A stretch of 64,000 nt of DNA from Chloroflexota bacterium (GTDB lineage: Bacteria > Chloroflexota > Anaerolineae > Anaerolineales > Villigracilaceae), in assembly GCA_016235445.1 (NCBI GenBank), contig JACRLB010000018.1:1-64000 (forward strand), read 5' to 3'. The position numbers were made by a program, and so were the translations under genes. Positions 1 through 64,000 of this stretch are shown here, piece by piece. Position 1 is the stretch's first letter, and each line of letters starts with the position of its first letter. The notes below the pieces were generated by a model that saw nothing but the letters and a program-made list of their open reading frames with translations, did not search any database and was not told where the DNA came from.

Positions 1-126
1 ATTGAAACCATTTACCAAACTGGACGAAAAGTCGCCGATGACTTTAAACAAACCATGCGCATTGTCTTTGACGACTTCTTACCTGCTTGGAACTATCGCG
101 CCATTCCTAATTCGATAGTTATTTAA
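1..126 (+). CDS. C-terminal fragment of an unidentified protein, possibly a transposase
   Basis: Frame 1 is open from the window edge to a TAA at 124-126 and encodes 41 residues ending FDDFLPAWNYRAIPNSIVI. The gene starts outside the window. I do not recognise the family with certainty. The AT-rich composition and the tail-to-tail position one base from a truncated transposase (128-682) suggest a second insertion-sequence remnant. This is a weak call from context, not from a domain. Confidence 0.35.
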   Translation: METIYQTGRKVADDFKQTMRIVFDDFLPAWNYRAIPNSIVI

Positions 127-127
127 T

Positions 128-682
128 TCAAATTACTAAGTCAATTTTCCCTTGAATTAATTTGAGAACCCAGCTGGAGTTTTGCTTTCGGGAATTTGCT
201 TGATTTGTATGTACATTTTTCTCTGATCTATGTTGTAAATTCGTGTCTACTTTTGAGGATTTGGTGCTTACTGGTTTGCTCTCTGCTTTGCGAGTTTGTC
301 TTATGCTTGATTCTTTAAGTATGCGTTCAATGCTTCTTGCACATGGTATTTTTTTCAACCCTTTTGTTTTGAGGCGCTCTCGTATTCCATCAACGCCAAT
401 ATGCACTTTAGTTTTACTTTCTGCTTTTTCGGCTTCAAGTTCGCTTCTTGCTATTATGATTTCTTGACGCATTTGTTCACTGAACTTATTCGGCTTATGT
501 TTAGGGGCACTGGAATAATTACGGAGGTCTGCAAAGTTTTTATTTTTGTTGTATCTCTTCCACCATGTATAAACCCATTCCCGTGAATGATGTAATCTAG
601 TAGCGACTTCGGGTTTAGACAATCCACTTCGTAATAGATGAATAGCCATTTTTCGTTGTTCATAAAGTTTATCCGTTTCCAT
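128..682 (-). pseudogene. Truncated IS transposase, helix-turn-helix part only
   Basis: The 184-residue product begins with a helix-turn-helix (about residues 10-48, including LSKPEVATRLHHSREWVYTW), followed by a basic linker. This layout fits the N-terminal half of IS481-like or integrase-type transposases. The DDE catalytic core that should follow is absent: after about residue 140 the sequence turns into low-complexity polar residues and stops against another gene fragment. A GGAG lies just upstream of the ATG at 682. Composition is much more AT-rich than the neighbouring genes. It is probably dead. An alternative is a free-standing DNA-binding protein, but the family normally carries a catalytic core. 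Confidence 0.6.
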
Positions 683-800
683 TTCAATTCTCCAATCTGC
701 ACATCAAATGCGATATACATCTTAAGATATTCTAGAGTCAGAGAACTTGATATTGTAATTTTAACTGATACAAAAATATATTGAGGATTGTTCCAGTAAA

Positions 801-833
801 TTAGACCTCCGAGAGTAGCTCTTGGAGATCTAA
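801..833. repeat. 15-bp stem hairpin upstream of the transposase remnant
   Basis: Positions 801-815 and 819-833 are inverted repeats with two mismatches (both could form G-U pairs in one RNA strand) and a TAG loop. No T-run follows, so it is not a clear terminator. It lies between ALDH tail copy C and the transposase remnant and may mark an insertion-sequence end. Confidence 0.5.
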
Positions 834-860
834 TCATCTAATATCGAATTATCTGCCTTT

Positions 861-950
861 TCACTCCCCCGTCGGCACCCAGATATTCTTGACCTGAGTC
901 GCCTCGTGCAGGAATTCATGACCTTCGCTCTGCTCGCGGGACATCCAATC
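861..950 (-). repeat. ALDH 3'-end copy C (90 bp)
   Basis: In the minus direction this segment reads from GATTGGATGTCC to a TGA stop and encodes DWMSREQ...NIWVPTGE, the last 29 residues of the aldehyde dehydrogenase at 3061-5544. It differs from the native end at 8 of 90 bases. All sense changes but one (Gly to Ser) are synonymous, and the stop is TGA instead of TAG. No ALDH reading frame continues upstream. It directly follows the DUF2442 gene (14-nt gap), making it the distal boundary of that cassette. Confidence 0.9.
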
Positions 951-964
951 GTGAGAATGAATTC

Positions 965-1261
965 CTACGCGTTGACCTTTCCCCACCGCTTCGTCATCTT
1001 CTTCATTTCATCCAGATATTCTGGCCAATCATGCAGCGTTGCGGGATCAAAGTCCGCGCCATTGGGCCAGACGAGGGTATGGACTTCAGGATCAATTTCC
1101 ACCTGGTTGAAAAACTTTTCATCCTGCAAAGGCCCGTAGATTTCACCGGTCAGAATGGGACGAAAATCTATAACTTGCTTCGAACCGTCGTCAAAAGTTA
1201 CCTGCAAAGTAAACGGGCGGACTGGCTCACACGAAACGACACGGTAAATTTTATGTTCCAT
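965..1261 (-). CDS. DUF2442 domain protein (partner of DUF4160)
   Basis: The 98-residue protein matches the DUF2442 pattern: a beta-rich start (LQVTFDDGSKQVIDFRP), then IYGPLQDEKFF and the signature VWPNGADFDPATLHDW. I chose the ATG at 1261 because AGTAGG lies just upstream and the family starts here; a longer frame upstream has no homologous content. DUF2442 and DUF4160 genes are very often paired and have been regarded as a toxin-antitoxin-like module, though which is the toxin is unsettled. It is followed 14 nt later by ALDH tail copy C, so it is the second gene of the outermost cassette. Confidence 0.8.
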   Translation of the reverse strand: MEHKIYRVVSCEPVRPFTLQVTFDDGSKQVIDFRPILTGEIYGPLQDEKFFNQVEIDPEVHTLVWPNGADFDPATLHDWPEYLDEMKKMTKRWGKVNA

Positions 1262-1275
1262 TTCAAACCTACTTT

Positions 1276-1545
1276 CTATTTGAGCGGCGCAATCTTGAAA
1301 GGCACCTGGCTGGATTGCAACCGTTCCCAGTTTTCCAATAATTCGTTCTGGTGCAGAACAATCCAAGCCTCAACCAACCGCTGTTCCTTTCGGGAAAGCG
1401 TTCCTTCGATCATCTCAATCTGGTCAATGCGATAAATGCCAACGGCATTTTGGTAATACGCATGTAAATGGGGATGATGGTGCGGTACACCAATCTCAAC
1501 ATACATCCGAATGATGATACCGAAGAAGCGTGATATTTCAGGAAT
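1276..1545 (-). CDS. DUF4160 domain protein, probable ATT start
   Basis: The protein carries the DUF4160 signature: PEISRFFGIIIRMY, then the histidine cluster GVPHHHPHLHAYY, then LVEAWIVLHQNELLENW. The first ATG (1506) would remove the conserved PEISRFFGIIIR. Extending the frame upstream finds that conserved stretch and, exactly where the family's ATG belongs, an ATT codon at 1545, with GAAGAG about 7 nt before it. A TGA stop lies four codons further up. ATT is a rare but real bacterial initiation codon; the alternative is a mutated start. It overlaps nothing and lies 14 nt before the DUF2442 gene, 31 nt after ALDH tail copy B. Confidence 0.75.
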   Translation of the reverse strand: MPEISRFFGIIIRMYVEIGVPHHHPHLHAYYQNAVGIYRIDQIEMIEGTLSRKEQRLVEAWIVLHQNELLENWERLQSSQVPFKIAPLK

Positions 1546-1576
1546 GGATTTTACTCTTCATCATTTTACTATGTTC

Positions 1577-1666
1577 TCACTCCCCCGTCGGTACCCAGAT
1601 ATTCTTGACCTGAGTCGCCTCGTGCAGGAACTCGTGACCTTCGCCCTGCTCACGGGACATCCAATC
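1577..1666 (-). repeat. ALDH 3'-end copy B (90 bp)
   Basis: A second displaced copy of the ALDH end encodes exactly the native last 29 residues. It differs at 7 of 90 bases: five synonymous third-position changes and a TGA instead of TAG stop. Two more upstream codons (CCC CGC, Pro-Arg) match the native protein but not the native DNA (CCA AGA). Homology then ends. It lies 22 nt after the PIN gene and 31 nt before the DUF4160 start. Copies B and C share four changes relative to the native end, so they are closer to each other. Confidence 0.92.
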
Positions 1667-1688
1667 GCGGGGTGGGAATTTTGAAAAC

Positions 1689-2090
1689 TTACGAATTCAA
1701 CAATACGATAAAATCCGCCGCTTTAATGATAGGTATCTCCCTGAAAAAACCGAGATCAAGCAAATGCCCGTCCCCGCTGACGATGTAATTTACCTTTCCC
1801 ACAACAGCCGCTTCGAGAAATTTATTATCAGTTGGGTCGGCGATGATTACGACAATTTTCTCTTCGGGCGTCACAAATTCCGCGTTTTGCAAAAGATACT
1901 CGGTAGCTGTCACGATCTCGACTTGAGGGATTTTGAATTTGGGGCGGTTAATAACGTCAAGGTATTCGCGGGCAATCGCTTCCGAAACGATCAGTTTGAA
2001 TTTTCCCGCTTTCCACTCATCAATAATGACACTCAATTTTCCGCCCAAAACCGACGAAACAAAAATGTTCGTATCCAAAACCACACGCAT
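1689..2090 (-). CDS. PIN-domain toxin component
   Basis: This 133-residue protein is a putative toxin RNase of the PIN family. The N-terminal MRVVLDTNIFVSSVL supplies the first acidic residue. A central conserved Glu (AREYLDVI) and the late acidic cluster (ADPTDNKFLEAA, then VSGDGHLLDL) are the expected metal ligands. Length is normal for the PIN_3-type family. Its ATG shares one base with the stop of the upstream antitoxin gene (TAATG), so the two are translationally coupled. It ends 22 nt before ALDH tail copy B. The RNase activity is inferred from the family. Confidence 0.85.
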   Translation of the reverse strand: MRVVLDTNIFVSSVLGGKLSVIIDEWKAGKFKLIVSEAIAREYLDVINRPKFKIPQVEIVTATEYLLQNAEFVTPEEKIVVIIADPTDNKFLEAAVVGKVNYIVSGDGHLLDLGFFREIPIIKAADFIVLLNS

Positions 2091-2323
2091 TATTTACCTT
2101 CCCGCACGGCACGGATTTCCGCTTCAATATCTTCGTCTGTGATGTTCATTTCCTCTGCGCGCGCACGGATGGACTTTAATGCTTTATCGAAGCGCTCTTC
2201 CAAGTCTTTTTCTTCAGCGGGTATGCTCAATTTCAAGTAGCGGACAAACGCCAGGACATCCGCCAAACGTCTCTCTGGCAGTGTGGAAATTTCAAGCAGA
2301 ATAGTTTGTTCCATATTGGTCAT
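2090..2323 (-). CDS. DUF2281-like antitoxin of the PIN pair
   Basis: The 77-residue acidic, helical protein has the LPERRLADVLAFVRYLK motif typical of small antitoxins of the DUF2281 kind, which precede PIN toxins. The ATG at 2323 follows GAGGTGAGCC (good spacing); an internal ATG at 2314 is possible. It overlaps the PIN gene by one base. The start lies 31 nt downstream of the stop of the short ALDH tail copy D, with a TATAAT at 2343-2348 between them. I expect it to neutralise the toxin and repress the operon, from context only. Confidence 0.7.
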   Translation of the reverse strand: MTNMEQTILLEISTLPERRLADVLAFVRYLKLSIPAEEKDLEERFDKALKSIRARAEEMNITDEDIEAEIRAVREGK

Positions 2324-2354
2324 GGCTCACCTCGTTAATAAAATTATACTCCCC

Positions 2355-2381
2355 CTACTCCCCCGTCGGCACCCAGATGTT
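2355..2381 (-). repeat. Short ALDH 3'-end copy D (27 bp)
   Basis: In the minus direction nine codons read NIWVPTGE-stop, identical in protein to the ALDH end. The codons just before read GEGQ, recalling the native GEG that lies further upstream, so this may be a tail with an internal deletion. It lies after the MazF/PemK pair and before the DUF2281/PIN pair, where the array would predict a tail copy. Confidence 0.7.
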
Positions 2382-2401
2382 CTGCCCCTCCCCGTCCCTC
2401 C

Positions 2402-2457
2402 CCAAATCCGAAATAAGAAGATGGGGCAATTATTCAGTCTCTTCAATTCGGATTTGG
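2402..2457. repeat. 11-bp inverted repeat between the MazF gene and tail copy D
   Basis: CCAAATCCGAA at 2402-2412 and its exact complement at 2447-2457 enclose a 34-nt spacer. There is no T-run. It occupies the longest gap of the cassette array, directly after the MazF/PemK-like gene, and could be a transcription end or a recombination-site fold. No other cassette shows this sequence. Confidence 0.6.
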
Positions 2458-2480
2458 AGAGGATGCCTACATGGTGCATT

Positions 2481-2822
2481 TTACTTTTTGGCTGTCAAAG
2501 CTTGTAACTCTTTTTGAATGCGCTCAAGCACTTTCCCATTCACCCGTCCAAACGTCTTGACGATGATGGATTTTGAAATTGTGTAAATCTTATCCACGCG
2601 CACTTTGCCAGGGTGGTTAAGCGTCCCTTTTTCGAGATCATTGGACGTGATCGAAAAACTATAATCCACCTCAACAGGGTTGGATGTCATTGCCACGACA
2701 ACCAAATCGGTCGTTTTCTGGTTATAAGCATTATTGGAGACAACAATAACAGGGCGTCGTTTCTGCGATGAAAGGTCGGTGAACGGGATGGGTACAAGCA
2801 GAATATCCCCTTGTTCAGGCAT
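2481..2822 (-). CDS. PemK/MazF-type endoribonuclease toxin
   Basis: The 113-residue protein starts MPEQGDILLVPIPFTDLS and continues KRRPVIVVSNN, the hallmark N-terminus of the PemK/MazF/CcdB-like fold, with VVVAMTSNP in the next strand. The ATG at 2822 lies inside the end of the antitoxin gene (8-base overlap, AATGCCTGA), which fixes the start; upstream codons in this frame are antitoxin shadow. The family cleaves mRNA at short sites. Activity and cleavage site are not readable here. Confidence 0.85.
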   Translation of the reverse strand: MPEQGDILLVPIPFTDLSSQKRRPVIVVSNNAYNQKTTDLVVVAMTSNPVEVDYSFSITSNDLEKGTLNHPGKVRVDKIYTISKSIIVKTFGRVNGKVLERIQKELQALTAKK

Positions 2823-3021
2823 TGTTCCAATCCTCATCGTCCAGCGGATTATCCCAAAATTCAAGACTGCTTTGCGAAGCGTAAAGCAAATCAGCAAAAG
2901 CGTCTCCCGCTTCCAGGACGAAAACTGTCACATGCGCACCAGCAGGAAACGGGACAGTCAACTCGACCTGCCCATCTTTATTTACTTCAACATCATATTT
3001 AAGAGCCGTCTGAGCCAACAT
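2815..3021 (-). CDS. Antitoxin of the PemK/MazF pair
   Basis: This small acidic protein of 68 residues has an N-terminal beta-rich segment (VEVNKDGQVELTVPFPAG), resembling short antitoxin DNA-binding or dimerisation domains, and an acidic tail (DNPLDDEDWNNA) that could thread into a MazF groove. AAGGAG precedes the ATG at 3021 by 7 nt; a longer frame upstream lacks support. It overlaps the toxin gene by 8 bases. The start lies 39 nt after the ALDH stop with a TATAAT (3048-3053) between, so the pair could be read through from ALDH or from its own promoter. Confidence 0.75.
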   Translation of the reverse strand: MLAQTALKYDVEVNKDGQVELTVPFPAGAHVTVFVLEAGDAFADLLYASQSSLEFWDNPLDDEDWNNA

Positions 3022-3047
3022 AATAAAACTCCTTCTCAATAGTAGCA

Positions 3048-3075
3048 ATTATACAGCACCCTATTCCCCCGTCGG
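3048..3075 (-). promoter_or_regulatory. Putative promoter straddling the ALDH stop codon
   Basis: A perfect TATAAT lies 7 nt after the ALDH stop, with CCGACG (3 of 6 matches to TTGACA) 16 bp upstream inside the ALDH tail. A similar -10-like hexamer stands 6-8 nt after every tail copy (2343-2348, 1563-1568, 848-853). It would drive the first toxin-antitoxin pair. The -35 match is weak, so this is a hypothesis. Confidence 0.4.
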
Positions 3076-5544
3076 CACCCAGATATTCTTGACCTGAGTT
3101 GCCTCGTGCAGGAACTCGTGACCTTCGCCTTGCTCGCGGGACATCCAATCTCTTGGCAGACCGTAGCCTGTCCAGGTGCGCTTCATGTTGGCGGCGGATT
3201 CGTTCTCGACGTGGTAACTGCCTTCCGCCGAGCCGAAGTACCAGACCGAGTCTACATCTTCGTGCTGGACTAATGTCTTCACCAAATGGTCACGGTCGCC
3301 TGTGACGATGTTGACCACGCCGCCAGGCACATCGGAGGTGTCGAGCACCTGATAGAAGTCCATGGCGGAGAGCGGATATTTCTGGCTGGGGATCATCACT
3401 ACGCTGTTGCCGCGCGCGATGGCAGGCGCCATGAGCGAGATGAATCCAAGCAATGGATTTTCATCGGGGCAGGCAATGCCGATCACACCCACAGGTTCAT
3501 TGACCGCGACGGTGATTCCGCGCAGGGTGGTCTCTTGCACAGTGCCGCCGTATTTGTCAGCCCATGCCGCGTAGGTGAATAATCTTTCAACGGACGCGTC
3601 CACTTCGGCTTGCGCGGACTTCTGCGAACGTCCCGTCATTCCCGCACTGAGCGAAGTCGAAGTGTCGACGATTCGTTTTACAAATTCAGCATTGCGGGCA
3701 TCGAGATTTTCAGCGATGAAATATAAAATTTGTGAGCGGTTGTAGCCGTGGCGCATTGCCCAGCCTGATGTCCGCGCTTTGTGAGCGGCTTCGACTGCAT
3801 CGCGAATATCTTTGCGATTGCCGTCACCAACTTGCCCAACAATTTTTCCTTTGGCGTTCAACACCGTCGTGGTGTATGCGCCGTCAGGGCGAATCTGCTT
3901 GCCGCCGATGTACATCTTTGGTGTGCGATCTATCGGGGGAAGCGAATGTCCATTTGCCCGAGCAGTTGTCGGCTGAGTCGGAAGCGTGGGGGTGTGTGAT
4001 CCCCAAGCCGCCGCGCCGCCCTGAGCGGAGGGCGTGTCCGTCGCCCGCAGTCGAAGGGCAGGGCGTGGACGATCCATCCATGTCGGTCTTAAATATTCAA
4101 ACAGACCTTCACGTCCGCCTTCGCGCCCGTAGCCCGACTCACGATAGCCGCCGAAGCCCGAAGCGCCGTCGAATTGATTGGTGCAATTGACCCACACCGA
4201 GCCCGCCTTGATCTTGCTCGCCACATCGAGCGCGAGGTTGATGTTATCGCTCCACACACTCGCCGCGAGACCATAGCGCGTGTTGTTCGCAAGTTCGATG
4301 GCTTCGCTCGGCGTGCGGAACGTGAGCGAGACAAGCACGGGTCCGAAAATTTCTTCTTGCACGGTTGTGGCGGCGGGGTCAAGCCCCGTGATGAGCGTGG
4401 GTTTATAAAACAGCCCCTTTTCGGGCAGCGCGATATTCGGCTGAAAACATTCGCCGCCTTCGGCAATGCCCGTCTTCACCCAACCATCGATCGTGTCCCA
4501 TTGCGACTGATCGACGATCGCGCCCATGTCAATCGCTTTATCGAGCGGGTCGCCCACGCGCATGTGTTGCATTCTATTTTTTAATTTTTGGATAAACTTC
4601 GCTGCGACATTTTCCTGCACAATCAGCCTTGACCCTGCACAGCAAACTTGACCTTGATTAAACCAAATCGCATCGACCACCCCTTCAACTGCTCCATCCA
4701 AATCGGCATCGTCAAACACGACAAATGGACTCTTGCCACCGAGTTCGAGTGAAAGTTTTTTTCCAGAGCCAGCGGTCTGCTGACGAAGAGTTCGCCCGAC
4801 ATCGGTTGAACCCGTGAAGGCAATCTTATCCACATCGGGATGCGTGACGATCATCGAGCCAGCACTGCTCGAACCCGTAATGACATTTACAACGCCCGCG
4901 GGAAGTCCCGCCTCTGCGACAATTTCAGCAAACAATAACGCAGTGAGCCTTGTATATGAAGCGGGTTTCAACACCACCGTGTTGCCCATCGCAATCGCAG
5001 GCGCGATCTTCCATGCCAACATCAACAGCGGGAAGTTCCACGGGATGATCTGCCCGACCACACCGACGGATTGATAATCGCGCAGTTCGGTTTCCATCAA
5101 CTGCGCCCAGCCCGCATAATAGTAAAAGTGACGCGCCAGCAAAGGCACATCAATATCACGCGACTCGCGAATCGGCTTGCCGTTGTCCATGCTTTCGAGT
5201 ACCGCCAGCAAGCGCGAATGTTTCTGAAGATTGCGTGCAATCGCATACAAATAGCGAGCGCGAGTCACACCTGGAGTCTTGCTCCAGGTCTTGAACGCCT
5301 CACGCGCCGCACCCACCGCCGCATCAACTTCTTTTTGTCCAGCCTGCGTGGTCTCGGCTAATAATTCGCCATTCGCTGGGTTGATGGATGAATAAAACTT
5401 CGCCCCTTTCGGCGTCACCCACTCGTTGTTGATAAACAAGCCGAACTTACGTCCATGCTCATCCAGCCACGCTTTGACAGCATCAGGCGCTTCGGGCGCA
5501 GGTCCGTATTCCATGCTTTTGAAGATTTCAAGTATTTTGCTCAT
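3061..5544 (-). CDS. ALDH16-like two-domain aldehyde dehydrogenase
   Basis: The 827-residue protein holds two aldehyde dehydrogenase folds. The first (about 30-490) is complete: IPWNFPLLM, FTGSTDVGR, the general-base Glu in LELGGKSP (about 267) and the nucleophile Cys in NQGQVCCAGSR (about 301). The second (about 540-827) keeps the cofactor-fold part (GVIGIACPDENPLLG) but lacks the Glu and Cys motifs, as in the ALDH16 family. A Pro/Ala/Thr-rich linker joins them. GGAG stands 6 nt before the ATG at 5544; a TTG start at 5556 overlaps that site and is less likely. It lies downstream of deoC, so the likely substrate is acetaldehyde, oxidised with NAD(P) to acetate or acetyl-CoA. Two in-frame inserts of a dispersed GCTCAG element lie in it (about 3648-3680 and 4019-4067). 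Its last 90 bp is repeated three times downstream. Confidence 0.92.
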   Translation of the reverse strand: MSKILEIFKSMEYGPAPEAPDAVKAWLDEHGRKFGLFINNEWVTPKGAKFYSSINPANGELLAETTQAGQKEVDAAVGAAREAFKTWSKTPGVTRARYLYAIARNLQKHSRLLAVLESMDNGKPIRESRDIDVPLLARHFYYYAGWAQLMETELRDYQSVGVVGQIIPWNFPLLMLAWKIAPAIAMGNTVVLKPASYTRLTALLFAEIVAEAGLPAGVVNVITGSSSAGSMIVTHPDVDKIAFTGSTDVGRTLRQQTAGSGKKLSLELGGKSPFVVFDDADLDGAVEGVVDAIWFNQGQVCCAGSRLIVQENVAAKFIQKLKNRMQHMRVGDPLDKAIDMGAIVDQSQWDTIDGWVKTGIAEGGECFQPNIALPEKGLFYKPTLITGLDPAATTVQEEIFGPVLVSLTFRTPSEAIELANNTRYGLAASVWSDNINLALDVASKIKAGSVWVNCTNQFDGASGFGGYRESGYGREGGREGLFEYLRPTWMDRPRPALRLRATDTPSAQGGAAAWGSHTPTLPTQPTTARANGHSLPPIDRTPKMYIGGKQIRPDGAYTTTVLNAKGKIVGQVGDGNRKDIRDAVEAAHKARTSGWAMRHGYNRSQILYFIAENLDARNAEFVKRIVDTSTSLSAGMTGRSQKSAQAEVDASVERLFTYAAWADKYGGTVQETTLRGITVAVNEPVGVIGIACPDENPLLGFISLMAPAIARGNSVVMIPSQKYPLSAMDFYQVLDTSDVPGGVVNIVTGDRDHLVKTLVQHEDVDSVWYFGSAEGSYHVENESAANMKRTWTGYGLPRDWMSREQGEGHEFLHEATQVKNIWVPTGE

Positions 5545-5576
5545 AAGTAACTCCAAAATTCAATCAACCACAAAGG

Positions 5577-5647
5577 AGCACCAAGGGTCACGAAGGAAAA
5601 CCTTTTTTTGTTCTTCCTTTGTGTACCTTCGTGACCCTTCGTGGTAA
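5577..5647. repeat. Imperfect inverted repeat between deoC and the ALDH gene
   Basis: A 17-20 bp arm containing GGGTCACGAAGG is answered by CCTTCGTGACCC, with a second internal partial copy (CTTCCTTTGTG). Such GTCACGAAGG hairpins look like dispersed REP-type elements. A related but weaker fold lies at 33345-33420. A role as an attenuator between deoC and the ALDH gene is possible. Confidence 0.6.
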
Positions 5648-5652
5648 AAAAC

Positions 5653-6612
5653 CTATCCCATCGGCATGTGATGTTTCGCGGCGTAGTGACCTGTGATGTA
5701 GTGATACAACTGCCGCTCGATGTCGGTCAACAAACTGCTCGCGCCGATGCGGAACAGGTCATTCTTCAGCCATTCATCGCCGAGTTCTTCCTTCATCAAC
5801 GACTGCCAAGCCATTGCCTGCTTCGCGGAGCTGATTCCACCTGCGGGCTTGAATCCAACTTTGTAGCCAAAGCGATCCAAATAATCGCGGATGGCGCGAG
5901 TCATCACCAGACTAAATTCCAGCGTGGCATTGACCGTTTCCTTGCCTGTGGATGTCTTGATAAAGTCTGAGCCTGCCATCATCGCCACGAGACTGGCTTG
6001 ATAGACTTGCTTGAGAGAGCCGAGGTCACCTGTTGCCAAGATGGTCTTCATGTGCGCGTCACCGCAGGCCTTGCGGAATTGTTGAAGCTCGTCGTACATG
6101 GCTTGCCAATCGCCAGTGAGAACATAATTACGGGCGATGACCACGTCAATTTCTTTCGCGCCTGCTTCCACGGCTTGCTCAATCTCCTGAATGCGCTGTG
6201 GCAGGGGAGTCTGTCCCGCTGGAAAACCTGTCGCAACAGAGGCAACTGGAATGGTAGTCCCGCGAAGCGCCTGCACTGCATCCGCCACACGGTTAGGGTA
6301 CACGCACACCGCGCCGACGGTGATCTTCTCGCCATCCAACCCAAGTTTTTCAAGCATGTCGGGGCGTAGCGGTTGTTTTGCTTTGGCACACAAACGATGA
6401 ACACGCCCGGGCGTATCGTCGCCTGCGAGCGTGGTTAGGTCAATGTTGGTGATGGCGCGCAGAAGCCACGCCGCCTGCCAATCCTTTTTGACGGTGCGGC
6501 GGCCTGTGAGCGTGGCAATGCGGCGCTCCACTGCGCTTTTGTTGATGTGCGCGCCCATCACCCAATCAAGGTCTAGGGGCGTGCCGGGGTTACGAGTGTG
6601 ATTTGAAGTCAT
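5653..6612 (-). CDS. deoC: Deoxyribose-phosphate aldolase
   Basis: DeoC splits 2-deoxyribose 5-phosphate into acetaldehyde and glyceraldehyde 3-phosphate. The 319-residue length fits the longer, animal-like DERA branch rather than the 220-residue E. coli-like one with short N-terminus. The Schiff-base Lys is in SDFIKTSTGKE and the proton-relay Lys in VGFKPAGGI; IDVVIARNYVL carries the substrate-site Asp. The ALDH16-like gene follows 108 nt downstream on the same strand, giving a two-step path from deoxyribose phosphate through acetaldehyde. This pairing supports the substrate suggested for that dehydrogenase. Confidence 0.95.
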   Translation of the reverse strand: MTSNHTRNPGTPLDLDWVMGAHINKSAVERRIATLTGRRTVKKDWQAAWLLRAITNIDLTTLAGDDTPGRVHRLCAKAKQPLRPDMLEKLGLDGEKITVGAVCVYPNRVADAVQALRGTTIPVASVATGFPAGQTPLPQRIQEIEQAVEAGAKEIDVVIARNYVLTGDWQAMYDELQQFRKACGDAHMKTILATGDLGSLKQVYQASLVAMMAGSDFIKTSTGKETVNATLEFSLVMTRAIRDYLDRFGYKVGFKPAGGISSAKQAMAWQSLMKEELGDEWLKNDLFRIGASSLLTDIERQLYHYITGHYAAKHHMPMG

Positions 6613-6738
6613 GAAATAAACCTTATCGTTTGCACAAACTCTGAAAAAATGTCAGACATTTCTAATTAAATATATCACAATCATACAGTGAGAATATCAT
6701 ACGGCTTCCCCTCTTTTTTCAATTTCACTTACGATATT

Positions 6739-7050
6739 TTATTTGATCACGCCATCAGAAAGCCACTCCACATCTTCAACAATGTGATCGATTTTCCAGG
6801 CATCCACAACCTGCCGAAACGCATCCGGCATTTCATAGCGAAGAGACTCGACCGCTTCGGCATAATATTTGTACGCCAGACGGTCTCGATTTTGATTCCT
6901 GCATAATTCTTTGTGGATCGTTTTTAGCAAAGCCAGCGTGAGGTTCACAGTCATATCCTCTTTGGCGTCCAACAAAACCTGAAAAAGAATCAGCTTATCC
7001 TCTGTAGTGGCGCTGCGAAACAGTTCTTTATAATTTGAAGAAATTATCAT
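6739..7050 (-). CDS. Hypothetical protein, 103 aa
   Basis: A soluble, helix-rich, acidic protein (KLILFQVLLDAKEDMTVNL, then KYYAEAVESLRYEM). I see no recognisable domain, signal or membrane segment. AAGG stands 4-5 nt before the ATG at 7050. It is a single gene between deoC and a membrane protein gene, with AT-rich gaps of about 50-125 nt on both sides. The reading frame uses codons like its neighbours, so it is probably real. Confidence 0.55.
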   Translation of the reverse strand: MIISSNYKELFRSATTEDKLILFQVLLDAKEDMTVNLTLALLKTIHKELCRNQNRDRLAYKYYAEAVESLRYEMPDAFRQVVDAWKIDHIVEDVEWLSDGVIK

Positions 7051-7103
7051 TCGGCCTTTGCTTATTTTTTCTTGTCGTATTCATTGATGGTAGAAGTGTA
7101 AAT

Positions 7104-7481
7104 TTACGAACTCATCAAACAAATTTTCCAGGTACTGGCGGGAAACGGGTCCCACCAATCTCTTGGCCAGCGATAGCCGACCCGTTTGTAATGCGGGGTG
7201 GCGGGGTCGTCATTCCAAAAGGAGGAAGGCAGGGGCTGTTCAACAACCTCCCAGGCAAAAAAGGACATTTGGTTATCCACCGCAAACTCTACATAATGAT
7301 GCCATTCGCCATCCCTCCATACCATCCCTTTATTTATCCCCACGTACGACGCGGCGCAAGAACCTGGGTCTTGCGGGGAAAAATAAATGGGCGCATAAAA
7401 AAACAGGAATACAACTCCGAGAGCCGCAAAAAACGCCAGCCAGGCGGCTAGAATAAACAATCCTCTAAACAGTTTTTTCAT
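7104..7481 (-). CDS. Hypothetical membrane-anchored protein, 125 aa
   Basis: Residues 5-32 form one long hydrophobic segment (FRGLFILAAWLAFFAALGVV). The remaining 90 residues are polar and rich in Trp, Tyr, Pro and Asp (WRDGEWHHYVEF, WPRDWWDPFPAS), so probably exported and facing outwards. No cysteine pair or known motif is visible apart from a lone Cys in the soluble part. No function can be assigned. Confidence 0.55.
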   Translation of the reverse strand: MKKLFRGLFILAAWLAFFAALGVVFLFFYAPIYFSPQDPGSCAASYVGINKGMVWRDGEWHHYVEFAVDNQMSFFAWEVVEQPLPSSFWNDDPATPHYKRVGYRWPRDWWDPFPASTWKICLMSS

Positions 7482-7589
7482 TTTTTTCCCAACTCAGAAT
7501 TGGTTTTGAATCAAGGCTCATGGTCATGTAGAAAACTCCTAATGTCTGGCAGCATTATACAGCGAATGAGGGGAGACAGAAATGAATGC

Positions 7590-7595
7590 TATACT
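7590..7595 (+). promoter_or_regulatory. -10 box upstream of the DinB-family gene
   Basis: TATACT at 7590-7595 lies 40 nt before the TTG start of the DinB-family gene, in the divergent gap with the membrane protein gene. The -35 is not obvious. Confidence 0.4.
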
Positions 7596-7635
7596 TTCAA
7601 GAAAATTACGGATGCTTTAGAACAAGGAGACAAAA

Positions 7636-8169
7636 TTGGAATCGATTACCCACCCAACCCCCGAAGAATACGCCCCATTTTATACAGACTACATCCAACG
7701 CGCGCAGGCCAGGGGCGATGTGATTGCCGCATTGCTCCTGCAAATCGCTGAAGTGAGATTCGCGCTTGGGAATCTCTCTGACGAACAAGCCCGCTTCCGC
7801 ATCTCCGCCGACGATTGGTCCATCAAAGAGATAGTTTCCCACCTGATAGATGCCGAGCGGGTCTTTTCCTATCGTTTTCTGCGCATCTCTCGAAAGGACA
7901 AGACTCCGCTGGCGGGTTTCGAGCAGGAGGATTTCGTCCGCGAATCGGGGGCGGATGAACTGGCGCTCGGCGATTTGCTGAGCGAGTTCGAGTATCTCCG
8001 CCGCGCGAATGCGATTGCCATCAAAAACGTCAGCGAGGAATCTGCCGCGCAGGTTGGAACAGCCAGCGGGTCGGCAGTGAGCGCGCGGGCTTTGATCCAC
8101 ATGATCGTCGGCCATGTCGAACATCACATGGCGAGCCTGCGTGAAAAATATCTTCCGTCTATTTCTTAA
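7636..8169 (+). CDS. DinB/YfiT-family protein
   Basis: This 177-residue four-helix protein carries the DinB_2 layout of metal-binding histidines: ISADDWSIKEIVSHLIDAE in the second helix and IVGHVEHHMASL near the end. Family members are metal-dependent enzymes, some being thiol transferases such as bacillithiol or mycothiol S-transferases; the substrate is unknown here. The start is TTG at 7636, supported by AAGGAG 6-7 nt upstream; no in-frame ATG is nearby. It is a monocistronic gene. Confidence 0.85.
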   Translation: MESITHPTPEEYAPFYTDYIQRAQARGDVIAALLLQIAEVRFALGNLSDEQARFRISADDWSIKEIVSHLIDAERVFSYRFLRISRKDKTPLAGFEQEDFVRESGADELALGDLLSEFEYLRRANAIAIKNVSEESAAQVGTASGSAVSARALIHMIVGHVEHHMASLREKYLPSIS

Positions 8170-8174
8170 AACGG

Positions 8175-8202
8175 TTGAAAATCGACTCAAAAAGCCTATA
8201 AT
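8175..8202 (+). promoter_or_regulatory. Sigma70-like promoter for the gene at 8232
   Basis: TTGAAA (8175-8180), a 16-bp spacer and TATAAT (8197-8202) precede a 5' leader of about 20 nt with AAGGAG before the ATG at 8232. Confidence 0.65.
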
Positions 8203-8231
8203 GGTTTAACTTTATCTGTAAAGGAGAAAAT

Positions 8232-8495
8232 ATGAATCGGTATATTATTGAGTCGGCCCACGCTGTTGAAAAATGTGACCAGGTGATTCATGATTTGTTC
8301 GCCGCTGGCTACCTTCATCATTTTGAATGGGGTTGCAAGGACAACGACCACACAGGCTGGGCTGTGGTCGAAGCGGAAAGCCTCGAGGATGCGAGGCAGA
8401 TCGTGCCGTGGTATTTGAGGGATCACGCGCGCATTGTACGGCTGGTCAAATTCGATCTCGCTACAGACGAGCACAGCAAGCAGGCAGGCGGTTAA
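8232..8495 (+). CDS. Small alpha/beta protein of unknown function, 87 aa
   Basis: The protein starts MNRYIIESAHAVEKCDQVIHDL and continues as a beta-alpha-beta pattern with a His/Trp-rich middle (HHFEWGCKDNDHTGW) and VVEAESLEDARQIVPW. This resembles the ferredoxin-like fold of short DUF4242 or nickel-binding-like proteins, in which a half-sequence LEDAR motif is usual, but I cannot assign a family securely. It has its own promoter (8175-8202) and a good AAGGAG site. Its TAA stop is part of the left terminal repeat of a MITE-like element (8492-8642), so the original C-terminus may have differed. Confidence 0.65.
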   Translation: MNRYIIESAHAVEKCDQVIHDLFAAGYLHHFEWGCKDNDHTGWAVVEAESLEDARQIVPWYLRDHARIVRLVKFDLATDEHSKQAGG

Positions 8496-8642
8496 TAACT
8501 GATGTTACGCACCGTCCTCCCGAAGGTTTGGAGGAAAAATAAGTTCGATTTACGGGAACCTCACCGCACTCCCGAAAGAGCATCGGGACGATGTGGCGTA
8601 CGGCGCCAGTGTCGGGACGTTTCGCGTAAGGTGAGTTAATAA
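8492..8642. mobile_element. MITE-like element, copy 1 (151 bp)
   Basis: The left end TTAATAACTGATGTTACGC (8492-8510) is an imperfect inverted repeat of the right end (8624-8642). The same ends bound a second element at 62893-63053. The interior holds hairpins (TCCCGAAGG and TCGGGA arms) but no reading frame. TTAA at both outer edges may be a target duplication. It supplies the stop codon of the gene at 8232. Confidence 0.6.
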
Positions 8643-8683
8643 AACAGCCTTCAAAGTCATCATTGTCTTTGAAGGCTGTTTTT
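8641..8683. terminator. Bidirectional terminator
   Basis: A perfect stem (AAACAGCCTTCAAAG / CTTTGAAGGCTGTTT) with a 10-nt loop is followed by TTTTCTTT on the plus strand and an A-rich flank on the other side. It ends transcription from the left and from the diheme cytochrome gene, which stops at 8687. Confidence 0.85.
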
Positions 8684-8686
8684 CTT

Positions 8687-9592
8687 TCACTGACCCGTCA
8701 CCTGTTCCAATGCGGGGAGCGATTGCAAATAAAGGAAGATGGCTCTCAATTCATCGTCGGTCAGGTTGTTGATTTCATCAAGCGGCATGAGGTTCGAGTT
8801 CAAGTTGCGCCCATCAGGAGTAATTTGCATACGAATGGTTTGAATGAATCCCTCCTCCGTCCAGCCGCTGAGGTCACCGCCGGGGGTGAGGTTTGGAACC
8901 GTGTACACAATGCTCGGGTCGGGATATGGACCGCCCGCCAGCTCTTCGCCGTGGCATCCTCGGCAATCGCTGATGGTGAGACGATATTCGCCGTATTCGA
9001 CAGTCACTCCCGGCTCAGGCGCAGTGACATTGTTTGCATGACCCGCATCCTCCACAGGCAGGTTGCCGAACATTCCCGCAGCCATGAGAATATATCCCAG
9101 CGGCTTAATCTCGAATCCATTGGTCTGGTGATCCACAGGCGGGATAGTTTTGAGGTAAGCGATTATCGCACCGAGATCTTCATCGCTCATATACTGAAAA
9201 GCTGGCACAGAAGGCATATATAGGGGTTTGCCCTCGGGGTCTATGCCATGACGAATAGCTCGAACATAATCTTCATCGGTAAATTCGCCGCCAATTCCTC
9301 CTTCCCCTGGTGTGAGGTTTGCAGAATCAAGCGTCATGATGGGGCCAATGCTGACAAAGGGACTAACCCCACTCAAATCCGTGCCGTGACAGCCCACGCA
9401 GGTGGTCTCGATAATATGTTTGCCACGCGCGATGCTTTCTGCATCGATGGGAGCGACAATACCCGAGGGTGGAAAATCGTAGGTTTTATTAACGCGGGCG
9501 TTGCCCATTATGTAAAGGGTTGCAGCAGCAAGGATGACCAAACCCATGACAGAACCCAACACGATGCCGAACCATTTGAATATCTTTTTCAT
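8687..9592 (-). CDS. Membrane-anchored diheme c-type cytochrome
   Basis: The 301-residue protein has an N-terminal hydrophobic anchor (about 8-30) and two class-I cytochrome c domains with heme motifs CVGCH (about 67) and CRGCH (about 210). Downstream methionines (MPSVPAFQYM; NLMPLDEIN) are plausible axial ligands. The spacing FTDEDYVRAIRHGIDPEGKPL is typical of the diheme subunits that serve dehydrogenases or terminal oxidases. It should sit outside the membrane and pass electrons. No partner enzyme gene is adjacent. A 33-bp palindrome (9621-9653) separates it from the SRPBCC gene upstream. Confidence 0.9.
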   Translation of the reverse strand: MKKIFKWFGIVLGSVMGLVILAAATLYIMGNARVNKTYDFPPSGIVAPIDAESIARGKHIIETTCVGCHGTDLSGVSPFVSIGPIMTLDSANLTPGEGGIGGEFTDEDYVRAIRHGIDPEGKPLYMPSVPAFQYMSDEDLGAIIAYLKTIPPVDHQTNGFEIKPLGYILMAAGMFGNLPVEDAGHANNVTAPEPGVTVEYGEYRLTISDCRGCHGEELAGGPYPDPSIVYTVPNLTPGGDLSGWTEEGFIQTIRMQITPDGRNLNSNLMPLDEINNLTDDELRAIFLYLQSLPALEQVTGQ

Positions 9593-9620
9593 TTCAATTC
9601 TCCTTTGGTGAATTTTTTTG

Positions 9621-9653
9621 AGACCCTAAAGGTTTTGGAAACCTTTAGGGTCT
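9621..9653. repeat. 33-bp palindromic repeat, copy 1
   Basis: A 15-bp perfect inverted repeat beginning AGACCCTAAAGG around a 3-nt loop. The same 33 bp, changed only in the loop, recurs at 56437-56469. It lies between the SRPBCC gene stop and the cytochrome start. There is no proper T-run in gene direction, so it is a dispersed REP-like element rather than a clear terminator. Confidence 0.75.
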
Positions 9654-9657
9654 GTCA

Positions 9658-10089
9658 TTACCCTTCCAGCGCCTTTTTCAGCGCTTCGAGATTTTCTTCA
9701 AACTGCTTCTCCATCTGACCTTTGATCATCCCCTCTGCCAGTTTGAAGAAGCCGCCAGGTTCCGCGTCTGCGAAGGTAGTGACGAGCGTGCCGCTTCCGT
9801 CCGCCTGGAATTTCATTCCGCCCGCCAGTGGAAACGGGGATTTGGTCGCCTTCCACTCGTAGGCCAGCGGCGGATTCCAGACCGTCACTTCGCCGCGCGT
9901 TTCCATCGTCTGACCGAGGGCTTTGGCCGTCCAGGCGTAGGTTGTGCCAACACCTGGCTCTCCTTCGGATGTGACCTTCGCTTCGATGACGCCCGCCTGC
10001 CACGTCGCCGCTTTGTTGAAATCCGTCGCGAGGGCGAAGGCTTTCTCAGGCGCGCAGTTGACCTTGATGGATTGTTCGATTTTTGCCAT
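9658..10089 (-). CDS. SRPBCC (START-like) family protein
   Basis: The 143-residue protein begins MAKIEQSIKVNCAPEKAFALATDFNKAATWQ, the usual start of polyketide-cyclase/SRPBCC proteins, with VGTTYAWTAKALGQ and the terminal amphipathic helix. Such proteins hold a hydrophobic ligand in a deep cavity. AAGGAG precedes the ATG. It is the last gene of a run of small genes on the minus strand (9658-12531) that all use AAGGAG-type sites; most of the others encode membrane proteins, so a lipid-related role is plausible but unproven. Confidence 0.8.
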   Translation of the reverse strand: MAKIEQSIKVNCAPEKAFALATDFNKAATWQAGVIEAKVTSEGEPGVGTTYAWTAKALGQTMETRGEVTVWNPPLAYEWKATKSPFPLAGGMKFQADGSGTLVTTFADAEPGGFFKLAEGMIKGQMEKQFEENLEALKKALEG

Positions 10090-10144
10090 GATATTTTCTC
10101 CTTTTTGAAATTTGATTTGAGATACCGACGCTCTCTAGCATCGG

Positions 10145-10708
10145 TTACGCTTGATTGGATTTCAAGAACACGCGTCCCAGCCAGATCGCCCATACGGAAT
10201 AAGCGACAACGGCAACCAAGCCGCCGAGGTAGGTCAGCGGATGATTCTCTCCGCCGAGGATGAAGCCCGTGATCACCAGCACGTAGCCGATGCCAGCAGC
10301 GATTCCCCACCAGCTAAGTCTGCGGGGCAGTATCTGATTGACAAGAGTAAGGAAGCCAAACCCGATCAGCGATGCGCCAAAAACGCCAAACGAAATGGTA
10401 ACGATCATTCCAAAATTTGTACCGTTTATTACCAGCAACGTCTGAACCACAGCCGCGGCAAGCATGGCAAGCGCGCCGACGAGAAATATGATGAGGCTGA
10501 TCGTTGGCGCGGCGCTTCGATGAAGTTGATAGAGCGCGAATAAAATTACGATGGCTGTCAGTCCGATGACGACACTGCACACATCGTTGATCTTTCCAAA
10601 CGGGTCACCGATGCTGAAAAAGATGACCAGCGTCACCGCGCCGATAATCGTGGCGGTGGCGCTCAGGTAGCCAGACCAGCCAGCAAGACGATATGGATTT
10701 GCGTTCAT
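10145..10708 (-). CDS. Hypothetical integral membrane protein, 187 aa
   Basis: Six hydrophobic segments can be seen: SATATIIGAVTLVIFF, VVIGLTAIVILFALYQ, SLIIFLVGALAMLAAAV, MIVTISFGVFGASLIGF, WWGIAAGIGYVLVITG and LVAVVAYSVWAIWL. The layout resembles DUF4386-like four-to-six helix proteins. No catalytic motif is visible. It lies 12 nt upstream-side from the DUF2269-like gene and is in the same membrane-protein run, probably co-transcribed. Confidence 0.65.
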   Translation of the reverse strand: MNANPYRLAGWSGYLSATATIIGAVTLVIFFSIGDPFGKINDVCSVVIGLTAIVILFALYQLHRSAAPTISLIIFLVGALAMLAAAVVQTLLVINGTNFGMIVTISFGVFGASLIGFGFLTLVNQILPRRLSWWGIAAGIGYVLVITGFILGGENHPLTYLGGLVAVVAYSVWAIWLGRVFLKSNQA

Positions 10709-10719
10709 TGCATTCTCCT

Positions 10720-11211
10720 TTAGAACGGCTTGGCGACCATTAGCCAGGCGATGACGGCGAATCCGCCGTAGCCGATGACGGTGAGCAGGGTGGGATTGGT
10801 CTTCGCCAGAATCGCAAAGACTTCTTCATCGCTTTTGGCGGGCTCGGGCGGAAACCATTTCCCTTTGACGTTGTAGCGAATCCCCGCGGCTTTGCGCGCT
10901 TCGCCGTAGAGTCCGCCGCCGAATGCCATCATCAAAACGACGATGAGGATCAGCAGAACTATCGAGACCCAGATCCATCCGCGAGCCCACCATCCTCCCT
11001 GAAAGCCCGCGATGATGCCGAAGAGGAAGAAGGCGTAAAGCGACATGAACATCGTCGGATATGAAGCCGCTGAAAGGTCGAGCATGGCGCGGATGCGCTG
11101 GATGTCGCGTTCCTTTTTGAGGGCGAAGGAAACCGCCGCCGAGACGCCGTGCGCCAGCAGGTATCCGAAGACAAAAATGATGTGCAGGAAGACAACGATT
11201 TGATAAAGCAT
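10720..11211 (-). CDS. DUF2269-like membrane protein
   Basis: The 163-residue protein starts MLYQIVVFLHIIFVFGYLLAHG, a helix with a histidine typical of DUF2269 and other heme/copper-like four-helix membrane proteins, and has three more helices (about 50-70, 75-100, 140-160). I chose the ATG at 11211 because GGAG precedes it and the longer frame upstream is a shadow of the neighbouring gene. No function is established for the family. Part of the same run as its neighbours. Confidence 0.75.
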   Translation of the reverse strand: MLYQIVVFLHIIFVFGYLLAHGVSAAVSFALKKERDIQRIRAMLDLSAASYPTMFMSLYAFFLFGIIAGFQGGWWARGWIWVSIVLLILIVVLMMAFGGGLYGEARKAAGIRYNVKGKWFPPEPAKSDEEVFAILAKTNPTLLTVIGYGGFAVIAWLMVAKPF

Positions 11212-11252
11212 TTGGTTTTCTCCTTGAATAAAATTAATTCGGGTACGTCTGT

Positions 11253-11834
11253 CTATGCCTTGCGCCTCAGAAGCAGGATGCCCGTCCACACCAGCCAGAT
11301 CAGCGCAAGGGCGGTTGCCGTCAAATACAGGATGAATGCCACAGGCACAAGAGACTCGGGAAGATTTGCCCAATCCCCTCCGCCTGCGGTAAGGACAGCA
11401 AAACGAATCAGAGCCGCCACACCTGCCAGCATACCGATCACGCTCAGAGCCCGCGGCATCCCTGTTTGAGGTTGTTTGTAACCGAGTAAACCGAAGAGCA
11501 AAGGCGGCAGGTAATACACAGCCATGAAAGCGAAGTTGTACAGGTTCAGAGGCTGGAGATTCAGGAACAACATGCAGACCACGAACAAAAAAACCGCCAA
11601 TATGGCTTCGACCAGTGCGGTCATCCTAAGCGTCGACTCCTTCTCACGATACAGTTGATAAAGCGCATACGCCAGCGGAAGGATGGTGAGCGCAGACGCT
11701 GAATTCAGAAGTTTTGAAAGCATTGGAACTTCATCTGGCGAGACGACGCCCGTGGTCAGGAAATCAGCCAGCGTAAAACCCAAGCCTAAAAATGCCGCAA
11801 TGCCGCCGATGCGAAAAATATTTTTGGTGGACAT
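11253..11834 (-). CDS. Hypothetical membrane protein, 193 aa
   Basis: Start ATG at 11834 with AAGGAG; upstream residues in frame are non-homologous leader. Six hydrophobic segments (for example GIAAFLGLGFTLADFL, ALVEAILAVFLFVVCMLF, YLPPLLFGLLGY) and a short basic tail LLLRRKA. The general layout is like the gene at 10145 (both carry an ALYQLYR/ALYQLHR motif after the second helix), so the two are probably distant paralogues. No known function. Confidence 0.65.
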   Translation of the reverse strand: MSTKNIFRIGGIAAFLGLGFTLADFLTTGVVSPDEVPMLSKLLNSASALTILPLAYALYQLYREKESTLRMTALVEAILAVFLFVVCMLFLNLQPLNLYNFAFMAVYYLPPLLFGLLGYKQPQTGMPRALSVIGMLAGVAALIRFAVLTAGGGDWANLPESLVPVAFILYLTATALALIWLVWTGILLLRRKA

Positions 11835-11905
11835 GGTTTTCTCCTTTTGGTAAATACTTGTAATGCCATCCCACAGGTTTGGCATCCTGCGGGATGGTTC
11901 TTTTC

Positions 11906-12295
11906 TTATTTCACATTGGCAGACATGCTGGCTTTGCCCGCCGAGAAAAAGCCGACCGCGATCAAAGCCTGAATGGTCGCCATGATCCAATGCGTGGACA
12001 TGGACGCATCGGTGAACTGACCATACAGGCTGGTCAAAGCATGCAAGGTGAAGAAGACCGTCAAGCCGAGAGTCACGCCGTCACGCGCCTTGGATGCTTC
12101 GGCATTGCGGACGAACCATGCGATCAGTCCCAGCCCAATGTAGGCGACACCCCAAAACCGCACGATCATGAATAACATGCCTGGCATAGAGTCGGTCAGC
12201 GTCCCTGCCGAAGCGGCGGCGGGGGCGATAAGTTCAAAAAGACCGAGGAAGATCCCATAAACAGCCGCGATGATGAACATTACATTGAGTTTCAT
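11906..12295 (-). CDS. Hypothetical four-helix membrane protein, 129 aa
   Basis: Four hydrophobic segments (about 3-25, 38-60, 75-95, 105-122) separated by short loops. The loop ARDGVTLGLTVFFTLHALTS is reminiscent of DUF4345-type proteins. It overlaps the upstream small gene by four bases (ATGA), which indicates translational coupling. No function assigned. Confidence 0.6.
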   Translation of the reverse strand: MKLNVMFIIAAVYGIFLGLFELIAPAAASAGTLTDSMPGMLFMIVRFWGVAYIGLGLIAWFVRNAEASKARDGVTLGLTVFFTLHALTSLYGQFTDASMSTHWIMATIQALIAVGFFSAGKASMSANVK

Positions 12296-12531
12296 TTGAT
12301 TTTCTCCTTTGGTGAAATATTGTTTGAGTCATCTTCGGATGAAGATTTCATCCATCCATCGAGAAACGCCGTGAGTTCTTCCAGGTTTTTGAATCCGATG
12401 CGCGCCTCCTTCTGTGAATCCTGCAAACTGAACCGCCAGGTCACGTGTTGTCCATCCGCGCCGCGCTCTTCCCACAACAAAAGAACGAAGTGGTGATAAC
12501 GGGGCGGGCGGGCTTGGGTCGATTCTGGCAT
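12292..12531 (-). CDS. Small soluble protein, 79 aa, first gene of the membrane-protein run
   Basis: The product (MPESTQARPPRYHHFVLLLWEE ... GFKNLEELTAFLDGW) is a short beta-rich protein with a terminal helix. The pattern of fitting an LWEERG...WRFSL strand pair to a LEELTAFLDGWM helix is common in small Chloroflexota hypothetical proteins. GGAG stands 5 nt before the ATG at 12531. It overlaps the next gene by four bases and is the promoter-proximal gene of the run 12531 to 9658. Confidence 0.6.
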   Translation of the reverse strand: MPESTQARPPRYHHFVLLLWEERGADGQHVTWRFSLQDSQKEARIGFKNLEELTAFLDGWMKSSSEDDSNNISPKEKIK

Positions 12532-12909
12532 CAGCACTCCATTTCACGGGATGGTATTCTTGCGCTCATTGTACGAAGCCATCATTTAGAAATCATTTAT
12601 ATGCAGACGTGCGAAGACCAGGCGACTCAGACACCCTGATGGATTTGAATACATGGGGGATAAAAAACGCTTCCTCCTTAACCTGCAAGCCTGCTTCTGT
12701 TATTCTGACAAAGCCTCCCGGCCTCTGGCACGCCTCTGCCTTTCAGGTGATTCAGCGCAGGCCATGCCATTCGTGATGAATCAGCCTGGGGTGAGAAAGA
12801 GGCGCAAAACGTCCCGAAGGTTTTGTCGAAAAAATTCGATCATTTTCGCAAACCTTCGGGACGTTTTCATTGTGATGTCCCCTGGCAGACTGAAGTTGGC
12901 AACCCGTTA
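12532..12909. other. 378-nt gap without a gene
   Basis: The gap separates the small membrane-protein run from the tetraheme lipoprotein gene. It must hold the promoter for the run, though I see no clear consensus, and contains the 18-bp inverted repeat at 12806-12867. The short frames in it have no support. Confidence 0.5.
12806..12867. terminator. Long hairpin after the tetraheme lipoprotein gene
   Basis: Eighteen bases (12806-12823, containing CGTCCCGAAGG) are repeated inverted and perfect at 12850-12867, and T-rich flanks make it a plausible terminator in both directions. The same CGTCCCGAAGGTT arm is used by the terminator at 16669-16729, so it is also a dispersed repeat family. Confidence 0.75.
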
Positions 12910-14325
12910 TTATTTGACCGGGAACGTTTGCAGGTAGGCAACCAGGTCGGCGATGTCTTGCAACGACCAGCCGAAGTTCAAGCCTGCTGGCATTTTCCTG
13001 CCGGGCTGTCCCACAGATGCTTTGTGGAGGGTCTCCCATGGGTTGTCGTTTGCGACGGTGCCAAGATACTCGGGTTCTGTGTCGTCGCCAAAGTTAATAT
13101 CCCTGCCTTCCGATCCGTGACAGCGAATACATACGGAGATGTAAAGCGTTTCGCCATGTTCGGCGCTGCCGTTGACAGATTTATCTTCGTTGATGAAAGC
13201 CGACCTATCCTCCAGGCCTTTCTGAATGAAAGTGACCAGCATGTTGATCTGGGCTTCTTCCATAAAAGTGGAGAAATCGTGGTCTGGATTCTTTCCACCG
13301 TTGAGCCAGGCAGTCAACTCGGCGGTAGACATACTGGCCGCATCCATCACGCCGGGGAATCCAGTGAAGTGTTTCCCGGAGCCGTAGGCGCCATCCCTGC
13401 CTTTGTAATCCCAGCCATGGCATTCTTTACAGCGCCAGGTATCGCCGCCTGTAATTTCGCTGGTGGTTTGAGTCGCCCACAACGGGTGTTCTCCTGCGGG
13501 GGGGTCTTTTATTCCCATTGCGGCCCACCATTTGTCATACAGGCGGCCGCCCTCTGTCAAAGGTGAATCGGCGGGCAGGCTCTGCACGAAAGCGAGCAGA
13601 TCGATGTACTCCTGGGTTGACCTGTTCATGCTCACGCCAGCCGGCATGATGCCCACTCCGGGCTGGCCGAAGCGAGCCTTGTGTACGAATTCCCACGGAT
13701 TGTCTGATGCAACCGTCCCCAGGTATTCGGGCGCGCTGTCATTGTCGAAGTTGATGGCGGTTCCGTCCACACCATGACAGGTTGAACAAAGCGCAAAGAT
13801 CGTTTTCCCTGCTTCTGCCTTGCCACTGGCCTGTGGACTCTTGTCGTCATTGACGATGGCGGCATCATCGATCAAGCCCTGGTTTAAGAACAACGCAATG
13901 TCTATGAGCGCCTGCTCATCCATCACCGATGAAAAATCGTGATCGGGATTGGTGGAGCCTTTCAGGATGGCGAGAATTTCGTTGGGGTCCTTCCCGTCCA
14001 TTTTCATCACCCCGATGAAACCCGTGAGGTGTGAGCCTGAGCCGTAGGCACCGTCCTTGCCTTTGTAATCCCAGCCGTGACATTCTTTACAGCGCCAGGT
14101 GTCACCGCCGGTGAGTGTGTTGGTGGTTTGAGTCGCCCACAATGGATGATCTTCTACAGGGGCGTCTGCGTCGACGACGCGCCACCACCGGTCATATAAC
14201 TGGCCGCCCCGGGCAGGGTTGCCGACCGGGGCTGGTTGTTGTGGCGCGCAGGCGGCCAGGATGAGCGCCAACACGCCGAGTGCGACCAGAACCAGTGAAA
14301 GAATCTTTTTCCTATGCATTTTCAT
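12910..14325 (-). CDS. Tetraheme c-type cytochrome lipoprotein with internal duplication
   Basis: The 471-residue protein has a lipoprotein signal (basic start, hydrophobic stretch, LILAAC lipobox; Cys about 26). Four heme motifs follow: CKECH, CSTCH, CKECH, CIRCH. Residues about 38-250 and 255-471 are tandem copies: both contain HPLWATQTT, GGDTWRCKECHGWDYKG and DGAYGSG, then a cytochrome c domain ending in MPAG. It should be lipid-anchored outside the membrane and act in electron transfer. The gene is divergent from a histidine kinase/NarL-type regulator pair, which may control it. The four histidine second ligands and redox partner are not known. Confidence 0.9.
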   Translation of the reverse strand: MKMHRKKILSLVLVALGVLALILAACAPQQPAPVGNPARGGQLYDRWWRVVDADAPVEDHPLWATQTTNTLTGGDTWRCKECHGWDYKGKDGAYGSGSHLTGFIGVMKMDGKDPNEILAILKGSTNPDHDFSSVMDEQALIDIALFLNQGLIDDAAIVNDDKSPQASGKAEAGKTIFALCSTCHGVDGTAINFDNDSAPEYLGTVASDNPWEFVHKARFGQPGVGIMPAGVSMNRSTQEYIDLLAFVQSLPADSPLTEGGRLYDKWWAAMGIKDPPAGEHPLWATQTTSEITGGDTWRCKECHGWDYKGRDGAYGSGKHFTGFPGVMDAASMSTAELTAWLNGGKNPDHDFSTFMEEAQINMLVTFIQKGLEDRSAFINEDKSVNGSAEHGETLYISVCIRCHGSEGRDINFGDDTEPEYLGTVANDNPWETLHKASVGQPGRKMPAGLNFGWSLQDIADLVAYLQTFPVK

Positions 14326-14547
14326 TCTCCTTTTTGGATCTCATTTGAAATGTGAGTATTATTTCCTTTTGGCAGGCTGGGAAATAAGCAACTTCAAGAT
14401 ACTCATATTCATTATGGCTTTGGAGAATCTGGTTGAGAACGGCTGGGAAGACCTGTTTTTCGAGACTACCTTCGCGCAAAAAAGAGACGATGGTCTATAT
14501 CCCCACAGGACAATAGGGGATAAAATGGTTGCATCGGAGGCGCCGAT
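14326..14547. promoter_or_regulatory. Divergent regulatory region, cytochrome lipoprotein and two-component genes
   Basis: 222 nt separate the two divergent starts. It must carry both promoters and is the natural place for binding of the adjacent NarL-type regulator. I see no clear inverted repeat and no strong -10/-35 pair, so the assignment is positional. Confidence 0.45.
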
Positions 14548-15957
14548 ATGACTGCTTTTACAAGGCTCAGTCTTACCCGTCAGTTTATGCTGGCGAGTTT
14601 TATCATTCTTTTCAGCGGCATGTTCATTATTGGCGCCTGGATGGCGCGGCAGATCGAAACGGGGGTTGTCAACCGCACCGGGGCAGTGACCGCTTTGTAT
14701 GTGGATAGTTTTATCGCTCCCCACCTGCAAATTCTGCGAGACGCCGATCATCTTGACGCCGAAAACATTGCATTCCTGGAATCCCTGCTTATGAATACGC
14801 CCCTCGGACAGGAAATCGTCGCCTTCAAAGTCTGGGGACCGGATGGCCGCATCCTGTACAGCACGAATTCCGCGCTGATCGGGCGGGTGTTCCCCATTCG
14901 TGATCAATTTCAACTTGCGTTTGCGGGCGAAATCCATACCGAGATCAGCGAACTCGATGCCACGGAAAACGAATATGAAAATGGAATCTGGTCGCAGTTG
15001 ATCGAAACGTACGCGCCTGTTCGGTTGCAGGGAACGAATGAGATTATCGCGATCTCCGAGTTCTACCAAAAGACCGATAAATTGGATGAGGCGGTATGGG
15101 CGGCTCAATTTGGCGGATGGTTGATCGTAGGCGCGGCCACCCTGACCATGTATTTTCTTCTCGCGGGGCTGGTGGAGCGCGCCAGCAATACGATCCTTGC
15201 CCAGCAAAAAGAATTACAGGAAAAAGTGACCCAGTTAACCGGGCTTTTGACTCAGAATGAATTACTCCACAACCGCGTAACCCGCGCCGCTTCCCGCACT
15301 ACTGCGCTAAACGAACGATTTTTACTCCGCATTGCCTCAGACATGCACGACGGCCCCGGCCAGAATTTAAGTTTCGCGCTTCTGCGCATCGAGGAACTCG
15401 CTGAGGCTTGTTCAGCCTGCAAAGTGATTGGCATCCGCAAGGGTAAAGCGAACAATGACTTTAATACCATCCAAGCCTCCCTTCGCTCCGCGATGGCGGA
15501 AATGCGCTCGGTACTATCGGGTTTACGCCTCCCTGATATTGCCCCTCTTTCTCTTCGAGAAACAGTTGAGCGCGCAGTGCGTAATTACGAGCAGAAAACC
15601 GGTCATGCGGTGAACCTGATGATCCATTACGATTCTGCTAAAGCCCCCCTCTCCGTCAAAATCACATTGTATCGAATCCTGCAAGAGTCGCTCGCCAACG
15701 GATTCAAACATGCGCCTGAAGCGAGCCAGCAGGTAAAAATTACCGGGGCAGAAGATTATTTACTGGCCGAGATCTCAGATGATGGACCGGGCTTCATTCA
15801 AAGCGCAAGCTTCGCCGAAGGGCATTTCGGGCTGGTCGGTATGCGCGAACGGATAGAAATTCTCGGCGGGATATTTGAACTGAAAAGCTCGCCGAACCAT
15901 GGAACATTAATCCGAGCCCAACTGCCGATGAATTTATTGGAGGCGGATGATGTCTGA
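14548..15957 (+). CDS. NarL-type sensor histidine kinase
   Basis: The 469-residue kinase has a transmembrane helix at about 12-32, an extracellular sensor segment (about 33-190), a second helix (about 192-212), a coiled linker and a HisKA_3 dimerisation domain. The phospho-acceptor His is in ASDMHDGPGQNLSFALL, followed by the HATPase domain with SDDGPGF and GLVGMRERIEILGG. The sensor part has no heme or Cys motif; the signal is unknown. GGAGG precedes the ATG. It overlaps the regulator gene by 8-11 bases, so the two are translated together. Confidence 0.92.
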   Translation: MTAFTRLSLTRQFMLASFIILFSGMFIIGAWMARQIETGVVNRTGAVTALYVDSFIAPHLQILRDADHLDAENIAFLESLLMNTPLGQEIVAFKVWGPDGRILYSTNSALIGRVFPIRDQFQLAFAGEIHTEISELDATENEYENGIWSQLIETYAPVRLQGTNEIIAISEFYQKTDKLDEAVWAAQFGGWLIVGAATLTMYFLLAGLVERASNTILAQQKELQEKVTQLTGLLTQNELLHNRVTRAASRTTALNERFLLRIASDMHDGPGQNLSFALLRIEELAEACSACKVIGIRKGKANNDFNTIQASLRSAMAEMRSVLSGLRLPDIAPLSLRETVERAVRNYEQKTGHAVNLMIHYDSAKAPLSVKITLYRILQESLANGFKHAPEASQQVKITGAEDYLLAEISDDGPGFIQSASFAEGHFGLVGMRERIEILGGIFELKSSPNHGTLIRAQLPMNLLEADDV

Positions 15958-16582
15958 TCCAATTCGTGTTCTAATCGCTGACGATCACCCGCTCTTCCGC
16001 GAGGGAGTCGCCCACTCACTTTCAGGAAAAGCAAACATCACCGTCATCGGACAGGCTGAAACTGCCGAGCAAGCCCTGCGCCTCGCGCGTGAACTTCTGC
16101 CGGACATAGTCTTATTGGATATTGCCATTCCCGAAAAGGGAGGGCTGGCAATCGCCAGAGAGATTGCCACAGCCTGTCCGGTAACAAAAATCGTGATGCT
16201 CACAGTATCCGAACACGAGGATGATCTCCTGGCGGCATTCAAAGCTGGGGCAAAAGGATATGTGCTAAAAGGAGTCTCTGCGCGGGAACTTGCGGCCATC
16301 CTCCGCGCTGTGGCAGATGGCGAAGTGTATGTAACCCCTGCTTTGGCGGCCGGGGTTTTGGTTGAAATGACCCGCGGCAAACCTCATGACCCATTGATGG
16401 AACTCACCGAACGCGAACAGGAAATCCTGCAATTTGTTGCGCAAGGTCTTACCAACCGCCAGATTGGCGAACGCCTGCACCTCTCTGAAAAAACCATCAA
16501 ACATTACATAACCAATATATTAGACAAACTACATGTCCGCAGCAGGCTGGATGCGGCAGTGCTCATCGCGCGGCGCGGTTGA
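15950..16582 (+). CDS. NarL/FixJ-family response regulator
   Basis: A receiver domain (acidic pair in LIADDHP, phospho-acceptor Asp in IVLLDIAIPEKGG, Lys in GYVLKG) is joined to a LuxR-type HTH (LTEREQEILQFVAQGLTNRQI ... SEKTIKHYITNI). Two adjacent ATGs exist at 15947 and 15950; GGAGG at 15939-15943 is best spaced for the second. The gene overlaps its kinase. Its likely targets are the divergent cytochrome lipoprotein gene or its own operon. The transcript probably ends at the hairpin 16669-16729. Confidence 0.92.
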   Translation: MSDPIRVLIADDHPLFREGVAHSLSGKANITVIGQAETAEQALRLARELLPDIVLLDIAIPEKGGLAIAREIATACPVTKIVMLTVSEHEDDLLAAFKAGAKGYVLKGVSARELAAILRAVADGEVYVTPALAAGVLVEMTRGKPHDPLMELTEREQEILQFVAQGLTNRQIGERLHLSEKTIKHYITNILDKLHVRSRLDAAVLIARRG

Positions 16583-16668
16583 CAGACTCATCCCCGCCAT
16601 TTGAAAACTCTGGTAATCCATTCTCGGTTGTGATATTCTAGCTTCATTGCATAAAGTCATACAGGCAC

Positions 16669-16729
16669 CGTCCCGAAGGTTTATTTCGAGTAATTTGGGC
16701 GACTGACAGCAACCTTCGGGACGTTTTTT
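16669..16729 (+). terminator. Rho-independent terminator after the two-component pair
   Basis: CGTCCCGAAGGTT (16669-16681) and its exact complement (16711-16723) flank a 29-nt loop and are followed by six T residues. The arms belong to the same family as the hairpin at 12806-12867. Confidence 0.8.
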
Positions 16730-16763
16730 CTAATTACCGATAAAGTCTATTATTTACTGGAGA

Positions 16764-19724
16764 GTGGTGGCAGAACTAAAAATTCATCTCCTTGGCGGTC
16801 TGCAAATCTCGCGCGCCGACCAGGCCATCACCGATTTCATCTCCAACAAGGTTCCCGCCCTGCTGGCGTATCTCGCCGTCACGCGCCGCGCTCATTCGCG
16901 CGACAAACTGGCGGCATTGCTGTGGGGTGAGATGACCGACGCCGACGCGAAAAATAATTTACGGCAAGCCCTCACCAACCTCCGCAAAAATTTTGACAAC
17001 GAACTGACCATCACCCGCGACTCGATTGAATTTTCTGGGGACTGCGACCTCGACTCGACTCACTTCGACTCCGCCCTCCGTTCCGCTTCTTCTCTTAACC
17101 CCGAGCCTGCCTCCGTTATCCTGACAGATTCCCTAGCCCTCTACCGCGGCGACTTCCTCGAAGGCTTCCACGTCCGCGACGCGCCAGACTTTGAAGATTG
17201 GGCGCTCGCCGAACGCGCCCGCCTGCGCGAACTCGCGTTGCAAGCCCTCCACACGCTGACACAATTTCACGCCTCACGCGGACACTTCCCCGAAGCCATG
17301 ACTCACGCCTCGCGCCTGCTGGCTTTCGACCCCTGGCGCGAAGAAGCGCATCGTCAACTCATGCTGTTGCAAGCGCGGACGGGTCAACTCAGCGCGGCGT
17401 TATCCCAATATGAAACCTGCAAGAAAATTCTGGAGAAAGAACTCGGCGTCCAGCCTTCGCTGGAGACGACCGCGCTTTATGAAAGAATTCGCGCCGCGCG
17501 GCAAACGACGCGGCACAATCTCCCCGCTTCATCCACGGAATTTGTCGGGCGCAAAAAGGAGCTGGAACAACTCCGCGAACGATTGGCAAACCCTGCCTGC
17601 CGCCTCATCACGCTGACAGGATTGGGCGGCGCGGGCAAAACCCGTCTCGCGCAGGAGACGGCGCGGACGTGCGCGGACATGTTCATCAACGGCGCGTGGA
17701 TGATTCCGCTGGCGGCGGCGGACTCGCAGGGATTGATCCCCGCCATCGGAAACGTCTTCGATTTCCCGTTCACCAAAGGCGACGCGAAGAAGCAACTGCT
17801 GAATTACCTTCGCCAAAAAGAACTTTTGCTGGTGATGGACAACTTCGAGCATTTGATCGAATCGTCCGCGCTGGTGACGGAGATTCTGCAAGCCGCGCCC
17901 GAAGTGAAGATACTCGTCACATCGCGCGAATGGCTGGACGTGGACGGCGAGTGGATTGTGGAACTCTCAGGGTTGGAAACAGGCTCATCGAGCGCCGACC
18001 AGCTTTTCGTCCAGAGTGCGAAGCGTGCGCGGGCGGAGATTCAAGTCACAGAGCAGGACAGAGTCGCAGTGTCCGAAATCTGCCGCTTGGTCGGAGGTCT
18101 CCCACTGGGAATTGAAATTGCCGCGGCGTGGACGCGTTCGATGGATTGCGAATCCATCAAAGATGAAATTCAAAAAAGTTTGGATTTTCTGGCGTCGACG
18201 CGGCGCGATGTGCCTGAACGGCAACGAAGTTTGAGAGCCGTATTTGAATCGTCGTGGACGAAATTGAATGAGGTGGAGCAAAAAACGTTCGCGGCGCTTT
18301 CAGTGTTTCGCGGCGGATTCACGCGCGAGGCGGCGGAGCAGGTGGCGGGGAATTTCTTTACGCTCGTGGATAAATCGCTGGTGCAAAAAAACGGCGAGCG
18401 ATTCGAGTTGCACGAAGTGACGCGGCAATTTGCAGAGGAAAATTTGCGCGCAAAGAAAAAGGCGCGCGACGCGCACGCGGCGTATTTTGCAAAATGGGCA
18501 GGCGAGCGCGCGCAATGGAACGAGCGCGCGTCGTTCGCGGTGATGACGCGCGAATTTGAAAACGCGCGCGCCGCGTGGATGTGGGCGAGCGAACAAAAAG
18601 ACGGGGCTTCACTTTCGGGGCTGGTTCATTTTACAAAAAGGTATCTCGACATTCAGGGACGTTATCGCGAAGGCTTTGATTTAATGGAGCGCACGTTGAA
18701 ACAATTTGACGCGCCCAATAACGCGGATGACCTGTCACTCGATGAGCGCGGTCAATTGATTGCAAAACTGCTGACGTACAGGGCGTTGTATCTGGGCGAC
18801 ATGGGAAAGCCCGACGAAACATTGCCGACGCTAGTGACCTGCCTTGCGTATTTCAAACGCGCAGGGGATCAGGCGCAAATCATGACCTGCCTGAACGCGC
18901 TGGGAATCGCCTATCGTTTTGTGGGTCAGGAAGAGAAAGGCGCCGAATATTTTCGCAGTCAATTGAAGATTGCGCGTGAATTGAAAAACCGCCATGAAGA
19001 AGCCACCGCATTAAACAACCTTTGCACTGCCATGAACGTGATGGAAAATTTCGAGGAAGCCGAACGGTTGTTACACGAGTGCCTTGTCATCAGGCGCGAA
19101 TTGAACGATGAAGCGGGAATATCCTCTACGCTGATCAACCTGGGTGTGGCGTTGTTCAACCAGGGACGGGATGAGGAAGTCAAGCCATTGCTTTATGAAG
19201 CGATCGAAATCTCGCGCCGCATCAATCAGCCGCGCAATCTGGCGGGGGCGCTCGGCAACCTTGGCGGGATATTCAAGAGAGAGGGGCAATACGAGGAAGC
19301 GTTAAAATTATTCATGCAGGGGTTGGAAACCCATCGCAACACGGGCTATCCGTATGGAATTGCAATCGCGCTGGATAATGTCGGCACGGCGCATTACTGC
19401 CTGGGCAACGAACGGGAAGCGCTGTATTACCTGCGGCAGTCCATCCGCGAGGCGCGCGGCATCAAAGCGGATTTCATCGCGCTGGATGCTTTAGTTTGGG
19501 TGGCGGGAATCCACGCGCGGCGCGGGGAGTTGGAGAGAGCGTTTGAGTTGTTCGGGTTGATCCGCCATCATGCGAAGACTGACCCAGAGACGATTCAGAG
19601 TTTGGATGGGGTGGTGGCGGAGTTCGTGGAGGGGATGGATAAGTCGCAAGTCCGCGCGGCGGCGGAGGAGAGGGGGAAGGCGATGGAGTTGGGGACGGTG
19701 ATGGAGGAAGTACTGAAAACATAA
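16764..19724 (+). CDS. BTAD / NB-ARC / TPR transcriptional regulator
   Basis: The 986-residue STAND-type regulator has an OmpR-like winged helix (about 5-95), a bacterial transcriptional activator domain (about 100-245), an NB-ARC ATPase (Walker A GLGGAGKTRLAQ, Walker B LLLVMDNFEHL, ILVTSREW, then GGLPLGIEIA) and about ten TPR repeats (600-960). Such proteins switch on ligand or protein binding and ATP exchange and activate nearby or distant genes. The start is GTG at 16764 or GTG at 16767; GGAGAG overlaps the first, so the second is possible. It is monocistronic, boxed in by strong terminators on both sides. The target is unknown. Confidence 0.9.
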   Translation: MVAELKIHLLGGLQISRADQAITDFISNKVPALLAYLAVTRRAHSRDKLAALLWGEMTDADAKNNLRQALTNLRKNFDNELTITRDSIEFSGDCDLDSTHFDSALRSASSLNPEPASVILTDSLALYRGDFLEGFHVRDAPDFEDWALAERARLRELALQALHTLTQFHASRGHFPEAMTHASRLLAFDPWREEAHRQLMLLQARTGQLSAALSQYETCKKILEKELGVQPSLETTALYERIRAARQTTRHNLPASSTEFVGRKKELEQLRERLANPACRLITLTGLGGAGKTRLAQETARTCADMFINGAWMIPLAAADSQGLIPAIGNVFDFPFTKGDAKKQLLNYLRQKELLLVMDNFEHLIESSALVTEILQAAPEVKILVTSREWLDVDGEWIVELSGLETGSSSADQLFVQSAKRARAEIQVTEQDRVAVSEICRLVGGLPLGIEIAAAWTRSMDCESIKDEIQKSLDFLASTRRDVPERQRSLRAVFESSWTKLNEVEQKTFAALSVFRGGFTREAAEQVAGNFFTLVDKSLVQKNGERFELHEVTRQFAEENLRAKKKARDAHAAYFAKWAGERAQWNERASFAVMTREFENARAAWMWASEQKDGASLSGLVHFTKRYLDIQGRYREGFDLMERTLKQFDAPNNADDLSLDERGQLIAKLLTYRALYLGDMGKPDETLPTLVTCLAYFKRAGDQAQIMTCLNALGIAYRFVGQEEKGAEYFRSQLKIARELKNRHEEATALNNLCTAMNVMENFEEAERLLHECLVIRRELNDEAGISSTLINLGVALFNQGRDEEVKPLLYEAIEISRRINQPRNLAGALGNLGGIFKREGQYEEALKLFMQGLETHRNTGYPYGIAIALDNVGTAHYCLGNEREALYYLRQSIREARGIKADFIALDALVWVAGIHARRGELERAFELFGLIRHHAKTDPETIQSLDGVVAEFVEGMDKSQVRAAAEERGKAMELGTVMEEVLKT

Positions 19725-19757
19725 AACTCCCGAAGTCTTTTCGACTTCGGGAGTTTT
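19723..19757. terminator. Shared terminator between convergent genes
   Basis: A 15-bp perfect stem beginning AAAACTCCCGAAG with a 5-nt loop lies between the stops of the BTAD regulator and the citrate synthase gene, with T-runs on both strands. Confidence 0.9.
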
Positions 19758-19770
19758 ATGTTTTCGTTTA

Positions 19771-21093
19771 TTACACGGGCTGGGCTTCCGCTTTCGCCAC
19801 GATGTCTTCCAACATCTTCGTCGTCAAAGACTTGGGGCGTTCGATGGGCTGTCCGAGCGCGCGCGCCCAAACAAAGTTGGCCGTCACGCCGAGGGCGCGG
19901 CCTACGCCGAAAAGCACGGTGTAGAAATCGAATTCGCGCACGCCATAGTAATGTTGCAGTGTGCCGCTGATGGCATCCACATTTGGCGCAGGGTTCTTGG
20001 CTTTGCCCTGCTCTTTGAGGACAGACGGCACCACATCGAAGACCATATCTGCCAGGCGGACGAGTTCATCTTCGGGGAAGTTCTTCTTGGCAAAGTCCAT
20101 CTGCGCGGTGAAGCGCGGATCGGGCACGCGCAGGACGGCATGTCCGTAGCCAGGGATGACCTTGCCGCCGTTGAGAGTATCCCATGCAAATTTATACAAG
20201 TCATCGCGTGAAGGCACGCCGTTGAAACGCTGGTGTACTTCCAACAGCCAGCCGAGGCATTCCTGGTTTGCCAATCCATGCAATGGACCGGCAAGGCCGC
20301 TCAGGCCGGCTGAATAGGCGAAGTAAATGTCCGAGAGCGAGGAGCCAACCAAATGGGTGGCATGAGCCGAAACGTTGCCAGATTCATGATCGGAATGCAG
20401 GATGAAGTACAGGCGGGATAATTCCGCATATCCTTTTTTATCGGGCACTTTCATCATGCGCGCAAAATTTGCGCCGTAATCCAGTTTGGGGTTGTATTTG
20501 GGATTCTTCTTTTCGCCGAAATATTTGTAGCGATAGATGAATGCGGCGATCACGGGTATTTTCGCGGTCAGGTTGAGGCTGTCTTCGAGGGCAGGCTCCC
20601 AATATTCATCCTTCTTCATGCCTTCCTTATACTTGCTCGCAAAAGCGGATGTGCGCTCGAGAGACATCACCGCCAGCGTGAGAAGGATCATCGGATGGGT
20701 GTCTTTCGGCATGGTCTTCAACAACTTGTAGACATAGTCAGGAATATCGGCGCGTTTGGCCCACTCGGATTCCACTTCCATGGCCTGTTCACGGGTCGGC
20801 ACTTCGCCAACCATCAACAGGTAGTACAGGCCGCCCACCAGGGGCATTTTGCCGCCGCGCGCTTTGGGCAGGGCGTTCAACAATTCAGGGATGGACAAAC
20901 CGCGGAAGCGAATGCCTTCGGCGGGGTCCACGAACGAGACATCCGAAAGCAGGGATTTGATATCGCGCATTCCGCCGACGATCTGGCCGACGGTGACATG
21001 GTCCACTTTTACTTCGGCATGTTCCTTCGCAAGGGACTTGATTCGTTCGCGCCACGCGGGCAGTTGAGCTGAGATTTTTTCATGTAAGATCAT
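19771..21093 (-). CDS. gltA: Citrate synthase, mitochondrial-type
   Basis: The enzyme condenses acetyl-CoA and oxaloacetate to citrate. The 440-residue length and motifs match the eukaryotic (mitochondrial) branch rather than the common bacterial types: HSDHESGNVSAHATHLVGSS carries one catalytic His, GLAGPLHGLANQECL another, and the catalytic Asp lies in the YGVREFDFYT region. It follows mdh on the same strand with a 143-nt repeat-filled gap, so an mdh-gltA transcript joining two consecutive TCA-cycle steps is likely. Confidence 0.95.
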   Translation of the reverse strand: MILHEKISAQLPAWRERIKSLAKEHAEVKVDHVTVGQIVGGMRDIKSLLSDVSFVDPAEGIRFRGLSIPELLNALPKARGGKMPLVGGLYYLLMVGEVPTREQAMEVESEWAKRADIPDYVYKLLKTMPKDTHPMILLTLAVMSLERTSAFASKYKEGMKKDEYWEPALEDSLNLTAKIPVIAAFIYRYKYFGEKKNPKYNPKLDYGANFARMMKVPDKKGYAELSRLYFILHSDHESGNVSAHATHLVGSSLSDIYFAYSAGLSGLAGPLHGLANQECLGWLLEVHQRFNGVPSRDDLYKFAWDTLNGGKVIPGYGHAVLRVPDPRFTAQMDFAKKNFPEDELVRLADMVFDVVPSVLKEQGKAKNPAPNVDAISGTLQHYYGVREFDFYTVLFGVGRALGVTANFVWARALGQPIERPKSLTTKMLEDIVAKAEAQPV

Positions 21094-21117
21094 TGTGATA
21101 TTCCTCGTTTACAAAGT

Positions 21118-21236
21118 GATGCAGGTATACAGGTATACAGGTATACAGGTATACAGGTACACAAGAATACAAGTACATATGTTTACGTGTTTACGTGTCT
21201 ACATGTTTCCGTGTCTACCTGTCTACATGTTTCCGT
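21118..21236. repeat. Tandem decamer repeat with an inverted second half
   Basis: Four-plus copies of the decamer CAGGTATACA (about 21122-21160) run into degenerate copies, then into units in the opposite sense (TTTACGTG, TCTACATG, TCTACCTG) up to the mdh stop. The halves can pair imperfectly as a long hairpin. The unit is itself near-palindromic (GTATAC). It fills the gap between mdh and gltA. Confidence 0.85.
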
Positions 21237-22172
21237 TTACAACGTTACCAAACTCTTCAACGCTTCGTGAGTTTCCTTCACCGAAGCCGCAGATTTCTCG
21301 AACATGGCTTTTTCATCGGCATCGAATTTGTATTCGACGATTCTTTCCATGCCGCCCGCGCCGAGCATGACGGGCACGCCGAAGTACATGTCAGTCAGGC
21401 CGTACTCGCCGTTCATGTACGCCGCGCAAGGGACAATTAATTTCTTGTCCTTCAAAATCGCATCCGCCATTTGTACGCAAGCCATCGAAGGCGCGTAATA
21501 GGCGGAACCTGTCTTGAGCAAATTGACGATCTCACCGCCGCCCTTGCGTGTGCGGTTGACAATGGCTTCGAGCTTGTCGGCGGGCAAATATTCCTTCAAC
21601 GGAATACCAGCCACGTTGGAATGACGGGTCAACGGAACCATTTCATCGCCGTGGCCGCCCAGCACATAGCACTGGATATTTTCCACGCTCACGCCAGTTT
21701 CCATGGCAACGAAAGCGCGCATACGGGCTGAGTCTAAAATGCCAGCCTGCCCGATCACACGCTCACGCGGCAGGCCTGTCTTTTTCATGGTCAGGTAGGC
21801 CATCGTATCGAGCGGGTTGGTCAACACAATGTAAATTGCATCGGGTGAATATTTCAGGGTTTCGGTGGCGGCCTTGCCCACGATATCGGCATTGGTCTTG
21901 AGCAGGTCATCGCGGCTCATGCCGGGCTTGCGCGGCAGTCCTGCGGTGATAATGATAATGTCCGAGCCCTGGGTGGCGGCATAATCATTCGTACCGATAA
22001 TCTTTGAATCCTTGCCAATGATCGGCATGGCTTGCGCGAGGTCGAGGCTTTTGCCCTGCGGCATCCCTTCCACCACATCCAATAAAACGACATCGGCAAG
22101 TTCACGTTCGGCGATCCAGTGCGCGGCTGTGGAGCCTGTCATACCAGCGCCGATGATAGAGATTTTCTTCAT
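21237..22172 (-). CDS. mdh: Malate dehydrogenase
   Basis: The 311-residue NAD-dependent enzyme interconverts malate and oxaloacetate. It has the dinucleotide fold (IGAGMTGSTAAHW, Asp in VVLLDVVEGMPQ), the substrate Arg in LPRKPGMSRDD, TNPLD, and the catalytic His in VLGGHGDEMVPL. It belongs to the LDH-like MDH branch also found in Chloroflexus. A spaced upstream gap holds the promoter and the trxB terminator. gltA follows. Confidence 0.95.
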   Translation of the reverse strand: MKKISIIGAGMTGSTAAHWIAERELADVVLLDVVEGMPQGKSLDLAQAMPIIGKDSKIIGTNDYAATQGSDIIIITAGLPRKPGMSRDDLLKTNADIVGKAATETLKYSPDAIYIVLTNPLDTMAYLTMKKTGLPRERVIGQAGILDSARMRAFVAMETGVSVENIQCYVLGGHGDEMVPLTRHSNVAGIPLKEYLPADKLEAIVNRTRKGGGEIVNLLKTGSAYYAPSMACVQMADAILKDKKLIVPCAAYMNGEYGLTDMYFGVPVMLGAGGMERIVEYKFDADEKAMFEKSAASVKETHEALKSLVTL

Positions 22173-22277
22173 GGTTCCTCCAATGGTTTATTCGGCGTTG
22201 ACCGCCGTTATTTTTCACCAATTCTATCCGAAAGTAGTACAGCCCAAAAGTACAAAATGTCACATTTTTAGACACAC

Positions 22278-22308
22278 AAAAAGGACTCGGATGTTACGAG
22301 TCCTTTTT
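22278..22308. terminator. Terminator downstream of trxB
   Basis: AAAAAGGACTCG and its complement flank a 7-nt loop; T-runs exist on both strands. It lies between the end of trxB (22395) and the start of mdh (22172), so it isolates the two genes. Confidence 0.85.
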
Positions 22309-22394
22309 GGAGGAAACTGATTCGGTTGGATTCTGATTCTTGAACAGGATCAACTGTCGCTTAAGTGCGATGCGCGAACTTTGCCGCTTCATTC

Positions 22395-23336
22395 TTAACT
22401 GGGAACTGCTTCTGCTTCTTCGAGGAATCTCGTCGCCTGAATGGCGGCGGCGGCGCCCATGCCCGCGGATGTGATCACCTGCCTGAAATGCGGGTCGGCG
22501 ATCTCACCCGCCGCGTAGACGCCTTCGACGCTGGTTTCCATTTTGTCGTTGACGATGACGTAGCCGAGGTCGCTCATCTCGACCTGACCTTTGAAGATTT
22601 GTGAGTTTGGCGAGTGACCGATAAAGATGAACAAGCCATCGGTATCAAAGGTGGATTCTTCGCCCGTTTGAAGGTTCTTTAATTTCAAGGCGGTGAGCTT
22701 GTCTGTGCCGACAACTTCGGTGACGACGGTGTTCAAGATGAAATTCATCCTGGGGTGTTCTTTGGCGCGGTTCTGTAAAATTGCACCTGCGCGGAATTCT
22801 TCACGGCGATGAATGAGCGTGACGGAGGAAGCATAGCGGGTGATGAAAAGCGCCTCTTCGAATGCGCTGTCGCCGCCGCCCACCACGACGACTTTTTTAT
22901 CTTTGAAGAACCAGCCGTCACAAGTGGCGCAGTAGGAAACGCCGCGGCCTGTGAGTTCGACTTCGCCGGGGACTTCCAAATGAAGCGGGTTCGCGCCCGT
23001 GGTGAGGATGAGGGTTTCGGCTTTGTATTCGCCGCTGTCGGTCTTTACGGTGTATGGCCGCTGGGACAAATCCACTTCGTTCGCCAGATCAAATTCAACC
23101 TTCGCGCCGAAGTGCTCGGCCTGCTTTTGGAACAACTCACCCAACTGCGCCCCACCCACACCTTCGGGGAAGCCTGGGTAGTTTTCGATCAAGTGGGTCA
23201 ACGCGGCCTGGCCGCCCAATTGCATCCCCGTCAAAACAACGGGTTCGAGTTCTGCGCGCGCGGCGTACAAAGCCGCCGCCAGCCCCGCCGGTCCCGACCC
23301 CAAAATTAATACCTTTACATTTTTCTCGTTGGACAT
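22395..23336 (-). CDS. trxB: Thioredoxin reductase
   Basis: A flavoprotein that uses NADPH to reduce thioredoxin. FAD-binding GSGPAGLAAALYAARA at the N-terminus, redox pair in CATCDGWFF, the NADPH fold VVVVGGGDSAFEEALF with HRREEFRAG, and the C-terminal FAD motif VEGVYAAGEIADPHFRQV. I place the start at the ATG at 23336 (GGAAG 8 nt upstream); an ATG at 23357 has a poorly spaced site. It is a single gene here; no thioredoxin gene is adjacent. Confidence 0.93.
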   Translation of the reverse strand: MSNEKNVKVLILGSGPAGLAAALYAARAELEPVVLTGMQLGGQAALTHLIENYPGFPEGVGGAQLGELFQKQAEHFGAKVEFDLANEVDLSQRPYTVKTDSGEYKAETLILTTGANPLHLEVPGEVELTGRGVSYCATCDGWFFKDKKVVVVGGGDSAFEEALFITRYASSVTLIHRREEFRAGAILQNRAKEHPRMNFILNTVVTEVVGTDKLTALKLKNLQTGEESTFDTDGLFIFIGHSPNSQIFKGQVEMSDLGYVIVNDKMETSVEGVYAAGEIADPHFRQVITSAGMGAAAAIQATRFLEEAEAVPS

Positions 23337-23463
23337 GGATTCATCTTCCTTAGGCATTCCGCCTGTGATTTATTTTCAACTATAGTCAGGACGCTTCTTT
23401 GAGGCTTGTTATTACCGTTTCGCATTGTATCAGATGCTTACAGAGGTGAAAAGTTACAGGCTG

Positions 23464-23512
23464 GACGACGGACAACGGACGGTAGACTACGGTCTATTGT
23501 CCGCCGTCTGTC
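23464..23512. repeat. Inverted repeat upstream of trxB and of the oxidoreductase gene
   Basis: A stem of about 20 bp with mismatches (GACGGACAACGGACGGTAGAC against GTCTATTGTCCGCCGTCTGTC) and a TACG loop. It lies in the divergent gap between trxB and the gene at 23622. No T-run. Confidence 0.6.
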
Positions 23513-23537
23513 ACCCATTAACAATTCTCTAACAGTC

Positions 23538-23591
23538 TCCACAATCTCTGGCGGGATCGTCCATATTTCCTCCACAATTGAACAGTACATT
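23538..23591 (+). promoter_or_regulatory. Triple TCCACAAT operator and -10 box, site 1
   Basis: Three direct repeats, TCCACAAT at 23538, TCCATATT at 23560 and TCCACAAT at 23571 (steps of 22 and 11 bp), end 7 nt before TACATT (23586-23591), which lies where a -10 box belongs. The same arrangement with the same spacings precedes the gene at 24754. Eleven-bp direct repeats that replace the -35 fit OmpR/PhoB-type activators, and such a regulator is encoded at 25341. Confidence 0.8.
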
Positions 23592-23621
23592 TGAGTAAAC
23601 TTATTCGAGGAGAAAAAATCC

Positions 23622-24587
23622 ATGAAAGCTGTTGTGTATCGTTCCTATGGGGCGCCGGATGTGCTGAAGATCGAAGAGGTTGAAAAGCCCGCAGTCACGG
23701 AGAATGGCGTGCTGGTTCGTGTGTACGCATCTTCGGTCAACCCTGCCGAGTGGTACAGCATGGCCGGTTTGTTAATTGCCCGTGCATCGAGCGGTTTGTT
23801 CACGCCTAAAGACCCCCGCCTTGGAGCAGACTTTGCCGGCACGGTGGAAGCAGTGGGAAACCAGGTGACTGATTTTAAACCCGGCGATGAAGTGTACGGC
23901 GGGAGAAGCGGAGCGTTTGCCGAGTATGTCAATGTCATCAATGCGGTGACGCGCAAACCTGCAAATATCTCCTTTGAACAGGCGGCGGCAGTCCCCACAG
24001 CGGCGATCACCGCACTGCAAGGACTGCGCGACCAGGGAAAGATTCAAGCTGGGCAGAAAGTCCTCATCAACGGCGCGGCAGGCGGCGTGGGCACGTTTGC
24101 CGTGCAAATCGCCAAAGCCTTTGGCGCAGAGGTGACTGGTGTATGCAGTACCAAAAACGTGGATCTGATCCGTTCACTTGGGGCTGACCATGTCATTGAC
24201 TACACAAAGGAAGATTTTACACAAAGCGGACAGCGCTACGACGTGCTGTTCGATATTGCCGGAGGCCGAACCTGGAAGGAATACAAGCGCGTGCTGTCGC
24301 CTACTGCGAATTTCGTCATCGTTGGCGGGCCCAAGAGCAATCTAGTACTCGGCCCACTGAGCCATATTCTAAAAATCAAATTGACAGCCTTCGGCGCAAG
24401 CCAAAAGGTTTCTTTCTTCATCGCAAAATTCACCCGTGAAGACCTTGCAATACTACGGGACATGATCGAAGCTGGTACAGTAAAACCCGTCGTTGACCGA
24501 ACCTACCCGCTCAACGAAACCGCTGATGCAATGCGCTATTTAGGGACAGGCCACGCAAAGGCAAAGATCGTGTTGAAGATTCGGTAG
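23622..24587 (+). CDS. Quinone-oxidoreductase-like MDR enzyme
   Basis: A 321-residue zinc-free medium-chain reductase of the QOR type. N-terminal GroES-like part (MKAVVYRSYGAPDVLKIEEV, VNPAEW, LGADFAGTVEAVG, PGDEVYG) and a Rossmann part with NGAAGGVGTFAVQIAKAFGA. No Cys/His zinc ligands are present. Family members reduce quinones or activated double bonds with NADPH. AGGAG precedes the ATG. Its promoter has the triple TCCACAAT box shared with the adjacent two-component operon, so it is probably a target of that regulator. Confidence 0.9.
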   Translation: MKAVVYRSYGAPDVLKIEEVEKPAVTENGVLVRVYASSVNPAEWYSMAGLLIARASSGLFTPKDPRLGADFAGTVEAVGNQVTDFKPGDEVYGGRSGAFAEYVNVINAVTRKPANISFEQAAAVPTAAITALQGLRDQGKIQAGQKVLINGAAGGVGTFAVQIAKAFGAEVTGVCSTKNVDLIRSLGADHVIDYTKEDFTQSGQRYDVLFDIAGGRTWKEYKRVLSPTANFVIVGGPKSNLVLGPLSHILKIKLTAFGASQKVSFFIAKFTREDLAILRDMIEAGTVKPVVDRTYPLNETADAMRYLGTGHAKAKIVLKIR

Positions 24588-24651
24588 GCCAGGTGGGTGG
24601 TCCCGTAGACAACAGACCACTGTCCAATTCCAACACTTTGCTTACACAACC

Positions 24652-24705
24652 TCCACAATCTCTCGCCCACCCATCCACAATTCCTCCACAATGGATTGAT
24701 ACATT
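24652..24705 (+). promoter_or_regulatory. Triple TCCACAAT operator and -10 box, site 2
   Basis: Perfect TCCACAAT copies at 24652, 24674 and 24685 (steps 22 and 11) precede TACATT at 24700-24705 by 7 nt, exactly as at site 1. It heads the operon for the membrane protein, the OmpR-type regulator and the kinase, so autoregulation is likely. Confidence 0.85.
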
Positions 24706-24753
24706 TGGGGTGTAAGAACGAACTAAATCAATTCAATCTATTGGAGATAAAAA

Positions 24754-25230
24754 ATGAAAAAAGGTCCATTTATTTTGTTTCGCGTCCTCGGTCTTTTGCT
24801 CTTTATCGGGCTGATCGTTGGCGCAGGGGCGTTCAGCTTCAAAGCTGGAGAAGCCCGCGGAATCATGCAGGCTCCCGAAGTTGCCGCCGCCATTGAAAAA
24901 GCCGCCGAAGACGGACAAGCCGTCCCGCCGATGTATGGCTACGGTCATCCCTACGGGTATGGCTATGGGATGCGCGGATATGGTCATCACTTTGGCTTCT
25001 TCCCGTTCGGCGCCATCTGCGGCTCCATCTTCTTCCTGTTCTTCTTCTTCGGCTTCATGAAAATGATGTTCTTCCGCAGAATGCGTCACGGCGGTCATCA
25101 CATGCACGGCCCGTGGGGTAAAGGCTGGGAAGGCGGTCCCTCATCCATGTTCAATGAAATGCACAAGCGCGCGCATGGTGAACAACCCGCCGAAGACAAA
25201 GCTGACGGCGAAGCAGACAAAAAAGAATAA
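24754..25230 (+). CDS. His/Gly/Tyr-rich membrane protein, 158 aa
   Basis: Residues 8-30 form a first transmembrane helix, followed by an outward segment (EARGIMQAPEVAAAIEKAAEDG), a GY-repeat stretch (MYGYGHPYGYGYGMRGYGHH), a second very hydrophobic helix (about 84-104, AICGSIFFLFFFFGFMKMMF) and a His/Met-rich cytoplasmic or second outer tail (RRMRHGGHHMHGPWG) ending in acidic/Lys residues. I know no named family. The His/Met-rich parts suggest metal or envelope-stress sensing. It is the first gene of the autoregulated operon with the regulator at 25341 and the kinase at 26056. Confidence 0.75.
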   Translation: MKKGPFILFRVLGLLLFIGLIVGAGAFSFKAGEARGIMQAPEVAAAIEKAAEDGQAVPPMYGYGHPYGYGYGMRGYGHHFGFFPFGAICGSIFFLFFFFGFMKMMFFRRMRHGGHHMHGPWGKGWEGGPSSMFNEMHKRAHGEQPAEDKADGEADKKE

Positions 25231-25328
25231 GCTGCATTAAACGAAAGAAGAAAGAGGAAAGAAACCGTTGGTTGCGCCTCTTTCTTCTTTCGTCTTTCTT
25301 CATCCTTCATAATTCATCCCTCATCCTT

Positions 25329-25334
25329 TATACT
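25329..25334 (+). promoter_or_regulatory. -10 box for a leaderless regulator transcript
   Basis: TATACT at 25329-25334 ends 6 nt before the ATG of the OmpR-type regulator gene, and no Shine-Dalgarno sequence lies between. This is a secondary promoter inside the operon. Confidence 0.5.
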
Positions 25335-25340
25335 CTCCCC

Positions 25341-26018
25341 ATGCCAGAACTAATCCTCGTAGTTGATGATGAACCCAAGATCGCCCGCCTCGCGCGGGAT
25401 TATTTGGAAAAGAACGGCTATCGCGTCCTCACCGCAGGCGACGGTCAATCCGCGCTGACAACTGCCCGCCGCGAAAAGCCCGACCTCATCGTCCTCGACC
25501 TGATGCTCCCCAACATTGACGGGCGCGAAGTCTGCAAAATTCTGCGCCGCGAAAGTGACGTGCCCATCATCATGCTGACAGCATTAGCCGAAGAAGTCGA
25601 TCAGGTCACTGGCCTTGAGATCGGCGCGGATGATTACATCACCAAGCCGTTTTCCCCGCGCGCGCTTGTCGCTCGTGTGCGCGCCTTGCTTCGCCGCGCC
25701 AAAGGCGAGATCAAAGCGCCGTCCATCATTCGCATTGGCGGGCTGGAGATCGATACAGAAAAATACTCGGTCACATTCAACGGGACACCCATCAAACTCA
25801 CGCCAAACGAATTCAAATTGCTTTTCATCCTCGCCAGCCGCCCAGGCCAAACCCTCACCCGCGAGCAACTGCTCGAAGACCTGCACGGAGCCGCATCCAG
25901 CATAGACCGCAGTGTGGATTCACACATCAAGAATCTCCGCAAAAAACTCGAAGCCGAATCAGGCAGTCCATCCATTGAAACCGTCTATGGCATTGGCTAT
26001 CGCTTCATGGAAAGGTAA
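25341..26018 (+). CDS. OmpR/PhoB-family response regulator
   Basis: The 225-residue regulator has a receiver domain (acidic pair in LVVDDEPKIARLA, phospho-acceptor Asp in LIVLDLMLPNIDG, Lys in DYITKPF) and an OmpR winged helix (ITPNEFKLL-like LTPNEFKLLFILASRPGQ, ending SIETVYGIGYRFMER). Start ATG at 25341 has no ribosome-binding site but a TATACT just upstream; the longer upstream frame reads through a repeat-like leader. The kinase gene follows 37 nt later. The 11-bp direct repeats at 23538-23578 and 24652-24692 are its likely targets. Confidence 0.93.
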   Translation: MPELILVVDDEPKIARLARDYLEKNGYRVLTAGDGQSALTTARREKPDLIVLDLMLPNIDGREVCKILRRESDVPIIMLTALAEEVDQVTGLEIGADDYITKPFSPRALVARVRALLRRAKGEIKAPSIIRIGGLEIDTEKYSVTFNGTPIKLTPNEFKLLFILASRPGQTLTREQLLEDLHGAASSIDRSVDSHIKNLRKKLEAESGSPSIETVYGIGYRFMER

Positions 26019-26055
26019 TTGGTAAATACTATTTACCAATTACCACGTACTCCTC

Positions 26056-27129
26056 ATGTCCCATCGCCCTCCCCCCCACTTTCCACCGCATCGCTTTCAA
26101 CGTCGCTGGCGCGGCGGCAGTCGTCGGTTTTTCCCGTTTGCATTTTTCTTCTTCGGCACCATAATGCTTTTTACTGGCGGCACTGCCGCCATTCTGTATT
26201 GGGTCTTTTCGGAATACGCCGGGGTCAGAAATATATGGCTTCTTCTGTGCGGCGCGCCGGTCGCTGTGGTCATCCTCGCGATCATCACCATCATCACTTT
26301 ATATAATCGTTTCGGCAAACCGATGGGGCAGATCTTCAACGCCATAGACTCCGTCGCTGAGGGCAACTTATCTGCGCGTGTGCCAGAAAACAATTCAGAC
26401 ATGTTCAGCGAGTTATTCAAACGCTTCAACAAAATGGTCAGCGAACTGGAGCGTTCCGACCAACAGCGCCGCAATCTAACTTCAGACATCGCCCACGAAC
26501 TACGAACTCCACTGCACATCATCCAGGGCAATCTCGAAGGTGTGATTGACGGCGTCTACGAAGCGACACCCGAACACATCAACAACACATTGGATGAGAC
26601 CAAACTGCTCGCACGACTCGTGAATGACTTGCAGACTCTGTCACTTGCGGAGGCGGGACAACTTCCGCTTCACCCCACCCGCTTCCTGCTCGCTGACCTG
26701 ATGCATGATCTCGCCGCCAGCTTTTCCTCCCAGGCCGCGTCTGATGGAGTTGATCTGCAAACGCATGTCAGCGACCCAGCCCAAGAAATCACCGCCGATT
26801 ACGACAGGCTCAATCAAGTCCTGTCCAATTTGATATCCAACGCACTGCGGCACACATCCAGCGGCGGGAAAATTTCACTCGAAACAGAATCAATTGTCGG
26901 CGGGGAAAGAGGCGTGCGGATCAAGGTCAATGATACAGGCACGGGAATTGCATCCGATGATCTACCATTTATCTTTGACCGATTCTGGCGCGGCGATAAA
27001 TCGCGCAGTGGGCGGGCGAACAGTGGGCTGGGTCTTGCGATTGCAAAGCAATTAATTCAGGCGCATGGCGGGACGATTGAAGCGCAAAGTGAAGTGGGCA
27101 AAGGCACGGTGTTTGTAATTGAGTTGTAG
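26056..27129 (+). CDS. Sensor histidine kinase (BaeS/CpxA-like)
   Basis: The 357-residue kinase starts with a His/Pro/Arg-rich cytoplasmic tail (about 1-23), two transmembrane helices (about 24-48 and 58-82) with a short loop, a HAMP domain (about 85-135), HisKA with His in LTSDIAHELRTPLHIIQ, and HATPase (N box NLISNALRH, NDTGTGI, FDRFWRGDK, NSGLGLAIA). The extracellular part is almost absent, so it may sense the membrane or the partner protein at 24754. Its TAG stop lies inside a 28-bp perfect palindrome (27126-27153). A diverged copy of its catalytic region follows at 27164-27258. Confidence 0.93.
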   Translation: MSHRPPPHFPPHRFQRRWRGGSRRFFPFAFFFFGTIMLFTGGTAAILYWVFSEYAGVRNIWLLLCGAPVAVVILAIITIITLYNRFGKPMGQIFNAIDSVAEGNLSARVPENNSDMFSELFKRFNKMVSELERSDQQRRNLTSDIAHELRTPLHIIQGNLEGVIDGVYEATPEHINNTLDETKLLARLVNDLQTLSLAEAGQLPLHPTRFLLADLMHDLAASFSSQAASDGVDLQTHVSDPAQEITADYDRLNQVLSNLISNALRHTSSGGKISLETESIVGGERGVRIKVNDTGTGIASDDLPFIFDRFWRGDKSRSGRANSGLGLAIAKQLIQAHGGTIEAQSEVGKGTVFVIEL

Positions 27130-27153
27130 AACAAGTCTATAGACTTGTTCTAC
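27126..27153. repeat. 28-bp perfect palindrome, copy 1
   Basis: The palindrome begins GTAGAACAAGTCTA and is self-complementary over 28 bases. It contains the kinase stop codon. An identical copy stands at 27259-27286. Confidence 0.9.
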
Positions 27154-27163
27154 GGGCACGTTC

Positions 27164-27258
27164 ACTTATCTTTGACCGATTCTGGCGCGGCGATAAATCG
27201 CGCAGTGGGCGGGTGAACAACGCGCTGGGTCTTGCGATTGCAAAGCAACTCATCCAGC
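27164..27258 (+). pseudogene. Duplicated fragment of a histidine kinase HATPase domain
   Basis: These 95 bp match 26969-27063 in the kinase gene at about nine of ten positions and encode IFDRFWRGDKSRSGRVNNALGLAIAKQLIQ-like sequence. Some differences are synonymous (Gln-Leu-Ile-Gln is kept with three base changes), others change Ala-Asn-Ser-Gly to Val-Asn-Asn-Ala. It has no start and lies between two copies of a 28-bp palindrome, so it is a relic of a related kinase gene. Confidence 0.85.
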
Positions 27259-27286
27259 GTAGAACAAGTCTATAGACTTGTTCTAC
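27259..27286. repeat. 28-bp perfect palindrome, copy 2
   Basis: Identical to the copy at 27126-27153. It lies just before the -10 box (TAGAAT, 27289-27294) of uvrC and overlaps the place of its -35. Confidence 0.9.
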
Positions 27287-27302
27287 GGTAGAATTGCCGC
27301 CA

Positions 27303-29174
27303 ATGGAAATCTCGGAGAAACTCCAGGGCATCCTTGCCACTTTGCCTGCCAAGCCAGGCTGTTATATTTACCACAACGCCGAAGGGACGATTATCTACGT
27401 CGGCAAAGCCATCAGCTTGAAGAACCGCGTGCGGTCGTATTTTCACGCGGACTCAAGCCACGATGCAAAGACCCGCCGCCTCGTGCGCGACATTGCAGAC
27501 ATCGAGTGGATCGTGGTGGGTTCGGAACTTGAGGCGCTCATCCTTGAGATGAACCTCATCAAGAAGCACCGCCCGAAATACAATATCCGTCTCAAAGACG
27601 ACAAACGCTACCCGTACATAAAAATTAGTTGGGGTGAAGCATTCCCGAAGATTACCGTCACCCGCCAAATGGTGGAGGATGGTTCGCGTTATTTCGGGCC
27701 GTACACTTCGGCGTGGGCGGTGTATCAAACGCTGGAAGTTCTGCGCAAGATTTTTCCCTACCTGACTTGTGACCGTGAAATTACAGGGCAAGACAAACGC
27801 GCCTGCCTTTATTACGATATCAAACTTTGCAACGCGCCGTGCATTGGAGCGGTTTCAGAAGCAGGCTATCGCCAAATGATCTCCGACCTGATGGATTTCC
27901 TTGGCGGGCACAGCGAAGAGATTGTCACGCGGATGCAAAATGAAATGCAAAAAGCCGCAGACGAAATGCGCTTTGAAAAAGCCGCGGCTTTGCGCGACCA
28001 GTTGAAAGCGATCCAGTCCATTATTGAACGGCAGAAAGTTATCTTCGGGACAGATTATCTCGATTCGGATGTGTTGGCAATGGCACGCACAGACGGAGAA
28101 GCCTGTGTGCAAATCTTCTTCATCCGCGGCGGCAAGTTGATCGGGCGCGAATACTTCATCCTCGAAGGCACGGAAGACACTGCCGATAATGAAGTGATGT
28201 CTGAATTCGTCAAGCAGTTTTACACGGATGCGGCGAACATCCCCGAACAGGTAATGCTACCGCAGGAGATCGAAGAACGTATCATCATCTCGCAGTGGCT
28301 GCGCTCGAAACGCGGCGGCAGGAAAGTGGAATTGCTCGTTCCGAAGGATGGTCAACCACGCGATCTGGTGCAAATGGCGGCGGAGAACGCCACCGAAACC
28401 TTGCAGGCGTTGCGCGCTCAATGGCAGGCGGATGCGCACAAGCAGGAAACCGCTCTCAGCGAATTGCAGAGCGAGTTGAAACTGTCCGCGCCGCCGAACC
28501 GCATCGAGTGCTATGACGTGAGTCACACGCAGGGAGTGGCAACTGTCGGCGCGATGATCGTCTTCGAGCAGGGCGTGCCATCCAAAAAGTTGTACCGCAA
28601 GTTCAACATCGAAAGCACAAGCATTGGCAACCCCGATGACTTTGCCTCGATGGAGGAAATGCTCACGCGCAGATTCAAAAGGTGGCGCGCCGCCGAAGAA
28701 ACCGAATCAAGCCCGGGCGCAAAAAAAGATGCGTCTTTTTCCTTTTTGCCTGACCTGATCATCATCGACGGCGGCAAGGGTCAATTGAGCCGCGTGGTCA
28801 AAGTCCTCGAGCAATTTGAGTTGTTTGATAAAGTGCCCGTGGTGGGGCTGGCGAAGCAGGAGGAGGAAATCTTCTTCCCGCACAACAGCAAGCCGTTGAT
28901 GTTGCCGCGCCATTCGCAGGGACTGTATCTCGTACAGCGCATCCGTGACGAGGCGCACCGTTTCGGGATCACCGCGCATCGCAAAAAACGCTCGAAGCTG
29001 GGTCTGGCCTCCCAGCTTGATTCCATCCCAGGCATTGGGCCGACGCGCCGAAAAGCCCTCTTGAAACATTTCGGTTCTATGGATAAGATTAGAGAAGCGA
29101 CACTCGAAGAGTTGGCCGTGGTGAAAGGCATGAATGAGTCTGCGGCGGAAAGCGTGAAAGCGCATTTGGAATAG
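27303..29174 (+). CDS. uvrC: UvrABC excinuclease subunit C
   Basis: UvrC makes both incisions in nucleotide excision repair. GIY-YIG nuclease domain at the start (KPGCYIYHNAEGTIIYVGK, about 15-95), UVR motif (EMQKAADEMRFEKAAALRDQ, about 205-240), RNase-H-like nuclease with ECYDVSHTQG and IIIDGGKGQLS, then a helix-hairpin-helix end (IPGIGPTRRKALLKHFGS). Length is normal. I use the ATG at 27303; TAGAAT at 27289-27294 leaves 8 nt, so the transcript may be leaderless. A TTG at 27294 overlaps that box. It may share a transcript with the TumA/TumE-like pair, 9 nt downstream. Confidence 0.95.
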   Translation: MEISEKLQGILATLPAKPGCYIYHNAEGTIIYVGKAISLKNRVRSYFHADSSHDAKTRRLVRDIADIEWIVVGSELEALILEMNLIKKHRPKYNIRLKDDKRYPYIKISWGEAFPKITVTRQMVEDGSRYFGPYTSAWAVYQTLEVLRKIFPYLTCDREITGQDKRACLYYDIKLCNAPCIGAVSEAGYRQMISDLMDFLGGHSEEIVTRMQNEMQKAADEMRFEKAAALRDQLKAIQSIIERQKVIFGTDYLDSDVLAMARTDGEACVQIFFIRGGKLIGREYFILEGTEDTADNEVMSEFVKQFYTDAANIPEQVMLPQEIEERIIISQWLRSKRGGRKVELLVPKDGQPRDLVQMAAENATETLQALRAQWQADAHKQETALSELQSELKLSAPPNRIECYDVSHTQGVATVGAMIVFEQGVPSKKLYRKFNIESTSIGNPDDFASMEEMLTRRFKRWRAAEETESSPGAKKDASFSFLPDLIIIDGGKGQLSRVVKVLEQFELFDKVPVVGLAKQEEEIFFPHNSKPLMLPRHSQGLYLVQRIRDEAHRFGITAHRKKRSKLGLASQLDSIPGIGPTRRKALLKHFGSMDKIREATLEELAVVKGMNESAAESVKAHLE

Positions 29175-29182
29175 GAGCTAAG

Positions 29183-29497
29183 ATGGTTACAGAAATGGTC
29201 GTTATTCCCAAAGGAACTCACAATATTTTGCAAAGATTGACAGGACAATCCCGTCCTGATGTCGCGTTGTCGCTTGCCATCAAGCAACTTGTGCGATTAC
29301 GCGCCAAAGAAGCGCAGGAACAGATTAAAAGCTTTGAAAACAAATACAACATGACGTTTGTCGAGTTTGAAAAAGCCTGTGATGACGGGCGGATCGAAGA
29401 TCCATTTTCCTATGAAGTAGAAAAAGACGACTTTGAGTGGGAAGCCGCTATTACAGACCTCGCCGCGCTAGAGGAAATTTCGCAATGGATCGTATGA
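29183..29497 (+). CDS. TumA-like antitoxin
   Basis: The 104-residue protein is helical and acidic at its end (KDDFEWEAAITDLAALEEIS), with an N-terminal segment (VIPKGTHNILQRLTGQSRP) and a coiled middle (LRAKEAQEQIKSFENKYNMT). It lies directly before and overlaps by 13 bases a TumE-type toxin gene, the usual order of this toxin-antitoxin family. I base the call on that pairing more than on the sequence. GGAG precedes the ATG. Confidence 0.6.
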   Translation: MVTEMVVIPKGTHNILQRLTGQSRPDVALSLAIKQLVRLRAKEAQEQIKSFENKYNMTFVEFEKACDDGRIEDPFSYEVEKDDFEWEAAITDLAALEEISQWIV

Positions 29498-29823
29498 ATG
29501 TCGAAGAATTTGAAGCATCCATTATATCCATCTGCTCAAAATCCCTTGCCGTTAAAAGTACGGCGATCTTAACTTTCAGCTTTACCTGGATCAAAATACG
29601 GACATACTTAACAGACGGAAGCTTTGTCGATATTTCCTACAATCAAGAAACAGGAAAAATAACTTATACCCAAATCCGCGATGACCGCCGAATATTTGGC
29701 GCGGACAATAAAAAAGGCTGGCACTGGCACCCCTACGAAGACCCACAGCGGCACGAATTTACGGATGCTGAAATAATCTTCGATGAATTTTTGAAACGCG
29801 TGGAAGAGAATCTGTCAAAATGA
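29485..29823 (+). CDS. TumE-like toxin (DUF6516 type)
   Basis: The 112-residue protein has the TumE layout: a strand pair (ILTFSFTWIKIRTYLTDG), then SFVDISYNQETGKITYTQI, RIFGADNKKGWHWHPY with Trp/His residues, and a terminal helix (TDAEIIFDEFLKRVEENL). I place the start at the ATG at 29485, inside the end of the antitoxin gene. The stop overlaps the start of the next gene by four bases (ATGA). The toxic activity is that known for the family; none is shown here. Confidence 0.7.
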   Translation: MDRMNVEEFEASIISICSKSLAVKSTAILTFSFTWIKIRTYLTDGSFVDISYNQETGKITYTQIRDDRRIFGADNKKGWHWHPYEDPQRHEFTDAEIIFDEFLKRVEENLSK

Positions 29824-30200
29824 AAGAAATTTGGATTGTGGACGACGACGAAGAGATGGGCCGCGCCATCAGCTTAATGCTGAAACTGTTGGATTGCAAC
29901 ACAAAGCATTTTCTAAATTCACGCGCCGCCGCGCAAGCCCTGCTGGCAGGCGGGAACCCCGAACTGATGATCCTCGACATCAACATGCCCGAGGTCAGCG
30001 GATTGGACATGCTCGAATTCCTGCGCCGCCGCAAGGAATGGAAAGACCTCCCCGTCATCATGCTCTCCTCCGAAGCCGCGGATGTGATGGTGGAAAAAGC
30101 CATGCAACTGGGCGCAGACGGGTATGTGATGAAGCCTGTTACAATTGACGAACTCGAAAAGGTGATGTCACGCGCCTTTTATAATCATATAAAGAAGTGA
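29820..30200 (+). CDS. Single-domain response regulator (CheY-like)
   Basis: A stand-alone receiver of 126 residues: acidic triad in WIVDDDEEMG, phospho-acceptor Asp in LMILDINMPEVSG, Thr/Ser in IMLSSEAAD, Lys in YVMKPVTIDEL. No output domain follows. It overlaps the TumE-like gene by four bases, so it appears to have been coupled to a toxin-antitoxin module after the latter inserted beside uvrC. No kinase gene is adjacent, so its partner is elsewhere. Confidence 0.88.
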   Translation: MKEIWIVDDDEEMGRAISLMLKLLDCNTKHFLNSRAAAQALLAGGNPELMILDINMPEVSGLDMLEFLRRRKEWKDLPVIMLSSEAADVMVEKAMQLGADGYVMKPVTIDELEKVMSRAFYNHIKK

Positions 30201-30210
30201 GTAATGAAAG

Positions 30211-30351
30211 ATGGCTGTAAAAAACAAGAAACCAATCAAGGCCGCAGACGCCAAACCTGCCGCTCAAAACAGGGCCGCACAGATTATGTTCGCCATATTT
30301 GCCGTTATTCTCATCCTTTCGATGGTGCTCTCTGCCGTAGCAAATTACTAA
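30211..30351 (+). CDS. Small one-helix membrane protein, 46 aa
   Basis: An open frame too short for standard tracks: MAVKNKKPIKAADAKPAAQN, a basic tail, then a single transmembrane helix (IMFAIFAVILILSMVLSAVA) ending NY-stop. The basic-in/hydrophobic layout and the position 10 nt after a regulator gene suggest a real small protein. The ribosome-binding site is weak (GAAAG 1 nt before the ATG; GAAG lies further up at 30193-30196). No function known. Confidence 0.55.
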   Translation: MAVKNKKPIKAADAKPAAQNRAAQIMFAIFAVILILSMVLSAVANY

Positions 30352-30375
30352 CGTAGTCGAATGGTATAATCCTGC

Positions 30376-30406
30376 CCGCGCGGCCCTTTTGGAGCCGCGC
30401 TTTATT
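30376..30406 (+). terminator. Terminator after the small membrane protein gene
   Basis: GCGCGGCCC / GAGCCGCGC arms with a short TTTTGGA-type loop are followed by TTTATTT. It ends the transcript that contains uvrC or the CheY-like gene. Confidence 0.65.
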
Positions 30407-30469
30407 TCGTGAAAATATAGAAAATGTCATTGCGAGAACATTTTACGATGGCGAGGATATAAAAAACAA

Positions 30470-30542
30470 TTAGCCGCGAATTACGCTAATTTCGCGAATT
30501 GGTTTAAAAATCCGCGTGAATTCGTGAAATTAGCGGCTAAAG
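30470..30542. repeat. Long imperfect hairpin upstream of prfA
   Basis: TTAGCCGCGAATTACGCTAAT-like arms are answered by AATTAGCGGCTAA across a loop with GCGTGAATTCG; inner arms also pair. It resembles a dispersed repeat, and T-rich sequence follows, so it may also stop transcripts coming from the left. Confidence 0.6.
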
Positions 30543-30617
30543 CTTTTTTCAGCTCCAATAAACATTACCCTGAACGGCATTTTGCTGTGGTCTTACATGC
30601 AAACATAAGGAAGTAAC

Positions 30618-31688
30618 ATGCTCGACAAATTACAGGCAATCGAAGAAAGATTCGACCAGCTCGGCAGTGAACTGCTCGAAGTAGGCAGTGACTATCAACG
30701 CGCGGGCGAGATCAACAAAGAACGCGTGGACCTCGAACCGCTCATCGAAAAGGCGCGGGAATACCGTCAGGCAATGAAAAGCCTGGAGGAAGCCAAAGCA
30801 ATCATCATCAATGAGAATGATGCGGAATTGATCGCCCTCGCCAAAGCGGATGTGGACGAACTCACCCCAAGAATCGAAATCCTCGAAAAGCAAATCAAAA
30901 CCTTGCTGGTTCCCAAAGACCCGCGTGACGACAAGAACGTCATCGTGGAAATTCGCGCGGGCGCAGGCGGTGACGAAGCCGCCATCTTCGCGTCTGACCT
31001 GTTCCGCATGTACACCCGCTACGCCGAAGATCAAAAGTGGAAGACCGAGATCATGTCTGAAAATTCCATCGGCGTGGGCGGCTACAAAGAAGTCATCTTT
31101 GAAGTGCGCGGCAAGGCGTATTCAAAATTGAAATACGAATCTGGCGTGCATCGCGTCCAGCGCGTGCCCGCCACCGAATCACAGGGACGCATCCACACCT
31201 CCACGGCCACAGTCACCGTGCTTGCCGAAGTGGACGACGTCGAAGTGGACATCCCCGAAAGCGACATCGAGATCGAAGTCTATCGTTCCTCGGGCGCGGG
31301 CGGGCAAAACGTGCAAAAGAACTCCACCGCCGTACGGCTCTATCACAAACCCACAGGCATGATCGTCACCTGCCAGGATGAACGCTCGCAACTGCAAAAT
31401 AAATTGCGCGCCCTCAGCATCCTGCGCGCGCGCTTGTACGATATCGAACTCGCCAAACGCCAGGCCGAACTCGAAGCAGACCGCCGCTCACAGGTTGGCT
31501 CTGGCGATCGCTCCGAAAAAATACGCACCTACAACTATCCACAAAATCGCGTCACAGACCATCGCGTTGGATATTCCAGCTACAACCTGCCCGCCGTGAT
31601 GGACGGCGACATCGACCAGTTCATCGACGAACTCTCCACCCGCGAAGAAGCCGAAAAACTCGCCGCCACTGGCGTGGATGATGAATAA
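30618..31688 (+). CDS. prfA: Peptide chain release factor 1
   Basis: RF1 reads UAA and UAG stop codons. The PAT codon-recognition motif is in [14 protein letters not shown] (RF2 would have SPF), and the GGQ peptide-release motif is in [19 protein letters not shown]. Length 356 is normal. AAGGAAG precedes the ATG. It heads the prfA-prmC-tsaC group, a very common bacterial arrangement. Confidence 0.97.
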
Positions 31689-31719
31689 GAAATGAGATTG
31701 GAGATTAGAGATCGGAAGC

Positions 31720-32577
31720 GTGGTGAAAATTCGTGACTTGCTCGATGATGCGGCGCGGGGACTCGTTTTTAGCGACACTCCCCAACTGGACGCGCAGATC
31801 ATCCTCGCGCATGTGATCGGACGTCCGCGCTCATGGCTGATCGCCCACCTTGAAACGCCTCTCACCCCGCCGCAAATTGATTCTGCTCAACAGGCATTCG
31901 CCAGGCTGAAAGCGGGCGAGCCGCTTCCCTACATTATCGGCCACTGGGAATTCTTCGGCCTCGATTTCAACGTCACAAAGGATGTGCTCATCCCGCGCCC
32001 GGAAACAGAACTTCTCGTGGAGAAATCCATCAGTTGGCTGACTAGCCGTCCCGAAGCGCGAAGCGTGGTGGATGTTGGCACAGGCTCAGGCGCAATCGCA
32101 ATCTCCATCGCGTCACACATCCCAAATGTAAAAATCCTCGCCACCGACATTTCACCCGCCGCGTTGAAGGTCGCAAAAAGCAACGCTCACAAATTCAATG
32201 TCCAATCTCAAATTGAATTCATAGAATGCGATCTGCTTCCTTCATCCTTCATCCTTGATCCTTCATCATTTGATCTTCTCTGCGCCAACCTGCCCTACAT
32301 CCCCACCGAAACTTTACATAAACTTCCCATCTACGGCAGTGAACCCACCCTCGCTCTCGACGGCGGCCTGGACGGCCTCGACCCCTACCGCCGCCTGCTA
32401 AAACTTGCGCCCAACTGGCTCACGCCCAACGGAAAAATTCTGCTCGAAATCGAAGCCTCGCAAGGCGCAAAAATTCTCAGCCTCGCCTACGACTCCTTTG
32501 AAGATGTCACCATCAACCTGCATCAAGACCTTGCAGGCCATGACCGCATTTTAGAAATCACTCTTCGTGAAAACTGA
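31720..32577 (+). CDS. prmC: Release factor glutamine methyltransferase
   Basis: PrmC methylates the Gln of the GGQ motif of release factors, here made from the gene just upstream. N-terminal helical domain, then the SAM-binding fold: VVDVGTGSGAIAISIA, ILATDISPAALKVAKSN, and the substrate motif as ANLPYIP (NLPY in place of NPPY, a known variant). GTG start at 31720 (or 31723). It overlaps the next gene by 11 bases. Confidence 0.94.
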   Translation: MVKIRDLLDDAARGLVFSDTPQLDAQIILAHVIGRPRSWLIAHLETPLTPPQIDSAQQAFARLKAGEPLPYIIGHWEFFGLDFNVTKDVLIPRPETELLVEKSISWLTSRPEARSVVDVGTGSGAIAISIASHIPNVKILATDISPAALKVAKSNAHKFNVQSQIEFIECDLLPSSFILDPSSFDLLCANLPYIPTETLHKLPIYGSEPTLALDGGLDGLDPYRRLLKLAPNWLTPNGKILLEIEASQGAKILSLAYDSFEDVTINLHQDLAGHDRILEITLREN

Positions 32578-33175
32578 AATCATCCCCGCCACGCAAATCC
32601 AGCACGCGCTCACCATTCTAAAAAATGGCGGCATCCTCGCCTTCCCCACCGACACCGTCTACGGCCTCGGCGCGCTGGCCTTCAACAACGCCGCCATCGA
32701 AAATATTTACATTGCAAAAGACCGTCCCATCGAAAAAGCCATTCCCATTTTGATCGGGAGTTTGAGCGACCTCGATAAAATTGCAGACGACATCCCAAAC
32801 ATGGCTCTCCGTTTTGCCTCCCGCTTCTGGCCCGGACCGTTGACCTGCATCCTCCCCAAAAAGCAGACTCTCCCCCTGGCGGTTTCTGCCACCTCCACCG
32901 TTGCAGTCCGCATCCCGAATCATCCTGATGCGCTTGCCCTGCTCCGCGCCGCTGGCCCCATGGCAGTCACCTCCGCCAATATTTCAGGGCAATCAAGCCC
33001 ATCCGCCGCTGAAGAAGTGTACGCCCAACTCAATGGCCGCATCCCGTTGATTCTGGATGGCGGCAAAACGCCTGGCGGAATCCCATCCACGCTGGTGGAT
33101 TGCACTGGAAGCAAACCCATCATCCTGCGCGAAGGGCCCGTTTCAATGGCAGAGCTTTTGGCTGTATTGGAATAA
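32567..33175 (+). CDS. tsaC: L-threonylcarbamoyladenylate synthase
   Basis: TsaC (Sua5/YciO/YrdC family) makes threonylcarbamoyl-AMP for the t6A modification of tRNAs. The RNA/ATP-binding signature is visible: GGILAFPTDTVYGLGALAF, KDRPIEKAIPILI, RFWPGPLTCILP, VAVRIPNH, TSANISGQSSP. GTG start at 32567 lies inside prmC. Length 202 fits the short form without the C-terminal Sua5 domain. A strong terminator follows. Confidence 0.93.
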   Translation: MKTEIIPATQIQHALTILKNGGILAFPTDTVYGLGALAFNNAAIENIYIAKDRPIEKAIPILIGSLSDLDKIADDIPNMALRFASRFWPGPLTCILPKKQTLPLAVSATSTVAVRIPNHPDALALLRAAGPMAVTSANISGQSSPSAAEEVYAQLNGRIPLILDGGKTPGGIPSTLVDCTGSKPIILREGPVSMAELLAVLE

Positions 33176-33251
33176 ACTCTCATACAGCGTTTATATGGTA
33201 TTCAGGTTCCATTTAAGTGCCCGCCTATAATAAGAATTACATTCTCCCTTT

Positions 33252-33298
33252 ATCAAACCGCCGCGGACTTGGGCAAGTCCGCGGCGGTTTGATTTTAA
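33252..33298. terminator. Strong terminator after tsaC
   Basis: A perfect 16-bp stem (AAACCGCCGCGGACTT / AAGTCCGCGGCGGTTT) with a GGGC loop is followed by GATTTT; ATC/GAT extends it. It ends prfA-prmC-tsaC. Confidence 0.9.
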
Positions 33299-33344
33299 GT
33301 CAATTTTTCTGAGAGGGGCTAAAAGGATGGGCTAAGAAAAGATA

Positions 33345-33420
33345 TCACCACTGAGATCACGGAGCACACAGAGATTATTAAGAGGTTTTTCTCCGTGACC
33401 TCTGTGCGCTCCGTTGAGCT
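33345..33420. repeat. Imperfect hairpin downstream of the PLD-like gene
   Basis: GATCACGGAGCACACAGAG is answered by CTCCGTGACCTCTGTGCGCTCCG; several partial pairings are possible. It is a dispersed-repeat type structure rather than a clear terminator. Confidence 0.45.
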
Positions 33421-33450
33421 GATAAATGTAATTGGCAAACCTGGCCTTCA

Positions 33451-34701
33451 TCATGGACAGGCAAACATGGCAGGGCCAATATCCTGCGCCTGATTCCACA
33501 ACTTCTCGAATTCCTGCAAATACAAAGCCCCGATCTCGGCATTTTCGAGAATGACCACATTCTCTTCATTTGACTCATCTGCATTGGACGAGAAATTCAA
33601 AGACCCCGTCACCACAATGCTGTCATCCACAATGATCAATTTATCATGCAAAAAACTACTATTGCCATCCTGCCGCACAGGCACGCCCGCACACCAAAAT
33701 GTAGGCAGTTCAGAGCTTGAACTACTACTGCCAAAGGTCTCGAAAACTCCCTGCACATCCACGCCTGCCTTTGCGCGGTCGATCATCACCTGTGCGAGCG
33801 GATAATCAGTAAAACTAAACGCCAGAAAACGGATGCTCACCTGCGCATCCTTCACCAGCGCGATGAGGTTGCTTACAATTTTATCCTCGGGCGAGAAAAG
33901 CACCTGCACAGGCGTGCCGTCCAAAATCGCCCATTGATTATTCACCGTGGATGGCGCGCGCGGGCCAAACTGCCCATTCCACATTTCCTGAAATTCACGC
34001 TCGTACGCGTAAGCAATCTCAGGCGAGCGAATGACCAACACGTTGCTATTATTTTCGAAGATTCCCCTAATTGTAATATTTGTAGATCCTGTCCATATAA
34101 TCTGTTGATCGAATATCCAAAACTTGTTGTGCATATAAGCAGAACGTCCCGCATCATCTTTAACCTCAATACCTGCTGCGCTCATTAATGTAAATTGCCC
34201 GTGCTCAGGTTGGGTATCGGCCTCCAGCCCAAATTTATCATCCGTCATCCATTTCACATCCACGCCGCGATTTTTTGCGGCGATCAATGCTTCTGCAACG
34301 GGCGTGAGATTGAATTCAAAAGATGCGATGTGAATGCTTGTCTGTGCATTGTTAATGAACCCGATCAGCTTTTCTTCGATGGAACCAGACAAGACTTCTG
34401 GATTATTAATGAGTAGCGGATCTGTAAAATAGACATCCCACCACCTGTCAACTGGAACAAGGATTGTCGGCTCTGTTGGGACAATCGGGGTGTCAGTTAC
34501 CAGCGGAAGGCCGCCAGATGGCGTATCTGTGACAGGTTGAATGATATTTGGAGTATCCGTCACAGGGACGATGAACGGCGGCGGGGTTTCAGAGGCGAAA
34601 AATGGAATCTGAGTGACAGGTGGGTAAGAGGAGTCCACAGGTTCGCAAGCGGCGAGCAAGGTTGAGATGAGCAGGAATGAAATTAGTAAGGTTTTCTTCA
34701 T
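33451..34701 (-). CDS. Phospholipase-D-like lipoprotein (Nuc/cardiolipin-synthase fold)
   Basis: The 416-residue protein starts with a lipoprotein signal (MKKTLLISFLLISTLLAAC), then a Thr/Pro-rich spacer (repeat units of VTDTP) and two PLD-like domains. Each has an HKD-type motif: YMHNKFWIFDQ with GSTNIT, and SFLHDKLIIVDDSIVVTGS with SSNADESNEENVV. Two HKD motifs give a full active site for a phosphodiesterase or nuclease. It would act outside the membrane. Start ATG at 34701; an upstream frame from 34719 lacks support. A palindrome at 34709-34728 precedes it. Confidence 0.85.
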   Translation of the reverse strand: MKKTLLISFLLISTLLAACEPVDSSYPPVTQIPFFASETPPPFIVPVTDTPNIIQPVTDTPSGGLPLVTDTPIVPTEPTILVPVDRWWDVYFTDPLLINNPEVLSGSIEEKLIGFINNAQTSIHIASFEFNLTPVAEALIAAKNRGVDVKWMTDDKFGLEADTQPEHGQFTLMSAAGIEVKDDAGRSAYMHNKFWIFDQQIIWTGSTNITIRGIFENNSNVLVIRSPEIAYAYEREFQEMWNGQFGPRAPSTVNNQWAILDGTPVQVLFSPEDKIVSNLIALVKDAQVSIRFLAFSFTDYPLAQVMIDRAKAGVDVQGVFETFGSSSSSSELPTFWCAGVPVRQDGNSSFLHDKLIIVDDSIVVTGSLNFSSNADESNEENVVILENAEIGALYLQEFEKLWNQAQDIGPAMFACP

Positions 34702-34708
34702 TTTTTTA

Positions 34709-34728
34709 TCGAACAGCAAGCTGTTCGA
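34709..34728. repeat. 20-bp hairpin upstream of the PLD-like gene
   Basis: TCGAACAG and CTGTTCGA flank CAAG. It lies between the fabD stop and the start of the PLD-like gene and may end fabD transcripts. Confidence 0.6.
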
Positions 34729-34736
34729 CTCCAGAG

Positions 34737-35678
34737 TTAATCCAGAGCGGTGAAATCCTGCGGGTTGCCAAGCGGATAAACAGCCGCGCCATCCACAATG
34801 CGTTTGATGAGGCCGCCTAAGACAGAGCCAGTCCCCACTTCCACAAAGGTGGTGACGCCCTGGGCAGACATCAACTTTACAGACTCGGTCCAGCGCACAC
34901 GCGATTGCATTTGAGATTTAATATCCGTGCGAGCCGATTCTTCATCCTCCAGCGCTTTGGCGTGAACGTTCCCAATCACTTGAATTTTCAAAGGGGAAAA
35001 GCCCGCATTATTAACTACATCGTTCCATTCCTCTTGAATGGATGCCATCAACGGGGAATGTGCGGCGATGGAAACGGCCAAAGGCAAGGCGCGTTTTGCG
35101 CCCGCAGACTTTGCTCCCGCCATTGCGCGTTCCACAGCGGGTTTCGCGCCAGAGATGACCACCTGGCCGGGGCAATTGTCGTTTGCCACCTGCGCCAGTT
35201 CGTCGGGTGTGCTTGCATCCGCACAGACTTTATCCAGCGTGGGAATGTCCAGGCCGAGGATGGCGGCCATGCCGCCGGGGGCGAGTGTGCCTGCGTGCTT
35301 CATCAACTCGCCGCGCCTGCGGACGAGGCGAAGACCATCCGCGAAGGATAATGCTCCAGCGGCGGTCAGAGCCGATAATTCGCCAAGCGAATGCCCGGCC
35401 AGCGAAGCAGGCGTCAGATTAGGGAAAAGATGCGAAAAAGTCCGAAAGGCGGCAAGGGAATGGATGTAGAGCGCGGGCTGGGTGTTGACCGTGTCGTTTA
35501 AGTCGGCATCGGGACCATCCCACATGAGTTTGGAGAGGGAAAAGCCAAGGATGGAATCGGCTTCGTCAAATGTTTGTTTTGCGATTGGGTGTTGCGCGGC
35601 AAGGTCTTTGCCCATGCCAACGGTTTGCGAACCCTGGCCGGGAAAGATGAATGCGGTGTTTTGCATATTAAGAATCAT
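34737..35678 (-). CDS. fabD: Malonyl-CoA:ACP transacylase
   Basis: FabD moves malonyl groups from CoA to acyl carrier protein for fatty acid synthesis. FIFPGQGSQTVGMGKDLA at the start, the nucleophile Ser in AGHSLGELSALT, the Arg in LRLVRRRGELM, and the second catalytic His in SIAAHSPLM. Start ATG at 35678 has GGAG 4 nt upstream. No other fab genes are adjacent; rpmF lies upstream on the same strand, as in many bacteria where rpmF-fab genes cluster. Confidence 0.94.
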   Translation of the reverse strand: MILNMQNTAFIFPGQGSQTVGMGKDLAAQHPIAKQTFDEADSILGFSLSKLMWDGPDADLNDTVNTQPALYIHSLAAFRTFSHLFPNLTPASLAGHSLGELSALTAAGALSFADGLRLVRRRGELMKHAGTLAPGGMAAILGLDIPTLDKVCADASTPDELAQVANDNCPGQVVISGAKPAVERAMAGAKSAGAKRALPLAVSIAAHSPLMASIQEEWNDVVNNAGFSPLKIQVIGNVHAKALEDEESARTDIKSQMQSRVRWTESVKLMSAQGVTTFVEVGTGSVLGGLIKRIVDGAAVYPLGNPQDFTALD

Positions 35679-35727
35679 GGGTCTCCAATGAAATATACGA
35701 AAAGTTTGCAATTAAAACACAAACGGG

Positions 35728-35752
35728 TCGTGATAGTCACGACCCGTTGAGG
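35728..35752. terminator. Hairpin terminator after rpmF
   Basis: ACGGGTCGTGA / TCACGACCCGT with a TAG loop lies immediately after the rpmF stop and upstream of fabD. Confidence 0.75.
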
Positions 35753-35753
35753 T

Positions 35754-35954
35754 TTACTCAGCCGTTTTCTTTTCTTTTTTGACCTGAATGACTTCGCGGC
35801 CTTTGTAGTAGCCGCAATTCGGGCAAACGGTGTGAGGCAGGCGTTTCACTCCACAATTGGAGCAGGCGACTGTGTTTACCGCGGTGAGGGCATCCTGTGA
35901 ACGACGGCGATCGCGGCGTCCTTTGGAATGTTTGCGCTTGGGATGTGGGGTCAT
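35754..35954 (-). CDS. rpmF: Ribosomal protein bL32 (zinc form)
   Basis: The 66-residue basic protein has the N-terminal PHPKRKHSKGRRDRRRS and two Cys pairs, CSNCG and CPNCG, that bind a structural zinc. Length is normal. AGGAGAAAGTATTC precedes the ATG. It is a small housekeeping gene beside fabD. Confidence 0.97.
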   Translation of the reverse strand: MTPHPKRKHSKGRRDRRRSQDALTAVNTVACSNCGVKRLPHTVCPNCGYYKGREVIQVKKEKKTAE

Positions 35955-36070
35955 GAATACTTTCTCCTTTATACATACATCAGACGGGCGTGCGCCCGTC
36001 TGGATTGGTTTTTCAGTGAAGCGCGGTGATTATATCGGCAGGAGGCAGTGACGTCAAGACGAATTCGATG

Positions 36071-36076
36071 TAAAAT
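36071..36076 (+). promoter_or_regulatory. -10 box for a leaderless SpoIIE-type gene
   Basis: TAAAAT at 36071-36076 ends 6 nt before the ATG at 36083; GTGACG about 17 bp upstream serves as a -35-like element. No ribosome-binding site is present. Confidence 0.5.
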
Positions 36077-36082
36077 CATTTC

Positions 36083-36799
36083 ATGGAAATCCAGATCGCA
36101 GTTGCCAAAATCAATAAATATGCGGTCTCCGAAAGTGGGGACACGCTGGAAGTGGTGGAACGCCCCACAGGCGGGCTTTCTGTTGTGCTCGCGGATGGAC
36201 AAACCAGCGGGCGCGGCGCGAAGGCAGTTTCGATGCTGGTCGTGCGAAAAGTGATCGGCCTGATCGCCGAGGGCGTCCGCGACGGGGCGGCGGCGAGAGC
36301 CGCTTCTGATGCCCTGTTTGCAGACAAAGCTGGGAAAGTCACCTGCACGCTGAACATTGCCTCGGTGGATTTGCACAGCCAGACCATAGTGCTTACGCGA
36401 AACAACCCTGCGCCGATGTACATTTGCCGCGGTGAAGAAATTGACGCCAATCACGAGGAAAGCATTTCACTTGGAACTTCGCGAAGTGTCCGCCCGCTCA
36501 TTACGGAGCTGGGAATTGAATCTGGGCTGACCATCGTCATCTTCAGCGACGGCATCAGCCATGCCGGCGAACGCCGCGGCCAGCCGATGAACGTGAGCGC
36601 AACCATCCGCTCGGTGATCGAAGACCAGGACCCATCCCCCCAGCAACTCGCAGACACCCTCCTCGCGCACGCAGTCAGCCTGGACGATAACCGCCCCGCA
36701 GATGATATCAGCGTGCTGGTAGTCAAAGTCTCGGCACGCAACGGGGATGATGATGTACGGCGCATGAGTGTCAGGCTTCCGATCCATGCTTATTCATAA
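36083..36799 (+). CDS. SpoIIE/PP2C-type serine phosphatase
   Basis: The 238-residue protein is a minimal SpoIIE-like PPM phosphatase domain: VVLADGQTSGRGAKAVSM (first metal-binding Asp), VVIFSDGISHAGER (second Asp/Gly) and RPADDISVLVVKV (terminal Asp pair). There is no N-terminal sensor. Such proteins dephosphorylate anti-sigma-factor antagonists or similar partners. It overlaps the channel gene, forming an operon with it and the P-loop gene; a link of phosphorylation to ion transport is an inference. Confidence 0.85.
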   Translation: MEIQIAVAKINKYAVSESGDTLEVVERPTGGLSVVLADGQTSGRGAKAVSMLVVRKVIGLIAEGVRDGAAARAASDALFADKAGKVTCTLNIASVDLHSQTIVLTRNNPAPMYICRGEEIDANHEESISLGTSRSVRPLITELGIESGLTIVIFSDGISHAGERRGQPMNVSATIRSVIEDQDPSPQQLADTLLAHAVSLDDNRPADDISVLVVKVSARNGDDDVRRMSVRLPIHAYS

Positions 36800-37847
36800 A
36801 AATAAAGCGGCCAAACATCGCTGGAGGCATTTCCAGGCCTCGGTCAGAGACACCACCATATTGCTTGGAGAGTTCCGCGCGCCTTTATTATGGTTTTCCT
36901 TTGCCATCATCGGCGGGGGAATTTTATATGACATCATTTCAAAACTGGTGGATGAACCAGTCTACAGCCTGGCAGAATCCATTTACATCGTACTGATCGC
37001 CACTTTTTTACAACCTGCAAACCGTGATTTTCCCCATCACATCGCTTTGCAATTATTTCACTTTTTTATGCCCATCGTCGGGCTGATCGTGCTCGCGCAA
37101 GGGCTGGCAGATTTCAGCGGATTGCTCTTCAACCGCCGCGCACGCACAAAGGAATGGGAAATGGCCGTCGCATCCACACTTAGAAAACATATCATCCTCG
37201 TTGGGCTGGGGCATCTCGGCTACCGCGTCGCCCTCAAATTACACGAAATGGGCGAACAGATTGCAGTCATCGAATTCAACGCCGACACAGACACATTAAA
37301 CGCCGCGCGCAATCTCGGCATCCCCGTCATTCACGATGACGCCACACGCCCCGCCGCGCTCGAAGCCGCCAACATCAAAGACGCGCGCACCATCATCATG
37401 GCCAGCCAGAACGACGCGATGAATTTACAGATCGCGCTCAAAGCGCGCAGCATCAACCCGAAGATCAGCGTCGTCGTCCGCATCTTCGATGACGACTTTG
37501 CCCACGCGCTTCAGGAGCAATTCGGATTCATCGCCCTCAGCGCCACAGAAATGGCCGCGCCCGTTTTCGCCGCCGCCGCCGCAGGCGTGGATGTGACCAA
37601 CCCCATCTCGGTGGAAGGCCAACTCCTCAGCCTGGCCCGCCTCACCATTTCCGACGATGCGCCGTATGCAAATAAAACCATCGGCTACGTGGAAGATAAC
37701 TACCATCTCAACATCGTGCTCCTGCGCCACGACCATCAATCCGAAATGCACCCGACAGATAAAAGTCCGCTCCACCCAGGCGATGTCATCGCCGTGCTTG
37801 GCGGGCCTGAACAATTGCAAAAACTGCTCTACGACAATGAAGGATGA
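36786..37847 (+). CDS. Ion-channel-like protein with TrkA/RCK domain, no TVGYG filter
   Basis: Two transmembrane helices (about 28-50 and 75-103, using the ATG at 36786; GTG at 36768 is an alternative) flank a pore-loop-like stretch. Residues 120-350 are a TrkA-N domain (IILVGLGHLGYRVALKLHE, Asp-less acidic IEFNADTD) and a TrkA-C domain (DVIAVLGGPEQLQKLL). Two-helix channels of this type normally carry a TVGYG filter; here the pore segment reads IVLIATFLQPANRDFP, so selectivity must differ or the pore is not a K+ pore. It overlaps the SpoIIE gene by 14 bases and the P-loop gene by 11. Confidence 0.8.
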   Translation: MLIHKNKAAKHRWRHFQASVRDTTILLGEFRAPLLWFSFAIIGGGILYDIISKLVDEPVYSLAESIYIVLIATFLQPANRDFPHHIALQLFHFFMPIVGLIVLAQGLADFSGLLFNRRARTKEWEMAVASTLRKHIILVGLGHLGYRVALKLHEMGEQIAVIEFNADTDTLNAARNLGIPVIHDDATRPAALEAANIKDARTIIMASQNDAMNLQIALKARSINPKISVVVRIFDDDFAHALQEQFGFIALSATEMAAPVFAAAAAGVDVTNPISVEGQLLSLARLTISDDAPYANKTIGYVEDNYHLNIVLLRHDHQSEMHPTDKSPLHPGDVIAVLGGPEQLQKLLYDNEG

Positions 37848-38202
37848 CGATAGCAGACCGCTCATCGGCATCGTTGGCCCGTGCGGGTCGGGAAAATCCA
37901 CGCTGATTGCAGGGCTTGAAAAACACGGCTATCGCTGTCGTCACATTGCCCAGGAACATTCCTACGTCAAACACATGTGGCAGGCCATCACCAACCCAGA
38001 TATTCTCATCTTTCTCGAATGCTCATTTGAAAACTCCACCACGCGCCGAAAATTAAACTGGCTCCCCGCCGACCACGAAGAGCAATTACGCCGTCTCTCC
38101 CACGCCCGCGAACATGCAGACTTGATCATCGACACCAACATCCTTAATTCGGATGAAGTCCTCGCCCGCGCAATGGACTACTTTAAAAACAGAATCCTGT
38201 AA
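37837..38202 (+). CDS. Small P-loop NTPase
   Basis: The 121-residue protein begins MKDDDSRPLIGIVGPCGSGKSTLIAG, with a clear Walker A, and continues with NPDILIFLECSFENSTTRRKL and ADLIIDTNILNSDEVLA, a nucleoside-kinase-like layout (Arg pair, terminal IDTN). The start ATG at 37837 lies inside the channel gene, so it is translationally coupled. The frame upstream is a shadow. I cannot name a substrate. Confidence 0.7.
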   Translation: MKDDDSRPLIGIVGPCGSGKSTLIAGLEKHGYRCRHIAQEHSYVKHMWQAITNPDILIFLECSFENSTTRRKLNWLPADHEEQLRRLSHAREHADLIIDTNILNSDEVLARAMDYFKNRIL

Positions 38203-38334
38203 AAAGGCATTTGACATCTCAAACGCCGCGCTTCTTTTCCCGCCCTGCGGCCTGCCCACTGCGCAAGAGACAGAATCCCCACCCCCAGGCATTTTTTCCA
38301 TCGCCGATATGCCCATAAAATCATTCATTGGGAG

Positions 38335-38374
38335 TATAATGGCGTCCGCGCCAGCCATAGGCTGGCATTTTTTT
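38335..38374 (+). promoter_or_regulatory. secD promoter and possible attenuator
   Basis: TATAAT (38335-38340) is followed 9 nt later by GCCAGCC/GGCTGGC (38350-38356, 38360-38366) and a T7 run (38368-38374), a compact terminator-like hairpin within the leader and 18 nt before the secD ATG. It could dampen or regulate secDF expression. Confidence 0.6.
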
Positions 38375-38391
38375 GGATGGAGTAGAGAAAC

Positions 38392-39741
38392 ATGCGTAAT
38401 AAAAATATCTGGCTGGTTGTAATTTTTATTTTGGTTGCCTTTTCCCTTTTGGTGGACCTTAAAAAAAATATTTTGATTTACAACCCTTTTACCGATCAAC
38501 CACTGATCGAGCGCGATGTGGATGTGAAATTAGGACTCGACCTGCGCGGCGGCCTTCAAGCCCTGCTTGAAGCTGATGTCCCTGTTGAAACAACCGTCAC
38601 CGCTGAAGACCTGCTCAACGCCAAGAACATTCTGCAAAACCGCGCGAACGCCCTCGGTGTAAGTGAAGTGGTCATGCAGACCGCAGGTGACCGCCGCATT
38701 GTGGCAGAATTCCCGGGCGTTACCAACCCTGAAGAGGTAGTAGCCGCCCTTAAGCAAACCGCCCTGCTGGAATTTGTAGACATGGGCACAACCCCAGCCG
38801 AGGAAGGCTCCCTCATTCAAACCGATTTCGGAATTGAGAATGCCGCGGCAACAACAGAAAGCGGCGAACCCATCTATCACACTGTGATGACAGGCGCCGG
38901 CCTGAACACCGCCTCTGTCACCAGAAGCCAGACAGGCGAGTTCGCAATTTCCTTTGTCCTTAATTCCGACACAACCAACATTTTTGCGGAATACACCACT
39001 TCGCATCAACAACAATATCTGGCAATCGTGCTCGACAAGCTGGTCATCTCCACCCCGATCATTCAGAACCCAATCACCGATGGTCAGGGACAGATCTCCG
39101 GAAACTTCACCCAGGAAAGCGCCCAAACCCTTGCCGTACAACTTCGCTCAGGCGCATTGCCAATCCCAATTAAAGTAGTGGAAAGCCGTACCGTTGGTCC
39201 AACCCTTGGTGAAGAAAGCCTTCGCAAGAGCGTATTGGCGGGCATCATCGGTTTATCCGTCGTGGTCCTTTTCATGGGGCTTTATTACCGCCTGCCCGGT
39301 GTGATCGCAGACCTTGCCTTGATCTGCTATGCCATATTCACTCTGATGCTTTTCAAGCTAATCCCTGTGGTCCTCACCCTGCCCGGCATTGCTGGTTTCA
39401 TCCTCAGCGTAGGCATGGCTGTGGATGCAAACGTGCTGATCTTCGAACGCCTTAAAGAAGAATTACGCCATGGCCGAAACCTCCGCCAGGCCATTGACCT
39501 TGCCTGGAGCCGCGCCTGGCCTTCCATTCGCGACTCAAACACCTCCACACTGATCACCTGCCTGATCCTGTTCCTCTTTGGCAACACCTTCGGAGCCAGC
39601 ATTGTAAAAGGCTTTTCGATCACACTGGCATTGGGTGTGGGTGTCAGTTTGTTCACCGCCATCATCGTCACACGCACATTTTTGCATACAGTGCTTGATA
39701 GAATCAACCTCGCCGACCATCCGCGCTGGTTTGGTCTTTAG
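38392..39741 (+). CDS. secD: Protein translocase subunit SecD
   Basis: SecD uses the proton gradient to help pull proteins across the membrane. First transmembrane helix ([18 protein letters not shown]), the SecD signature [16 protein letters not shown], an external P1 region, then five helices at the C-terminus (for example [40 protein letters not shown] and [20 protein letters not shown]). Length 449 is normal for a non-enteric SecD. It is co-transcribed with secF, 24 nt downstream. Confidence 0.96.
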
Positions 39742-39765
39742 AGTGTTTGTGCATAGGAGCGCGCA

Positions 39766-40710
39766 ATGAATATTATTAAAAATCGTTACGTCTATTTTTT
39801 GATCTCCCTGCTGGTCATCATCCCAGGGATCATTTTCATGGGACTCAACTGGTCCAAAACAAAAACAGGCCCATTACCCCTCGGCATCGACTTCCGCGGC
39901 GGCTCATTACTTGAAGTGCAGTTTGAAGGCACACGCCCCTCGGTGGAAGAAATTTCCGCATTGTACAAGGAATTTTCCACAACTGAAGAGGCCATCGCCG
40001 AACCTGTCATCCAGCCTTTGGGTGAAGATTCTTTCGCGATTCGCTCAAAGACCATGACAGATGAAACCAAAGGCCGGCTCGTTACAGAAATGGAAACCCG
40101 CTTTGGTTCAAAGGTCACTTTATTAAACTTTACCTCCGTCAGCCCCTCCATCGGGGCGGAAGTAACCCGCGCAGCCGGCTGGGCAATTCTTTTCGCCGCT
40201 GTTGCGATCCTTCTCTACATCTGGTGGGCTTTTCGCAGCGTTGAGCACCCCTACCGCTACGGCACAGCCGCAATTTTGGCAATGCTTCATGATGTGTTCG
40301 TGGTTCTTGGAACAGAAGCCATCCTGGGATACTTCCTCGGCTGGGAAGCGGACGCCCTCTTCCTGACCGCCCTGCTAACCGTAATCGGCTTCTCGGTACA
40401 CGACACCATCGTAGTATTCGACCGCGTCCGTGAGAACTCGAACACCCTGCGCCGCGTAGAGTACGAAACCATGGTCAATCACTCCATCGTGCAAACGCTG
40501 GATCGTTCCATCACCACCCAGTTGACCGTGATGCTCACACTCTTCGCCCTCGTTCTCTTCGGCGGCGATAGCACCCGCCATTTCGTTCTAATCCTGCTGG
40601 TGGGTATTTTCAGCGGAACATACTCCTCCATCTTCAACGCCGCTCCCATTCTCGTTGTGTGGGAAAACCACGAATGGCAAACCTGGTTCGGACGCAAGGA
40701 AACCTCTTAA
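39766..40710 (+). CDS. secF: Protein translocase subunit SecF
   Basis: The partner of SecD: first helix (YFLISLLVIIPGIIFMGL), signature GIDFRGGSLLEVQF, then helices with FSVHDTIVVFDRVRENSNTLRR and IVQTLDRSITTQLTVML. Length 314 is normal. The transcript ends at the hairpin 40720-40752. Confidence 0.96.
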   Translation: MNIIKNRYVYFLISLLVIIPGIIFMGLNWSKTKTGPLPLGIDFRGGSLLEVQFEGTRPSVEEISALYKEFSTTEEAIAEPVIQPLGEDSFAIRSKTMTDETKGRLVTEMETRFGSKVTLLNFTSVSPSIGAEVTRAAGWAILFAAVAILLYIWWAFRSVEHPYRYGTAAILAMLHDVFVVLGTEAILGYFLGWEADALFLTALLTVIGFSVHDTIVVFDRVRENSNTLRRVEYETMVNHSIVQTLDRSITTQLTVMLTLFALVLFGGDSTRHFVLILLVGIFSGTYSSIFNAAPILVVWENHEWQTWFGRKETS

Positions 40711-40719
40711 CCAAATAAC

Positions 40720-40752
40720 AAAAGGGACGCACTTGATCGTGCGTCCCTTTTT
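40720..40752 (+). terminator. Terminator after secF
   Basis: AAAGGGACGCAC / GTGCGTCCCTTT with a TTGATC loop and T5 lies just after secF. Confidence 0.9.
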
Positions 40753-40764
40753 GATTCCCATCCC

Positions 40765-41382
40765 ATGCCTGAAACCCTCTCCCTCTTTCTTCGCTCATTT
40801 CTCATCGGCATCTCCATCGCCGCGCCGGTGGGACCCATCGGCGTGTTGTGCATCCGCCGCACTTTGTCCAACGGAAAACTGGCAGGCTTTTTATCTGGCA
40901 TGGGCGCGGCCACCGCAGACATGGTCTACGGCGCGACTGCCGCATACGGATTAACATTCATCACAACCCTTTTGGTCGAAAACGCCTTCTGGCTTCAGTT
41001 GATCGGCGGCGGCTTTCTTTTATTTCTCGGCATAAAAACCTTTCTTGAAAAACCAGCCGACCACGCGGCGCAAGCCAAGCAGGGCGGTTTTTTCAGCTTG
41101 TATCTTTCCACCTTTTTTCTCACCATCACCAACCCGCTCACCATCCTCTCTTTCGCCGCGATCTTCGCAGGCGCCATGCTCGGCAAAACCACAGGCTCGC
41201 CGCTCATAATGGTGGCCGGCGTCTTCGCGGGTTCTGCAAGCTGGTGGCTGGCGCTCAGCTTCGGCGTCGGCCTGATGCGCGGCCAATTAAATCAAAATCA
41301 CATGGCATGGATCAACCGCATTTCAGGCGCGGTCATCTTCCTTTTCGGAATCTACGCGCTGATCAATATGCAAGGCAGATAA
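40765..41382 (+). CDS. LysE/RhtB-family exporter
   Basis: A 205-residue membrane exporter with about six helices and the LysE motif AAPVGPIGVLCIRRTLSNG near the start, GMGAATADMVYG, and FFLTITNPLTILSF. Family members export amino acids; the substrate cannot be read here. It is convergent with the glycerate kinase gene and overlaps it by 20 bp at the 3' ends. Confidence 0.9.
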   Translation: MPETLSLFLRSFLIGISIAAPVGPIGVLCIRRTLSNGKLAGFLSGMGAATADMVYGATAAYGLTFITTLLVENAFWLQLIGGGFLLFLGIKTFLEKPADHAAQAKQGGFFSLYLSTFFLTITNPLTILSFAAIFAGAMLGKTTGSPLIMVAGVFAGSASWWLALSFGVGLMRGQLNQNHMAWINRISGAVIFLFGIYALINMQGR

Positions 41383-42646
41383 CCAGATCGTTGACGTTCG
41401 TCCCGCTAGGCCCGACTTTGATCAGTTGATCGATTTTCTCGAAATAAGAATACGCATCATTTCTTAACAAGAAGCCTGCCGCGAACATCCCAAGCGACTC
41501 GGCCCTTTGGGCAGTTTCCCCCGTCACAAAAGCGCCTGCCGCATCCGTGGGGCCATCCTCGCCATCCGTCGCAATCGAAATGAAAAGCACATCGTCCAAG
41601 CCAGCCAGCGCATCCACAGCGGCAAGCGCAACTTCTTGATTTCTGCCGCCTTTTCCATTCCCTTTTATCGTCACCGTTGTTTCACCGCCAGCCAGCAGAC
41701 AAAATGGACGCTTCATCGTTTGCAATGATTCTTTTAATTGCAAAGCTATTTCTTCGCCCCGCAGGCGCGCCTCGCCCTGTAAACCTGTGTCGATTATTTT
41801 GGTTTGAAATCCCAGCAATTCTGCCTGAGTTTGCGCCGCTTTCAACGCAATCGAATTGCTGGCAATAATATTGTTTTGAACTTTTTCAAATAGTGGGCTA
41901 CCTGGCTTGGAGGTTTCAGTTAGAGCAGGAATAATGGAAGCGGGAATTTTTTCATTTAAACCATACTTCTCGATAATGGCAATCGCATCCGCGAGTGAAG
42001 TTGAGTCTGGCACAGTGGGACCGGAGGCAATCGCTTCGAGAGAATCACCGACTACATCCGAAAGCAGGAGGGCACAGACTCGGGCGCCGTTCGCCAACGC
42101 CGCCACTCCCCCGCCTTTCAATGAATCGAGATGCCGCCGCAGGGTGTTGATCTCGTCGATGCGCGCGCCGCATTTCAGCAAAGCGGAGGTGAGACTTTGC
42201 AAATCTTCAAGTGGAACGCGGGGCGCGGTCATCAACGCCGAACCGCCGCCTGAGATGAGGCAAACCAGCAGGTCATCTTTTGTTAATTGCGAAAGAAATT
42301 TAATGGCCGCGTTCCCCGCTTGAAGGCTGGCTCTGCCTGGGAGTGGATGATTTCCTTCGATAACCGTAACAGGCCCAAAGGTTAAGGAAGAGGCGTGTTT
42401 GGTGATGATGAGTGAATCCGCCAGCGGAATTTCATCTGCCAGGGCCTGGGTCATCGCGCAGGAGGCTTTTCCCAATCCGAAGGCAAAATAATTTTTGGCA
42501 AAAGGCAGGGGATGTTCACGAAGGTACTTTTTTACCGCCGCGCCAGGTTCTGCGGCAATAAAAGCATGGGCAAGAATTTGCGCCGCGCCACGCGCCTGCG
42601 GATTTGCGCGCAAGGCGTTTTCAAGAATTTTATTCGGCGCGGACAA
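41363..42646 (-). CDS. Glycerate 2-kinase (MOFRL/DUF4147 family)
   Basis: A 427-residue kinase of the GckA/TtuD type that phosphorylates D-glycerate. DUF4147 part (FGLGKASCAMTQAL, EGNHPLPG, ISGGGSALM) and the C-terminal MOFRL part (LLAGGETTVTIKGNGKGGRNQEVALA, ATDGEDGPTDAAGAF). It lies 2 nt after the GGDEF gene on the same strand. The 3' end overlaps the LysE gene. Confidence 0.92.
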   Translation of the reverse strand: MSAPNKILENALRANPQARGAAQILAHAFIAAEPGAAVKKYLREHPLPFAKNYFAFGLGKASCAMTQALADEIPLADSLIITKHASSLTFGPVTVIEGNHPLPGRASLQAGNAAIKFLSQLTKDDLLVCLISGGGSALMTAPRVPLEDLQSLTSALLKCGARIDEINTLRRHLDSLKGGGVAALANGARVCALLLSDVVGDSLEAIASGPTVPDSTSLADAIAIIEKYGLNEKIPASIIPALTETSKPGSPLFEKVQNNIIASNSIALKAAQTQAELLGFQTKIIDTGLQGEARLRGEEIALQLKESLQTMKRPFCLLAGGETTVTIKGNGKGGRNQEVALAAVDALAGLDDVLFISIATDGEDGPTDAAGAFVTGETAQRAESLGMFAAGFLLRNDAYSYFEKIDQLIKVGPSGTNVNDLVICLAY

Positions 42647-42648
42647 AA

Positions 42649-44079
42649 TTAACGATCATCCCTGCGGCGGCGGTGATTCTCGCTTTTGTGACGATACATT
42701 GCATCGTCTGCCGCACCGATCACTTTTTCAAGGGAGGTGCCCGGTGAACTGGTTGAAAAGCCAACCGAAATGCTCAACTCAGGTTCGCGATAGTATTTGT
42801 TATTAAGCCCAATCAGCGTCTGGATTTGTTTGGTTAACTCTGCCGCAGTGGCTTCGTCCACATTGGGCAGGATGGCGGCAAATTCATCGCCGCCGATACG
42901 CGCAACGATGTGTTCGGAATCGAAGGCGGCGTTGAGCACTTCCGCCGTGCGGCGGATTAATTTATCACCCGACTGATGCCCGAGCGTATCGTTGGCCTGT
43001 TTCAGGAAATTGAGATCGAGAATCACAATGCTGATCGGCTCCTTGCGCTGGTGTTCGAGTTTGATGAGCGTTTCTTCAAAAAAAGCGCGGTTGTACAAAC
43101 CTGTCATGGCATCGTGCGTGCCGAGATAGCGCAGGTAATCTTCGGCTTTCTTTCGGGAGGTAATATCCTGAATGGATACCAGCGCCCAGCGAAAGTCCTC
43201 TTCGTGGCCGGGCATGATGCGAAAATCGATCTGGATGTTTATCGGTTCGCCGTCCAACGCATAATTAATGCCTTCGCGCTCATAGGATAGTTTGCCGTTC
43301 CATAGATCAACCAGTTCCTCTGCAAAATGGACGGTCATCTCATCCCGAAAGACGAGGTGCAAATTTTCGTTGAGTTCCTGCATGGAAGATGCGCCGAACA
43401 ATTCAAGCGTCTTTCTGTTTACATTGGTCACTTTGATCAGCCCGGCAAAATGACGGACAAGGCTGGGATGGGTCTCCAGGTGTTCACGCAGATCGGTCAC
43501 CCCCTGATTGTGCAGTTCATCGAAAGAGGCTTTGATGGCGCTGTAATCTTCCTCCCACAGGGAGATGGGCGAGGAATCGAAGAGGTTGCGAAAGCGCTGT
43601 TCGGCCTGTTTGCGGGCAGTGATGTCTTCGATGGTGACCAGCGCCCGCTCCCAATTTTTTTCGTATTCCGGCAGGATGCGCCAGTGCAGGAGGATATCCA
43701 GCGGTTCGCCGCGCAGGGTGTAGTTGACTCCCTCGCCAGACCAGTTGACATTGCCATTCCACAGCGCGAGCAATTCCTCGCGGAAGTGGTGGCGCATTCC
43801 ATCGCGAAAGACCCGATCGAGATTGGAGATCAAATCGGCTTTTGAGTCTGCCTGGAACATGGTTACGGTTTTCTGGTTGACGTTTACTACCTTGATCAGC
43901 CGCATACATTCATCCACAAAGGATGGGTGTTTGTCGAGATACGAATCCAGCGACTTGACCCTCTTTTTTCGCAATTCATCGAACATCTTTTTGATGCCGC
44001 TGAAATCCTGTTCCCAGAGGGAAATTGGGGCATATTCGAACAAGGTAATCAAGTACTCCTCACCGGAAGGATTAAACAT
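42649..44079 (-). CDS. PAS-PAS-GGDEF protein, predicted diguanylate cyclase
   Basis: The 476-residue protein has two tandem PAS domains that are copies of each other (APISLWEQDFSGIKKMFDEL and SPISLWEEDYSAIKASFDEL, each ending RALV or WALV with IEDIT/IQDIT) and a GGDEF domain with intact RIGGDEFAAILP. The RxxD inhibitory site five residues upstream is missing (FDSEHIVARIGG), so product inhibition is unlikely. No transmembrane helix is present, so the signal is cytoplasmic. It would make cyclic di-GMP. PilZ effector at 57849 is a possible partner. Confidence 0.92.
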   Translation of the reverse strand: MFNPSGEEYLITLFEYAPISLWEQDFSGIKKMFDELRKKRVKSLDSYLDKHPSFVDECMRLIKVVNVNQKTVTMFQADSKADLISNLDRVFRDGMRHHFREELLALWNGNVNWSGEGVNYTLRGEPLDILLHWRILPEYEKNWERALVTIEDITARKQAEQRFRNLFDSSPISLWEEDYSAIKASFDELHNQGVTDLREHLETHPSLVRHFAGLIKVTNVNRKTLELFGASSMQELNENLHLVFRDEMTVHFAEELVDLWNGKLSYEREGINYALDGEPINIQIDFRIMPGHEEDFRWALVSIQDITSRKKAEDYLRYLGTHDAMTGLYNRAFFEETLIKLEHQRKEPISIVILDLNFLKQANDTLGHQSGDKLIRRTAEVLNAAFDSEHIVARIGGDEFAAILPNVDEATAAELTKQIQTLIGLNNKYYREPELSISVGFSTSSPGTSLEKVIGAADDAMYRHKSENHRRRRDDR

Positions 44080-44162
44080 GGCTCATCCTTTTGAAGCGCA
44101 AAATGGTTTCGGGTGTTAAATGATTATACAAGCGTTCAAGAGGGAACGGCCTCGCAACTTTG

Positions 44163-45041
44163 TTATTTGCAAACCCCAGCCACCGCCGCCCACTCCCCCG
44201 TAGACCCATTCGACACGCTCAGGGCAGGCTTGGGATGTTCAGCCATTTTCAACATTCCACTTTCGATCAATTTACCGACCGCCTTCTTCACGGCATCATT
44301 CCCCCAGCCGAACAACTTATTCACATCCCGCAATTGCGCCGCGCCGACCATGTTGAAATACAACTCCAGCAATTTCGCGCGCGCCTGCGATTCTTTGATC
44401 GCGCGTGCCTGTTCCGAAAGGTCAGGATAATGCCGTGTGACGATTTCATAGATGTGCGAATACTTCCACGCGCCTGCCTGCGCCACACCGACGGGCAAAA
44501 TTTTGAAGTCTCTTTGTAATTGCTCCAGAGCTTTGTTGAATTCAGAATCTTTTGCGTTGGAGAGTTTCGCCATCTTGCGCAAATCCAGGGTGTTCAACGC
44601 GCCGTTATCGAGCAGGGTTTCATACACTTGCTTCGAGGCTTGCGTCAGGCGTCCCTCGTGATAGGCAATCAGATAATCCTCTTCGGGCGAGCCATAGTTT
44701 TCGGAGAGCGCATAAAAATACGGCGCGGTCTCCAGTGAGATCATGGTCGCTTTGCCGCGTAATATTTTTCCGTAATACCATATCTTTTTATCCAGCGCGC
44801 CATCCTTCCAGCCCCAGGTGATGTGACCGGGGTCATCGTGCTTGTCGGCCACGGGTCTATCGCCCGCAACGGCTGTCCACAGCGAGGGCAGGTCAATGCC
44901 TTTGATGGGCCAAAAGTAAACGAAGCCGCGCGCGTTGACGAAGGTCAATGCCTGGGCTGGGGATGAAAGCCTTTTAGCGGGAGGCAGGTTGAAGGTCCGC
45001 GAGTGAAGCGTGTGCAGTTTTTTCAAGTCAATTTGAGTCAT
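44163..45041 (-). CDS. YcaQ-like winged-helix protein (AlkZ family)
   Basis: The 292-residue protein resembles the crosslink-repair DNA glycosylase YcaQ/AlkZ family: LHTLHSRTFNLPPAKRLSSP, RGFVYFWPIKGIDLPSLW, then a winged-helix part (TLLDNGALNTLDLRKMAKL). The usual family QxQ/Arg catalytic residues are not obvious to me, so glycosylase activity is uncertain. The C-terminal PKPALSVSNGSTGEW stretch is encoded by a dispersed GCTCAG-type mini-repeat (about 44197-44232), inserted in frame near the end. Confidence 0.6.
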   Translation of the reverse strand: MTQIDLKKLHTLHSRTFNLPPAKRLSSPAQALTFVNARGFVYFWPIKGIDLPSLWTAVAGDRPVADKHDDPGHITWGWKDGALDKKIWYYGKILRGKATMISLETAPYFYALSENYGSPEEDYLIAYHEGRLTQASKQVYETLLDNGALNTLDLRKMAKLSNAKDSEFNKALEQLQRDFKILPVGVAQAGAWKYSHIYEIVTRHYPDLSEQARAIKESQARAKLLELYFNMVGAAQLRDVNKLFGWGNDAVKKAVGKLIESGMLKMAEHPKPALSVSNGSTGEWAAVAGVCK

Positions 45042-45082
45042 GCGGTAAATTTTAGCGCAAGTAGGATAAAATCGACAGGAAG

Positions 45083-45796
45083 ATGATCACAACTTTAAAA
45101 GATATCAGCGAATTAAGTCAGTACGCGGCACGTTCCTTTATCGGCATCGCAAACAAAGCCATCGAAGAGCGCGGGCGTTTTCTGGTCGCACTTTCTGGCG
45201 GCAGTACTCCCATGCGCTTGTATGAACTGTTGGGGGATCAATTTCAAAACGATGTAGACTGGAGCCGCGCGCATTTCTTTTGGGGCGATGAGCGTTGTGT
45301 GCCTGTGGATGACGCGGGCAACAGTTATGGGCAGACGAAAAAAATTTTATTCGACAAGATCGGAGCGACAAACATCCACCGCGTCAATTCGGACCTCGCG
45401 CCTGATTCTGCCGCGATGGACTATGCCCACACCTTGAAAGTTTTCTCCGAACCCCCGCTCGATTGGCCGCGCTTCGACCTCGTCCTGCTCGGCATGGGAG
45501 ACGATGGCCACACCGCATCGTTATTCCCCAACTCGCCCGTGGATGTAACCTCCCCCACTCTCGCAGTCACAGCCAACTATCAAGACCGCCCCGCCAGCCG
45601 CGTGACGTTGACTCAACTCGTCATCAACGACGCGCGCGAAATCTGGTTTCTGGTGGCTGGCAAAAACAAAGCGGAAACACTGCTGAACGTTTTGGACGGC
45701 GCGTACAAGCCCAGGCTGTATCCCGCCCAACGCATCAAACCCGTGGATGGAAACCTGGTCTGGATGATCGACGAGGAAGCGGCGAGTCTTTTATAA
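45083..45796 (+). CDS. pgl: 6-Phosphogluconolactonase
   Basis: Opens 6-phosphogluconolactone in the oxidative pentose phosphate path. The DevB-type pattern is clear: LVALSGGSTPMRLYELL, HFFWGDERCVPVDDAGNSYG, LLGMGDDGHTASLFPNSP and SRVTLTQLVIN. Length 237 is normal. It opens the pgl-gnd-zwf group. GGAAG precedes the ATG. Confidence 0.94.
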   Translation: MITTLKDISELSQYAARSFIGIANKAIEERGRFLVALSGGSTPMRLYELLGDQFQNDVDWSRAHFFWGDERCVPVDDAGNSYGQTKKILFDKIGATNIHRVNSDLAPDSAAMDYAHTLKVFSEPPLDWPRFDLVLLGMGDDGHTASLFPNSPVDVTSPTLAVTANYQDRPASRVTLTQLVINDAREIWFLVAGKNKAETLLNVLDGAYKPRLYPAQRIKPVDGNLVWMIDEEAASLL

Positions 45797-45798
45797 AC

Positions 45799-45876
45799 CA
45801 ACCCTCATCCCCAACCCTTCCCCCAAAGGGGGAAGGGAGTCCCCTCTCCCTTCGGGAGAGGGCCAGGGTGAGGGAA
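45799..45876. repeat. Double-hairpin dispersed repeat, copy 1
   Basis: Two adjacent hairpins (CTTCCCCCAAAGGGGGAAG and CTCTCCCTTCGGGAGAG) between CCCTCATCCCCAACC and CAGGGTGAGGG outer arms. The same about 75-bp unit is present inverted at 62940-63017 inside a MITE-like element. It fills the pgl-gnd gap. Confidence 0.85.
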
Positions 45877-45895
45877 AACCAAAGGAGCTTTAATA

Positions 45896-46807
45896 ATGGA
45901 ATTAGCATTAATCGGTTTAGGAAAAATGGGGTTGAACATGGCAACGCGCTTAACCCGCGGCGGCCATCGCGTGGTTGGATATGCCCGCACAAAAGAGACG
46001 GTTGAATCTGCCGTCAAACTTGGCGCGGAAGGCGCGTTCACTTTGGAAGAAGCGGTCAACAAACTGACCTCCTCTCCCAAGGTCGTTTGGGTGATGGTTC
46101 CCTCTGGCAAGACCACCACAGAGACCATTGAAAAAGTCGCCGCTTTATTGAAGGCAGGCGACATCATCATAGACGGCGGCAACTCCAATTACAAAGACAC
46201 CATCCAGCACGCTGAAATGCTCGCGGCCAAAGGCATTGATTTTGTAGACTGCGGCACCAGCGGCGGCATTTGGGGACTCACCGAAGGCTACAGCCTGATG
46301 ATCGGCGGCAAGGAAGAGATCACCGCAAAGTTGAATCCTATTTTTGAAACCCTCGCCCCGGGCAAAGAAACAGGCTGGGGACGAGTCGGCCCGCATGGCG
46401 CAGGTCACTACGTGAAGATGGTTCACAACGGAATCGAATATGGCATGATGCAGGCTTTTGCCGAAGGCTTTGGCATTCTGAAAGCCAAAAAGGAATTTGG
46501 CATGGACCTCTCGCAGATTTCCCACATCTGGCAAAATGGAAGCGTCGTCCGCTCGTGGCTGTTGGATTTGGCGGCGAATGCCCTCGATGAAGATACCGAA
46601 TTGAAAGACATCAAACCCTGGGTCGCAGATTCTGGCGAAGGCCGCTGGACGGTATTCGAATCCATCGACCTCGATGTGCCCGCGCCCATCATCACCCTGG
46701 CCCTGCAAATGCGCTTCGCCAGCCGCGACGAGGAGAATTATCCCGCGCGCATGTTGGCCGCCTTGCGAAATCAATTCGGCGGGCACGCAATAAAAAAGGC
46801 AGAGTAA
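45896..46807 (+). CDS. gnd: 6-Phosphogluconate dehydrogenase, short form
   Basis: Oxidatively decarboxylates 6-phosphogluconate to ribulose 5-phosphate. NAD(P) fold LIGLGKMGLNMATRL, DGGNSNYKDT, the substrate site GTSGGIWG, and catalytic Lys and Asn in GHYVKMVHNGIEYGMMQ. At 303 residues it is the short GndA/YqeC type (the long form is about 470), often NAD-dependent. It stands between pgl and zwf. AAAGGAG precedes the ATG. Confidence 0.94.
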   Translation: MELALIGLGKMGLNMATRLTRGGHRVVGYARTKETVESAVKLGAEGAFTLEEAVNKLTSSPKVVWVMVPSGKTTTETIEKVAALLKAGDIIIDGGNSNYKDTIQHAEMLAAKGIDFVDCGTSGGIWGLTEGYSLMIGGKEEITAKLNPIFETLAPGKETGWGRVGPHGAGHYVKMVHNGIEYGMMQAFAEGFGILKAKKEFGMDLSQISHIWQNGSVVRSWLLDLAANALDEDTELKDIKPWVADSGEGRWTVFESIDLDVPAPIITLALQMRFASRDEENYPARMLAALRNQFGGHAIKKAE

Positions 46808-46874
46808 TTAGATATTGGTAATTGGAGATTGAAATCCTCGATTACCAATTACCAATTACCAGTTACCAATACCC

Positions 46875-48353
46875 ATGAATACCTCACTTTATAACGGACA
46901 TTCCACAACGATCATCATCTTCGGCGCATCGGGTGATCTGACCCAGCGCAAATTGCTCCCCTCGCTGTTTAATTTATTCCGCAAGCGGCGCACGCCAAAA
47001 GAATTCCAGATCGTCGGCTTTGGCGGCACCGCATTTACCGACGAAGAGTTCCGCGAACATTTACACAAAGGCTTGAAGGAATTGGCCAGCTACAGTTTCA
47101 CAGAAGAAGAATGGAACATCTTCGCGCCAAATCTGTATTACATCTCAGGCAAATACACCGAACCAGCCGATTTCAAAAAGCTCGCCGATACGCTCGCCAG
47201 GCTGGAAGACAGCGAATCCAACCGCCTCTATTACATGGCGCTCCCGCCCACCCTCTTCCCCGCCATTATTGACAACCTCGATGCCACGGGTCAACTGCAC
47301 GAGAATGGAGGCTGGCGGCGCGTGGTGCTCGAAAAGCCGTTCGGCACAGACCTTGCCTCGGCGGTCACGCTGAACAAACAAGTCCACAAGGCGCTCAACG
47401 AAAACCAGATCTATCGCATCGACCATTATCTCGGCAAGGAAACCGTGCAGAATATTTTGTTCACGCGCTTTGCCAACACCATCTTCGAGCCGATCTGGAA
47501 TCGCACCTACATCGACCACGTCCAGATCACTGTGGCAGAGAAGGTGGGCCTCGAACACCGCGCAGGTTTTTATGACGGAGTCGGCGTACTGCGCGACATG
47601 TTCCAGAATCATCTTTTGCAATTGCTCACCCTCGTGGCCATGGAGCCGCCCGCGTCTTTCAGCGCAAGTCACTTGCGGAACGAAAAAGTAAAAGTTCTCA
47701 GCGCGGTACAGCCCATGACTCCCGAACAGGTGTCGGGAAGTACGGTGCGCGGTCAGTACAAAGGCTATCGCAGTGAGGCGCAGGTCAATCCAAATTCAGC
47801 AACCCCCACCTATGCGGCGTTACGGCTCTACATCAATAACTGGCGCTGGAAGGGCGTGCCTTTCTATTTGCGTTCGGGTAAAAACCTTGCCGAAAAACAA
47901 TCGCAGATCATCATCCAATTCAAAGAGCCGCCGCTTGCCATGTTCCCCATGCAAACCATGAAACCGAACATGCTCGTGTTGTACCTTCAGCCAGATGAAG
48001 GCTTGCACGTCCGCTTCGAGGCCAAAGCCCCAGACACCGTTTCTGAAACCCGCTCGGTGGATATGGAATTCCATTACGCAGAAGCCTTCGGCGAAACCGC
48101 CATCCCCGAAGCCTACGAAAGACTTCTGCTCGATGCCATTCAAGGAGACGCTTCGCTCTTCACCCGCGCCGACGAAGTCGAGACAGCCTGGTCGCTGATC
48201 GATCCAATTTTGCAGACGTGGGAAACGCATCAGACTCCGCCGTTAGCTGTTTACAAGACTGGCAGTTGGGGCCCACCCGAAGCATACGACCTGCTCGCCC
48301 GCGACGGACGCCGCTGGCTCAACGAAGAAGCCAGCCGAATGCTGGAAGATTAG
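46875..48353 (+). CDS. zwf: Glucose-6-phosphate dehydrogenase
   Basis: First step of the oxidative pentose phosphate path, making NADPH. NADP fold IIFGASGDLTQRKLLPSLFNL, substrate/active site RIDHYLGKETVQNIL, and the family's conserved EKPFGTD. Length 492 is normal. There is no clear ribosome-binding site; a TTACCAAT mini-repeat lies just upstream. With pgl and gnd this completes the NADPH-producing branch. Confidence 0.96.
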   Translation: MNTSLYNGHSTTIIIFGASGDLTQRKLLPSLFNLFRKRRTPKEFQIVGFGGTAFTDEEFREHLHKGLKELASYSFTEEEWNIFAPNLYYISGKYTEPADFKKLADTLARLEDSESNRLYYMALPPTLFPAIIDNLDATGQLHENGGWRRVVLEKPFGTDLASAVTLNKQVHKALNENQIYRIDHYLGKETVQNILFTRFANTIFEPIWNRTYIDHVQITVAEKVGLEHRAGFYDGVGVLRDMFQNHLLQLLTLVAMEPPASFSASHLRNEKVKVLSAVQPMTPEQVSGSTVRGQYKGYRSEAQVNPNSATPTYAALRLYINNWRWKGVPFYLRSGKNLAEKQSQIIIQFKEPPLAMFPMQTMKPNMLVLYLQPDEGLHVRFEAKAPDTVSETRSVDMEFHYAEAFGETAIPEAYERLLLDAIQGDASLFTRADEVETAWSLIDPILQTWETHQTPPLAVYKTGSWGPPEAYDLLARDGRRWLNEEASRMLED

Positions 48354-48428
48354 CCTTCGCAGAAAATGTCGGGATAACCTTCCCCGCATCAAAGCCGATT
48401 TCCCATGCGACATTGAAAACCAGTTTGC

Positions 48429-48434
48429 TATAAT
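48429..48434 (+). promoter_or_regulatory. -10 box for a leaderless rarA transcript
   Basis: TATAAT ends 7 nt before the rarA ATG (48442) and GCGACA lies 16 bp upstream as a -35. No ribosome-binding site is present. Confidence 0.55.
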
Positions 48435-48441
48435 CGCCGCC

Positions 48442-49851
48442 ATGTCTCAAGACCTTTTTGATCACGCCATGCACGAGCGCATGAAAAACGAAGCGCCGCT
48501 TGCCGCGCGGATGCGTCCGCGCATGTTGGAGGAATACATCGGGCAGGAACATATCGTGGGCGAAGGAAAACTCCTGCGCCGCGCCATCGAAGCGGATCGG
48601 TTGTTCTCGTCCATTATTTTGTGGGGGCCGCCAGGCACGGGCAAAACCACTCTCGCGCAGGTGATTGCAAATACGACCAAGAGTCACTTCGTCACCATCT
48701 CTGCCATTCTCGCGGGCAAGGCAGATTTGCGCGTTGCCATCGACGAGGCGCTCGAACGCAGGCGCCTGCACAACGAACGCACCATCCTCTTTGTGGATGA
48801 AGTCCACCGCTGGAACAAAGCCCAGCAGGATGCTTTGCTCCCCCACGTAGAAAATGGGACATTTACCCTCATCGGTGCAACTACCGAGAACCCGTATTTT
48901 GAAGTCATCAAAGCCTTGATCTCGCGCTCGCGCGTTTTTCAATTGCGAAATTTGAATCAAACCGAAACTGGAATCCTGCTCGACCGCGCCCTCATCGACA
49001 AGGAACGCGGCTACGGAAACAAGCGCATCATACTCGACCTCGAAGCCCGCTCCCACTTAATTGAAGTTTCCTCCGGTGATGCAAGGAACGCGCTCAACGC
49101 TCTCGAGCTGGCAGTGGAATCCACTGCGCCAGATTCTGACGGCATCATCCAAATTACGCTCGATGTCGCGCAGGAATCAATTCAACGCCGCGCGGTTCTT
49201 TATGATAAAGATGGCGACGCGCACTACGACACGATCTCAGCTTTCATAAAATCCGTCCGCGGCTCAGACCCCGACGCGGCATTGTACTGGCTGGCAAAAA
49301 TGATCTACGCTGGCGAAGACCCGAAATTTATCATCCGCAGGTTGATTATTTTGGCCGGAGAGGATATTGGCCTGGCAGACCCCATGGGCATTGTAGTAGC
49401 GTCATCAGCCGCGCAGGCCTTTGAATTCATCGGCCTGCCCGAAGGGATTTACCCCATCGTCGAAGCCACGCTGTACCTCGCCACTGCGCCCAAGTCCAAC
49501 ACGGCGGGGGCATATTTCAAAGCCATGAAGAAGATCGAAGACGAGGGGCAAATCTCCGTGCCGCGCCACCTTGCAGACGGTAACCGCGACGCCGACGCGA
49601 TGGGGCACGGCAAGGAGTACGTTTATCCACACGACAATGAGGGACATTTCGCGCCACAGCAATATTTACCAAAGCGATTACTCGGCACATACTTTTATGC
49701 GCCTTCACAGGAAGGATACGAATCCCAGGTAAAAACAAGGCTGGAAATGTGGCGCGAAGCTCAACGGAAAGCGCTGGGCATCGAACGAGGGGAGAATGTC
49801 CCTGATTTGAGTGAAGACGAAATTAAGGAAATGAAGAGGAAGATCAAATAA
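48442..49851 (+). CDS. rarA: Replication-associated recombination protein A
   Basis: AAA+ ATPase of the RarA/MgsA/WRNIP1 family that acts at stalled forks. Walker A in [17 protein letters not shown], Walker B in [17 protein letters not shown], sensor in [11 protein letters not shown], and the C-terminal domain with [14 protein letters not shown] and LPDGYEG-like QEGYESQ. Length 469 is normal. It overlaps the phosphatase gene by one base (TAATG-type). Start is probably leaderless. Confidence 0.94.
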
Positions 49852-50483
49852 TGCCTTTAGTATTGCTCATCCGTCACGGCGAAAACGATTATGTAAAAAC
49901 AGGGAAAATGGCAGGGCGTCTGCCTGGGGTACATCTAAATGAACGGGGGCAGAATCAGGCCCGGGCGCTGGGAGAGGCGTTGAAAAACGTTCCGATCAAG
50001 GCCGTTTATTCGAGTCCTTTGGAGAGGGCCATGGAGACCGCGAGTCCAATCGCCGGGTTGCATAAATTAAAAATCCAGCAGGAGCCCGACCTGATGGATA
50101 CCCACGTGGGCAAATGGCAGGGGCGTTCGTGGAAAATTTTGCGGCTCACGAAGGCCTGGAAGATCGTGCAAAACGCGCCGTCGCGTTTTCGATTCCCCGA
50201 CGGTGAATCTTTTCCTGAAACGCAATTGCGAATCGTGAACGTGCTGGAACGCATCATTCAGACCCATAAAAAACCGCAGGATATTATTGCGGTTGTCTTT
50301 CACGCCGACCCAATCAAACTGGCGGTGTCACACTTCCTGGGTTTGCCGCTCGATCATTTTCAACGCCTCGGCTGTGACACAGGCTCATTGACGGCCCTCC
50401 ACGCCGGGGAAGCGGGCGCGCATTTGATCAAACTCAACCATCGTCCCCCGTTCGAGTTTCTTCCAAAGGAAAAGAAAAAATAA
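49851..50483 (+). CDS. Histidine phosphatase family protein
   Basis: The 210-residue protein has the RHG motif in LLIRHGENDYV, the second His in AVVFHADPIKLAVSHFL and the substrate Arg region YSSPLERAMETA. It is the short cobC/phosphoglycerate-mutase type; the substrate is unknown. The gene is coupled on both sides by one-base overlaps (rarA before, Smr gene after). Confidence 0.9.
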   Translation: MPLVLLIRHGENDYVKTGKMAGRLPGVHLNERGQNQARALGEALKNVPIKAVYSSPLERAMETASPIAGLHKLKIQQEPDLMDTHVGKWQGRSWKILRLTKAWKIVQNAPSRFRFPDGESFPETQLRIVNVLERIIQTHKKPQDIIAVVFHADPIKLAVSHFLGLPLDHFQRLGCDTGSLTALHAGEAGAHLIKLNHRPPFEFLPKEKKK

Positions 50484-50737
50484 TGGCAAAACTCAAACTG
50501 GATTTGCACGAGATTTACAACAAGGGCTACCAGATTGACGCGGAACTCAACCGCATTGTCGAAGAGGCGCTTGATAAAAAAATCAATCTCGTCGAGATCA
50601 TTCCCGGCAAGGGCAGTGGACAGCTCAAGAAAAAAGTTCTGCGTTTTTTGAATCAAGGGCACATCAAGAAGCTGTATCATCGCGTTGAAAAGGATGATAA
50701 AAACTTTGGAAGGATTTTCATCCATTTCAAATTCTAA
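50483..50737 (+). CDS. Smr-domain protein
   Basis: An 84-residue minimal Smr (MutS2 C-terminal) domain: LKLDLHEIYNKGYQ (LDxH motif) and IIPGKGSGQLKKKVLRFL. Smr domains bind and often nick structured nucleic acids or cleave ribosome-associated mRNA. Its gene follows rarA and a phosphatase in one unit. A terminator follows at 50739-50770. Confidence 0.85.
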   Translation: MAKLKLDLHEIYNKGYQIDAELNRIVEEALDKKINLVEIIPGKGSGQLKKKVLRFLNQGHIKKLYHRVEKDDKNFGRIFIHFKF

Positions 50738-50738
50738 A

Positions 50739-50770
50739 AGATGGAGCGGAAATTTCCGCTCCATCTTTTT
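50739..50770. terminator. Shared terminator after the Smr gene
   Basis: GATGGAGCGGAAA / TTTCCGCTCCATC with T5 on the plus strand, also at the stop of the convergent fusion gene. Confidence 0.9.
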
Positions 50771-53669
50771 ACTTCCACAACTTCGCCAGCTCATTCAGCG
50801 ATCTGTAATACGGCTCGATGCTTGGGATGTAATGCCGCTCATCTTTTGCGTGCGGGCCAAGACCAGACTGACCCCACACAACTGCCTGACCGCCCGGAGC
50901 GAATCGCGCACTCGTACCGGGGAGCTTTTTCCCGATGCGCGCCTCTTTCCCCGCCGACGCCTGTTTGACTGCTTCGACGAGCGCTTTCAACGCTGGATTA
51001 TTCGGGTCGCAAGCCACACCATTTTCCATCACCGAGAACTTCGCTTCCAAATTATTTTCGGCGCAATAACTTTCAACCTGCAACCTTAAACCTTCCACAT
51101 CATCCTGGGGAATGGGACGAATCTCCACGCCAAGAATCCCTTCCGCCGCGGTGACGTTGTACACGCCCGGCGTTCCCACATTGATGAACGGGAACTTCGC
51201 CTGTGACTGCCAGCCATCCGCGGCTTTGAGTGTGAGATGCCTGGCGAAGATTTCATTCAACGCTGTGCGGGCATGAATCAATCTCTCGCTCAAGTCACCT
51301 GTGCCAGCCACGCCAGAATGACCTTTCGCGCCGCGCGCAATCACGTCAAAGCGCATCACGCCGCGATTTTCCACGCAGATTTCGCCAAAGAGTTCATTTC
51401 CTTTTTCGCCCGTGCGCTCGCCAGCGATAAATAAGGCGGGTTCGTAGGGATGACCCTTGCGGTTGTCCCCGCCTTCAATATCGCCCAATGCCTTGAGCAC
51501 ATGCGGCGTGCCCCATGCTTCAGCCTCGCCATTTTCTTCGTTGCCAACCAAAAGCAGGGCAATGTTGGGACGCGGCGACGCCGCGCCGGTACGCGCCATA
51601 TCCTTCATCCAAACCAGATAGGTGGCAACGACGGTTTTCATATCCGCCGCGCCGCGTCCCCAGAGATAATCGCCTTCGATGCGCGGGATGAATTGAGAAT
51701 CGTCGGGTTCAGGTTCGACGACGTCGAAGTGGCCGGTTAAGAGGATTGGGGAATTAGTAATTGGAGATTGGAGATTGGAGACTGGCGGATGAGATGGTAA
51801 TTGGGGATTGGTAATTGGCGGGAAGGCGGCGTAGACGGCGGGGTATTTGCCATCGAAAAATTTGACTTCGAGACCGGCATTGCGCAGGTAGTCGTCAATG
51901 AGCGAGCCTGCGCGGTGGACTTCGTCCAGCCGCTCATCGGGGCAGGCGGTGACGGACGGGATGCGAATCAACTGCTGTGCCAGATCCAAAATTTCGGAGG
52001 TTTTGTCTGGATAGGAAATTTCAACCACTGCCTGCGCACGCGGACGGAATTGGATTGGCGCGTTTTGACGCTCTGCGTGGCGTGCGGCATCGCGCCCGCG
52101 TTGCAGGAATTCGGCGATCTTGGCTGAGTCTTCGCCGAGCGTTCCACGCTGCGCGTCGGAGGCAATGCGCTCCACGTCACTTTTGACTTGGGCTTCGCGT
52201 TCAAAATGGATTTCCTTCAAAACATCGAGCGGGACTTCATTACCGTTGCCGAGTTCACCTTGCAAGCGGGCGCGGAATTTTTCGGCGGTGTTGCGTCCGC
52301 CTTCAGACATTTCGACGAGCGGAGTCAAATCGTTCCACAAGTTCAATGCTTCGGCTAAGGGCTTCACTTCGTTGAGAGTCCACTTGAGGAAATCGCGCAT
52401 GGCAATTGGTTTGGCTGTGAATGGGTTTTCGATTTCGGCGCGCAGGCTGAATTTTGCGGCGAGGTTTTCGTTGTTGCGGGCGCGAACGATATCTTCGCGG
52501 TCATAGCGGAAGGCGCGCGCAAACTGCGGGTCGGAGTAAATGCGGAGGAGCAGGAGGTGCTTGAGGGTCAGATTCGCAATGTCTATGTCGAGGGTGTGGC
52601 CGCCGTCATCCACGCGGACTTCGACACGCCCCATGGGTAAATTGATTCGCGCCATGAGGTTTTGCTTTTCGATTTGGAGAGCCATCTCTTCGGGAGGAGT
52701 CGCCTGACCGACAGCGAACAGGCCGCGGGTGTAAAGATGCGTCAGTTCATCGCTTGTGGTGGAGATCAATCGCTCCACAGGCTCGGCAAATGAACGCGCA
52801 CGGACGGGAGTCCAGTTGTTGTTTCCAAAACGCACGCCGCGTCGTACAAGGTCGTATGAGATTTGCAGATAATCGTCATAGGATCGATAAAGATCGGGAA
52901 GGTCAAGCTCGCGCGGATTCGGGAAAGTTAGATTGCGAATCGAATCGTGCGCGGTGAGGATGACGGCGGCGCGTCCATCCTTGACCTGAGCCTGCATCGG
53001 CGTGGACGCAGCGGTGGCAATGAAGAGACTTGAAAACGCGCGCAGGAGACGAGTGGCAGTGATGTAGAACTCGGACTTGTATTCGTCAAGATGCTGGTCG
53101 CCGCGCTCGCTGGCTGAGAGGTGCATGAAGTCCCATGCGAAGAGCGGGTCTGGCAAAGACATGTTGGTGTGAATGCCTGCTGTGGCAAGTGTGTCGCCGT
53201 AGAGGTCAACGCATTTTTCGAGATAGCGGCGTTTGGCAATGCTCCAATTGCCGGGGATGGAATTGTGACCGATATCGGTGAGGAATAAAAGATTGCCGTG
53301 CCAGTAATGCAGGCGCTCATCGAAATTGGAGCCTGCGCGATGAAGCGCGTTGACCAGCGAGGCTTCCATGAGGCGCGCTTCGTAGATCGCTCCGCGCGGG
53401 GTGTAATATGGGCGCGTGGCCCATTCGATCATCCAATGGAAGACTTCGAGCTGGCTGAATTGCGTCTGCCATTGCGGGAGGCATTCGGCGCGGAGATAAT
53501 CTACAAAGGATTGCTGGCTGGGGCCTGCGCCCACGGTAAGCAGGGGGCGCAGTTCTTCATCGAGCAGATTCCATTCCTGCTCGAAGCCGTTGAGTCCGCC
53601 TTGTGGTTTTTCTTTGGCGGCTTGTTCGGTTGCTAAAAGATATTTGTCGGCGAATTTTTGTGAGGGCAT
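50769..53669 (-). CDS. Glutamate-cysteine-ligase-like / M20 peptidase fusion
   Basis: The 966-residue protein joins two enzymes. Residues 1-520 resemble GCS2-type carboxylate-amine ligases (GLNGFEQEWNLLDEEL with the metal-binding Glu, HTNMSLPDPLFAWDF, GRVEVRVDDGGHTLD). Residues 560-966 are an M20 metallopeptidase (HFDVVEPEPDDSQF, LWGRGAADMKT, EENGEAE, GHSGVAGTGD, SARFAPGGQA). No signal peptide, so cytoplasmic. The pair could make and cleave an amide bond of one metabolite; substrate unknown. A mini-repeat insert of about 80 bp (51745-51826, PITNPQLPSHPPVSNLQSP-like) lies in frame in the M20 part. Start ATG at 53669. Confidence 0.8.
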   Translation of the reverse strand: MPSQKFADKYLLATEQAAKEKPQGGLNGFEQEWNLLDEELRPLLTVGAGPSQQSFVDYLRAECLPQWQTQFSQLEVFHWMIEWATRPYYTPRGAIYEARLMEASLVNALHRAGSNFDERLHYWHGNLLFLTDIGHNSIPGNWSIAKRRYLEKCVDLYGDTLATAGIHTNMSLPDPLFAWDFMHLSASERGDQHLDEYKSEFYITATRLLRAFSSLFIATAASTPMQAQVKDGRAAVILTAHDSIRNLTFPNPRELDLPDLYRSYDDYLQISYDLVRRGVRFGNNNWTPVRARSFAEPVERLISTTSDELTHLYTRGLFAVGQATPPEEMALQIEKQNLMARINLPMGRVEVRVDDGGHTLDIDIANLTLKHLLLLRIYSDPQFARAFRYDREDIVRARNNENLAAKFSLRAEIENPFTAKPIAMRDFLKWTLNEVKPLAEALNLWNDLTPLVEMSEGGRNTAEKFRARLQGELGNGNEVPLDVLKEIHFEREAQVKSDVERIASDAQRGTLGEDSAKIAEFLQRGRDAARHAERQNAPIQFRPRAQAVVEISYPDKTSEILDLAQQLIRIPSVTACPDERLDEVHRAGSLIDDYLRNAGLEVKFFDGKYPAVYAAFPPITNPQLPSHPPVSNLQSPITNSPILLTGHFDVVEPEPDDSQFIPRIEGDYLWGRGAADMKTVVATYLVWMKDMARTGAASPRPNIALLLVGNEENGEAEAWGTPHVLKALGDIEGGDNRKGHPYEPALFIAGERTGEKGNELFGEICVENRGVMRFDVIARGAKGHSGVAGTGDLSERLIHARTALNEIFARHLTLKAADGWQSQAKFPFINVGTPGVYNVTAAEGILGVEIRPIPQDDVEGLRLQVESYCAENNLEAKFSVMENGVACDPNNPALKALVEAVKQASAGKEARIGKKLPGTSARFAPGGQAVVWGQSGLGPHAKDERHYIPSIEPYYRSLNELAKLWK
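51745..51826. repeat. In-frame mini-repeat inside the fusion gene
   Basis: Units like GGTAATTGG and GGAGATTGGAGATTGG, also present at 46812-46870 and 31690-31712, are inserted in frame in the M20 domain and translate to a Pro/Asn/Ser-rich loop. Confidence 0.7.
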
Positions 53670-53738
53670 GGGTGAGTCCTAAGTTGTGAATAGTGAACGA
53701 AAGAGGAAAGAAGAAAGAGGGTGGAAAGTAGAAAGTGG

Positions 53739-55085
53739 TTATTCGGTCAATAGCTTATACCAATTTGCCACTTCGACAGCCCAACCTTCTATGCCATCTT
53801 GTGTTTGGATTTTCCACCAGTAATAATCATCCATGTCTACGAAGCCGTCAAGAACAGTTACGACTTCTCCCGCAGGGAGTTTTTCAAGTATCTTTCCATT
53901 AAGTGAAGGTTCGGTTCTCAAATTTAGAAATGCTCCCAATTCCGTGATGGTGTACTGCTTGCCTATCTCCAAATTTGGAACAGGCGACCAAGCGATAGTG
54001 GTCTCGGAGCTGGTATCGGAAACAATCTTGTGCTCTTCACTAACTGGATTTGTTATGAAAATATCCCAGTCACCTGGTCCGACCATTTCATCGCAGGCAA
54101 GTACTGACCTTGAAAAAACTAAATGGTTTCCGTCGGGTAGCCAGTCAGGATATCTCTCGTAGTATTTTGAGGAAGTAAGGTTCGTAATCTCGCCAGTGTT
54201 TATAGCGACTGTAAAAATATCGCCACACTTTGAATTGTCAACGGATGACACAAAAGCAATTTGTTCATTATTTGGAGACCACGAAATGCCTAGTATATGA
54301 TGATTGGAGGGAATGCTTATTTGTTGCGATGTCTTATCAGTAACATTCATAATTGACAAAGCCAAATCTTCCAGATAGGCAATCTTATCTCCATCAGGTG
54401 ACCATACTGCCATATAATTATTTCCACTTGAAGTAAGCCTTTTGGCTATCTCGCCATTAACTGCGTCAACGAGGTATAAGTCTGAACCGTTTATCCCCAT
54501 TGCAACAAGTATATATTGTCCATCTGGCGACCATGCAATGTCGCGCTTGGTATGGCGCGGGCTATAGGTCAGCCGTCGCAGTTCTGTTCCATCTGACTTG
54601 ACAATATAGATATCTTCTTGCGCATGCCAAAAAAAGTTGTTCTCAGTATTTATAGCGATAAAAGCAATCCAGTGCCCATCTGGCGACCACGTAATATTTG
54701 GGTAAGACAACAACAAGGTTTGACCATTTAATTCCTGGTTCTTATGCACAACCAAAATTGATTCGTTGCTTTTTAGATTTAACAGCACTAAACCGTTTGA
54801 ATTAACATCGTCCTTAATGGAATTTCCTACAAACAATATTCTCCCGTTAGAAATAAAAAGTGGAGTTTCGGTGGGCGATGGCAGGATTAATGTTGAAGGA
54901 ATGGCTGTGGACGTGGGTTTGTAAGTAGCAGTTGAGGAAATCAAAGTTGGAAGGATAGATAGTGAGGGAGTACTCGATAAAATTAAAGTTGGCTCGGCGG
55001 TGATTGATTTTACTGTACAGGAAATCAAAGATAGCAATGCTGCCAACACAAAGTTAATCAAAACGAACTTGCTTTTTGAGTACAT
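53739..55085 (-). CDS. TolB-like beta-propeller lipoprotein with SH3b end
   Basis: A lipoprotein signal (MYSKSKFVLINFVLAALLSLISC), a Ser/Thr/Pro spacer, then PD40-type propeller blades (WSPDGHWIAFIA, WSPDGQYILVAMG, WSPDGDKIAYLED, WSPNNEQIAFVS) and a C-terminal SH3b-like domain (FLNLRTEPSLNGKILEKLPAG, GIEGWAVEVANWYKLL). It should sit outside the membrane and bind peptidoglycan or proteins. The gene is clearly lower in GC than both neighbours and stands alone, which suggests transfer. Confidence 0.85.
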   Translation of the reverse strand: MYSKSKFVLINFVLAALLSLISCTVKSITAEPTLILSSTPSLSILPTLISSTATYKPTSTAIPSTLILPSPTETPLFISNGRILFVGNSIKDDVNSNGLVLLNLKSNESILVVHKNQELNGQTLLLSYPNITWSPDGHWIAFIAINTENNFFWHAQEDIYIVKSDGTELRRLTYSPRHTKRDIAWSPDGQYILVAMGINGSDLYLVDAVNGEIAKRLTSSGNNYMAVWSPDGDKIAYLEDLALSIMNVTDKTSQQISIPSNHHILGISWSPNNEQIAFVSSVDNSKCGDIFTVAINTGEITNLTSSKYYERYPDWLPDGNHLVFSRSVLACDEMVGPGDWDIFITNPVSEEHKIVSDTSSETTIAWSPVPNLEIGKQYTITELGAFLNLRTEPSLNGKILEKLPAGEVVTVLDGFVDMDDYYWWKIQTQDGIEGWAVEVANWYKLLTE

Positions 55086-55112
55086 CACCACTTCTTTCCT
55101 CTTTCTTCTTTC

Positions 55113-56417
55113 TTATTTCTTCAAACTCTCCAACCCTTCCACTAATCTCTTGAATGCGCCTTCGGTTCTTTCAGCGGGAGTGGCATACGAGAAGCGGATC
55201 CAATCATTGCCGAAGGGCGAGAAGAACGCGCCGGGGACAATGGCGATGCCGTGATTTTCAGCAAGATATTGACCGAGAGGTTCGCTGTCTGCCCAGCCTT
55301 TCGCTTTGATAAATTCACCCACGTTCATGAAAGCATAATAACCTTTGCCGATGATGTGCTGAATTCCGCTTTCAGCAAGCAGTTTCTTCAAAACCACGCG
55401 GCTGGCGTTGGTCGGCTCGATGATGGTTTTTGCGGCTTCGGCAAATCCCATTTCGTAGGCGGCCATTGCAACTGCCAGCGAGTAAAACGGCGGAATGACT
55501 CCGTGCGAGGCGCGCGCTGTGATGAACTTGATGACGCTTTCATCCGCGAGAAGATGGCAGTTGCGGATGTTTGATCCGCCGAGTGATTTGGTAATCCCAT
55601 CGAGGAATATGATCCGCTTGCGTTCTTCGGGGGTGAAGAATTTGAGGAAGGAATTCAAGTCCATTGGCGATTCGTCGGTGACGTAGTGATACATCCAATC
55701 GAAAAGCACGAAAGCCACACCCGCTTCCAAGGCGGCTTTGGCAAGCGAGACTTGTTTTTCAACAGCGATGGTCAGACCCGTGGGGTTATCGGGGTTGGTG
55801 ATGACGATGCCCGCAATCTTGCGTCCGTTGGATTCGGCGAACTTCACGCTCTCGCGGATCGCATCTTCGGAATAGGCCCAGCCTTGAGCGGGGTCGCCCG
55901 GAGTCCACAGGACATTTGCGCCGACTCCGTACGGCCCCCAGTTGTAGGAAATCCACGGGACGCGGGAGACCATGATGATGTCACCCTGGCGTCCGTGGCC
56001 AAGAGCAAGCATGGCCTGATACGCTTTGACCAGCGCGTCACGTCCGCCTGCGGTGCCGAGCACGTTGGCGGGGCCCCAGCCACTGCTTGAGTCCAACTTC
56101 CAATACTGCTCGATCACGGCCTTGCGGTATGCGTCAGTACCGAACGGCATATCGTAAGCCGTACCATGTTCCAGTTGAAGTTGAAGCGCACGTTCCAAAA
56201 TCACCCGCGGGGTTCCGGGCAGGGATGCTCCGCCATCGCCCTGGGAAGCGTCGAAAGTCTTTGCGCCGGGGTATTTCTCGACATACACTTTCAACGATTT
56301 GTTGATGAGGAACATGCGCGAAGGCGGAATATCCGCCAACTGTTTTAGATGCCCGCTGACGGGGATGAGGTTTTTTTCGTCAACGGCGAAGATGGGTGTG
56401 GTGTTGGAAATGGACAT
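55113..56417 (-). CDS. PLP-dependent aminotransferase class I/II
   Basis: A 434-residue fold-type I aminotransferase: NPDNPTGLT, VLFDWMYHYVTD (Asp and Tyr for PLP), the PLP Lys in IIFLDGITKSLGGSNIR and the substrate Arg in DWIRFSYATPAE. The substrate cannot be read. The gene stands alone, with a 33-bp palindrome just upstream. Confidence 0.9.
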   Translation of the reverse strand: MSISNTTPIFAVDEKNLIPVSGHLKQLADIPPSRMFLINKSLKVYVEKYPGAKTFDASQGDGGASLPGTPRVILERALQLQLEHGTAYDMPFGTDAYRKAVIEQYWKLDSSSGWGPANVLGTAGGRDALVKAYQAMLALGHGRQGDIIMVSRVPWISYNWGPYGVGANVLWTPGDPAQGWAYSEDAIRESVKFAESNGRKIAGIVITNPDNPTGLTIAVEKQVSLAKAALEAGVAFVLFDWMYHYVTDESPMDLNSFLKFFTPEERKRIIFLDGITKSLGGSNIRNCHLLADESVIKFITARASHGVIPPFYSLAVAMAAYEMGFAEAAKTIIEPTNASRVVLKKLLAESGIQHIIGKGYYAFMNVGEFIKAKGWADSEPLGQYLAENHGIAIVPGAFFSPFGNDWIRFSYATPAERTEGAFKRLVEGLESLKK

Positions 56418-56436
56418 GATGATTTCTCCTTGTGTC

Positions 56437-56469
56437 AGACCCTAAAGGTTTTAGAAACCTTTAGGGTCT
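56437..56469. repeat. 33-bp palindromic repeat, copy 2
   Basis: Same 33 bp as at 9621-9653 apart from one loop base. It lies 20 nt upstream of the aminotransferase start, so it is not a terminator for that gene. Confidence 0.8.
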
Positions 56470-56481
56470 CTTTGATTAAGA

Positions 56482-56507
56482 AAAACGCCCCGAAGCTCGG
56501 GGCGTTT
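56482..56507. terminator. Hairpin terminator in the gap upstream of the aminotransferase
   Basis: AAACGCCCCGA / TCGGGGCGTTT with an AGC loop and T-rich flanks. It ends the monooxygenase transcript coming from the right. Confidence 0.8.
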
Positions 56508-56705
56508 GGTTTTCCTATCTGGATGAATGGACTTGTTCATGTTCACCAGATAAATACCAACGCCCCGTCACTATGTCAGTGCGAGTGATACGATTGGTAT
56601 TTGTAATATCAAAAACTGGTTTATTGAACATTGCGCGCAAGGATACCACTGCGAGGTACATGCGTCAAGAAGTTCGCGAAAATTTACGTTCCCCCAACCG
56701 AATCT

Positions 56706-57017
56706 TTAATATCGAAGGTGAATCCCATGCCCGCCAACGGCTCTTAACTCCGCCCCGTCGGGCGCACATGCAAGCAAAGGTCTTGCGTTTGCGATCAGAG
56801 CGCGAATCCGTTCATCGCTCAGGGAAGCATCGTGCGACTGCTTATCATCCCATAATTCATAAACCCACACATGCGTTTCATTGGACAGGTCTTCGTTGAC
56901 AATATACAAATGGCATTGGGGAATTTCGCCAACAAAACCCGCCGCCTGATTCAGAATTTCCACAAGCTCGGCGCGCCTGCCGGTTTGAGCCACAAGTTTT
57001 CCAGTCATTGCATACAT
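56706..57017 (-). CDS. ABM-type (antibiotic biosynthesis monooxygenase) protein
   Basis: The 103-residue dimeric alpha/beta barrel protein begins MYAMTGKLVAQTGRRAELVEIL, the usual ABM start, with YIVNEDLSNETHVWVYELWDD. Family members oxidise quinones or heme or are of unknown use. I use the ATG at 57017 (AGGGA upstream); a longer frame is unlikely. It is followed by a gap and a VOC protein gene upstream. Confidence 0.8.
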   Translation of the reverse strand: MYAMTGKLVAQTGRRAELVEILNQAAGFVGEIPQCHLYIVNEDLSNETHVWVYELWDDKQSHDASLSDERIRALIANARPLLACAPDGAELRAVGGHGIHLRY

Positions 57018-57147
57018 ATAAATTTTTCCCTGGGCCAGGTTCAAAAGTCACTGCCCAACTCAACCAACTGCGGTTTGGACTTTGGCACGCGGCGAAGTTC
57101 GCCGCGTGCCTCCATATCCAACACAAATTCCTTCGCGTTCACAGCGC

Positions 57148-57516
57148 TTAATTATTGGCTGGGTTCATGCTTGCGTACACGGCCAGCACATTGCCAGTCG
57201 GGTCCTGAAATATTCCAAACCAGCCCATGCCTGGAATCTCAGTCTTCTCACGCAGTACCTTGCCGCCGAGCTTTTTTACATTCTTCAAGTCAGCATCAAT
57301 ATCGTCGCTGGCAATGTAAACCAGCACCTGCCCGGCCGGGAATTCATCGGAAACTTCAGGAAAACCACCGCCCGTCCCATCGGCCGCCTCCCACATGGTG
57401 TACTTCATTTCAAGCATGGGTTGAAGCTTCCAGCCGAACAGGTCTGCATAGAATTTGCCCGCAGACTCCACATTTGCGGCAGGGATTTCAACGTGAACAA
57501 CGTTTCGTTTTGACAT
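57148..57516 (-). CDS. VOC-family (glyoxalase-like) protein
   Basis: A 122-residue single VOC module pair: HVEIPAANVESAGKFYADLFGW and IPGMGWFGIFQDPTGNVLAVYA, typical of glyoxalase/bleomycin-resistance proteins; the metal ligand His is the one in HVEIP, with Glu-like partners further on. Substrate unknown. GGAG precedes the ATG. Confidence 0.85.
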   Translation of the reverse strand: MSKRNVVHVEIPAANVESAGKFYADLFGWKLQPMLEMKYTMWEAADGTGGGFPEVSDEFPAGQVLVYIASDDIDADLKNVKKLGGKVLREKTEIPGMGWFGIFQDPTGNVLAVYASMNPANN

Positions 57517-57848
57517 GACACACTCCTTTGGTTGAATGAATAAAGATGATTGATTTTAGAACATTATTTCTAAATTATCAAGCCCCAGATGTGGACAATA
57601 TCCACAACACACCCCCAAATATACCCACTCGCTTCTCTCTTGACCTTTGACCTGCCACGTCATCCCAAACAGAATCCACCCGTGGACAGTTTTAAAACAA
57701 AACCCCTGCTCGAAGCAGGGGGTGTGGAATATTTTTTCGGCGCTCCGCGTGGCGCAAATCTCTGATTTGCCTCGCAAGTCAGAGACTTGCGCCACATTTC
57801 CGAAACTTTAGACCTCACCCGAAGCAGGGGTTGAAGACCATGTCTTTT
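57517..57848. other. 332-nt gap with clustered hairpins
   Basis: No gene. It holds CCCCTGCT/AGCAGGGG hairpins (57703-57721, with a third arm near 57821), and a cloverleaf-like fold at 57750-57794 in which TGGCGCAA/TTGCGCCA encloses two more small palindromes (GCAAATCTCTGATTTGC-like). It looks like a cluster of dispersed repeats; a structured RNA cannot be excluded. Confidence 0.55.
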
Positions 57849-58190
57849 TCAAGAACCGAACTTAGCTTGAATCCGCAAAAATATTTCCCTATCCTCAGGC
57901 ATTATCTCGATCATCTCGAAGCCCACACGAAACAGATTCGGCTGGATGTTGTCAATTTTGCACCACTTCGAACGCGCGATGAAAACAATGTAAGGCAGGT
58001 CACCCAGGTCGGGGGTTAATTCAACTCGCAGATAATAATCCTTGTTGATCGGCAAAGGTCCAACCGTTTCCAGCCTCAGCCCAACCGCGCTGACCTCCAC
58101 CATATGCCCCAGAATTTCTTCGGTGTCGTCGTTTAACACACGCATGTAAAAAGAAAAGTTTTTTCGCGGTACAGTTCGCTTTTCAGCCAT
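57849..58190 (-). CDS. PilZ-domain protein
   Basis: A 113-residue protein that is one PilZ domain: RTVPRKNFSF (RxxxR-like start), VEVSAVGLRLETV (the D/NxSxxG site as VSAVGL) and IARSKWCKIDNI. PilZ proteins bind cyclic di-GMP and act on partners. A GGDEF protein is encoded at 42649-44079. The missing acidic residue before SxxG makes nucleotide binding somewhat uncertain. Confidence 0.75.
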   Translation of the reverse strand: MAEKRTVPRKNFSFYMRVLNDDTEEILGHMVEVSAVGLRLETVGPLPINKDYYLRVELTPDLGDLPYIVFIARSKWCKIDNIQPNLFRVGFEMIEIMPEDREIFLRIQAKFGS

Positions 58191-58271
58191 ATGACCTCTG
58201 CTTTCGCAAACTCGGAAACCCTTTACTTAATTATACATAGACGGCAATGATTTTTTCTTTTCAATTCCTTA

Positions 58272-59603
58272 TCATTCGTACTTCAATGCCAACACAGGAA
58301 TCATCGTCGCCGCCCGCAACGCGGGGTACAACCCCGAAACCATGCCAATAAAGATCGAGAACAGCAAAACAAAAACGGGTAGCCACAACGGGGTATACAC
58401 CGCCACACTTGGGGGCATCCCTCCCTGTTCCGCCGCCTGTTGGGCAAGATAAGCCACCGCAACCACATTCAACGCCTGCCCCGCCAGCCAGCCCGTCAAC
58501 ACACCGCCTACGCCGCCGATGAATCCAATGCCAGCCGCCTCGCCCAAAAAGATGGTCAGCACATCACGGTTGGTTGCGCCCACCGCCTTCATCAAGCCGA
58601 TCTCGCGCGTCCGCTCCAAAATGGACATGGCCATCGTGTTCGCAATACCGATGGCGGCGACCAGCAGGGCAATTGCTCCCACGCCCCCCAGGACAACCTG
58701 TAAGATTTTATAAAAGTTGTTGATGCCCTGCACAAAGTCGAGCATGGTGTTGGCCTGGAAACCCATTGCCAAAATCTGGTCACGGACTTCGAGAGTCCTG
58801 TCTGCATTTTCCACTTTAACGATCACTTCGTTGTAACCGGTCTTGTTGTAATTGATGCGCGTGCCCATGGCCCATTCGTTCATCGCCTTAACCTGTTCGA
58901 GCGGCATGTACACCGACCAGTCTGCCTCCGAGCCAGATTCGCTCAAAACGCCAGCCACGCGCACGCTGAAATTCCTGCGGATTTCGTTTCCCTCGCTATC
59001 CCATTTCGAAATGATCAGTTGCACCTGCTGATCGTACAATTCAGGCGGAGGCGGCGGCTCCTGCCCGGGCCTGAGATTCGGGTCTGAAAAATTTTGAGCC
59101 ACCATGTACCCAATCACAACGGTGGCGCGGGAAAGCTGGGTGGTGCCCTGCTGGGTTTCGAGTCCCAGGTCGGCCAGGTCACTTGTGCCAACCCCATAAA
59201 CGCCGCTGTACCCCATTGTCTTTCTAAATTGCATGAACATGGATGACATTAAATATTCACGCGGAATCACAGACTTCACCCCGGAAATGCCGCGCAAATC
59301 ATCCACGGCGCTGTTCGTCAATAACAAAATATCCGGGCTGGCAATTTCTCCTCCGCCGCCCCCACCGCCTATTGGACCCACAAAGGAACCCTCGCCGCCA
59401 TAGCTTGGCATCACATAAATCTGGCTCAAATCGCCAATGCCATATAACTGCTCGGTGGCGTTCATTTGCAAGCCGATGGCAAGCGACACCAGAATCACCA
59501 CTGCGGCAGTGCCAATCACCACGCCAATGGCAGTGAGCGCCACGCGCGCTTTGCGGCGGTTCAAGTTATTTATCACAAGGCGTAACAGGTCACGGAATTT
59601 CAT
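58272..59603 (-). CDS. MacB-like ABC transporter permease
   Basis: A 443-residue FtsX/MacB-type permease: first helix after NNLNRRKARVALTAIGVVIG, a large external domain (about 50-290) and three C-terminal helices with ILERTREIGLMKAVGATNRDV. The ATP-binding partner is at 61343-62071 and the exported CARDB/TIG protein lies between. Such MacB-type pairs use mechanotransmission rather than simple transport. Confidence 0.92.
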   Translation of the reverse strand: MKFRDLLRLVINNLNRRKARVALTAIGVVIGTAAVVILVSLAIGLQMNATEQLYGIGDLSQIYVMPSYGGEGSFVGPIGGGGGGGEIASPDILLLTNSAVDDLRGISGVKSVIPREYLMSSMFMQFRKTMGYSGVYGVGTSDLADLGLETQQGTTQLSRATVVIGYMVAQNFSDPNLRPGQEPPPPPELYDQQVQLIISKWDSEGNEIRRNFSVRVAGVLSESGSEADWSVYMPLEQVKAMNEWAMGTRINYNKTGYNEVIVKVENADRTLEVRDQILAMGFQANTMLDFVQGINNFYKILQVVLGGVGAIALLVAAIGIANTMAMSILERTREIGLMKAVGATNRDVLTIFLGEAAGIGFIGGVGGVLTGWLAGQALNVVAVAYLAQQAAEQGGMPPSVAVYTPLWLPVFVLLFSIFIGMVSGLYPALRAATMIPVLALKYE

Positions 59604-59611
59604 ATCTGCGG

Positions 59612-61342
59612 CTACCCGCCTTTGCCGCCCTGCCCCTGGCTCGGAATAGGGACTTCCTCGATGGGCGGAATCGGCATTTCGGGAGAAGATGCCGGGGGAG
59701 CGCTATCCAGGCCCAAAAGTCCAAGAATGAAGCGCCAGGTTTTTTGGAGGAACGTCTCCCCCGTCGGGACTGGGAAGAATTCCTCGCCGCCGCCCCCATC
59801 CATGGATGGGTCGGGAGTCGTTTCAATAAATTCCTCTTCCACAGTCACTTCGAGTGATTTCTCAATCGTGCGGGGCTGGTTGAAATCATCGGTGTATTCG
59901 ATGACAATATTTAACTTGACCAGGCCGGGCGTTTCGGCGGAGAGCATGGAATCCATGGTGTAGTAACCGCCGGGGTCAAGCGAGCCGACAAGAGATGTGC
60001 CGCTCTCGATCATGCCATTTTCCGAGGTGACGGTCATGTTGCCCAACACCGCCGTTCGTTTGCCCAGATTCACAATTTGGATCGGCAATGCGCCGGGCTG
60101 GCCGCTGAAAAATAAATCGAGCGGGCGGTAAAAACTAATCTCGATATTCGGCAGGCTGTACACCAGCAGGGTAATCACTTGTTCATCGTTCACCACTTCC
60201 CCGCTGTTATTCAAATAAGAAAAAGTAACCTTCATGGGGTACGCGCCCGGCAGGGTGGAAACGTTGACGATCAGATCCTGCGAAACCTGCAACATGCCGC
60301 CCGATGAAATATCGCCAAGCGATTTTATGTTCGATGTTCCAACAGGCGCAAAGTTGGTAAACTCGCCGCTTCCGCCAGAGACCCCGCCCGCCTGTGGTGT
60401 GCCGCCGCTTCCGCCAGATGTTCCACCGCCCACGATCATGGTGACGCGCTGGGCTTTATCGTTGCCCGCGTTCTGGACCGTCATCGTCAACGTGAATTGG
60501 GAACCGGGCTGTAACGGGTTGATAGTTGTCCCATAGGATGGGATGATCAACTGCCCGCTTCTGACTCCGCTCGGGGTTGCTGTGGCATAGACGCCTGTTC
60601 CTCCGCCCCCGCCTGCCACTGGAACCGTGAGCGTGAACTTGTCGGAATACGAAGTTCCCTTATCGTCATAATACGTCAGTGTGACGTCAATTAGCACAAA
60701 GGTTTTGCCGTACAACGAATCAGCCGAAATAAATCGCTGGTTAACGACGGCGCTGCCCCCAATGGGGATATTTCCCACAGCCACAACGCCGCCGGTATTC
60801 AAAGGCACCAGGTCGGCGGATGCAAACACAGCCTGCGCGTTGAATGCGGTCATGTTGCCGGCGTTTGCAAAACTTACCGTAAATTTGAATTTATTTCCTG
60901 TTGAAATCTGCTCCACGTTGGCTTCTGACCATTCCACAACCACCTGCGGACGGGTGAATGGCGGGGGAGGCTCAGTTGCAGTTGGGGTGGCTGTGGGAAC
61001 AGGCGCATTAACCACCAAAGTGGCTGTACCATTAACAACATTTGGGCTGGACATTGTGATAGTAACTGTATATGTGCCAGATGCAAACCCAGCAGGAACT
61101 ACAATTCTGAGCGTCTTGTCGTTCAGAAAAACAGTATCCGTCATTGCACTCCCGTTCAGGAGCACCACAGCAGTATTGTCAAAGCCATCGCCATTGATTG
61201 TGATCGTATTGTCCACATTATTGGTAATGGTGTCGGGTGTGATCGAAATCAAATCCGCTGCGAGGGCTAAAGACGGTATGGACGCCATCAATAACGCCAA
61301 AATTAAACCCAATGTAGTTGAATATTTCCTTGCTAAAAACAT
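59612..61342 (-). CDS. Exported CARDB/TIG-domain protein of the ABC operon
   Basis: A 576-residue secreted or anchored protein: signal peptide (about 1-28, LGLILALLMASIPSLALA), an IPT/TIG domain (about 29-112), a Pro/Thr linker, then two to three CARDB-like repeats (about 130-500) with AGNMTAFNA and VNLGKRTAVLG motifs, a Gly-rich linker, and a hydrophobic tail near the end (ETFLQKTWRFILGLLGL) that may anchor it. It takes the place of the HlyD-type adaptor of classic MacAB systems. It starts directly after the ABC gene (GGAGGATAAATG). Confidence 0.85.
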   Translation of the reverse strand: MFLARKYSTTLGLILALLMASIPSLALAADLISITPDTITNNVDNTITINGDGFDNTAVVLLNGSAMTDTVFLNDKTLRIVVPAGFASGTYTVTITMSSPNVVNGTATLVVNAPVPTATPTATEPPPPFTRPQVVVEWSEANVEQISTGNKFKFTVSFANAGNMTAFNAQAVFASADLVPLNTGGVVAVGNIPIGGSAVVNQRFISADSLYGKTFVLIDVTLTYYDDKGTSYSDKFTLTVPVAGGGGGTGVYATATPSGVRSGQLIIPSYGTTINPLQPGSQFTLTMTVQNAGNDKAQRVTMIVGGGTSGGSGGTPQAGGVSGGSGEFTNFAPVGTSNIKSLGDISSGGMLQVSQDLIVNVSTLPGAYPMKVTFSYLNNSGEVVNDEQVITLLVYSLPNIEISFYRPLDLFFSGQPGALPIQIVNLGKRTAVLGNMTVTSENGMIESGTSLVGSLDPGGYYTMDSMLSAETPGLVKLNIVIEYTDDFNQPRTIEKSLEVTVEEEFIETTPDPSMDGGGGEEFFPVPTGETFLQKTWRFILGLLGLDSAPPASSPEMPIPPIEEVPIPSQGQGGKGG

Positions 61343-62071
61343 TTATCCTCCATGAGAAACCTGCATCGCATCCAGCGCCGCAGACTGATACTCAGCCTCG
61401 CTGACGACCCTGCCATCCAGCAGAAATATCTTGTGCGTGGCAAAGCGTGTCATACGTGGATCGTGGGTCACAACCAGCACCGTCCGCCCGGAACGATGTA
61501 AATCAGAAAGCAATTGCATCACAGCAATGCCGCTTTGGGAATCGAGATTCCCTGTCGGCTCATCCGCCAGGATCAGGCTGGGGTCATTGACCAGAGCGCG
61601 CGCCACCGCCACGCGCTGTTGCTGTCCGCCTGATAATTCGGATGGGGTATGGTGACTGCGGTCTGCAAGCCCCACCTGCTCCAATAATTGTTTGGATTTT
61701 TCATTCCGCCGCGCAGTGGCAATTCCAGCAAACTGCATCGGGAAAGCGACATTTTCCAGGGCAGACATGCTTGGGACAAGGTTGAAGGATTGAAAAATGA
61801 AGCCCATCGTCTTGCGGCGGAAGAGAGCCAGCGCATTTTCATCCATCTGATCCAGCCGCTCGCCGCTGACGGTGATCTCGCCTGCGGTGGGTCTATCCAA
61901 CCCGCCGAGCAGGTAAAGCAAACTGCTTTTCCCCGACCCGGAAGGACCCATCACCACTGTCAGGGTGTGAGCGGGAATCTCCAAATCCACACCATCCAAA
62001 GCGCGGACGGTTGTGCCGCCCATCTGGTAGTGTTTTTTCAATCCTGCGATCTGTATCAAAGAAGAAGTCAT
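61343..62071 (-). CDS. MacB/LolD-type ABC transporter ATP-binding protein
   Basis: A 242-residue ATPase: Walker A GPSGSGKSSLLYLLGG, Q-loop, ABC signature LSGGQQQRVAVARALV, Walker B LILADEPTGNLDSQSG, and His in VVTHDPRM. LolD/MacB-like by sequence. It lies 3 nt after the Yip1 gene, and its stop abuts the CARDB/TIG gene, so the four genes form one operon. Confidence 0.94.
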   Translation of the reverse strand: MTSSLIQIAGLKKHYQMGGTTVRALDGVDLEIPAHTLTVVMGPSGSGKSSLLYLLGGLDRPTAGEITVSGERLDQMDENALALFRRKTMGFIFQSFNLVPSMSALENVAFPMQFAGIATARRNEKSKQLLEQVGLADRSHHTPSELSGGQQQRVAVARALVNDPSLILADEPTGNLDSQSGIAVMQLLSDLHRSGRTVLVVTHDPRMTRFATHKIFLLDGRVVSEAEYQSAALDAMQVSHGG

Positions 62072-62074
62072 GGG

Positions 62075-62833
62075 TTAAAAGAATGGCCTCTGAACCACAA
62101 GTCCGCTGGCGTTTGAAAGCAAAGCGCCCATGCCCGCCCGCGCCAGTAAAAGCAAAAGAGTGACGATCACAACGCTGGTAACTGCCTTGGTCTTTGAAAG
62201 GCTTTCCCCCGCCCCACAACCGATGACCAGTAAAACACAGCTCCAAATGAAGAAGATATCCATTCGCGCCAGAAGTTGAGCCACAAAGGATGCGCTCCCT
62301 GCAAAGCCAGAAAGCCCGGGGCTGGTAATGGCATGGCCTGCAATCAGCATAAACACGATCCGCAGGGCGTCTCGCGCTAAAAATGGCAGGCTTGCCCAGC
62401 CTGTGATGTTCAACGCGCCCTGCATCGAGCCTCGTCCGCCCAAAAGCGTGGAACCAAGATGCAGTAAGCCGCTCAGAATCAGCCAGCCAAGCCACAGCCC
62501 GATCAGCGCAGACACCAGCGGGATGATGTACGCAAACACCGGCCCCTGCATGGACTGTTGCGCCGCCATGTAATTGTTCTGCATGTCAGGCGTCCAGTAT
62601 TGCCAGTCACGCGGCAATTGGACTTCGCCCATCGCCGCCGCTCGTGAAGTCAAATATCCGCTGACAAGCACACTCAAAAAAGTGGATATGCTCAGCGACA
62701 ACATGGGCGTCAGCCAGGAGGGGCGCGCTTCCTCCGAGATCAAAGAAAAGGTGCGCCGCGGCTGAAGCAGAGTTTCCATAATTCGCGCAAAATTAAACCT
62801 GCTATTTGATTGCAATGCGATGTTTTCTGTCAT
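62075..62833 (-). CDS. Yip1-family membrane protein
   Basis: A 252-residue integral membrane protein of the YIP1 family with about five helices (SWLTPMLSLSISTFLSVLV, GPVFAYIIPLVSALIGLWLG, and others). It heads the MacB-like operon (62833 to 58272). Role unknown; the family is linked to membrane trafficking in eukaryotes. Confidence 0.85.
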   Translation of the reverse strand: MTENIALQSNSRFNFARIMETLLQPRRTFSLISEEARPSWLTPMLSLSISTFLSVLVSGYLTSRAAAMGEVQLPRDWQYWTPDMQNNYMAAQQSMQGPVFAYIIPLVSALIGLWLGWLILSGLLHLGSTLLGGRGSMQGALNITGWASLPFLARDALRIVFMLIAGHAITSPGLSGFAGSASFVAQLLARMDIFFIWSCVLLVIGCGAGESLSKTKAVTSVVIVTLLLLLARAGMGALLSNASGLVVQRPFF

Positions 62834-62892
62834 ATTTTTACCAATCCATGGGTATAAAAAATTCTAACATGCTTCCCAATTTCATGCTCACG

Positions 62893-63053
62893 TTATTAAT
62901 TCACCTTACGCAGTTTTTAGAAAATGCGCGTGTTTTTCCCTCACCCTAACCCTCTCCCGAAGGGAGAGGGGACTCCCTTCCCCCGCAAAGCGGAGGGGAA
63001 GGGTTGGGGAAAGTGCCCGTTAGGGTATGAGGGCGCGTAAGGTAAGTTATTAA
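62893..63053. mobile_element. MITE-like element, copy 2 (161 bp)
   Basis: Ends TTATTAATTCACCTTACGC (62893-62911) and the inverted GCGTAAGGTAAGTTATTAA (63035-63053) match those of the element at 8492-8642. The interior carries the double-hairpin repeat (62940-63017) also found at 45799-45876. No reading frame. It fills the gap between the Yip1 gene and the PIG-L gene. Confidence 0.65.
62940..63017. repeat. Double-hairpin dispersed repeat, copy 2
   Basis: Inverted copy of the 75-bp unit at 45799-45876: the hairpin arms CTCTCCCGAAGGGAGAG and the CTTCCCCCGCAAAGCGG-type stem are the same, with small changes. Confidence 0.85.
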
Positions 63054-63131
63054 ACGAAAAAATGGATGGGATTGTTCCAGCCATTTTTACCCAATGTTGG
63101 GGGACAAATCCATAGATTTGTCCTGCTTGAT

Positions 63132-63974
63132 TCAAATATCAAACAAATCGTGTTTCCGTTTGAACCCGTCATTCACGGGCGGGTAGGCCTGCATGTAATC
63201 TTCCTTCTCGCCAAACATTTTCGTCACAAAGCCCATCAGGCCGCGCCGCATTTGCATCCCGCCTTGTGAGGCATGGCATTCACTTGCCTTGCTTTTTGCA
63301 TCCGCCGCCGCGTGAACGTTCAAGCGCACATGCACAGGGAAACTTACCTCGGCAAGCTCCTTCAAATTAATATCGCCATTGCGTCCAAATTTTGCGGGGT
63401 CTTTGCCGAAGAGCGGCATCAAACGAACTGCCGCTTTCAGCAAGCCTTTCGGAAAAACCTGAAAGTACAATGCCTGCGGCTTGAAAGGGTCACCAGCTTC
63501 GGGGTAGAAAGAGGCGTTATCTGCGTTGGCAAAAGCGAACACCGTCGCCTTGTGAATGTGGATGTGGTCGGGATGTTTATATCCGCCAATCGGGTCGAAC
63601 GTCAAAACAACATCAGGCTTGATCTCGCGGATGTATTTCACCACCCGCCCCGCCACCTCTTCGATGGGAGCGTTGATCTGCGCATCGGGATGATTATTAT
63701 CCTCCATGCCAGGCATACCCGAATCGCGGTAGCCCAAAAAGAAAACGTCCTTCAAGCCCAAATGTTTTGCGGCCCGCATCAATTCATCGGTGCGCATTTC
63801 GGCGGTGTTTTCAAAGCCGCGTAAATGCTCTTCGTCCACAGTGCCAGCTTCGCCGCGCGTAGCGCAGATGTAATACGTCTCTACGCCGCGCTGGGCATAC
63901 AACGCCAGCGTGCCGCCCAAACCAAAAGACTCATCATCGGGGTGAGCCAGAACTGCCAATATTTTTTTTGTCAT
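63132..63974 (-). CDS. PIG-L (LmbE)-family deacetylase
   Basis: A 280-residue zinc-dependent deacetylase: AHPDDESFGLGGTL near the start (His and Asp zinc ligands) and HPDHIHIHKAT (third ligand). Family members act on N-acetylglucosaminyl groups, e.g. in mycothiol or bacillithiol synthesis or on lipid-linked sugars. Two ATGs (63977, 63974) exist; GAGG is better spaced for the second. The upstream gap is cut by the window end. Confidence 0.9.
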   Translation of the reverse strand: MTKKILAVLAHPDDESFGLGGTLALYAQRGVETYYICATRGEAGTVDEEHLRGFENTAEMRTDELMRAAKHLGLKDVFFLGYRDSGMPGMEDNNHPDAQINAPIEEVAGRVVKYIREIKPDVVLTFDPIGGYKHPDHIHIHKATVFAFANADNASFYPEAGDPFKPQALYFQVFPKGLLKAAVRLMPLFGKDPAKFGRNGDINLKELAEVSFPVHVRLNVHAAADAKSKASECHASQGGMQMRRGLMGFVTKMFGEKEDYMQAYPPVNDGFKRKHDLFDI

Positions 63975-64000
63975 CATTTTCCTCGTTTATAATGTTGGTC

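Follow-up and report, generated by a model that had tools for sequence, protein, structure and literature searches.

The window analysed here is a stretch of 64,000 nucleotides from contig JACRLB010000018.1 of a Chloroflexota bacterium (order Anaerolineales). The part of interest carries a compact series of genes. A Pyr_redox_2 reductase (22395-23357), which we take to be thioredoxin-reductase-like, lies on the strand opposite to an MDR-family, quinone-oxidoreductase-like oxidoreductase (23622..24587, forward strand, domains ADH_N and ADH_zinc_N), which scores below the NCBIfam PIG3 cut-off. Four more features follow on the forward strand: a small membrane protein (24754..25230) with two predicted helices (6-24 and 80-98), rich in Gly and Tyr and in His, and with no match in Pfam or NCBIfam; a terminator-like 17-bp hairpin (25241..25293, -29.2 kcal/mol, z -5.4); an OmpR-family response regulator (25341..26018); and a histidine kinase (26056..27129) with HAMP, HisKA and HATPase_c domains, two predicted helices and a short external loop. 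The next gene, at 27294, we take for uvrC. A simple terminator scan missed the hairpin, whose 19-nt loop exceeds the scan's loop limit of 8, and three sub-threshold Rfam matches on and around it were set aside as chance. Further upstream, 8-bp and 24-bp tandem repeats occupy 21122-21236, between citrate-synthase-like and malate-dehydrogenase-like genes; a repeat at another locus (L107) has a similar translation. The malate dehydrogenase of this genome is closest to PDB 1guy, the Chloroflexus enzyme, in keeping with a place in the Anaerolineae.

Two arrays of boxes, both on the forward strand, precede the oxidoreductase and the membrane protein. Array A (23538..23578) consists of TCCACAAT at 23538-23545, TCCATATT at 23560-23567 and TCCACAAT at 23571-23578, and array B (24652..24692) of TCCACAAT at 24652, 24674 and 24685. 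The initial annotation described six exact boxes in identical spacing, each 7 nt before a TACATT hexamer. The spacing is indeed exact, with steps of 22 and 11 bp in both arrays; five of the six boxes (23538, 23571, 24652, 24674 and 24685) are exact and the one at 23560 is not; and the distance of 7 nt holds for the third box of each array, not for the others. The position of the 11-bp phase that the longer step passes over is occupied by a degenerate sequence, TGGCGGGA (23549-23556) in array A and TCGCCCAC (24663-24670) in array B. The presumed -10 hexamers TACATT lie at 23586..23591 for the oxidoreductase and at 24700-24705 for the membrane protein, the latter preceded by TGn, which makes a presumed extended -10 (24697..24705). 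The leader of the membrane-protein gene (24706-24753) looks conserved in many relatives, in the form of a GTAAGAACAAA...AATCAATC...TTGGAGGTAAAAATG-like sequence, seemingly beyond what a bare ribosome site would call for.

The window has 10 copies of the box TCCACAAT, where shuffles give an expectation of 2.45, and the exact triple occurs once in the genome (4.13 Mb, 55 contigs), its reversed control giving none. A genome scan for phased boxes, suggested in the initial annotation, was made with the pattern TCCAYAAT-14-TCCAYAWT-3-TCCAYAAT and up to three mismatches: it returns two sites, arrays A and B, and none for the reversed control. The same two arrays are the best genome matches (E 1.1e-20 and 2.6e-15) of R1, a sequence-only position model built from 37 arrays, these two among them. 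The third-best match of R1 in this genome (C49:20257-20304, E 1.3e-4) lies upstream of an ABC exporter, and the fourth (C14:79633-79662, E 0.0076) upstream of a membrane-fusion-like protein. The usual targets of E. coli BaeR include efflux genes, and we regard these two as weak candidate members of the regulon.

The response regulator matches PF00072 (1.1e-32) and PF00486 (1.4e-23), both above cut-off, and is thus an OmpR/PhoB-type response regulator. Among proteins of solved structure, E. coli BaeR (PDB 4b09, E 5e-58) is the nearest to it, with 107 of 225 aligned residues identical, followed by MtrA and RegX3. The BaeR equivalog NF007982 is its best match among all NCBIfam models, but the score of 240.3 bits is below the cut-off of 380. 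For the kinase, the closest NCBIfam models are BaeS_SmeS (216 bits) and BaeS, and the BaeS cut-offs are again missed, with 216 of 500 and 207 of 603 bits (NF012163 and NF007837). The predicted helices of the kinase lie at 25-43 and 62-80, as compared to 13-31 and 168-186 in BaeS, so that hydropathy gives it about 18 external residues versus about 136 in BaeS: the external sensor domain of BaeS is absent from it. Because the BaeR and BaeS cut-offs are not reached and this domain is lacking, the pair is filed here as a putative BaeR-like variant rather than as a member of BaeSR.

The likeness to BaeR includes the part that would read DNA. The recognition helix is DRSVDSHIKNLRKKLE in the regulator and DRTIDSHIKNLRRKLE in BaeR, and the core DSHIKNLR is identical over its eight letters. 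The motif DSH[IV]KN[LV]R is found in 30 of the 31 complete orthologue rows, in all eight of the more distant regulators linked to arrays, and in one of the 26 other OmpR-family regulators read in these genomes (L232, for which no array is known). Four rows call for a remark: L025 is frame-shifted in the helix, L101 and L094 end before it, and L104 comes from the same genome as L024. At one locus (L119), a weak array match stands beside a regulator with DVHIRNLR. In a tree of 49 rows, comprising 43 regulators and 6 references, the array-linked regulators form three groups, which the tree neither joins to one another nor unites with BaeR in one clade; BaeR itself sits on a branch of length 1.77 near the window's group, not firmly joined to it, a placement that is weakly supported.

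We now turn to the relatives of this bacterium. An orthologue of the regulator (78-100% identity, one of them frame-shifted) is present in 24 of 41 genomes, that is, 40 relatives and the genome itself, and one more genome (G013) has a 90% fragment of it. Around the 23 orthologues of relatives there are 29 arrays with at most four mismatches over the three boxes, at 19 of the 23 loci. Each of the 29 precedes a gene, with 12-121 nt from the third box to the start: a membrane protein 16 times, an oxidoreductase 6 times, a DUF4386 protein 4 times and a rhodanese 3 times. The DUF4386 and rhodanese names have Pfam support for the three proteins tested and are otherwise given by likeness, and the gene behind the array L050:6278 was identified as a membrane protein by tblastn. 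An array stands upstream of all 16 membrane-protein genes whose upstream DNA was examined; the orthologous loci where homologues of the oxidoreductase lack one directly upstream number at least six (L036, L037, L038, L040, L042 and L047). At the four loci that have no array (L037, L048, L054 and L055), the contigs break off near the two-component system. One orthologue (L057, G015:C49:73996-74601) is frame-shifted inside the recognition helix, either by assembly error or by decay.

The initial annotation would take absence of the boxes from orthologous promoters as a refutation. The opposite was found: arrays occur in orthologous promoters within the genus and beyond, and they follow the regulator. 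With the array pattern at up to two mismatches, 41 matches (the two of the window included) are spread over 23 of the 41 genomes, the reversed control yields none, and a few of the matches stand away from the regulator. Arrays are present in 23 of the 25 genomes that have an orthologue or fragment, versus none of the 16 that have neither; the two exceptions (G019 and G034) have an orthologue and no array by this pattern. A wider sample, 201 genomes from the order with a completeness of 90% or more, was searched with R1 at E 1e-5 and with the regulator at E 1e-85, some of the arrays used to train R1 coming from these same genomes: R1 matches 47, the regulator 53, and both 43, so that arrays are found in 43 of 53 genomes with the regulator versus 4 of 148 without it. 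The Fisher p-values for the two samples, 1.5e-9 and 1.9e-29, overstate the association, since the genomes are related and not independent. The four genomes with an array alone are G104, G467, G482 and G546. Among the ten genomes of the order that have a regulator and no array, eight carry homologues of 63-67%; in the other two, G034 and G569, the gene is carried by a short contig or lies at the edge of one.

Of the 39 arrays collected, 37 were kept for alignment (L034 and L056:6658 were left out), and these align gap-free from the first box through the presumed -10. Counted from the first base of the -10, they have their boxes at -48, -26 and -15. In all 37, T1, C3, A4 and A6 of the first box are invariant, and so are T1, A2 and T6 of the -10 hexamer, which is preceded in most of them by the TGn of an extended -10. 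Position 5 is C in the first box, once T, and C or T in later boxes; because this position (C/T) and position 7 (A/T) vary, an exact search for TCCACAAT in the first 31 loci misses many arrays. At the vacant position of the 11-bp phase (-37), T1 never varies and C4 hardly does. The four half-sites at 11-bp phase give room over the -35 place for two predicted head-to-tail dimers. The layout of a PhoB-type class II promoter, with predicted activator sites over the -35 in fixed register to the presumed -10, is thus common to the 37 arrays; the earlier proposal of an 11-bp direct repeat that replaces the -35, with activation of OmpR/PhoB type, fits on every testable point, binding itself being a prediction.

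The compact regulon proposed in the initial annotation holds with one correction: the membrane-protein and oxidoreductase promoters carry arrays, but the regulator and kinase are not directly under one. The regulator has a promoter-like site of its own, TTCATA-17-TATACT (25306..25334, forward strand, by consensus match only), which ends 6 nt before the ATG. A -10-like hexamer stands 6-8 nt before the ATG in 21 of the 23 orthologues read (L019, which has no start, is outside the 23), so the mRNA of the regulator is probably leaderless. The hairpin at 25241-25293 is a possible terminator or attenuator and may halt much of the read-through into the regulator. Because of the leaderless-type promoter and the hairpin, it is likely that the regulator and kinase of this genome are expressed at a basal level and are not driven by an array.

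For BaeR itself, PMC3799227 gives two forms of the box, TTTTTCTCCATDATTGGC (from Nishino 2005) and TCTNCANAA (from Yamamoto 2008), and PMC3915751 repeats TTTTTCTCCATDATTGGC; a term search of PMC4107485 finds no box. According to two other papers, spy and mdtA are BaeR targets bound in ChIP-exo in E. coli (PMC7657598), and a near-consensus BaeR site lies upstream of bamK (PMC13059784). The half-site TCCAYAAT contains the TCCATAAT of TTTTTCTCCATDATTGGC, with the following GG one base closer, and in this agrees with the published box. The spy promoter of E. coli K-12 carries TCCATCAA, TTCTTTTT and TCCATAAT at -48, -37 and -26 from a presumed -10 TACACT, with nothing box-like at -15, and the mdtA promoter has TTCATAAT, TCCATTTT and CCCTTATT at -37, -26 and -15, again from a presumed TACACT.

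The model R1, which was built from arrays of this order only, was also applied to eight enterobacterial genomes at E 10. It gives 14 matches, of which five are at spy (in Enterobacter, Cedecea, Leclercia, Raoultella and Klebsiella, where tblastn shows 76-81% identity to the Spy of E. coli) and one at mdtA (in Leclercia); these six are weak, with E 0.12-2.75, and what counts is their location. The remaining eight are elsewhere, including the single best (L201, E 0.017). Three of the eight genomes have no spy or mdtA match, among them E. coli (G433), in which R1 finds nothing at E 10. In the four spy promoters other than that of Cedecea, the -26 box is exact and the -37 box has one mismatch, both in register; all spy promoters read have a degenerate -15 box, and in Cedecea the boxes do not keep the register to the hexamer chosen. 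The Leclercia mdtA promoter has its -37 and -26 boxes in register. The register to the presumed -10 is thus common to spy and mdtA of E. coli and to five of the six matched enterobacterial promoters. Two of the matches, L201 in Leclercia and L213 in Raoultella, lie upstream of stretches that resemble each other and include a CRP-like site; this may be a BaeR target that has not been listed.

When R1 is run on 15 kb of E. coli K-12, its best match is the mdtA promoter (E 0.0068, through an insert of 11 nt that amounts to one extra box), and the spy box comes second (E 0.33). With the two-box part of the matrix, the upstream region of E. coli mdtA scores above all of 15,538 enterobacterial background windows, and 0.06% of these windows score as high as E. 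coli spy, the background loci being homologous to one another and hence not independent. Permuted matrices do equally well on spy in 11 of 200 trials and on mdtA in 5 of 200, a weak control with a small background.

At E 0.01, R1 matches 41 of 400 genomes of the phylum. Nine of the 14 matched loci read outside the order (L106 and L108-L120) have an OmpR-family regulator within 1.5 kb on either side, and most of these nine have a gene for an exported or membrane protein between the array match and the regulator; from 3-20 regulators per genome, the chance rate in a random 3-kb stretch is estimated at about 1%. Two loci, L113 and L115, have no regulator within 1.5 kb on either side, and at three, L112, L116 and L118, the match resembles a cluster of DnaA boxes or TCCACA repeats. 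In small genomes of one group (f31, probably Dehalococcoidia-like), two boxes and a -10 stand upstream of an exported Gly-rich protein in L106, L109 and L111, each with a regulator in the locus, and upstream of the regulator itself in L120; the exported protein of L106 has a weak DUF2680 match.

We consider it very probable, on the sequence data assembled here, that the arrays are operators of the regulator at 25341, which would bind them head-to-tail at the place of the -35 and activate both promoters by means of the code used by BaeR. Sites of OmpR-family regulators look alike, and this regulator has 10 matches in the genome at E 1e-40 or better, one of them being the regulator itself, so another member of the family might bind the arrays while the neighbour is a bystander. 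We find this improbable: the arrays adjoin this orthologue and follow it across genomes, none of the 16 genomes that have other OmpR-family regulators and no orthologue has an array, and four of the nine paralogues were read and have different helices (DTHIKNLR, DVHIAHLR, DVHLGHVR and TVHVRRLR). A role in replication has even less in its favour. The DnaA box TTATCCACA includes TCCACA, and the three weak phylum-wide matches mentioned above resemble clusters of this kind; yet the window arrays have no TTA before TCCACA, their boxes all face the same way at 11-bp phase and at constant distance to the -10, and they precede the genes of one small regulon, and on these grounds DnaA boxes were rejected as hardly credible. 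The arrays are 1.1 kb apart with the same spacing, and one might be a recent copy of the other, their mutual likeness then having no functional weight. The spacers and flanks of A and B differ, however, and the relatives repeat arrays upstream of both kinds of gene, which makes a recent copy extremely unlikely.

Why the arrays resemble BaeR sites is a separate question. The likeness could reflect convergence of OmpR-family regulators with similar helices rather than shared descent with BaeR, and we give this somewhat less than an even chance. The three unjoined groups of array-linked regulators, the long branch of BaeR, the unreached BaeR and BaeS family cut-offs and a kinase architecture unlike that of BaeS all point towards convergence; on the other hand, convergence would have to account for eight identical letters in the core of the helix, a common half-site and a register to the -10 that mostly agrees, which is a great deal, and the best solved relative is BaeR.

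If the arrays are operators of the regulator, the events at this locus would most probably proceed as follows. A signal at the membrane would activate the kinase, which would phosphorylate the adjacent regulator; because the kinase has almost no external domain, we would guess that the signal arises in the membrane or is relayed by the co-regulated two-helix membrane protein. Dimers of the phosphorylated regulator would bind head-to-tail at -48, weakly at -37, and at -26 and -15 from the -10 hexamer, covering the -35 place and recruiting RNA polymerase to a partly extended -10. PhoB and BaeR are both thought to recruit RNA polymerase from the -35 place. Two strong promoters, those of the small membrane protein and of the oxidoreductase, would respond in this genome, and the leaderless promoter of the regulator would keep regulator and kinase at a basal level.

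Three known systems invite comparison. With the BaeR regulon (spy and mdtABCD-baeSR), the window's system shares the half-site (TCCATAAT there, TCCACAAT here) at 11-bp phase, the register to the presumed -10 (-48/-37/-26 for spy and -37/-26/-15 for mdtA, the boxes not all perfect), the helix DSHIKNLR, and targets of membrane or envelope type. It differs in that the targets here are a His-rich membrane protein, an oxidoreductase, a DUF4386 protein and a rhodanese, the regulator has a separate leaderless-type promoter, the gene cluster of the window has no RND pump, and the kinase is short, with almost no external loop. Pho-box promoters have the same geometry of 11-bp head-to-tail repeats that end just upstream of the -10, read by a winged helix of the OmpR family, but the pairing here is TCCAYAAT with DSHIKNLR, whereas the helix of E. 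coli PhoB is DVHIRRLR. Finally, intramembrane-sensing histidine kinases are a known class with two helices and a short external loop; the kinase of the window is similar in having two helices, with an external loop that hydropathy puts at about 18 residues, and different in that it has a HAMP domain and BaeS_SmeS and BaeS as closest models.

The type of activator and promoter is already known, and so are the BaeR sites of enterobacteria. What is new, as far as we have searched, is a regulon of this kind in this phylum, and the fact that its letters, its phase and for the most part its register are common with spy and mdtA across phyla. The literature searched, comprising titles, the starts of abstracts and few subscription papers, has no paper on such sites in Chloroflexi. 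The binding code seems, from the comparison of sites and helices, to be common to very distant bacteria. It is possible, though we would not put it at even odds, that the operator code (TCCAYAAT at 11-bp phase, at -48/-26/-15) and the helix DSHIKNLR were already fixed in an ancestor shared by Chloroflexota-like bacteria and Proteobacteria, and were then kept while the sensor, the targets and even the type of envelope changed.

Operators are usually expected to drift, and E. coli motifs are therefore rarely used to read the regulons of uncultured bacteria. The model used here, built from one group, retrieves targets already known in the other, spy and mdtA. The two systems lend themselves to asking how long the DNA code of a response regulator can last. 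The two-helix membrane protein and the near-loopless kinase together form a candidate sensor of membrane stress, and, if binding is confirmed, regulons would become predictable in this phylum, for which little genetics exists.
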